Positions 1-26,121 of a DNA stretch of 26,121 nt are shown in pieces. The number at the start of each line of letters is the position of its first letter. Positions within the stretch are counted from its first letter, which is position 1. The stretch lies in IMG/VR virus record IMGVR_UViG_3300009008_002133, positions 1 to 26,121 of that record, one strand, 5' to 3'. Source of the stretch: a virus. A program made the position numbers and the translations under genes. The notes beneath the pieces were generated by a model. That model had not been told where the DNA came from and did no database searches. It saw only the letters and a program-made list of their open reading frames with translations.

Positions 1-1
1 G

Positions 2-205
2 CTCGGCCCGGTGTGGCTGGAGTGCAAGGTGGGCCAGCGCCCGAACATCTACGGGGCCATCGCCCAGGCGGAGGAGGCCACCGACGGCCGTCCAGTCGTC
101 GTCGTGGCCCGGAAGAACGCCCCGCACAGCAGCCAGCAGCCGGTGGACACCGTGACGCTCAAGCTGCGGGACTTCGTGCGGCTGGTGGAAGGGGTCGAGG
201 GATGA
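2..205 (+). CDS. C-terminal part of a PDDEXK-type nuclease (partial)
   Basis: The reading frame is open from the window edge (L-G-P-V before the GTG at 11), so this is the C-terminal end of a gene that starts outside. It keeps a 'WLECKVGQRPN' stretch; an E-x-K after a hydrophobic strand is the second half of the PD-(D/E)xK active site. After it come 'AIAQAEEA', a 'PVVVVARKN' strand and a final 'LRDFVRLVE' helix. This order (ECK, helix with Q, V-rich strand) is known from small phage Holliday-junction-resolvase-like or VRR-NUC-like nucleases. The missing N-terminus prevents naming the exact family. The next gene starts inside its stop codon (ATGA overlap at 202-205), so it belongs to the same operon. 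A role in recombination or replication is inference. Confidence 0.6.
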   Translation, partial: LGPVWLECKVGQRPNIYGAIAQAEEATDGRPVVVVARKNAPHSSQQPVDTVTLKLRDFVRLVEGVEG

Positions 206-480
206 ACTTCGACGTCACGATCTACACCTCCGCGGCCCGCGTGAAGCCCGTCGACCGCTTCGACTTCGGCGCCTACATGGAGGCCCGGCGGAAGCGGATC
301 GTCGAGCAGGGCGAGCCCGGGCCGTGCCACACCCTGGAGACGCGGTGTTCGGGGTGCCCGGCTCCGCGGGATGAGCTGTGCTTCAGGTACGAGCAGGCGA
401 CCGCCACGAGCGCCAGGACGGCCATCAGGATGGCCAACCTGATCCCGCTCGAGGAAGAAGCCGAGGAGCCCCGATGCTAG
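202..480 (+). CDS. Small Cys-rich hypothetical protein (92 aa)
   Basis: The ATG at 202 overlaps the upstream stop (ATGA), which sets the start; the frame is open further upstream but that part overlaps the nuclease end. The product has 92 residues. Four cysteines at about 42, 49, 52 and 60 (C-x6-C-x2-C-x7-C) could bind one zinc. The N-terminus is beta-like (FDVTIYTS) and the C-terminus is acidic. I do not recognise a named family. Position in a run of overlapping small genes supports a real phage accessory gene. Function unknown. Confidence 0.65.
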   Translation: MNFDVTIYTSAARVKPVDRFDFGAYMEARRKRIVEQGEPGPCHTLETRCSGCPAPRDELCFRYEQATATSARTAIRMANLIPLEEEAEEPRC

Positions 481-566
481 CCGCTCAGTACCTGCCCCCT
501 GCCGCCTCCTACATCGTCGCCGCCCTGGTGGCGCTGATCTGTCTGTGGGCCTGGAGGAAGCGGTGA
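474..566 (+). CDS. Tiny single-pass membrane protein (30 aa)
   Basis: The ATG at 474 overlaps the stop of the preceding gene (478-480). The 30 residues are a short N-terminus, one hydrophobic segment (about residues 11-27, AASYIVAALVALICLWAW) and a basic end (RKR), which fits a C-terminus facing the cytoplasm. The stop at 564-566 lies just before the next ATG at 569. Too small for homology. The overlap on the left, the tight gap on the right and the coherent membrane helix support it. Function unknown. Confidence 0.5.
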   Translation: MLAAQYLPPAASYIVAALVALICLWAWRKR

Positions 567-568
567 GC

Positions 569-700
569 ATGACCGACGGCCCCTGTCCCCACGGCAACAC
601 GCCCGAGAGCGGCCTGCTGTGCTGCCTCTACGACGACTCGGAGGAGGCCCGAGAGCCGCCCTGCGGCTGCCAGGCGCTCGAGGCGAAGGAGGACCGATGA
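569..700 (+). CDS. Tiny Cys-rich hypothetical protein (43 aa)
   Basis: The ATG at 569 lies two bases after the preceding stop, and the stop TGA at 698-700 overlaps the next start (ATGA). The 43-residue product has six cysteines (about 6, 18, 19, 32, 34 plus His8), so metal binding is possible but not shown. It is acidic toward the C-terminus. The coupling on both sides is the main argument that it is translated. No family recognised. Confidence 0.5.
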   Translation: MTDGPCPHGNTPESGLLCCLYDDSEEAREPPCGCQALEAKEDR

Positions 701-1401
701 TCGACCTGGACGACATCGAAGCGAGGCGAGCGACATGCCTGCCGTCCTGTGGCGCTGACGCCAGCCACTGGCCGGGCACCGGCAGCGGGCTGGAGCGACT
801 GCTTTACACCGACATCCCGGCGCTGGTGAAGGAGGTGCGGAGGCTGCGGAAGGAAGAGCGCGCCCTCGTGGCCGATGCGCTCGACATCGCGGACCGTGCA
901 GTCGAAGCCGAGCAGCAGCGCGACGCCGCCGTGGCCGAACGCATCGCGCGCCAGCGTGGAGGAGGCGCCCGCATCGACGGCGAACCGGCCACCGCCAACC
1001 CGCACCCGGACGGACTGCTTTGGATTGCGTGGGAGGAAGGGTGGCGCGCACAGGACGCTGTCGAGGAGGTGGAGCGGCTGAAGACCCAACCCCACGACGA
1101 CGACTGTGCGTGCCCGCCCTGCTGCGAGGTGACGGCGCTGGCTGACGAGGTCCGCCGCCTGAAGCCCCAGCAGGACGACGAAGATGACGGCCCTCGAATC
1201 TGCCCCACGTGTGCGGGCAGTGGCGAGAACATCCACTCCATGCCCGGTGAGGGCACCTGTGGCACTTGTGGCGGCGGGGGAGAGGTCGGGCCGGACGACG
1301 AGGATGACGACTGGTACGACATCCCTGACGACGACGACTGCGATCCCGCAGACTACGACCGAGCTGCTGACGCCTACGAGTCTCAGCTCTGGGGGGACTG
1401 A
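697..1401 (+). CDS. Coiled-coil protein with DnaJ-type zinc-binding repeats (234 aa)
   Basis: The start at ATG 697 overlaps the upstream stop. The N-terminus (IDLDDIEARRA...DIPALVKEVRRLR, residues 2-51) resembles the opening of common small phage proteins of the Ead/Ea22-like type. A charged heptad-like helix follows (about 41-87), then a second short helix with 'EVERLK' and a CxCxxCC cluster (137-143). Residues 169-196 hold C-P-T-C-x-G-x-G and C-G-T-C-G-G-G-G, a pair of DnaJ-like Cys motifs (C169, C172, C188, C191). The C-terminus is very acidic (long Asp runs). The zinc motif often occurs in small phage proteins unrelated to chaperones, so a chaperone role should not be assumed. Function unknown. 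Confidence 0.7.
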   Translation: MIDLDDIEARRATCLPSCGADASHWPGTGSGLERLLYTDIPALVKEVRRLRKEERALVADALDIADRAVEAEQQRDAAVAERIARQRGGGARIDGEPATANPHPDGLLWIAWEEGWRAQDAVEEVERLKTQPHDDDCACPPCCEVTALADEVRRLKPQQDDEDDGPRICPTCAGSGENIHSMPGEGTCGTCGGGGEVGPDDEDDDWYDIPDDDDCDPADYDRAADAYESQLWGD

Positions 1402-1402
1402 C

Positions 1403-1473
1403 ATGGCCATCGTCCACAAGAAGGGCGACATCACCACTTGATGCAGCGCGGGCTGTTCGAGGAGCGCCGATGA
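1403..1473 (+). other. Two overlapping mini-ORFs (12 and 10 codons) ahead of the methyltransferases
   Basis: ATG 1403 begins a 12-residue ORF ending TGA 1439-1441. Its last base is the first base of ATG 1441, which begins a 10-residue ORF ending TGA 1471-1473, and that stop overlaps the methyltransferase ATG at 1470. GGAG at 1461-1464 is a good ribosome binding site for the methyltransferase. The chain could couple translation from the upstream operon into the methyltransferase, or be the debris of a gene broken when the cassette arrived. Neither peptide is recognisable. Confidence 0.35.
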
Positions 1474-2774
1474 TGACAGATCCACGCAAGGTCAAGAGCG
1501 GCTCGAGTCCGAGGTCGGATGGACCGTCGGTCGGCCGTAGCCATGTTGGTCAAGCGGTCGCCGCAGCATCGATGCGGGAGTTCTCGCCCTCGGGCGTCGC
1601 GGCAGCGGGACCGATCGACGTGGTCGATCTCTTCTGCGGCTGTGGCGGGCTATCGGCGGGCTTCGAGCTTGTCGGCCGCCTGACGCCGAGTTTCCGGCTG
1701 ACAGCAGCGGCTGACCTGGATGAGCAGGCGATTGAGACATTCGCGGCAAACCTCCCCCTGCAACCCCTTCAAGTAGATCTCCTCGAAGTTGCATCGTCTC
1801 AAGCCGCGATCGAACGGTTCGTCGCATCGCTTCCGCTACGCCCCGGAGCACTGGTGGTGATTGGCGGCCCCCCCTGCCAGGGCTTCTCAGCACACGGAAA
1901 GAAGCTGCGACGAGCCCACGACAAGCGCAACCAACTGGTAGATGCCTTCGCACGGATCGTCGTTCGGCTCCAGCCTGACTTTCTCGTCATGGAGAATGTC
2001 CCGGAATTGCTGGCGAAGAAGCACTGGAAGCGGTTCGAAACCCTAAAGGCGGCGCTGGAGCCCGACTACCAAGTGCGAGCGCAGGTGCACAACTTGGCCG
2101 GGTTCGGCGTGCCGCAAGCCCGGTATCGGGCTCTCGTGATGGCCGCGAGGAACCCCTTCCTCATGCCTGAGCCGTTCCTTGAACCACCGGAGTACTTGAC
2201 CGTCCGCGCAGCGATTGGCCACTTGCCCAAGATCCAGCCCGGTGTGCCCGACGCTAGCGATCCGATGCACGTCTGCACTCGGCATAGGAAGTCGACGATC
2301 GACACCATGAGGCAGGTGCCTGCCGACGGCGGCACGCGCCCACCCGGCGTTGGTCCGAAGTGTCTGGACCGAGTCGATGGCTACCGTGATGTCTACGGCA
2401 GGCTGTACTGGGATCGTCCGGCGAACACGATCACCGGGTTCGCCCGTAACCCTGCGAGTGGCAGGTTCGTGCATCCCGAGCAGGACCGCGGCCTGAGCAT
2501 CCGTGAGGCCGCGCTACTGCAGGGCTTTCCGGCTCAGTGGGGTTTCCGAGGCTCCTTTGATCACAGGTTCATCCAGATCGGGAACGCAGTCCCCCCTGTC
2601 TTCGCCGCGTCAGTAGCAGCCCACGTCCTGGAGGAGTTGAAGACTAGCCGGCAAGCGCTCCAGCCCGACCAGACCACACGGGATGTGGAAGAGCCACACA
2701 GCAACTCCTTCTCAAGCGGGATTGCTGGCAGAAAGCGTGGGCTGAGGAACCGATGCGCCGAACAGACTCTATAG
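1470..2774 (+). CDS. DNA (cytosine-5-)-methyltransferase 1 (434 aa)
   Basis: It transfers a methyl group from S-adenosylmethionine to C5 of cytosine in a specific DNA site. Motifs appear in canonical order: motif I V-D-L-F-C-G-C-G-G (about 52-60), motif IV G-G-P-P-C-Q-G-F-S with catalytic Cys136, motif VI M-E-N-V (174-177), motif VIII Q-A-R-Y-R (216-220), target-recognition region about 230-325, motif IX around 'RPANTITGFARNP', and motif X Q-I-G-N-A-V-P-P (369-376). All key residues are present, so it should be active. The ~48 residues before motif I are longer than usual. The chosen ATG has GGAG five bases upstream; Met35 (1572) is an alternative start with no good ribosome site. It overlaps the second methyltransferase by 22 bases. 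No restriction endonuclease lies next to it, so self-protection against host restriction is the likely role (inference). Confidence 0.93.
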   Translation: MMTDPRKVKSGSSPRSDGPSVGRSHVGQAVAAASMREFSPSGVAAAGPIDVVDLFCGCGGLSAGFELVGRLTPSFRLTAAADLDEQAIETFAANLPLQPLQVDLLEVASSQAAIERFVASLPLRPGALVVIGGPPCQGFSAHGKKLRRAHDKRNQLVDAFARIVVRLQPDFLVMENVPELLAKKHWKRFETLKAALEPDYQVRAQVHNLAGFGVPQARYRALVMAARNPFLMPEPFLEPPEYLTVRAAIGHLPKIQPGVPDASDPMHVCTRHRKSTIDTMRQVPADGGTRPPGVGPKCLDRVDGYRDVYGRLYWDRPANTITGFARNPASGRFVHPEQDRGLSIREAALLQGFPAQWGFRGSFDHRFIQIGNAVPPVFAASVAAHVLEELKTSRQALQPDQTTRDVEEPHSNSFSSGIAGRKRGLRNRCAEQTL

Positions 2775-3871
2775 CGATTGACTGCTTTGCGGGCGCGGGG
2801 GGCCTGTCACTCGGCCTTCAGCGCGCGGGCTTTGAAGTCCGCGCAGCGTTCGACTTTGACGAGGCGGCGGTCGAGACATATCGGCGAAACTTGGGCGACC
2901 ATATCGAGCTTGCCGATGTGAGGACTGTCCACGGAGAGGACCTTCTGGCTCGTGCCGGGCTGCGAAGGGGGGAACTCGCACTTCTCGCGGGAGGCCCCCC
3001 ATGCCAGGGATTCTCAGTTCAGCGACGAGGAGCCGACGAGGACGTGCGAAACGACCTTGTGCTCGAGTTCGGTCGCTTGGTGCTGGAGACCCAGCCAAAG
3101 TACGTGCTGATGGAAAACGTCGCCGCACTGCGTGGACGTCGCGGTTCCGCCGTCCTCAAGAAGATCTCATCGCTTCTGTCGGAATCCTATCGGCTGGTCG
3201 TGGAGACCCTGAACGCAGCCGACTTCGGGGTGCCGCAAAACCGACGACGCGCAATCTTGATCGCGGAACGTCTCGACATACCGCCGACCTTTCAGTGGCC
3301 CCAGCCCACGCATGGTCAAGGCGAGCGGGTCACCGTCAGAGAGGCGATTGCTGATCTCCCCTGTCCGTTCATTGACCCCAAGGCTGCGGCGAGGATCCCC
3401 AACCACAGGCCCGACCGAATCTCGGCAAAGAACCGGACGAGGATCTCCCACGTTCCTCCTGGCGGGGGAAGGGCCGATATTCCTCCGGAATTGCGATTGC
3501 CCTGTCACCAAGTCAGTGTCGAGAAGGCAGGACACCGCGGGGTCTATGGTCGCCTTCCGTGGGATGCCCCGGCGAGCACGATTACCACACGCTGCAACAG
3601 CTTCACTCGGGGGCGATTCGCGCATCCAGAACTCAACCGGAACATCACCATGCGCGAGGCAGCTCGGCTCCAGTCGTTCCCAGATGACTTCGTCTTCTCT
3701 GGAGGCACGGTGCCGACGGCTCACCAGGTGGGCAACGCCGTGCCCCCCCTCCTAGCAGAGAGCCTCGGAAGGGCGATTCGCAGGGCGCTACAGGCCGAGG
3801 GGCTTGTGAGGGTGACGCCGCAGCACAGCGACTCGGCGAAGGGCGTGGCGTCTCAGTTGACGTTGCTGTAG
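2753..3871 (+). CDS. DNA (cytosine-5-)-methyltransferase 2 (372 aa)
   Basis: A second complete C5-cytosine methyltransferase, starting inside the first gene. Motif I I-D-C-F-A-G-A-G-G (about 9-17), motif IV G-G-P-P-C-Q-G-F-S with catalytic Cys84, motif VI M-E-N-V (120-123), motif VIII Q-N-R-R-R (162-166), motif IX near 'APASTITTRC' and motif X Q-V-G-N-A-V-P-P near the C-terminus are all visible. The recognition region (about 175-290) differs in sequence from the first enzyme's, although both share the block 'VYGRL-WD-PA-TIT' and 'GRF-HPE'. The start ATG 2753 has GAGGA just upstream and suggests translational coupling. Paired C5 enzymes are known where the two strands of an asymmetric site need separate enzymes; whether that applies here is not visible. 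Confidence 0.93.
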   Translation: MRRTDSIAIDCFAGAGGLSLGLQRAGFEVRAAFDFDEAAVETYRRNLGDHIELADVRTVHGEDLLARAGLRRGELALLAGGPPCQGFSVQRRGADEDVRNDLVLEFGRLVLETQPKYVLMENVAALRGRRGSAVLKKISSLLSESYRLVVETLNAADFGVPQNRRRAILIAERLDIPPTFQWPQPTHGQGERVTVREAIADLPCPFIDPKAAARIPNHRPDRISAKNRTRISHVPPGGGRADIPPELRLPCHQVSVEKAGHRGVYGRLPWDAPASTITTRCNSFTRGRFAHPELNRNITMREAARLQSFPDDFVFSGGTVPTAHQVGNAVPPLLAESLGRAIRRALQAEGLVRVTPQHSDSAKGVASQLTLL

Positions 3872-4064
3872 GAGTCGCCGTGACTGCCCCCCCTAGGTAG
3901 GTAGCCATCGGTGACGGGCACAAGGAACTGGTTCCGGCCACGCTGCGGACCCGCCGGCCTTCGCCGAGTGGTTGGTGGCTGCCGCAAGGAGAGCCCGATG
4001 ACCGACGCCCCCACCACCCCCGCCCGTCTATGCCGCTTATTTTTCGCGCCGTGCGTTTTTCTCC
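3872..4064 (+). pseudogene. Non-coding patch with operon debris after the methyltransferases
   Basis: No intact gene is supported here. In the frame 3915-4001 an open stretch ends in 'PPAFAEWLVAAARRAR' and a TGA; it reads like the C-terminal end of a real protein but has no start, because a TGA (3912-3914) precedes it. Its stop overlaps an ATG at 3998 that has a perfect AAGGAG (3986-3991) and begins 'MTDAPTTPARL', a plausible gene start. That frame then runs through an AT-richer patch (about 4036-4060) and into the next gene in the wrong frame. I read this as the tail of one gene and the head of another, both broken. The AT-richer end leads into the promoter at 4065. Confidence 0.4.
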
Positions 4065-4094
4065 TTGCGCCCGCAGATAAGCCAGGGGTAGTGT
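4065..4094 (+). promoter_or_regulatory. Sigma70-like promoter (TTGCGC, 18-nt spacer, TAGTGT)
   Basis: TTGCGC at 4065-4070 and TAGTGT at 4089-4094 are separated by 18 bases, in the only AT-enriched intergenic patch of the left arm. Transcription would start near 4101, giving a leader of about 20 bases that contains GGAG (4113-4116) before ATG 4122. It would drive the small-gene set downstream independently of the methyltransferases. Confidence 0.55.
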
Positions 4095-4121
4095 TTATTC
4101 ACGATGACGAACGGAGACAAC

Positions 4122-4361
4122 ATGAGCCGCCACGACGCCAGCATCCTCGCCGCACTTCCCGCCGGAACCGCGATCACCGGCATCGTCTTCCAGGGCGAGT
4201 TTCAGACCTGGACTCTTGAGGACGACGGCCGCTGGTTCGGCGTCTATTACATCAACGGTGCCCGCTGCTTCGCCGGACGTCGTGATCACGCAGACATGGC
4301 CAGCGCCCTTCACCGCAACCCCGACGCTGCCATCGTCGCCGACTTCGGCACCGTCCGCTAG
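4122..4361 (+). CDS. Hypothetical protein (79 aa)
   Basis: I chose ATG 4122 because GGAG lies five bases upstream; an in-frame ATG at 4104 would leave almost no leader after the predicted promoter. The 79-residue product mixes short strands (TAITGIVFQGEFQTWTLEDDGRW split as TAITGIVFQG and FQTWTLED, then WFGVYYING) with a C-terminal helix containing 'MASALHRNPDA'. This suggests a compact beta fold. No metal motif, signal peptide or membrane segment is seen. It is the first gene after a promoter and is followed by two stem-loops. Function unknown. Confidence 0.65.
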   Translation: MSRHDASILAALPAGTAITGIVFQGEFQTWTLEDDGRWFGVYYINGARCFAGRRDHADMASALHRNPDAAIVADFGTVR

Positions 4362-4362
4362 C

Positions 4363-4397
4363 CCACCCCACGCCCAGCCCGGAGGCCAAGCCGGGCA
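4363..4397 (+). repeat. Intergenic stem-loop element, copy 1
   Basis: CCACCCCA (4363-4370) is followed by GCCCAGCCCGG and a stem of GCCCGG (4377-4382) with CCGGGC (4391-4396) around an 8-base loop. A near-identical element lies at 5656-5691. In both cases the element starts immediately after a stop codon and precedes a gene with a good ribosome site. Confidence 0.7.
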
Positions 4398-4403
4398 CAC
4401 CTC

Positions 4404-4430
4404 GCCCCGCTCAGGTCACGCTGGCGGGGC
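4404..4430 (+). terminator. GC-rich hairpin without U-tract
   Basis: GCCCCGC (4404-4410) pairs perfectly with GCGGGGC (4424-4430) around a 13-base loop, seven bases after repeat copy 1. There is no T-run. In high-GC hosts such hairpins can attenuate or terminate transcription; it could equally be an mRNA processing or stability element. Confidence 0.35.
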
Positions 4431-4473
4431 TGAGGCAGTAGATGGGCACGGAGCCCCGAGGGAGACAGAGACC

Positions 4474-4740
4474 ATGACCAGCACCTACCTCATCCTCAGC
4501 GACATCACCACCGCCCGCGCCACCGTCGAGGCCGTCTACTCGGACGCCTGGGACGTCGTGGAGCACGTCGAGGACACGAGCGACCAGCACGAGGTCGCGG
4601 CCTGGACCGGCGAGGGCTGCCCCGCGGTCGGCGATCGCATCTACCTCGGCGACGTCGAGACGGCCAGGCAGCGCGGGGGGATGGGGGCGCTGGAGATCGC
4701 GCGCCGGCTGATCGAGTTCGATGCGGAGGGCGTGGCGTGA
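4474..4740 (+). CDS. Hypothetical protein (88 aa)
   Basis: The start ATG 4474 follows a GGGAGA ribosome site; the frame is open further upstream but that part covers the two hairpins. The 88 residues are acidic with alternating strands and helices (STYLILSDITTARATVEAVY, then DVVEHVEDTSD, then VGDRIYLGDVETARQ) and a helical end (ALEIARRLIEFDAEGVA). It resembles no family I can name. The stop TGA (4738-4740) overlaps the GTG start of the PP-loop gene, so the two are probably translationally coupled and may act together. Confidence 0.65.
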   Translation: MTSTYLILSDITTARATVEAVYSDAWDVVEHVEDTSDQHEVAAWTGEGCPAVGDRIYLGDVETARQRGGMGALEIARRLIEFDAEGVA

Positions 4741-5615
4741 GGTCTTTCGTCAACTACGGTGCAGGCACGAACAGCACGGCGGTTCTCGTCGAGGCTGTTC
4801 GTCGCGGACTGCGGGTCGACGCCGCTGTCTTCGCGGACACTGGCGGCGAGATGCCCGAGACGTATCGCTACCTCTGGCAATTCGCAGAGTGGCTCAGGAA
4901 GCACGACATCCCGCTGGTGATGACGAGCGCCCGCCTCGCGGGGCAGCCGATCACCCTGGAGGAGCACAGCCTGCGACTCCATCGCATGCCGTCGGTCTCC
5001 TACGGCCGCAAGTCGTGCTCCCTGCGCTTCAAGGCCGAGCCTGTCGAGCGGTGGCTCAAGGCGCAACTCGCCCCCGGAGAGCGGTGCATCCGGGTGATCG
5101 GCTTCGACGCAGACGAGCCCCAACGCGCCCGCCTCCCGGAGGGCGGTCCCTGGGTTTGGAGCTATCCGCTGATCGAGTGGAACATGGGCCGCGAGGAGTG
5201 CGCCGAGGTCATCATGAGCGCCGGCCTCCCCCTGCCCGGCAAATCCTCCTGCTTCTTCTGCGGCTCCGCCCGCCCCCCTGAGGTCGCCGCACTGGACGAC
5301 GAGTGGATAGAGCGCGGCATCGCCATCGAGGACGCCGCGCGACCCTTCTCGGGGAGCATCCGGGGGCTCGGGAAGAATTTCTTGTGGCGCGACGTGCTCC
5401 GCTCGAAGCGGCAGCAACTCGCCCTGCCGATTGCGCCGAGCGGGCCAGACGACCCCTGCGGCTGCTGGGAGGGTGCCAGGGACGCCGACTTGTCCTTTGC
5501 GGCGGGCTACTGCGGCACCTGGGACGCCCCCGTCCGGCAGGAGTTCGCGGAGGAGTGGCCGGTATGGCATGCCCCCAGTTCGACGAAGGCCGAGCAAGTG
5601 GGGATGTTCGCGTGA
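4737..5615 (+). CDS. PAPS-reductase-like adenine nucleotide alpha-hydrolase (292 aa)
   Basis: A PP-loop enzyme of the phosphoadenosine-phosphosulfate reductase superfamily. Residues 5-15 (V-N-Y-G-A-G-T-N-S-T-A) are a degenerate SGGxDS-type PP-loop that binds ATP pyrophosphate. A strand with 'AAVFADTGGE' (29-38) follows, as in the family. Cysteines at 94 (GRKSCSLRFK), 172 and 175 (SCFFC) match the C...CxxC pattern of DndC-like and phage PAPS-reductase proteins, where they can hold an iron-sulfur cluster. Start GTG 4737 overlaps the upstream stop. Sulfate assimilation is unlikely in a phage. Family relatives act in DNA phosphorothioation or nucleic-acid thiolation, so a DNA-modification or anti-restriction role is the best inference. 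No other dnd-type genes are in view. There is a Cys-rich region near 241-259. Confidence 0.8.
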   Translation: MRSFVNYGAGTNSTAVLVEAVRRGLRVDAAVFADTGGEMPETYRYLWQFAEWLRKHDIPLVMTSARLAGQPITLEEHSLRLHRMPSVSYGRKSCSLRFKAEPVERWLKAQLAPGERCIRVIGFDADEPQRARLPEGGPWVWSYPLIEWNMGREECAEVIMSAGLPLPGKSSCFFCGSARPPEVAALDDEWIERGIAIEDAARPFSGSIRGLGKNFLWRDVLRSKRQQLALPIAPSGPDDPCGCWEGARDADLSFAAGYCGTWDAPVRQEFAEEWPVWHAPSSTKAEQVGMFA

Positions 5616-5655
5616 ACCGGGCGTCATCGCGGACCCCAACGCGCTCGTCGCCTGA

Positions 5656-5691
5656 CCACCCCACTGCCCAGCCCGGGGGCGAAGCCGGGCA
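5656..5691 (+). repeat. Intergenic stem-loop element, copy 2
   Basis: CCACCCCA (5656-5663), then TGCCCAGCCCGG, with stem GCCCGG (5671-5676) and CCGGGC (5685-5690) around an 8-base loop. Compared with copy 1 there is one inserted T and two or three loop differences, and the stem is unchanged. It ends three bases before the GGAGG ribosome site (5694-5698) of the gene at 5704, so it may affect that gene's translation. Confidence 0.7.
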
Positions 5692-5703
5692 ACGGAGGAA
5701 AGC

Positions 5704-5982
5704 ATGATGACCGCACACCGCTGCAACGCCCGCCACCCGGCCGGCGGGATCTACTGCGCCCTCGACAAGGGGCACGACGGAGACCACGAGGCCCACCGCG
5801 CGAACGGCTGCTACGCCGAGTTCGTCCACTGGCCCCAGCGCCGTCGCGGGCGCCCCGCCCTGGCCGACAAGCGCAAGCCCCGCGGGGGGTTCAGCGATGC
5901 GGAGTGGGCCAAGGTCAAGCGCCGGGCGCGCGAAGCGGGGGAGACCGCCGCAGCTTGGATGCGGAAGCGGTGCGGGCTGTGA
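5704..5982 (+). CDS. Cys/His N-terminus fused to a basic helical (RHH/MobC-like) C-terminus (92 aa)
   Basis: Residues 7-28 (C-N-A-R-H-P ... Y-C-A-L-D-K-G-H-D-G-D-H-E-A-H) hold two cysteines and several histidines, spaced like a small zinc site. A basic linker (RRRGRPALADKRKPRGG) follows. The C-terminus (FSDAEWAKVKRRAREAG then ETAAAWMRKR) resembles the helix-turn-helix part of ribbon-helix-helix or MobC-like proteins. DNA binding is plausible. ATG 5704 has a GGAGG five bases upstream; a second ATG follows directly at 5707. The gene is separated from the PP-loop gene by the stem-loop repeat. Partner and target unknown. Confidence 0.65.
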   Translation: MMTAHRCNARHPAGGIYCALDKGHDGDHEAHRANGCYAEFVHWPQRRRGRPALADKRKPRGGFSDAEWAKVKRRAREAGETAAAWMRKRCGL

Positions 5983-6010
5983 CTGCGCTACGACCAGCGG
6001 CCCGGCCGCA

Positions 6011-6268
6011 ATGACCGTCCTCCACCGCCACGGCCGGACCTACCGCGAACTCGGCTACGCACCGACGTATCAGGCGAACGGCGTCATCATCGAGGTCGAG
6101 CAGCCTGGGGAGCCGACCTACCGCACGATCGTCGACTGTGACGTCTGGTTCGACGCGCTCGATGAGGGCAAGCCGCTGATCGCGCTGCCGCTCAAGTCGG
6201 GCTTCCGCTGGGTGAAGTACCTGATCTGGAGCCTGCCGGCAGAGACGCGGAGCCTGCTCGGTGTCTAG
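6011..6268 (+). CDS. Hypothetical protein (85 aa), last gene of the left arm
   Basis: The 85-residue product is beta-rich at the start (TYRELGYAPTYQ, GVIIEVEQPGE), then has 'DVWFDALDEGK' and a basic aromatic end (GFRWVKYLIWSLP). No family recognised. Immediately upstream a 12-codon ORF begins at GTG 5979, overlapping the previous stop, and ends at TGA 6012-6014, overlapping this ATG; it may couple translation of the two genes because no good ribosome site precedes 6011. The TAG stop (6266-6268) shares CTAG with the stop of the opposite-strand gene. Confidence 0.6.
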   Translation: MTVLHRHGRTYRELGYAPTYQANGVIIEVEQPGEPTYRTIVDCDVWFDALDEGKPLIALPLKSGFRWVKYLIWSLPAETRSLLGV

Positions 6269-6420
6269 CCCGGGATGTGCTCGATCGGCCACTCCGGCAC
6301 GGTGTCGAACCCCCGGTCCTCCAACCACCTCGATCGGTGCGGCTCGGACGCGGGCGGGATGCCTCGACGACGACGGATCGCACGGACGGCCTCGGGGTGC
6401 ATGCCGTTGGCAGCTGCCAC
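6265..6420 (-). CDS. Short probable helix-turn-helix protein, start unclear
   Basis: Read on the - strand, the frame ending in TAG at 6267-6265 gives a balanced protein. It contains 'CDEAVAAANGMHPEAVRAI' followed by Arg-rich 'RRRRGIPP' and ends 'WLEDRGFDTVPEWPIEHIPG'. The first part reads like a helix-turn-helix (helix, G-turn, recognition helix, then basic G-I-P). Third codon positions are strongly G/C. The nearest start codons are GTG 6420 and ATG 6402, both inside the first helix. The frame is open upstream to beyond 6505 without ATG, GTG or TTG, so the true N-terminus may use a rare start or need a frameshift. A + strand ORF from 6275 shares the wobble positions but is Ser/Arg-rich and less convincing. 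Confidence 0.4.
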   Translation of the reverse strand: MAAANGMHPEAVRAIRRRRGIPPASEPHRSRWLEDRGFDTVPEWPIEHIPG

Positions 6421-6505
6421 CGCCTCGTCGCAGTAAACGCCGATCCCTTCCGGGAGCGGGTCGTCGCTCGGTCGCCTGCCGCGGACAGGGTGCGGGAACT
6501 GGAGG

Positions 6506-6709
6506 CTACTCGGGTTCTCCCGCCTTCTTGATCGCCGTCTGCACGACGTCCGCCCCCTTGCCGGTGAGCATCCCGAGCCCGGCGCCGAGGACGGGGCTGC
6601 CGTAGGTCGTCAGCTCGGATGCCCCCTCGACGAGCACCCCCACGAGGATCAGGGCGATGCCGACCCCGAGCAGGACGAAGCCGATGATGATGGACCAGGG
6701 GAAGGGCAT
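6506..6709 (-). CDS. Small membrane protein, holin candidate (67 aa)
   Basis: ATG 6709 has a perfect AGGAGG five bases upstream; the G's of that site follow the TA of the preceding stop codon. Residues 5-29 (W-S-I-I-I-G-F-V-L-L-G-V-G-I-A-L-I-L-V-G) are one strong membrane helix. A second, weaker, Gly/Leu-rich segment lies at about 37-50 (GSPVLGAGLGMLTG), and the end is polar (VVQTAIKKAGEPE). Size, topology and position at the end of the late operon fit a holin or other lysis-linked membrane protein, but no holin family can be named and no endolysin is next to it. Function is inference. Confidence 0.65.
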   Translation of the reverse strand: MPFPWSIIIGFVLLGVGIALILVGVLVEGASELTTYGSPVLGAGLGMLTGKGADVVQTAIKKAGEPE

Positions 6710-6718
6710 GGGGGCCTC

Positions 6719-6819
6719 CTAGAAGACGGCGCCCGGGCAGAAGGCAAGGACGCAGATCGGGACGATGACGCAGGCGGCCAGCAGCCAGTCGCCACCAGGC
6801 CGAAGAGGACGACGCTCAC
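6719..6819 (-). pseudogene. Frameshifted small membrane protein (33 aa if repaired)
   Basis: GTG 6819 overlaps the previous stop (GTGA) and opens a frame whose first ~10 codons have perfect G/C third positions (starts V-S-V-V-L-F-G-L-V-A). After that the bias moves to the frame one base back, which reads G-D-W-L-L-A-A-C-V-I-V-P-I-C-V-L-A-F-C-P and stops at TAG 6721-6719, just before the next gene's ribosome site. Joining the two across the GTGGCGAC region by a -1 shift gives a coherent 33-residue membrane protein. Either a G was lost (real mutation or sequencing/assembly error), or a -1 frameshift is used. The unshifted frame yields a Ser/Pro/Arg-rich product overlapping the next gene; a ...ATGC lipobox-like start there also made me consider an Rz1-like lipoprotein, with less support. 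Confidence 0.45.
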
Positions 6820-7034
6820 AGGAGCCCCAGCCGGGAGAGGGCGACGATGGCCGCCCAGGCACCCGACAGGATGTAGACGAGCCTCCACAGCTTCGCTCGG
6901 TCCGCCCTGGCCTCCTCGTGGCGATCGGCGCAGCCGCAGGTGGGCGCAGCCGGCAGGGCCTCCAGGGTGGCGATGCGCCGCTCCTGCTCGAGCATGTGCC
7001 CGAGGACCGTCCGCGCCTTGTCCCCCCCGGTCAT
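6816..7034 (-). CDS. Small tail-anchored protein with amphipathic helix (72 aa)
   Basis: ATG 7034 overlaps the receiver-domain gene's stop (ATGA). The N-terminal part is a charged helix (about 5-27, ARTVLGHMLEQERRIATLEA). A Cys-x-Cys near 33-35 and a second charged helix follow. The C-terminus (about 49-72, LWRLVYILSGAWAAIVALSR) is a membrane segment. A helix followed by a C-terminal anchor is the layout of XhlA/hemolysin-type and other phage lysis accessory proteins. It overlaps the next small membrane gene by four bases. A role in lysis is inference from layout and position. Confidence 0.6.
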   Translation of the reverse strand: MTGGDKARTVLGHMLEQERRIATLEALPAAPTCGCADRHEEARADRAKLWRLVYILSGAWAAIVALSRLGLL

Positions 7035-7462
7035 GCCGCCCCAGCCTCCTCCTGTAGCGCCATCAGGCGGGAGAAGGTGGCGTCGAGGCTCGGCTCACTC
7101 CACGAGCGCTGAGAGGCCTCGACGGCGCAGACCAGGTGCGACACCCCGGACGGCTTCGGGATGACGATGGAAGCCCCGTGGTCGTAGCAGGCGAGCAGGA
7201 GTTCCAGCTCGAGGCCGCTCCAGACGATCACCTCAGTGGTGGGGTGGGCGGTCCGGAAGCGGGAGACGCCGCGAGGACCGAGGGATCCGGTGCCGCCCAG
7301 GTCCAGGATGATGGCGTCGCACCCGGACCCGTCGAGCAACTGCAACCCGTCGTCCACGGACTGCGCCCACTCGACGTCGTAGTACCGGCGGAGCTCCGGC
7401 AGCACCATCAACGCGTCGGCTGGGTTGTCCTCCACGAGGAGCAGGCGGGGTAGCCGAGCCAC
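7031..7462 (-). CDS. Stand-alone CheY-like response-regulator receiver domain (143 aa)
   Basis: The whole protein is one receiver (REC) domain plus a ~20-residue tail; there is no output domain. Conserved positions are all present: acidic pair E11/D12 in 'LLLVEDNPAD', phospho-acceptor D54 in 'AIILDLGG', switch Ser82 in 'VIVWSG', aromatic Y93 near the usual switch region, and K103-P104 in 'IVIPKP'. It should fold and accept phosphate from a histidine kinase or small phosphodonor. GTG 7462 is the start, nine bases after the fibre gene; its stop overlaps the next membrane gene. No kinase is in the window. A receiver between fibre and lysis-type genes is unusual. Possible roles are a phosphate sink or decoy in host two-component signalling, or a timing switch. 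Both are inference. Confidence 0.85.
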   Translation of the reverse strand: MARLPRLLLVEDNPADALMVLPELRRYYDVEWAQSVDDGLQLLDGSGCDAIILDLGGTGSLGPRGVSRFRTAHPTTEVIVWSGLELELLLACYDHGASIVIPKPSGVSHLVCAVEASQRSWSEPSLDATFSRLMALQEEAGAA

Positions 7463-7471
7463 TGCGGCCCC

Positions 7472-8521
7472 CTAGACGGTCTTCGGTCGGATGATGTTGA
7501 GCCACTGGAAGGACACAGAAGTCCCGTTCGCTGCGGTGTGCGCCATGTTGTAGACACCGACGTCGAGAGTCAGGTCCGCCGGCTGGAAGTGGTTGGCCGT
7601 GCGGCCGAACGCGGTGAGGTTCTTCCAGGCGAGCGGCCCGGTGTAGGCGGCGAGCTTGTAGTACGCAGCGATGTCCCCGTCCGGGTAGGAGACGATGGCG
7701 AAGTACCATCCTGCGGCTGCCTGAACCTTCGTCACGCCGGTGACAGCGGAGCCGATCTCCGTCCCGCCACCCTGGACGGCCTTCAGCCTGAAGTTGTCCG
7801 TGTTCTGCGCGCCGTGCTGGTGGAGCCCGATCCACAGGTAGCGGTTGTTCTCGCCCGCGTCGAAGATGGCTCCCCCGCCCTCGTAGGAGGCCGGCACGGT
7901 GGCATCGTCGATCTTGCAGTGCCCCATGTAGACGATCGGCGCCGAGGGGTGGCGCGCGATGGACGTGGTGTAGATCGGACAGGTGTAGTTGCCGTTCTCC
8001 CACCGGTCGGCCGTGCTGTTGTCGTGCACCAGCGTCATCATCGACGAGCCGATCGAGGCGCTGTCCATGTTGGCGTCGTGATCCCAGGCCCACCCGGTGT
8101 CGGGGCTAGAAAGCAGGTCGGCGACGTCGGCGAGCCCGTGCGTCGAGGAGACGGCCACGATCTCCGCGGAGTCCGCCCACCTCGGCGACAGGTCGGCACC
8201 CCGTCCGCCGCTCATGTTGGAGACGTCGAAGTCCGGACCGGCGCCAGCGGTAACGTCCTGGTCGATGTAGGTGTGATCGCTGCCGTCGCTGCTGCGGTGG
8301 GTGTCGTTGAGCGCGACGTTGGCGTGCGACGTCCCGTCCGCGGTGACGTGGGCGAGCGCGGTGGCGGTGTCCGCCTCGGAGCCGACGTCGGTGCCGATCG
8401 CCAGCCCGAGAGCGGTGCGAGCCGCTCCTGCGGTCGCAGAGGCGGTGCCGCCCTCGGCGACCGGGACAGGGAGAGCCGACGGGAGCCGGCCGCTGGGGAT
8501 TCCGCCGTAACCGATGGGCAT
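7472..8521 (-). CDS. Tail fibre or receptor-binding protein (349 aa)
   Basis: The N-terminus (PVPVAEGGTASATAGAARTALGL, quoted here only as V-A-E-G-G-T-A-S then A-A-R-T-A-L-G-L, residues 21-40) is the short repeat typical of phage tail-fibre attachment regions. A low-complexity Thr/Ala/His stretch follows (TALAHVTADGTSHANVALND). From about 125 on, a beta-rich globular domain with many aromatic residues suggests a lectin- or jelly-roll-like head (SYEGGGAIFDAGENNRYLWI, then WYFAIVSYPDGDIAAYYKL). Position at the distal end of the tail gene run agrees. ATG 8521 follows the previous stop by three bases. Which receptor it binds is unknown. Confidence 0.65.
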   Translation of the reverse strand: MPIGYGGIPSGRLPSALPVPVAEGGTASATAGAARTALGLAIGTDVGSEADTATALAHVTADGTSHANVALNDTHRSSDGSDHTYIDQDVTAGAGPDFDVSNMSGGRGADLSPRWADSAEIVAVSSTHGLADVADLLSSPDTGWAWDHDANMDSASIGSSMMTLVHDNSTADRWENGNYTCPIYTTSIARHPSAPIVYMGHCKIDDATVPASYEGGGAIFDAGENNRYLWIGLHQHGAQNTDNFRLKAVQGGGTEIGSAVTGVTKVQAAAGWYFAIVSYPDGDIAAYYKLAAYTGPLAWKNLTAFGRTANHFQPADLTLDVGVYNMAHTAANGTSVSFQWLNIIRPKTV

Positions 8522-8524
8522 CGC

Positions 8525-8815
8525 CTAGCCCTCCAGCACGAGGATATCAGTCGTGCCCGCCGCGGCGGCCACCTTGAGGGAGAAGCCGCGCCAGGCGCCC
8601 GGAATGCCGGTCATCCCGAAGGACTGCCCGGCCGGCACCGGAACGTTGAAGGTGTCGCTGCCGTCGTTGATCTGCACGACGCATGCCTCACCCGCGGGGG
8701 CCGCCGCGTCGTGGTCGTCCACGCCGACGACGAGCCACGATGTGGTCCGGTCGCTGAGGGTGATCGCTGCAGACAGCGTGGTCGACTGGTTGTCCTTGAT
8801 CGTCATGGTCGCCAT
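8525..8815 (-). CDS. Small beta-rich distal tail protein (96 aa)
   Basis: ATG 8815 shares its A with the upstream stop (TGATG). The 96 residues are mostly strands: 'MTIKDNQSTTLSAAITLSDRT', 'SWLVVGVDDHD', 'ACVVQINDGSDTFNVPVPAG', and the end 'TTDILVLEG'. The pattern suggests a single beta sandwich, perhaps a fibre or baseplate accessory, or a trimerised stalk module. No named family. The overlap with the hub gene and the three-base gap to the fibre gene support its being part of the distal tail set. Confidence 0.65.
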   Translation of the reverse strand: MATMTIKDNQSTTLSAAITLSDRTTSWLVVGVDDHDAAAPAGEACVVQINDGSDTFNVPVPAGQSFGMTGIPGAWRGFSLKVAAAAGTTDILVLEG

Positions 8816-10380
8816 CAGGGCTCTCCTTCGACGCGAGGCAGGATCGCCACCTCGACAGCCGCGGTTGATGAAGATGTGCGCTGGACGTCTTGCACGAGGC
8901 CGAGGCCGTCCACCGCCACGGCGGTATCCACGACGTCCACCACCATCCCGGGGGCGAGCCACTGCCGGCGGGTGTCGATCACCCACCGGGCGGACCGCAG
9001 CGGCAGCGCGTAGCGCCTCGCCCACCACGTGAGCACCCGGGCAGCAGTGGCCGCGTCGGAGATAGAGTCGGAGGTCTGAGCCTCGGCGGGCCTGTGCCCG
9101 TAGCGGAGCCGGCTCACCTGGCACCACTGGCTCACGACGAGGTCAGAGTCGGACGTCTCCGCGTCACCGGTGACGCCAGCGCGCAGAGTGTAGCCCTCCG
9201 TCCGAGCGTTGCGGCCGAACCGGAGGATGTGCTCGTTCGCGATCTCGGAGCGGTCCGAGTACCTTACGGGACCGTCCCGCCAGGCTCGACTGCCGTCCAC
9301 GTCGATCTCGGCCTCAGCCTCCGTCGCCCACCACCGCCAGACGAGCGGGTAGAGCCCGTCCGGGCCGAGCCGCAGGGACATCGGCAGGTACGGCAACATG
9401 TGGTCACGCACCCAATCGAGGGGCCGCAGTTGCGCCTCTGGGGAGACGGTGATCGGGGCGTCGAAGGCGTAGAGGTCGAGGGCCGGCACGGCCGCCTCGA
9501 GCCGTCCCGCGTCGTAGCGCACCTCAGCGAGTTGCAGCATCGCCCGGAGCAACTGCCCCCCTCCCCGGACTTCGGCGCCTCGACGGGTCAATCCGCCGTC
9601 GTTCGGCCAGCCGATCCAGTAGGCGTCGCCGACCACAAGAGTGCCGGCCGGGCTGCCGATGTTCGTGAAAGAGGTCGCGGTTGCACACACCCGGCCGAGG
9701 TTGTCCGCTTGGTGGACGACGGCGACGCCAGTGTCCGACGTGCCGTTCTCCTCGTCGTAGATGTTGACGGTCGACGCCGCGACCTTGTGGCCGGCGATGA
9801 GCAGCCGACCGGAGGACACCGTCAGGGATGGACTGCCCTCCTCGCCGTCCACCCCTGGCCGCCCGATGATGATCGGATATCGCTCGTCGTAGGTGTCGAC
9901 ATCGCCGGTGCCGCCGGGCCATGTCTCCGCGGTGTAGCGGGCGTCTTCGGGCGGAATGAGCCCGGCCGCCTCAACCTCCTCCTCCTCCAGGGTGAAGGCG
10001 ATCGGCTGGCCCTCCTCCTCGTGCTCAGGCTCCAGCACCACCCCATCGAGCAGGAGGAGCAGGTCCCGCTCGTCCCCGCCGTCCGCCCACTGGTAGAGCT
10101 TCCCCGTCGCCGTCTGGAGGTCGCAGCCGTCCGAGATGCGCGCCACGGCGTCCGGGAGGACCACAGACATCGGCAGCGACCGAGGGGCAGAGTCATCGCT
10201 CCAGAACTCCGCGGCGTCACCGAAGTCGCCGATCAGCAGGCCCGCCTCGTAGGGCTCCATCGCCCCGGCGTCGCCCGTCGGAGCGTCGACAGGGCGCTCT
10301 GCCAGCCGGTAGACGCGCCCCTCCCAGGTGAGCTTGAGCAGCCACCGGACGGTTGCGCCGATGAGGGCGGAAGGACGCAT
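8815..10380 (-). CDS. Baseplate or tail hub protein (521 aa)
   Basis: I chose ATG 10380 because it shares its A with the upstream TGA (TGATG); a GTG at 10383 is an alternative giving 522 residues. Visible parts are an N-terminal 'WEGRVYRLAERPVDAP' strand region, a very acidic stretch (EPEHEEEGQPIAFTLEEEEVEAAG, about 119-142), several beta-rich segments and a C-terminal region with 'RYSDRSEIANEHILRFGRN' and 'VLTWWARRYALPLRSARWVI'. This final layout (split domain, 'W-A-x-R-Y' helix, then a strand block about domain wall and line 'LAPGMVVDVVDT') is typical of hub proteins of the gp27/gpD/tail-associated type. Its place downstream of the tape measure and before the fibre agrees. Exact family not proven. 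Confidence 0.6.
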   Translation of the reverse strand: MRPSALIGATVRWLLKLTWEGRVYRLAERPVDAPTGDAGAMEPYEAGLLIGDFGDAAEFWSDDSAPRSLPMSVVLPDAVARISDGCDLQTATGKLYQWADGGDERDLLLLLDGVVLEPEHEEEGQPIAFTLEEEEVEAAGLIPPEDARYTAETWPGGTGDVDTYDERYPIIIGRPGVDGEEGSPSLTVSSGRLLIAGHKVAASTVNIYDEENGTSDTGVAVVHQADNLGRVCATATSFTNIGSPAGTLVVGDAYWIGWPNDGGLTRRGAEVRGGGQLLRAMLQLAEVRYDAGRLEAAVPALDLYAFDAPITVSPEAQLRPLDWVRDHMLPYLPMSLRLGPDGLYPLVWRWWATEAEAEIDVDGSRAWRDGPVRYSDRSEIANEHILRFGRNARTEGYTLRAGVTGDAETSDSDLVVSQWCQVSRLRYGHRPAEAQTSDSISDAATAARVLTWWARRYALPLRSARWVIDTRRQWLAPGMVVDVVDTAVAVDGLGLVQDVQRTSSSTAAVEVAILPRVEGEP

Positions 10381-10523
10381 CACTCAAGCCACCCCTCGAA
10401 AGAGGCGAACGCCTGGAGCTGCTCGATGAGCACCTCCGTCACCCCGGCCGGGATGTTGTACGGCGAGTCCGCGGAGGTCACCGTCACCGAGACGGCCAGG
10501 CTGGAGAGGTGGCGGCGAGCCAT
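10380..10523 (-). CDS. Short protein between two tail genes (47 aa)
   Basis: ATG 10523 and the TGA stop at 10382-10380 both share bases with the neighbouring genes (TGATG on each side), so the gene fits exactly between them. The 47 residues start basic (MARRHLSSLAVSVTVTSADS) and then have 'YNIPAGVTEVLIEQLQAFAS' and end in 'FEGWLE'. It may be a small structural or assembly factor of the baseplate. No family recognised. Confidence 0.55.
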   Translation of the reverse strand: MARRHLSSLAVSVTVTSADSPYNIPAGVTEVLIEQLQAFASFEGWLE

Positions 10524-13500
10524 CAGACGACCTCCGAGAGCACCAGCCGGCCGGTGCGTTCCAGTTCGGAGATGAGCTCCTCGCCGGTGACGTTGTCCCT
10601 GGCCCACTCGTCGCCCATCCGCGCCCAGAGCAATCCCGTCGGATCGGTCACCATCTGGGAGCCGGTGTCGTGCGGGATGGCCGGCAGGAAGAGCATCGGC
10701 CGGTCGGGGCCGTCGTTGGTGTGGAGCAGCCCCTCGACGAGGCGCGGGCCGTCCACCCGAGCCGCCACCGGAAGCCCGCCCGTCGAGCCGGCCACGTAGT
10801 CGGGGCTGACAGCTTCACCCTGCAGCGCAGTGGCGTCCGTGCCGTCCGTCCACGCCACCTCGACGACCCTGCTGGTGCGGCCCCGCTTCGTCGTCCTCGT
10901 CTGGCCGTCCCTGAGATCGGTCACCTCGACGTTGGCCCGCCGGGTCGAACTCATGCCGCGCGACCACTGGAAGCCGACGATCACGAGATGCCCGACCACG
11001 ATCTCACCAACCTGGTAGTAGCCCGCCGCCGTGACCTGGGAGGGGATGAGGACTCGCCAGTAGCGTGCGTCGATGCTCTGCTCGTGCCGCAAGACGGCCG
11101 AGTCCTGCATGATGATCCTGCCGGTGCCGGTGGTCGGCTCCCCGCCGGAGAGCTCAATGCGCACCCACGGGCGCTTCGTCGTACCGTCCTCCCAGGCGCC
11201 CTCGCTGTGCTCGACGATCTTGCGGAAGGTGGACGCGTCCAACTGGAACTGCGAGCCGATGGCCGCACCGTAGGGCAGCCACCGCGACGAGGAGGCAGAG
11301 CCGGTGTCGACATAGACCACGTCACCGTCGCGCTTGTAGACGAGCGAGTCCCAGCCGTCCGCCGCGTCGAGCGACAGGACGGTGTTCCACGCTCCATCGT
11401 AGTACTCGAGCTTTGCAGTGCGGACGTTGCTCCGCAGGAAGGCCATCCCGATCGACGTGTTCAGGAAGCGGCCCCCGGTGGCGTCCCCGCCGAGGTCGAA
11501 GACGAGCTCGACCTGGACTTCGTCCCCGGTGGTGCGCCACGGCACCGACGGGCTCTGCTCGTCCTCCGGAAGGACGGCGGACACAGGGTAGTCGTAGCGG
11601 GTGGCGATCCGCTGCGTCTCCCCGAAGCGAGTTAGGCCCCCACGAGTTGCGATGCGGGCGCCCTCGTAGATCAGAGAGGCTGACGTCGGGTAGGACATCG
11701 GGTGCAGGTCGGTCGGGTTCGCCCAGGACGCAGCCGCAGACCCCGTAGCCCAGGCGACGTAGTTCCCCGCCCAGAGGCAGTAGCCCACCATCGTCCACCG
11801 GGAGACGTTCGCCGCCGCGCCCAGGTGTCCCCACTCCACCAGCGGCGGGTTCGTGTAGGCGACCGCGACGTTCAGGGTGCCGCTCTTGCCCTCTGTCCAG
11901 TCCCGGACATGCCCGGGCGAGCACCACCACGTCGCCACCTCGCCGTCGATGTCGACCGCGACCCTAACGTGCTTCAGAGAAGTGAAGTCCACCGCCTCGA
12001 CGGTGCTCACGTTGGCCGCGGCCTGGCGGTCATAGATCTGGTATCCGGCGCTCGACAACCGGATCTCGAAGTCCATCTCGAAGGCACCCGGCGGGCTCGT
12101 CGAAGAGGAGAAGCGAGCGCGGAAGGCGATCTCCTGGGCGGCGGTGTTCCCGTCGCCGGAGTCGATCTCCACCGCGAACTCGTAGAAGGCCACTTCGCGG
12201 GCGTAGCCGAAGCCGAGCGTCCTCTGCGCGTAGCGGGCCTGCCCCGCCGTCGTCGTGTATTCCAACTCCGCATCGGCCGTCTGCGCCTCGGTGCCGGCAC
12301 CAGTCATTGTCCAGGTGACACTGCCCGGGACGGTGACCGGCATGTAGATCCCGCCCTCGACGTTCGTCTCGTCTCCCCACGCGATCACGTCGTCGTCGCT
12401 GTACTTCGACGTCTTGTACCCGGTGGGGGCGGTGTGGGTTGTGAAACCTCCCAGCCAGACGACGCCGACAGAGGCGGGGTCGTAGGTGGTGCCGGCCACG
12501 GACGTCCACCGGATCGCCAGCATCGTCCTACCGGCCACAGCCGCGGCCGACATCCCGGCGATGCTCGCTCCGAGTTCAAGGACGTTGCCGGCGTCGCTCT
12601 GGGTGTCCCATGTGGCGCCCCCGTCCACGGAGCGGCGCAACTGCCCGGTGGTGCCGCCGGAGAGCTCGAGCGCGTAGATGCTGCCGGACGGGCCGACCCA
12701 GGCGCAGGCATCGTTCGCCACAGCGCCGGAGTCGATCGCCACCTTCTCCGAGTCGTCGATCGCGGTGCCGCCGGATCCAAAGAGGCGGACGTTGTGGTCC
12801 CCGCCCGCTGCCGCCCGGTCGATGTATGCGACCACGAAGCCGACCGCGACAGGGAGCACGTCGGTCGAGGTCGGCTCCTCAGACGTAGCGGCCAGCCAGT
12901 TGGATGTGACCTGGTCGAACGCCACGCCGTTGGACGTACTCACCCACTGCCCAGCGTCGTAGTTCGCTCCATCGTTGAACTCAGCGAGTAGCAGCACCTC
13001 GCCGCCGGAGTAGGCCACAGAGATGCCGTCGATCTGATACCCGACTCCGGCCGAGTCCCGCATCACCCGGTAGCCGTAGACAGTCCACGTGTCCCCGTCG
13101 TCGTCCGAGTAGTAGGCGTCGATCTGCTTCAGGCCGAAGGACGTCACGTAGCAGACCACCCGGCCGCTCGGGAGTTGCATCAGCGCAGCCGCGGTGGTGA
13201 GGTAGCCCGTGCCCGCCCCGGTGGGGGCCAGGTCGCAGGATGTGTAGCTCTCGTCGAGGGGGTCGAAGCGGTCGATCTTCACCACGCCGAGGGTGGTGAC
13301 GCTGTAGGCGACGAGGATCTGTCCAGAGGCCAGCGTGATAGCTCGGGGGCGGATGTTCGCCCCGGTGGCCGCCGTCGTCCACAGGAGCGTGTCCCAGCCC
13401 GTAGCGAGTTGCGGCGGGTCCAAGCCCTTGTAGTCGGTGGCCCCGTCCCCGTCGCTGATGGAACGCCACAGCATCCCCGCCCGGCCCGGGCCGGGGTGGC

Positions 13501-13726
13501 CGCCCCGCTGGGTGTAGACCTCAATGTCAGTATCATCCTTCTGTGTCCCGCTGCCGGCGAGCACGAAGGGAGTAGCCTGATCAGGCTCGGGGACGCCGGT
13601 CCTGTTGCCCTCCTCCGTGTAGGTGGAGGCCATCGAGCCGGTCTTCGCCGTCAACGTGTCCGAGCTGATCCGACGGCTCGGAACGAGGAAGCCGCGAATG
13701 TCACCAACGGGGGTGAACTCGGCCAT
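10523..13726 (-). CDS. Large tail protein with Asp-box (sialidase-like) motifs (1067 aa)
   Basis: ATG 13726 shares its A with the tape-measure stop; a longer frame starting at 13786 would overlap that gene. Residues 100-480 look like a beta-propeller: two clear Asp boxes, S-D-D-D-G-D-T-W (207-214) and S-V-D-G-G-A-T-W (366-373), sit in the S-x-D-x-G-x-T-W form known from sialidases and BNR proteins. A LamG-like sandwich may follow at about 490-640 (FAVEIDSGDGNT, FEMDFEIRLSSAG, KHVRVAVDIDGE). The C-terminal part (about 890-1067) is strand-rich and ends in 'ELISELERTGRLVLSEVV'. Position after the tape measure suggests a tail tip or central fibre that contacts surface glycans. Catalytic sialidase residues were not identified, so glycan binding rather than cleavage is the safer inference. 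Confidence 0.65.
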   Translation of the reverse strand: MAEFTPVGDIRGFLVPSRRISSDTLTAKTGSMASTYTEEGNRTGVPEPDQATPFVLAGSGTQKDDTDIEVYTQRGGHPGPGRAGMLWRSISDGDGATDYKGLDPPQLATGWDTLLWTTAATGANIRPRAITLASGQILVAYSVTTLGVVKIDRFDPLDESYTSCDLAPTGAGTGYLTTAAALMQLPSGRVVCYVTSFGLKQIDAYYSDDDGDTWTVYGYRVMRDSAGVGYQIDGISVAYSGGEVLLLAEFNDGANYDAGQWVSTSNGVAFDQVTSNWLAATSEEPTSTDVLPVAVGFVVAYIDRAAAGGDHNVRLFGSGGTAIDDSEKVAIDSGAVANDACAWVGPSGSIYALELSGGTTGQLRRSVDGGATWDTQSDAGNVLELGASIAGMSAAAVAGRTMLAIRWTSVAGTTYDPASVGVVWLGGFTTHTAPTGYKTSKYSDDDVIAWGDETNVEGGIYMPVTVPGSVTWTMTGAGTEAQTADAELEYTTTAGQARYAQRTLGFGYAREVAFYEFAVEIDSGDGNTAAQEIAFRARFSSSTSPPGAFEMDFEIRLSSAGYQIYDRQAAANVSTVEAVDFTSLKHVRVAVDIDGEVATWWCSPGHVRDWTEGKSGTLNVAVAYTNPPLVEWGHLGAAANVSRWTMVGYCLWAGNYVAWATGSAAASWANPTDLHPMSYPTSASLIYEGARIATRGGLTRFGETQRIATRYDYPVSAVLPEDEQSPSVPWRTTGDEVQVELVFDLGGDATGGRFLNTSIGMAFLRSNVRTAKLEYYDGAWNTVLSLDAADGWDSLVYKRDGDVVYVDTGSASSSRWLPYGAAIGSQFQLDASTFRKIVEHSEGAWEDGTTKRPWVRIELSGGEPTTGTGRIIMQDSAVLRHEQSIDARYWRVLIPSQVTAAGYYQVGEIVVGHLVIVGFQWSRGMSSTRRANVEVTDLRDGQTRTTKRGRTSRVVEVAWTDGTDATALQGEAVSPDYVAGSTGGLPVAARVDGPRLVEGLLHTNDGPDRPMLFLPAIPHDTGSQMVTDPTGLLWARMGDEWARDNVTGEELISELERTGRLVLSEVV

Positions 13727-15933
13727 CACCTTCTCCAGGGGGAGTGCAGCCCGCTCCGGGGCTGGGTTGAGCGCACAGCCGTCCACAGCGAGCCGCGGCG
13801 CAGCCTCATCGCCTGATGCGCCTGCACGTCGAGCACCCGGTGACCGAAGCTATTGACAACGACGACCTCGCCTCCTCGGTCCTCGCCGCGGATGATCTCC
13901 CGCGTCCGCTCCTCGCCGATGCGCCGGACCGCGTCGCGGGGCATCACGGCTTCGCCAGTGAGCAGCGTCGCCTGCCTCTCGTCCGGGGCCATCCCAGCCA
14001 CGAGGCCACCAGCGTGGAAGGGAGGCCCCCCGGCCGTCTGTGCGATGACTGCGCCGAAAGCGACGCCGGCAGAGACGCCGGCTGCAGCCATCATCGCCAG
14101 CCCAAAGACGGGGTTGATCTTCGAGCCGCTGGTCAGGGCATTGGACATCGCCAGCGGGATGTTCACCCCCGCCTCCATGATCGCCATCGCCTGCGATGCG
14201 TACCACCAGTCCCGGGCCTCCTTGAGCTGCGCCTCGCCGCCCTCCTCAGCTGCCGTCGCCTGGGCGGAAGCGATCGAGTAGAAGACCCCGCTCAACTGTC
14301 CGGCAAGGCTCGCCGTCGCCTTGAGCGTCATCTGTACAGCGTTGACCTGGGCGTCTGCCGCTGCCTGGATGCGCTGGAGGCGCTCCTCGTGGGCTGCCTG
14401 CTCGATGGCGTCGATCTGTTCGGTCGCGTCGGCGATGATGGCGATCCGTCCAGCCTGATACGCCTGCTCGATGGCGAGACCCTCCGTTGCGGAGCCCGTT
14501 GCCATCTCCAGGGCTACAGCGCGCTGCTGTTCGAGCTGCGCCAGGGCGATCTCACGTTGAGCGACGACGCTTTGGACCCCGTCGAGTTGCGCTACCTGGG
14601 CGTCCACGGCGGACTTCGCGAGGGCGCCGTAGGCAGCAGCAGCGGCCTGGATCCGCTCCTCGAGCTGCTTCATCTTGTCGGCCTCGGAGGACTTGCCGGC
14701 GTCCCCGGCCTTGCCGGCGCCGCCCCCTCCCGTCGGAGCGCCGGGCGCGATGTCGACAGCCCCGATCGCCTTCTGCGCCCGTTGGTAGGCCCGCTGGACG
14801 CCGTCGGACCACCTCGCCCACTCGGCGCGGTTCCGGGCGATGTCCGCCTGCAGGGTCACCATCCCGGCGCCCGCTTCGAGAGCGGCCCCCCCGGCGTCCA
14901 CGAGCGTCTTCCCCGCCGCCTTGAAGTTGCCGGTCTGCGCGAAGCCGAGAGCCATCGCCGTCTTCGCCGCAGCCTCCGTGGCATCGGCGAGGATCAACAT
15001 CTGGGCGATCACGTTGTCGAGGGCTGCCCCTCCAGCGGCCAGCGCCGGCACGACGGCGATCACGAAGGTGTCAGCCAGGCCCTTCGCCACCTTGCCGACG
15101 TCGCCGAGGAGCGCCTCATTCTGCGCCACCTGGGCGAGCCCCTCCGACACCGCGGCGAAGGCCGGCATCAGCGGGACGAGAGCCTCCCGGCGCATCGTGT
15201 CCAGGGAGCGGGTCAGGACGGTGATCTCGTCCTGCAGCATCGCCGCTGCCGCTGCCTGCTCGGTCGTGACGACCCCGGCAGCCTCGATCTCGTCCATCGC
15301 CGCACGGACGGCGTCACCGCCCACAGCGAGGGCGCCCGCGAGCTTCCGCCCGGACTCCTCGCCGAAGAGCTCCATCGCGCGGGCCGTCCGCTCGGCCGGG
15401 TTCTCCATCGCGGCGATCTCGTCGGCGAGCGCCACCAGGTCCGGCACCGCCTCGCCGGTCCGCCGCTGGAAGTCCTGGATCGCCTGAGTGGCGTTGACCC
15501 CGTCCTCGGTGAGCAGCGCCAGCGCCCCGGAGAGCCGGTCGAAGTCCTCGACGGCCACACCGACGGCCCCGGCCTGCTTCTCCAGGCCGTTGAGCTCGGA
15601 GGACAGCTCGACGACCTCGGCGATGGCCCGGGCCAGCCCGGCAGCGGCAGCGGCGCCGAACGCGACCACCGCCCCGCCCGCCACCGCGATCGCCGTCTTC
15701 GCCTCGCCGAAGGAGGTCACGAGTTGCTGCCCCAGGCTCTTCTGTTCGCCCTTCGTCTTCTTCGACGCGTCCGCGGCCCTCTTCGCCGCCCGCTCCTGCT
15801 TCTTGATCTCCCGGCTCAACTGCGTGGTGAGCGCGCGCGCCTCCTTCGCTCCGATGTCCGGGATCTTCGCCAACTCCGCCCGGAAGGCGTCGAGGCGTGC
15901 GCGAACGTCGATGCCGACGACGGGGTTAGCCAT
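13726..15933 (-). CDS. Tail tape measure protein (735 aa)
   Basis: It sets tail length and is ejected with the DNA. The N-terminus (residues 1-75) is a charged coiled coil rich in Lys/Arg/Ala (KKQERAAKRAADASKKTKGE). A hydrophobic Ala/Gly segment (about 81-106, AIAVAGGAVVAFGAAAAAG) follows, then long Ala-rich helices and a Gly-rich hinge near 395-410. A second hydrophobic Ala/Gly region is near 625-650, then 'FHAGGLVAGMAPDE', a short motif commonly seen near the C-terminus of tape measures. At 735 residues the tail would be roughly 110 nm using the usual ~0.15 nm per residue (inference). ATG 15933 overlaps the preceding gene by eight bases. It follows the frameshifted chaperones with one gene between. 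Confidence 0.9.
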   Translation of the reverse strand: MANPVVGIDVRARLDAFRAELAKIPDIGAKEARALTTQLSREIKKQERAAKRAADASKKTKGEQKSLGQQLVTSFGEAKTAIAVAGGAVVAFGAAAAAGLARAIAEVVELSSELNGLEKQAGAVGVAVEDFDRLSGALALLTEDGVNATQAIQDFQRRTGEAVPDLVALADEIAAMENPAERTARAMELFGEESGRKLAGALAVGGDAVRAAMDEIEAAGVVTTEQAAAAAMLQDEITVLTRSLDTMRREALVPLMPAFAAVSEGLAQVAQNEALLGDVGKVAKGLADTFVIAVVPALAAGGAALDNVIAQMLILADATEAAAKTAMALGFAQTGNFKAAGKTLVDAGGAALEAGAGMVTLQADIARNRAEWARWSDGVQRAYQRAQKAIGAVDIAPGAPTGGGGAGKAGDAGKSSEADKMKQLEERIQAAAAAYGALAKSAVDAQVAQLDGVQSVVAQREIALAQLEQQRAVALEMATGSATEGLAIEQAYQAGRIAIIADATEQIDAIEQAAHEERLQRIQAAADAQVNAVQMTLKATASLAGQLSGVFYSIASAQATAAEEGGEAQLKEARDWWYASQAMAIMEAGVNIPLAMSNALTSGSKINPVFGLAMMAAAGVSAGVAFGAVIAQTAGGPPFHAGGLVAGMAPDERQATLLTGEAVMPRDAVRRIGEERTREIIRGEDRGGEVVVVNSFGHRVLDVQAHQAMRLRRGSLWTAVRSTQPRSGLHSPWRR

Positions 15934-16471
15934 TGCGGATCTCCTCGCTGATGGACCGGGCGAGCTTTCGAGAGGCCTTCCGGACGGGGGCCCGGATGAA
16001 GACGTCGAGGAGCTTCCGGCCGTCGGAGGCCTTCGGGTTGGGGATGAACAGTTGCGGGCGCTTCGGCGGGCCAGGTAGCCACGGTCCCCGCATCGCCTCC
16101 GGGGCAGCGAAGTACTCCCGCGGGGTGACGACCTTCAGGACGGTGGAGGTGCGGCCGGGACGGCGCACGAACGCCGCGACGGGCTTCCCGCGCACCGTGC
16201 GTCTGTCCGTCGAGCCGACGGAGAAGGTGATGTCGCCTCGGGAGAGGTCGACGCGCTCCTGGACGCTGATGCGCCCGGACTGGCCCGTCCTCCGGGTGAC
16301 GCCGTCAGGGCCGTACCACTCCCGCTCGGCCTTCTGAGCGATCTCGCCCATCTCCCGCCGGAGAGCTCGGATCGCCCCCGCCTCCGTCCGCTGGAGGATG
16401 TCCTCGACGAAGGACTCCAGCCCCTCGTCGAGTCGCACTTCCACGTTGTCGGAGATGAAGCGGCGGCTCAC
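15926..16471 (-). CDS. HK97 gp10-like / minor tail morphogenesis protein (181 aa)
   Basis: GTG 16471 overlaps the stop of the frameshifted chaperone extension (GTGA). The N-terminal half is a charged helix (EVRLDEGLESFVEDILQRTE, then GAIRALRREMGEIAQKAERE), followed by 'WYGPDGVTRRTGQSGRI', a short loop typical of gp10-like and virion-morphogenesis proteins, then strands (ITFSVGSTD, TVLKVVTPREYF). The basic C-terminus (APVRKASRKLARSISEEIRN) fits. In most siphophages this type of gene lies before the tail tube, but here it is between the chaperones and the tape measure. Family assignment is by pattern only. Confidence 0.55.
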   Translation of the reverse strand: MSRRFISDNVEVRLDEGLESFVEDILQRTEAGAIRALRREMGEIAQKAEREWYGPDGVTRRTGQSGRISVQERVDLSRGDITFSVGSTDRRTVRGKPVAAFVRRPGRTSTVLKVVTPREYFAAPEAMRGPWLPGPPKRPQLFIPNPKASDGRKLLDVFIRAPVRKASRKLARSISEEIRNG

Positions 16472-16635
16472 GGCTGGGGCTCCCTGTGCCTGGCGTCGAG
16501 CTGATCGACGGCAAGCACCCTGATCTGGTCCTCACGGGGCAGACTCTCGAACCAGTGCAGGTCGCCCGCGCCGTAGCGCAGGCTCAGTCGGAGGCCGACG
16601 AGGTCTGCCCGTCCCCGCCGGCTTCCGAGAAATCC
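16468..16635 (-). CDS. Frameshift extension of the tail assembly chaperone (T part)
   Basis: The frame one base back from the chaperone gene is open past its stop and ends at TGA 16470-16468, overlapping the next gene's GTG by four bases. Its product reads 'ADLVGLRLSLRYGAGDLHWF' then 'SLPREDQIRVLAVDQLDARH', which matches the usual 'W ... L ... e ... A' character of T-type chaperone extensions. No start codon serves it alone. A -1 shift gives a fused protein of about 190 residues (137 from the first frame plus 53). A candidate site is GGATTTC at 16635-16629 on the - strand: the A-site TTC can re-pair perfectly with TTT, but the P-site pairing is poor, so the true slip site may be elsewhere. 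Confidence 0.55.
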   Translation of the reverse strand, partial: GFLGSRRGRADLVGLRLSLRYGAGDLHWFESLPREDQIRVLAVDQLDARHREPQP

Positions 16636-17039
16636 GTCACCTCGTCGACCTCCGCCTGGCGAGGCAACAGCACCTCCGACAGGCCGAGGACGAGCCCGCC
16701 GCCGATGCGGTCGATGTCGTCCTTCGCCGCCCCCTGGCTGCGGAGCCAGGAGTAGGCCTTGTCGCCGTACTCGAGGACGTCGAAGCCTGCCTGAGCCCAG
16801 GTGAGCCCCTGCGGCCCGAACTGCCCGAGGCAGCCGATCACCGCCGCGGCGCAGACGCGCAGGTAGGACACCGTCTGCCGCCCCCCGGACTTCGCCATCT
16901 CGGCGCCGAGGGCCTCGACGAGGCTCTCCCGGATGGCGAAGGAGGGCGCGTAGACGGGGCGACGAGCGCCGAGGATCTCGACGGACTCCGGCAGCCCGGT
17001 CGGCTCCTCCTGCCTCTCGTCCTTCTTCTTGCGCGCCAT
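16584..17039 (-). CDS. Tail assembly chaperone (G part), 151 aa
   Basis: The product starts 'MARKKKDERQEEPTGLPESV' and contains 'APSFAIRESLVEALGAEMAK' and a helical centre (SYLRVCAAAVIGCLGQFG, then AGFDVLEYGDKAYSWLRSQG). It ends with an acidic linker (EVDEVTDFSEAGGDGQ). Size, all-helical character, acidic end and its place between tail tube and tape measure fit the gpG-type chaperone that wraps the tape measure before the tube forms. The last ~15 codons overlap the extension frame, as expected for a programmed frameshift region. ATG 17039 follows the tail tube stop by three bases. Confidence 0.7.
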   Translation of the reverse strand: MARKKKDERQEEPTGLPESVEILGARRPVYAPSFAIRESLVEALGAEMAKSGGRQTVSYLRVCAAAVIGCLGQFGPQGLTWAQAGFDVLEYGDKAYSWLRSQGAAKDDIDRIGGGLVLGLSEVLLPRQAEVDEVTDFSEAGGDGQTSSASD

Positions 17040-17042
17040 CGG

Positions 17043-17561
17043 CTAGGTCCTCGTGCTGGCCGCGGTGCCGGACTTCGGGTAGGCGGTGCCGGTGATGGAC
17101 CACTTCGCCGGGCGCCCCTCCTTGAAGCCGCACTCGCCGCGGAAGTAGGGGAAGGTCCAGGTCTGGTCAGAGCCCGCGCCCCGGTCGGTGCCCTCGAAGG
17201 TGACCTCGATCTCGACCGTCCACGGGTCGGCGGCGTTCGTGCCCCACGTGGACACGCCAGCGGCGAAGGCGCCGGTCTTCTGGATCGCGTCGGCCGCGAT
17301 CTTGTCGGTGCCCTCGTAGATGGTGGTCGCGTCCAGCTCGAGCGACACCGTCTCCGGCTGCTGCGGCCCCTCGCGCAGGGCGTAGATCACGTCCCGGTCG
17401 CGGAAGACGTCGAGGTCGAGGTTGCCCTCCTTGACGCCGTCCACCGAGAAGGTGCCCTCGCCCTCGTACTGGATCGTGGTCTCGAGCGCCGTGGGGGTCG
17501 TGCCGTCCCGAATCACGATGGTGACGTCTCGGACGGTGATCGGGATGCTGGGGATCGCCAT
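17043..17561 (-). CDS. Major tail tube protein (172 aa)
   Basis: The sequence alternates beta strands throughout (VRDVTIVIRDGTTPTALETT, GEGTFSVDGVKEGN, ETVSLELDATTIYEG, WTVEIEVTFEGTDRGAG, ARWSITGTAYP-like end). 'GVKEGNLDLDVFRDRDVIYA' in the first half and 'TVEIEVTFEGTD' in the second fit the tube fold of long-tailed phages, where six copies form each ring. Its length (172) is normal for this role. It is directly followed by the chaperone gene and preceded by the tail completion gene, as in other siphophages. No sheath gene is present. Start ATG 17561. Confidence 0.75.
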   Translation of the reverse strand: MAIPSIPITVRDVTIVIRDGTTPTALETTIQYEGEGTFSVDGVKEGNLDLDVFRDRDVIYALREGPQQPETVSLELDATTIYEGTDKIAADAIQKTGAFAAGVSTWGTNAADPWTVEIEVTFEGTDRGAGSDQTWTFPYFRGECGFKEGRPAKWSITGTAYPKSGTAASTRT

Positions 17562-17579
17562 TGTCTTGCCCTCTCCGCG

Positions 17580-18044
17580 CTACGTGAGCGCGATCCAGTG
17601 GTCGATGCTGAAGTCCATCTCGTGGAGCGTGTACTGACCCCCGGCCACGGTTGAGCGGCGGGAGTTCTCGAAGTAGATGATCAGGCTCGTGGACCACTGC
17701 GAGTCGAGCCGCTTGATCGCGGCGTGCTCGGCGTCCAGTCCCGCGTCGAGCGAGGCGAGCAGTCCGGTCCCCGGAGGCTTCAGGGCGGACAGAAAGCGGA
17801 CGGTGGCGGGCGTCCGCCCGTAGAAGATGGTCTGGTGGCGCTCCCCGTTCGCTCTCAACTCCGGACAGTCCACCGTAAAGGCGTAGACGCCCGGAGCGCA
17901 CTGCGTAGCAGGGAGGCTCTCAGGGACGCCGCTGTGGCCCAGCTGGTCCGGCGGCACGAGCGCCTCTGTCCAGGCGTTGGACAGCCCTGCGAGCCGCGTG
18001 GCGACGTCCTGCCGAACCTGCGCCGGGGTGCGGGTGGTCGTCAC
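17580..18044 (-). CDS. Tail terminator or neck protein (154 aa)
   Basis: The start (MTTTRTPAQVRQDVATRLAG) and the late 'HEMDFSIDHWIALT' with strands such as 'STSLIIYFENSRRS' fit tail-completion proteins. A middle block 'TIFYGRTPATVRFLSALKPP' is basic. Position directly before the tail tube, after two neck-type genes, supports a role in joining tail and head or ending the tube. It is a positional assignment; no diagnostic motif is visible. ATG 18044 follows the previous stop by three bases. Confidence 0.55.
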   Translation of the reverse strand: MTTTRTPAQVRQDVATRLAGLSNAWTEALVPPDQLGHSGVPESLPATQCAPGVYAFTVDCPELRANGERHQTIFYGRTPATVRFLSALKPPGTGLLASLDAGLDAEHAAIKRLDSQWSTSLIIYFENSRRSTVAGGQYTLHEMDFSIDHWIALT

Positions 18045-18047
18045 CGA

Positions 18048-18773
18048 CTACCCCCGTCCAGCGAGGAAGATCTGGGGCCTCCCCGCCCTGCGCCGGGTCG
18101 CGGTGCCCTGGCCGTCGTCGTCCTCGTCGTAGTCGAAGCGGAGGTCCCCGAAGGCGCGGTCCCGCTCGGCCAGGTAGTGCTCGGCCAGCACCGTCCAGGA
18201 GTTGTCGAGCGAGCCCGAGCCAGCCAGCAGCCGGCAGATCAGCTCGAGCGCCGCGGCCTGGTGGACAGGGCGGAGGGCGGCCGGGCTGATGATGAGCGCC
18301 GGGCGGCGCCCGAGGCCTTCGAGCTTGTCCGTCAGCCAGCGCCAGGACTCGGCGATCTGGTCGTCCCAGGAGGACTCGCCCGTCGGGTAGTAGGAGGCGA
18401 GGTCGGGGTGCCGCCGGAGCAGGTCGGCGTTGCTGGCGGCGGGGTGGAGCTTCACCCGGACGAGCGAAGCCTCCTCCCGGAAGACGTGGGTGTAGGTGTC
18501 GCCCATGACGAGCGACCACTCCACCCGCCACCCCGCGCCGAAGGACTCCGCCGAGACCGACGCCGTCTGCACCTCGTAGGTGGCGACGCTGGCGGTGATG
18601 GTGACGGCCTGAGCGTCCACCACCGCGGTGTTGCTGGCGTTGTAGACGGACACCGTGCCCGACGAGGGGGCGCTCAGGCTCGCCCCGTCGTAGAGCTCCA
18701 GCCGCAGCTCGGTCGGGCGTGCCCGCTCGATCTCCTGCGTCTGGTAGCGGGCTCGGTACTCGGTCCACGCCAT
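18048..18773 (-). CDS. Probable head-tail connector or neck protein (241 aa)
   Basis: A beta-rich N-terminal half (RPTELRLELYDG, GTVSVYNASNTAVVDAQ, ATYEVQTASV) is followed by an alpha-helical half (SNADLLRRHPDLASYYPTGE, SSWDDQIAESWRWLTDKLEG, ALIISPAALRPVHQAAALEL). The C-terminus is acidic then basic (FDYDEDDDGQG, TRRRAGRP). The helix block 'W-L-x-x-K-L-E-G-x-G-R-R-P ... I-x-x-A-A-L-R' is typical of gp6/neck adaptor proteins in its helix content and location. Unlike the usual ~100-residue adaptor it carries an extra beta domain. Assignment rests on position and fold character. Confidence 0.5.
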   Translation of the reverse strand: MAWTEYRARYQTQEIERARPTELRLELYDGASLSAPSSGTVSVYNASNTAVVDAQAVTITASVATYEVQTASVSAESFGAGWRVEWSLVMGDTYTHVFREEASLVRVKLHPAASNADLLRRHPDLASYYPTGESSWDDQIAESWRWLTDKLEGLGRRPALIISPAALRPVHQAAALELICRLLAGSGSLDNSWTVLAEHYLAERDRAFGDLRFDYDEDDDGQGTATRRRAGRPQIFLAGRG

Positions 18774-18776
18774 CGG

Positions 18777-19001
18777 CTACGCCCCCGGCCGGCTCAGGAT
18801 GCGGACGCGGTAGGCGCCCCTCCGGCCTGGCTTCTCGTGGTACTGGAGCGTCCAGCCGCACTCGCAGACGGCCGTCACCACCCCTTGAGAGGTCGTGATG
18901 CTCGGCTCGTCCGCTTCGGGCGCGATCTGGGCGAGCCGCTCGAGGAGCAGCCCGCCAGCCCGGGCGCGGAGGCTCAGTCGCCTGACGTCTCGCTCGTCCA
19001 T
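18777..19001 (-). CDS. Small protein before the neck genes (74 aa)
   Basis: The start ATG 19001 has a perfect AGGAGG eight bases upstream that begins within the stop codon (TAG) of the preceding gene. The 74 residues start with a charged helix (MDERDVRRLSLRARAGGLLL) and continue with 'VTAVCECGWTLQYHEKPGRR' and a basic C-terminus (YRVRILSRPG). A C-E-C pair is too little for a zinc claim. Coupling to the neck gene (three-base gap) suggests a connector accessory. No family recognised. Confidence 0.55.
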   Translation of the reverse strand: MDERDVRRLSLRARAGGLLLERLAQIAPEADEPSITTSQGVVTAVCECGWTLQYHEKPGRRGAYRVRILSRPGA

Positions 19002-19009
19002 CTCGCCTC

Positions 19010-20257
19010 CTAGGAGATCGCCAGCGGCCGGACGCGGTACAACACCTCGGCGATCACCGGCGAATCGCCAGCGGCCGAGTACCAGTCGTTGTCTGCGTGC
19101 GCGACGATCGCAGCGTTCGCCACCGGGACGTAGTCGACGCCCTTGACGAGGGCGTGCACGTCCGCCGTCTGGTCCATGAACCCGGTCTCGGCGACCTGGC
19201 CCGCCACCTCGTCGCCGGAGCCGTCCGTGAACTTCGCCATCAGGTTGCCGGTCTTCGTGCCGTCGTAGGCGGCCGAGACGTAGTCCAGGAACCAGTGGAT
19301 GGAGTCGACGTCGATGTAGACGCCGGCACCGGGAGCCGCGACGAGCTCCACCGGGGTGGAGTTGAGGTCGCCGGCGTTGCCCGCGCCGTTGCCGGCGGGG
19401 ATGGTGACGACCACCCGCTGCAGCAGTCCCATCGCGTTGGCGTCCACCGTCTCGCCGCTGGCGAGGTCGCCCAGGTCGAACAGCACCTGCTTGGTGTTGT
19501 CCGCAGGATCCTGGAGCGTGATGTCGCCGGTGCTGCCGCTGGCTGCCGCACCCGGGCGGAGGACGATGGAGCCCGAGTCGCCGTCGTCGCTGGCACCCGT
19601 CTTGATCAGGATGTTGCCGGTGTTCCCGGACGTGCCGGCGGTGCTTGCCGCGTCGCCCGTCTGCACCGTGACGCCGCCCGAGGCGCCGCCCGTGCCGCCC
19701 GCGTCGTTGCTGTCGGTGTCGCCGGTCGCGACCACCGTGGCCCCGGAGTCGCCGCCGGTGTGGGCCGAGGTGACGTCGCTGGCGCCGGTGGTGAGGGTGA
19801 TGGCTCCCGAGTCGCCGCCGTTGTTCCCGTTCGCGGTGCTCGCCCCGGTGGCGAAGTCGAACAGGCCGGTGGCGTTGGCACCCGTGACGCTGGTGGCGTC
19901 GCCGGTGTCGATGTACAGCGGCGCCGAGGCCCCGTCGGCGACGTCCGCACCGAAGAACTCGACGTTGGTCCCGTCGAAGCCCAGGGTGAAGTCGGAGCCG
20001 GTGCCCAGGTCCAGGGTGCTGCCGTCCGGGATGATCTGGCCGCCGGAGGCCGACTCGACGGCGAACCAGTTGGAGCCGGTGTCCCGCGTCAGGTACAGCG
20101 TCCCGTCGGGGCTGCTGGCGTTGTTGCGGATGTAGAGCGCCACCGCCGTCCCCGGGGTGAAGCTCGGCGCACCGGCGCCCGCCCAGATCTCACACGGCGC
20201 GGCGCCGTCGGAGTCCATGCGGATCGTGGTGTTTCGGATGCGGTACTCGCGGGCCAT
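19010..20257 (-). CDS. Repeat-containing head fibre or decoration protein (415 aa)
   Basis: The N-terminal ~110 residues (starts MAREYRIRNTTIRMDSDGAA) resemble a capsid-binding domain. From about 116 to 250 lie repeated units of ~20-24 residues of the form T-G-x(n)-G-G-D-S-G-A-I-x-L-x-T-G (for example near 148-160, 168-180, 190-201, 210-221, 226-236), a pattern of glycine-rich beta-solenoid or collagen-like stalks. The C-terminal ~150 residues form a separate domain (VVVTIPAGNGAGN, GVYIDVDSIHWFLDYVSAAY). Placed between the capsid block and the neck genes, and of this layout, it is most likely attached to the head. ATG 20257 has GGGAG upstream. Coding for the repeats could vary in copy number by recombination. 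Role is inference. Confidence 0.55.
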   Translation of the reverse strand: MAREYRIRNTTIRMDSDGAAPCEIWAGAGAPSFTPGTAVALYIRNNASSPDGTLYLTRDTGSNWFAVESASGGQIIPDGSTLDLGTGSDFTLGFDGTNVEFFGADVADGASAPLYIDTGDATSVTGANATGLFDFATGASTANGNNGGDSGAITLTTGASDVTSAHTGGDSGATVVATGDTDSNDAGGTGGASGGVTVQTGDAASTAGTSGNTGNILIKTGASDDGDSGSIVLRPGAAASGSTGDITLQDPADNTKQVLFDLGDLASGETVDANAMGLLQRVVVTIPAGNGAGNAGDLNSTPVELVAAPGAGVYIDVDSIHWFLDYVSAAYDGTKTGNLMAKFTDGSGDEVAGQVAETGFMDQTADVHALVKGVDYVPVANAAIVAHADNDWYSAAGDSPVIAEVLYRVRPLAIS

Positions 20258-20284
20258 GGTGTCTCCCTATCCATCGGGGAAGCG

Positions 20285-20458
20285 TTAGCGCTGCTCGCCG
20301 TCGCGGCCCCCTCGTCGTTCCTTGTCGTTGAGCGTCCGCACGGTGCGACGCATGCTCTCCTCCGCCATCCGGCGGGCGGTTCTCTTGTCGTAGCCCTGCT
20401 CCCGGCACCGCTCGGTCACCCGGGAGATCGTCTCCATCTCGCCCCGCTGGCTGCTCAT
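20285..20458 (-). CDS. Small basic hypothetical protein (57 aa)
   Basis: ATG 20458 overlaps the stop of the 240-aa gene (ATGA) and the frame ends at TAA 20287-20285. The product is highly charged (starts MSSQRGEMETISRVTERCRE, then QGYDKRTARRMAEESMRRT, ends LNDKERRGGRDGEQR), helical, and rich in Arg. It is too short for the usual length cutoff, but the coupling and clean helix composition support it. No function known; a scaffold-type or DNA-contacting head protein is possible. Confidence 0.55.
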   Translation of the reverse strand: MSSQRGEMETISRVTERCREQGYDKRTARRMAEESMRRTVRTLNDKERRGGRDGEQR

Positions 20459-21177
20459 GCCTCAGCCTCCGGGAGGAGCGGAGCACCGCCGGCCGGGGTG
20501 GGGGCTTCCGCCTCCAGCCGCTCGGCCAGGGTGGCCTCGAGCACCTCCAGCTCGCGGCCGATGGCCTCGGCCTTCGGCACCCACGAGGGGGTATGTCGGG
20601 CCTTGTCCTCGGCGACGCCCAGGCGCCGCTTCGCGTCCTCCAGCTCCCGCTCGATGATGTAGAGCGGGGCCCTCGGCACGGCGCCGGAGTCCACGAGGTG
20701 ATCGAGGAACTCGTACTTCAGCTCGAGGTCAGCCCGGAGCGCCGAGGAGCCGGCGTAGGCACGAGCCCAGTAGGGCAGCACCACGTCCGGCCGCTCGTCG
20801 AGCCGGTAGAGGTAGGAGCCGCGGGCCTTCTGCGAGGGCGGCAGGGTGCCGTGCGGGATGAGGATCCACCCCTTCTCCTCGTAGTTCGCCCTGGCCTGCG
20901 TCGCCTTGACGCCGCCCCGGTCGTCCGCCTCGCAGCCTCCGAGGCCCGGGATGAGCTTCAGCGTGCCCAGGACGGGCCGCAGCCGCCCACCCTGCACACG
21001 CCACCGCTCGGGGTGGTGCATGAGGATGGAGGCGGCGTGCGGCTCGCACCGGGGGGCGGGCGCCTGGCGCTGGTGTCCACGAACTTCCGGGGTGAAGGCA
21101 GAGCCCGCAGCCGGCCCGGTGGGCCGGGTGACAGGACCATCCTCACGGACGAAGAAGTCGGCGGAACCAGTGGTCAT
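20455..21177 (-). CDS. Hypothetical head-region protein (240 aa)
   Basis: It starts at ATG 21177 with AGGGAG upstream. The first ~70 residues are basic and polar. 'PVLGTLKLIPGLGGCEADDR' (about 69-88), 'GWILIPHGTLPPSQKARGSY' and 'YLYRLDERPDVVLPYWARAY' follow. The C-terminal half is a long charged coiled coil ('LYIIERELEDAKRRLGVAE' and 'AIGRELEVLEATLAERLEAE'). Location immediately after the capsid gene and the coiled coil suggest a head accessory, perhaps a capsid maturation or internal protein. I do not recognise the family. It is coupled to the small basic gene downstream. Confidence 0.55.
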   Translation of the reverse strand: MTTGSADFFVREDGPVTRPTGPAAGSAFTPEVRGHQRQAPAPRCEPHAASILMHHPERWRVQGGRLRPVLGTLKLIPGLGGCEADDRGGVKATQARANYEEKGWILIPHGTLPPSQKARGSYLYRLDERPDVVLPYWARAYAGSSALRADLELKYEFLDHLVDSGAVPRAPLYIIERELEDAKRRLGVAEDKARHTPSWVPKAEAIGRELEVLEATLAERLEAEAPTPAGGAPLLPEAEA

Positions 21178-21188
21178 GCGCTCTCCCT

Positions 21189-21204
21189 GAGCCCGTCAGG
21201 GCTC
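21189..21204 (-). terminator. Perfect hairpin directly after the capsid gene
   Basis: The 16 bases from 21204 to 21189 (just after the capsid stop at 21205) read GAGCCC, a 4-base loop, GGGCTC: a perfect 6-bp stem. The ribosome site of the next gene follows 2-7 bases later. With no T-run it may attenuate transcription or stabilise the capsid mRNA, so that capsid is made in excess over the downstream products. Confidence 0.4.
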
Positions 21205-22128
21205 CTAGCTGTTGCCCGCCTGCATCGAGACGCCGGCCGCGTCGATGAGCTCGACAACTCCGGCGTACATGTGCATGGCCCAGCCGGTCTGGTCGGCGAG
21301 GGCGGAGCGGACACGGTCGAACAGGAAGCGCCCGCCCAACACCACCTGGTCGGAGGTGAGGTCGAGCACGCTCGGCGAGGCCCAGCCGTAGATGATGGCG
21401 CCGCGCCCGAACACCCCGCCCCAGACGTCCGTGGAGTCGTCGAGGCAGTGGGTGGAGGTCATGACGTCCACGCCGAACAGCCGGGGCTGCGCGCCGAGGC
21501 CGTGCATCACGTTGAGCATGGCCGCCGAGTCGGCGTTCCACTGCACCGCGCCACCGCTCGACAGGGCGACGTCGTCGCGGATGTCGGCGTAGATGCGGGG
21601 GTGCATGATGGACAGGTAGGGCCCCGGCACCTTCGCGATCTCCAGGGCGGTGATCGCGTCGAGGATGGTGGAGGCGCTCGCGTCCGTGCCGGTCGTGCCG
21701 GTGGTCGTCGAGAAGTTCTCCATCAGGTTGGCGACGAGGTACAGCAGGTTCGCGAAGCCGGACGCGATGGCGTCCTGAGCGAACACGGCCGCGTTCAGGG
21801 TGCCCGTCGGGTCCAGAATGCGAGCCAGGCCCGTCGAGGTGTAGACCTTGCCGTACTTGCCGATGGTGAGGGACGCGGTGGCGTCGCTCAGGGCGGTGTT
21901 GCTGATGCTGTTCGCCTCGAGGGTGGACGCCGGGAGGTCGTAGCCCATCAGGCCGAGAGCGCTCGCCTTGACGATGCGGGAGCCGCCGCGCTCGGCGTTG
22001 GCGTACTCGATCAGCGCCGGGTGGTTGGGCAGCGCGCCGCGGTCGGCGAGCAGGAGGGCCACGATGCCGGCCAGCTGCTCAGAGGCGAGCTGGTTGGCGA
22101 AGCTGGTGAGGGTGATTTCGTCGGCCAT
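21205..22128 (-). CDS. Major capsid protein (307 aa)
   Basis: The product begins 'MADEITLTSFANQLASEQLA' and has the balance of an HK97-fold shell protein of the kind without a long N-terminal scaffold: 'SALGLMGYDLPASTLEAN', 'GKVYTSTGLARILDPTGTL', a Thr/Gly-rich loop (STTTGTTGTDASAS), 'YLSIMHPRIYADIRDDVALS', 'RLFGVDVMTSTHCLDDSTDV', 'DQVVLGGRFLFDRVRSALAD'. The motif of 'GVDVM-S-H-LDD' followed by 'GAIIYG' is common in capsid proteins of this group. Placement after scaffold and before neck genes, and the dedicated promoter and leader upstream, support high expression. Length 307 is normal. Start ATG 22128. Confidence 0.85.
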   Translation of the reverse strand: MADEITLTSFANQLASEQLAGIVALLLADRGALPNHPALIEYANAERGGSRIVKASALGLMGYDLPASTLEANSISNTALSDATASLTIGKYGKVYTSTGLARILDPTGTLNAAVFAQDAIASGFANLLYLVANLMENFSTTTGTTGTDASASTILDAITALEIAKVPGPYLSIMHPRIYADIRDDVALSSGGAVQWNADSAAMLNVMHGLGAQPRLFGVDVMTSTHCLDDSTDVWGGVFGRGAIIYGWASPSVLDLTSDQVVLGGRFLFDRVRSALADQTGWAMHMYAGVVELIDAAGVSMQAGNS

Positions 22129-22140
22129 CTGGGCAGGTCT

Positions 22141-22174
22141 CCGCTGTGAGGTGCTGGGTTGGCGCCTACAGCGG
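22141..22174 (-). promoter_or_regulatory. Leader hairpin upstream of the capsid gene
   Basis: On the - strand, CCGCTGT (22174-22168) pairs perfectly with ACAGCGG (22147-22141) around a 20-base loop. The last G's of the 3' arm are part of the GGAG that could serve as ribosome site for ATG 22128, so the stem may partly hide it. It lies inside the ~75-base leader predicted from the promoter at 22209-22239. Confidence 0.4.
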
Positions 22175-22208
22175 GTTTGACCGGACCCGGGGCCGTGGTG
22201 GCGGGCTC

Positions 22209-22239
22209 ATGCTAGCGCATAGCGCTAGGCGAATGTCAA
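22209..22239 (-). promoter_or_regulatory. Capsid-gene promoter (TTGACA, 19-nt spacer, TAGCAT) containing a palindrome
   Basis: On the - strand TTGACA (22239-22234, consensus -35) and TAGCAT (22214-22209) are 19 bases apart. The -35 begins one base after the scaffold stop (22241). The spacing is one to two bases longer than ideal; a shifted -10 (CTAGCA) would give 18. Inside the spacer and touching the -10 is the palindrome CTAGCGC-n3-GCGCTAG. Confidence 0.6.
22212..22228. promoter_or_regulatory. 17-bp palindrome, candidate operator
   Basis: CTAGCGC (22212-22218) and GCGCTAG (22222-22228) are perfect inverted arms with a 3-base centre (ATA on the + strand). The dyad covers the spacer and part of the -10 box of the capsid promoter, which is where a repressor or activator dimer would sit. 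No second copy was noticed in this window. Confidence 0.5.
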
Positions 22240-22240
22240 G

Positions 22241-22831
22241 TCACTTCGTGCCCCAGGGGGTCCCGGTCAGGCGGGCCACCTCCGGCCAGTTCTGCGCCGC
22301 GACCGCCGCCTTGATCAGGGCATCCTTCGCATCTCCGCCGGTGGGCGGGATGACGCCGCGGGGGGTGCGCGGCTTCGGCTCGGGGGCCCCCTGCTTGCCC
22401 GCTCCGTTGAGGTAGGGCGCCAGGCCCGCCGGCACCTCGGCGCCCTCGGCCTTGAAGCCCTCGAGGTAGGCGCCGATCGACTCCGGACGACCGTCCGCAG
22501 GCATCGACGCGTAGAGCGCTCGTGCGATGGTCTGCCCCTCTGGCGAGGTCAGCCCGGCGCCGAAGAGGGCCCGCTCCTCGCCCCAGGCTGCCGCCGCGGA
22601 GGCGTGGTCAGCCTTGAGCGTCTCGATCTGCTGGTTCAGCGCACCGATGGCAGCGGAGCCCTCGTCGGCCGTCTTCTCGAAGGACGTCAGTCGCCCCCGG
22701 AGGTCGCGCCGTTCCCGGCGGAGCTCGGCGATGGTGGCGATGAGAGCTGCCTTGTCCTGGTCGGCCAGCACCTTGCCGTCGGGCTCGGGCGTCGGGGCGT
22801 CGGGAGTCGGGGTGCCCTGCTCGTCGCTCAT
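22241..22831 (-). CDS. Capsid scaffolding protein (196 aa)
   Basis: ATG 22831 overlaps the portal stop (ATGA). The N-terminus is Pro/Thr/Glu-rich (MSDEQGTPTPDAPTPEPDGK). A charged coiled coil follows (about 30-90: ALIATIAELRRERRDLRGRL, then EKTADEGSAAIGALNQQIET). The C-terminus is Lys/Pro-rich with 'KQGAPEPKPRTPRG' and ends 'VARLTGTPWGTK'. This low-complexity start, coiled coil and basic capsid-binding end, between portal and capsid genes, is the normal scaffold layout. Length is typical. It should be removed during head maturation; no protease gene is seen nearby. Confidence 0.75.
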   Translation of the reverse strand: MSDEQGTPTPDAPTPEPDGKVLADQDKAALIATIAELRRERRDLRGRLTSFEKTADEGSAAIGALNQQIETLKADHASAAAAWGEERALFGAGLTSPEGQTIARALYASMPADGRPESIGAYLEGFKAEGAEVPAGLAPYLNGAGKQGAPEPKPRTPRGVIPPTGGDAKDALIKAAVAAQNWPEVARLTGTPWGTK

Positions 22832-24231
22832 GCCGTCGCCTCCTGCCGTCCTTCTGCGTCGATGACGGCCAGCGCTGTCCGTGCCTCGGCCTCGCTCGCC
22901 CCGGGGTGAAGCCGCTGCCACGCCTCGACCCGGCTGATGAGGCGGGCGCTCTGCAGCCGCTCCACCTCGTCGATCAGCGCCCGCCGCTCCTGCGGCGACA
23001 CCGGCAGCCCCTGGTAGGTGATGCGGACGGGTTCGACCGGCTGGCCGAGCAGGTGCGCCGTCACCTGGAGAAGTCGCTCGTCGCTGCGGGCGAAGATGGG
23101 CTCGTAGACGCGCTGTGCCTCTCGGATGGCGTCTCGGGCCACCGCCAGGCTGTAGCCGCTGCGGATGTCGCTGGACTGGCGGGTGACGTCGGTGCGGAGC
23201 CCGGCTGCCTCGACGAGGCGCTCCTCGTAGGAGCGGATCGCGCCGATGAGCACGTCCGGGGCCACCGGGGGCGCCCACTGGCCGATCACCGGCTGTCCGG
23301 CTGCGTCCTCCGTCGTGCGGAGCATGAGCACCGTCGCGGGGTCCGGGATGACCTCCAGGGCTGCGTCCGTGTTGCCGTCGCTGGTCCTCGCCTCAGCCCC
23401 GTCAACGTCCACCCCGGAGGCGTACCGCTGCGCCCAGGCACAGGTTCGGACCACGTGGCCGAAGTAGGTGTAGAAGACGCCGAGGTAGAGCGAGCCCTCG
23501 ACGATCTCCTGGCCGGCGTACGGGTCCCACAGCGTCGCGCACTCCGCGGCGTGGTACATCGCCCCGGGGATGATCGGCTCGCCGTCAGCGGTGCGGAACG
23601 GGTAGGCCTCGCCTCGGAAAGCCCCGCCGAGCACCTCCTCGGACACGTCGTGCTCCGGGCGAGTCGGCCCGGTGTGCACCTTCTCCGCGGTGTAGTAGGG
23701 CTCACCCTCGATGCTCCAGGTGACTCGGATCCAGCCGATGCCCGGCTCCCAGCGGGTATGTCGGACGAAGACCGGCTGCGACGGGTCGGCCGCGCTGGCT
23801 CGGCACTCCAGCATGTCCGGGAACATCGGGGTGTAGACAGGCGCCCCGCCCACCACCTCGACGCCGACGTACATCTCCCGAAGGCCGAGGGTGTCCCGCT
23901 GGGTGCGTTGCTGGAGTTGCCACAGCCCGGCCGCAGACGCCGCAGCCACCGTCGCCCCCATCCCCGCCACCTCGGGCGGGACGGCGTACATCCGAGCGAC
24001 CTGCTCCCAGAGGCTGAGATACGGGTTGGCGGACAGGTCCGGGGCGCCCCAGATGCGCGCCCTCGTCGGGCCTACGTGCTCCTCGATGGCCCGCTGCAGG
24101 ATCGTGCGGTGCTGGCTGTAGAGCAGGCTCCGCCGACGACGGGTGTGCGTCCACCGCTCCGCCTCGGCGGGGTCCTGCGGCCCTGGGATCTGGTTGATGT
24201 CGTAGGGGACGGGCGGAACGTCGAGCGGCAT
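22828..24231 (-). CDS. Portal protein (467 aa)
   Basis: It forms the dodecamer through which DNA enters and leaves the head. Visible regions: N-terminal helices (RRRRSLLYSQHRTILQRAIE), a 'LSANPYLSLWEQVARMYAVP' start to the main body, beta-rich wing parts (YVGVEVVGGAPVYTPMFPDM, 'GWIRVTWSIEGEPYYTAEK'), 'YHAAECATLWDPYAG' and 'GVFYTYFGHVVRTCAWAQRY', and a long C-terminal helix block from about 330 (IGAIRSYEERLVEAAGLRTD) typical of portals ('RSGYSLAVARDAIREAQRVY'). Length 467 is normal. ATG 24231 has AGGGG upstream and its own promoter candidate at 24273-24302. The gene order terminase-portal-scaffold-capsid fixes the role. Confidence 0.85.
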   Translation of the reverse strand: MPLDVPPVPYDINQIPGPQDPAEAERWTHTRRRRSLLYSQHRTILQRAIEEHVGPTRARIWGAPDLSANPYLSLWEQVARMYAVPPEVAGMGATVAAASAAGLWQLQQRTQRDTLGLREMYVGVEVVGGAPVYTPMFPDMLECRASAADPSQPVFVRHTRWEPGIGWIRVTWSIEGEPYYTAEKVHTGPTRPEHDVSEEVLGGAFRGEAYPFRTADGEPIIPGAMYHAAECATLWDPYAGQEIVEGSLYLGVFYTYFGHVVRTCAWAQRYASGVDVDGAEARTSDGNTDAALEVIPDPATVLMLRTTEDAAGQPVIGQWAPPVAPDVLIGAIRSYEERLVEAAGLRTDVTRQSSDIRSGYSLAVARDAIREAQRVYEPIFARSDERLLQVTAHLLGQPVEPVRITYQGLPVSPQERRALIDEVERLQSARLISRVEAWQRLHPGASEAEARTALAVIDAEGRQEATA

Positions 24232-24272
24232 GGGCGGCCCCTGGGCGCTCGGGGAGCAGAGCGCTCGGGGCG

Positions 24273-24302
24273 AGGCTAGCGGAGGGCGGTAGCGGGGCGC
24301 AA
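24273..24302 (-). promoter_or_regulatory. Promoter candidate before the portal gene (TTGCGC, 18 nt, TAGCCT)
   Basis: On the - strand TTGCGC (24302-24297) and TAGCCT (24278-24273) are 18 bases apart, in the 78-base gap between terminase and portal, the only such gap in this part apart from that before the capsid gene. The -35 and spacing equal those of the left-arm promoter at 4065. The leader to ATG 24231 would be about 35 bases. Confidence 0.45.
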
Positions 24303-24309
24303 GCGGAAC

Positions 24310-25812
24310 CTACGACACTCGGAGCACCGCCCGCGGCCCCCTGCTCCGGTCGAAGATGTAGCCCTTAAGGGCGTACCGGAGGGCGTCGATCCTGTCCTTC
24401 GCGGGGTGGCGGCTGTCCTGGTCCCACTGCTGGAAGGCCTCGACGAGGGGGAGGCACCGGGGGTGCATCATCAGCCGGCCTTCGGCCAGCCGCTCGTAGA
24501 GGTAGCGGCAGCCGGCGACCACCATCCCGGAGCTCTTCGTGCCGTCCTTCGCCGACTTGATCCGCGGCTGCAGCGACCGGTACGCGACGCCGAGGTGCCT
24601 GGCGATGGCTTTCCCCGTCTCGATGTTCGAGGTGTAGCCCCACCTCGAGCGCACCGGGTTGTCGCCGAAGATGTCGTCCAGGTCCCGCCAGGCGAGCCCC
24701 TGCCGCTCCAGCATCTCGAGCACGAGGGCGGCGAACTGCCGGTTGGTCACCACCCCGGAAGCAACAACCATGTCCCGGACGTAGATGCCTTCCTCGGTGC
24801 GCCCCTTGTCGTCCACGATGCGCTGCACCTGGGCGAGGACGGCGACCTGTCCGTGCTCCCGGTTCGTCCCGGCGTAGTCGAAGCCGAGACACCACCGCAC
24901 CCCGCCGCGCCTCTCCTCGAAGCGGAGGCCCTCGGCGACGTGTACCCGGGGGTCGAAGATGTCGAAAAAGATGCCCTCCAGCCGGATGTTCCACTCGCCG
25001 TCGAGCACCACCGGGGCGAAGGCCGAGGGCGTGATCCGCCACTGCTCGGCGATCCAGGCCGAGTCCATCGGCACCCCGTCCTCCGTCAACAGGGGCCCCG
25101 GCGCCCAGGCGTCTCCGGGGAGTTGTACCGGGATGAGGTTGGCGGCGCAGAGGGTGGCGTGCACCTCCTCGATCGTGCCCTCCTCCACCATCTCCTCGAG
25201 CCAGGTGCAGTCCATGTTGATGGGGGTGAGGCTGATCATCAGCGTCCCGCCGGTGCGGGTGAGCCGCCGATCGAGCTCGCGGTAGATGTCGGGCGTGGTG
25301 GGCTCGTCGATGAGCACCAGGTGCAGCGTCGCAGACGCCAGCGAGGAGCCGCCCTGCCCCGTTGTCTTGAAGCGGAGCACGCTGCCGCACTTGAAGACCA
25401 CCGTCGGGTTGTCCTTGCCGTAGCCGTTCTTGATGGAGAAGGCGCTCGTCTGCTCGTTGTCGATGAGCTCGGGCGGACACAGCGCCCGAAACTTGCTCAT
25501 GATGGCGACCGACTGGCTCCACGAGTGGCACACCGTCCACGCCTCGATCGGCGGCACGTGCGTCGAGTAGTGCGGGTGCGTCCCCGTGCACCGCCAGATC
25601 ACCTCGGCGAGGGCGGCGGTGGTCTTCCCGATCACCTGGTTGCCGGCCCGGAGCAGCTTCCGCTTCGATCGGAGCCGGTGAAAGGCGTCCTGCGGTGGCG
25701 TCCACCGGATCCACGAGAGTGGGTTAGCCTCCGCCAGCGCCCGCAGCGACTTCGCCGCAACCAGCAGCTGCAGCAGCGCCGAGAGGACTAGGGCAAGGAG
25801 GAGGTGCGGCAC
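24310..25812 (-). CDS. Terminase large subunit (500 aa)
   Basis: The packaging motor with an ATPase and a nuclease domain. From GTG 25812, Walker A is G-N-Q-V-I-G-K-T-T (57-65), Walker B/catalytic Glu is L-V-L-I-D-E-P (165-171), and the later acidic residues expected for the RNase-H-like nuclease are D312 (LGFDYAGTN), D384 (IFGDNP) and D475 (KDRIDALRYALKGY). A coupling 'SLTPINMD' motif at about 194 fits motif III. The start was chosen because the frame upstream overlaps the preceding gene and GTG lies four bases after its stop; the hydrophobic 'LLLALVLSALLQLLV' then starts the protein. No alternative start is better. The length is normal. Confidence 0.93.
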   Translation of the reverse strand: MPHLLLALVLSALLQLLVAAKSLRALAEANPLSWIRWTPPQDAFHRLRSKRKLLRAGNQVIGKTTAALAEVIWRCTGTHPHYSTHVPPIEAWTVCHSWSQSVAIMSKFRALCPPELIDNEQTSAFSIKNGYGKDNPTVVFKCGSVLRFKTTGQGGSSLASATLHLVLIDEPTTPDIYRELDRRLTRTGGTLMISLTPINMDCTWLEEMVEEGTIEEVHATLCAANLIPVQLPGDAWAPGPLLTEDGVPMDSAWIAEQWRITPSAFAPVVLDGEWNIRLEGIFFDIFDPRVHVAEGLRFEERRGGVRWCLGFDYAGTNREHGQVAVLAQVQRIVDDKGRTEEGIYVRDMVVASGVVTNRQFAALVLEMLERQGLAWRDLDDIFGDNPVRSRWGYTSNIETGKAIARHLGVAYRSLQPRIKSAKDGTKSSGMVVAGCRYLYERLAEGRLMMHPRCLPLVEAFQQWDQDSRHPAKDRIDALRYALKGYIFDRSRGPRAVLRVS

Positions 25813-25816
25813 ACCG

Positions 25817-26121
25817 CTAGTGCACCATCGGCCCGACGCCGATCTGCGCTCGGATCTCAGCCTGGAGCGACTGCGGCAGCGCCTGGAAGGCCTGGACGAA
25901 CTCGGCCAGGGCTGCGGAGTCGTTCGGGGCCTCACCCTCCCGCTGCCGGCGGGCTACCCGGATCGCGGAGGCCAGCGCCCGCTCCTCCCGGTGCAACTTC
26001 TCGGCAGCGACGAAGGACCGGCCCTTCTCGGCCATCCCGCGGAGCCTGCCCACCACCGCCAACTCGTGGCGAAGGGCGGCGTCCTCGTCGTCGAAGTCCG
26101 CGGAAGCCAGCGCCTCCTCGA
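25817..26121 (-). CDS. C-terminal part of a helical protein before the terminase (probable small subunit, partial)
   Basis: The frame is open to the window edge, so the N-terminus lies outside. About 101 residues are visible: 'EEALASADFDDEDAALRHEL', then 'GRLRGMAEKGRSFVAAEKLH', a basic helix (REERALASAIRVARRQREGE) and 'LAEFVQAFQALPQSLQAEIR'. The charged helical character and its place immediately upstream of the large subunit fit a terminase small subunit or a DNA-binding partner. Without the N-terminal DNA-binding part this remains likely rather than shown. A TTG in the middle (26062) is not needed as a start. Confidence 0.5.
   Translation of the reverse strand, partial: EEALASADFDDEDAALRHELAVVGRLRGMAEKGRSFVAAEKLHREERALASAIRVARRQREGEAPNDSAALAEFVQAFQALPQSLQAEIRAQIGVGPMVH

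Follow-up and report, generated by a model that had tools for sequence, protein, structure and literature searches.

Translational riboswitches of the preQ1-I type are composed of a small conserved core, variable stems, an A-rich linker, and an arm that pairs with the Shine-Dalgarno sequence in a mutually exclusive manner. In the phages T4 and RB69, the gene 32 mRNA carries a structured leader, about 67 nt upstream of the start codon, which controls ribosome access (PMC3014915). A riboswitch has also been reported from a phage, namely a glutamine riboswitch at the tmRNA gene of Melnitz (PMC9004378). At the DNA level, promoters of the MerR family have spacers of 19–20 bp and a palindrome between the boxes (PMC9909328). 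The locus described here, a capsid gene promoter overlapped by a perfect palindrome and followed by a folded leader, was compared with each of these systems.

The window, which is the whole stretch analysed, comprised 26,121 nt of the IMG/VR virus record IMGVR_UViG_3300009008_002133. The major capsid protein gene (307 aa; positions 21205–22128, minus strand) was preceded by its upstream neighbour, the scaffold gene (196 aa; 22241–22831, minus strand). The capsid assignment was based on homologues, which matched 'major head protein' families of PHROG as well as proteins annotated as major capsid proteins. The scaffold assignment was based on a sub-threshold match to Pfam Phage_scaffold (E 0.073) and on gene order, the gene lying between those for portal and capsid as it does in isolates. 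Direct family matches for the capsid and portal of the window were not obtained. The gene names given in the initial annotation were thus supported indirectly, by the 'major head protein' matches of relatives and by the order portal, scaffold, and major capsid in isolates with homologous capsids. In two isolate phages with homologous capsids, the gap between scaffold and capsid was 15–29 nt, with no leader. Searches for relatives of the window's own capsid found none among isolates and confirmed none in bacterial genomes, and when all capsids were aligned, their divergence made the alignment unsuitable for scanning. Elsewhere in the window, two adjacent and overlapping C5 cytosine DNA methyltransferase genes (1470–2774 and 2753–3871, plus strand) were followed downstream by a PAPS-reductase-like gene (4737–5615), and a 260-aa open reading frame (619–1401, plus strand) contained a weak match, below the cutoff, to the Pfam entry for ribosome modulation factor (E 0.0009).

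The −35 box, TTGACA (22234–22239, minus strand), lay one base past the scaffold stop codon, as noted in the initial annotation (TGA at 22243–22241, C at 22240, and TTGACA at 22239–22234). The equally correctly described 19-nt spacer separated it from the −10 box, TAGCAT (22209–22214, minus strand), which was assigned from the sequence and from TAGNNT at the same place in the relatives L001, L002, L011, and L013 (19-nt spacer) and L006 (18-nt spacer). TTGACA occurred once per strand in these 26 kb of 69% GC DNA, and the box is notable in so GC-rich a sequence, unlike the palindrome. Capsid homologues were gathered by protein similarity and by DNA pattern, with a capsid profile as confirmation; most loci of the promoter survey came from protein similarity alone, and a few, for which the result is biased, had been picked up by the promoter pattern. 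TTGAC[ACGT] was located 50–130 nt upstream of the start codon in 72 of 77 distinct leaders of capsid homologues, which reached down to about 25% protein identity, and a promoter match of at least 8 was found in 95% of the 77 leaders, compared with 5% in shuffles. Most spacers (70 leaders) measured 17–18 nt; the five leaders of the window's clade had 19 nt, and two others had 16 nt. The capsid proteins of distant members shared as little as about 19–31% identity with that of the window, and the fixed position of the promoter is therefore meaningful. The arrangement of a σ70/SigA-type promoter, TTGACA combined with TANNNT at 16–19 nt and conserved in position, was thus present here. Judged by its conservation, TTGACA-N19-TAGCAT is a real promoter of the housekeeping-sigma type, dedicated to the gene of the major capsid protein. 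The earlier proposal that capsid expression is controlled apart from portal and scaffold was likewise supported. A promoter-like site, TTGCGC-N18-TAGCCT (24273–24302, minus strand), was recognized by pattern only before the portal gene, where L002 and L013 have TTGCCC-N17-TAGGCT with CCCCG...CGGGG in the spacer.

The perfect 7-3-7 palindrome, CTAGCGC-n3-GCGCTAG (22212–22228), was present as first described and read CTAGCGC-TAT-GCGCTAG on the minus strand (22228–22212). It had been placed between the boxes and said to fill the spacer. Instead, the right arm included the TAG of TAGCAT (22214–22212), so that dyad and −10 box shared 3 bases, and spacer positions 6–19 were covered with the centre at position 14. 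Perfect repeats with arms of at least 7 and loops of 0–8 nt numbered 25 in the window, compared with 36.6 in dinucleotide shuffles. Shuffling produced a repeat with arms of at least 7 in about 3% of cases for the 31-nt stretch and in about 6% for the 112-nt intergenic region, and such a repeat was found in 1.8–2% of real 41-nt windows from this record and related contigs. On these frequencies, the repeat is locally uncommon yet not remarkable.

When the window was aligned with L002, L001/L011, and L013, all retained TTGACA-N19-TAG[CG][AC]T and the segment CTATGCG[CT]TAG. The arms about the centre of the window's dyad were 7 bp in the window, 6 bp with a 4-nt loop in L002, 4 bp in L001, and 3 bp in L013. 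The initial annotation had read the dyad as a control site, a reading to be abandoned if relatives kept the promoter and lost the dyad. Precisely this was observed in the relatives with 81–85% capsid identity, which retained TTGACA-N19-TAGNNT and had lost the left arm; the perfect repeat was private to the window. Another, shifted dyad, CCTATGC-n4-GCATAGG, had its centre where the −10 box starts in L001, L011, and L013, and the window retained only ATGC-n4-GCAT of it. This shifted dyad occurred once per contig in its records, which ruled it out as a repeated operator. Promoter dyads thus varied in sequence and in place between lineages. In a large sister clade, an inverted repeat TGACA-n3-TGTCA lay over the −35 box in most members (L163, L026, L037, L128, and others), and L153 carried an 8-3-8 version of it.

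Each lineage may possess, as its own operator, a palindrome bound by a repressor or activator of the phage or the host whose specificity evolves fast. Arms of at least 6 bp were found at the promoter in 6 of 24 leader clusters (p 0.005 against real windows, for a threshold chosen post hoc), every sequenced promoter of the window's clade has an inverted repeat of 6 or 7 bp, and the repeat over the −35 box was retained in most of the 26 members of the sister clade. However, enrichment across the leader clusters was not significant for arms of at least 5 bp (p 0.07), and the dyads differed in sequence and in place relative to the boxes even at over 80% capsid identity. Neither conservation in close relatives nor further copies at other promoters, as would mark a conserved phage operator, were seen for the window's dyad. 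Its sequence had a single copy in the 26-kb record, and a search allowing up to two mismatches returned only a non-palindromic, chance-level match at 24276. In addition, a Pfam DNA-binding regulator was absent among the open reading frames tested, in a record that may be incomplete. The pattern leaves room for fast-changing operators and does not support any specific one, and an operator at this site is considered unlikely.

The over-long spacer had also suggested MerR-like logic, in which an activator distorts the promoter to align the boxes. MerR-family promoters have in common with this site the 19-nt spacer and an inverted repeat close to it. The geometry of the dyad does not fit this model, because the MerR palindrome is centred in its 19–20 bp spacer, whereas the dyad here was 4 nt from the spacer centre (position 14 of 19) and extended into the −10 box. 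Moreover, relatives with an equal 19-nt spacer had no dyad there, the spacers of other lineages were 17–18 nt, and no MerR-family protein was found among the tested open reading frames of this possibly incomplete record. MerR-like activation is therefore regarded as close to negligible.

The dyad could also act as an RNA hairpin in a longer portal–scaffold transcript, ending or protecting that message. It is located 12 nt past the scaffold stop codon, and stems of 6–7 bp are similarly placed in relatives. However, the stems were out of register between relatives, a T-run after the dyad was absent, and the dyad was not among the terminator-like sites found. In a sister clade (L037, L190, L170, L203, L204, and others), a perfect hairpin of 6–9 bp begins the capsid message 0–6 nt past the −10 box, with at least 8 different sequences; 6 bp was attained in 2.6% of shuffles. 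These hairpins by the promoter lend some support to a transcript hairpin, yet they would be transcribed from the capsid promoter, and the role in the longer transcript is very unlikely. A palindrome over a promoter in a single genome tells little before comparison with relatives, and the palindrome of the window, being private to its lineage, is probably incidental and unimportant.

The conserved features extended into the transcribed region. A folded leader RNA was found ahead of the coat-protein gene in about 70 uncultivated phage sequences. Side-by-side comparison of the leaders revealed a recurring element, composed of the stem P1, the hairpin P2, a linker, and the partner strand of P1. 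The short P1 stem, variable in sequence, encloses P2 (CGGG-TCGNNN-CCCG and variants) and the A-rich linker, which resembles T[AC]AA[AC]AGCG. Training on 31 leaders, all from outside the window's clade, gave the covariance model R1, which yielded an alignment of 68 matches with 52 distinct sequences. In this alignment, which was fitted to the P1/P2 structure and thus favours it, P1 and P2 were paired in 83.3% of cells, compared with 34–49% in six slid controls, and the covariation score was 0.375, compared with at most 0.139 in the controls, with 61 cells altered on both sides. The changes in P1 were also visible in the raw sequences, as GGCC/GGCC, GTCCC/GGGAC, GTCCG/CGGAC, and GGAT/ATCC, and further as GCGC/GCGC, ACCGG/CCGGT, and GAGCC/GGCTC. 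Among 24 clusters, the pairing of P1 with its own partner exceeded that in all 5000 partner swaps. A loop–linker pseudoknot was rejected, its own partners pairing no better than swapped ones (p 0.74).

A search of 16 whole records with R1 returned a single copy per record in 13 of them and nothing at threshold in the remainder, and among 85 unrelated control contigs sharing the promoter pattern the sole match, L094, was itself a capsid leader. A second model, R2, built from part of the family, matched L177, L195, and L136, weakly the leaders of L001, L014, and L147, and two wrong places. Since R2 recovered few of them, the distant clades are poorly linked by sequence alone. The Rfam 15 covariance models gave no relevant family for the window at the gathering threshold or for 24 related loci at E values up to 5 and 2. 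No paper on such a capsid leader RNA was found in the open-access literature searched; the motif might be listed in a catalogue, reportedly published in 2023 by Fremin and co-workers, that covers candidates for structured RNAs from viruses and phages. The P2–linker core was conserved in sequence across lineages with wholly different P1 stems, which suggests that something recognizes this core. In L143, two tandem leader elements (P1 GCCC/GGGC, then GTCCG/CGGAC) occupy the region from promoter to capsid start (1335–1437), as in some tandem riboswitches. In the leaders of L190, L196, and L197, P2 is CGGGTTCGARCTCCCG, which resembles a tRNA T-arm; its loops are shorter elsewhere, for example TCGAGT.

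In many lineages, the window included, the linker pairs with a stretch that touches or includes the Shine-Dalgarno sequence, forming a third stem, P3. For example, CCCGAAATAGC pairs with GCTATTTCGGG in L157, AAAAGCGAA with TTCGCTTTT in L178, and CGAATCTCC with GGAGATTCG in L004. The pairing of P3 with its own partner exceeded all 5000 partner permutations over 24 clusters, although this swap test, used for P1 too, was possibly helped by shared base composition. The comparison with dinucleotide shuffles, which is free of this effect, gave a Fisher p of 1.7e-8, with 10 of the 24 clusters individually at or below 0.05 and the window at 0.003. In some clades, among them the largest, P3 was weak or absent.

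The window's own leader (22129–22203, minus strand), with a transcription start predicted from the −10 box at about 22202, was conserved in its clade and folded with a minimum free energy of −34.5 kcal/mol (z −2.55). R1 matched P1, P2, the linker, and P1′ at 22160–22198 (minus strand) with 16.0 bits and an E value of 0.05 for the window alone. Although the leader was absent from the training set, this was the best match of R1 in the window and lay exactly at the expected place. R1 also matched the leaders of L001, L011, L013, and L006. The P2-like hairpin, GGCC-CCGGGTCC-GGTC (22179–22194, minus strand), was deduced from the window's clade, in which L002 and L013 have G-U pairs, and has diverged from the CGGG-TCGNNN-CCCG of the family. 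The 5′ strand of P3, GGTC-AAAC-CCGCTGTAGG (22165–22182, minus strand), faces the 3′ strand, CCTCACAGCGG-A-GACC (22136–22151, minus strand), which holds the Shine-Dalgarno GGAG (22142–22139). In the duplex, GGTC and CCGCTGTAGG pair with GACC and CCTCACAGCGG at −20.9 kcal/mol, and three of the four GGAG bases are paired in the fold of the window, one A being unpaired. Within the clade, the stem was kept by a compensatory change from A-U to U-A relative to the relatives. The P1/P2 helices that covary in the family were reflected in part in the window, and the arm pairing with the Shine-Dalgarno region was present. With P2 diverged and the R1 match marginal by itself, the window's leader likely, though not certainly, belongs to the leader RNA family.

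Taken together, the locus is best read, with a probability of roughly two in three, as a dedicated conserved promoter with an incidental palindrome, in which the conserved control of the capsid gene resides in the transcribed leader RNA family of P1, P2, linker, and often P3. From its sequence and predicted folds, the leader may be read as an element that controls translation of the major capsid protein. The dedicated promoter would yield a message in which the leader masks the ribosome-binding site of the capsid gene, and translation of the capsid would be low as long as P3 is formed. Stabilization of the P1/P2 core, possibly through binding of a protein or a small molecule, would withdraw the linker and allow ribosomes to start. 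A factor that stabilizes P1/P2 would in this way relieve the masking, and its absence would impose it.

The nearest documented parallel is the T4 gene 32 leader, which is likewise a structured phage mRNA leader controlling ribosome access, as proposed here. The likeness would lie in the logic, with fold and gene unrelated: gene 32 encodes a DNA-binding replication protein under known autogenous control, whereas the present leader, with its P1/P2/linker fold, precedes the major capsid gene. In architecture, the conserved core, variable stems, A-rich linker, and arm pairing with the Shine-Dalgarno sequence parallel the preQ1-I type, but unlike in translational riboswitches no Rfam riboswitch matched and a core pseudoknot was not supported. 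The reported phage riboswitches are also cis-acting RNA elements in environmental phages; they differ in being phage copies of known cellular classes and in not being located at capsid genes.

The leader might merely be a stable hairpin that protects the mRNA, or a standard control of accessibility without any switch, in which P3 is a fixed masking stem. This is consistent with the strong folding of the window's leader into a single long stem pairing with the Shine-Dalgarno region and with the 5′-terminal hairpin that opens sister-clade leaders, whereas the conservation of the P2–linker core over unrelated P1 stems and the two tandem copies in L143 argue against it; a leader without a switch is judged doubtful. 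Conversely, the family could represent a new ligand-sensing, riboswitch-like or capsid-autoregulating class of leader RNA, spread widely among uncultivated phages with double-stranded DNA, which would set the synthesis of the major capsid protein through alternative folds that hide or free the Shine-Dalgarno sequence; we hold this possibility tentatively, with the odds against it.

No product is needed more by a tailed phage than the major capsid protein, which must be made in the right proportion to scaffold and portal. A capsid leader RNA of this kind would be a family absent from Rfam, and a conserved structured leader of the capsid gene in many lineages would offer a testable mechanism for the post-transcriptional setting of capsid dose.
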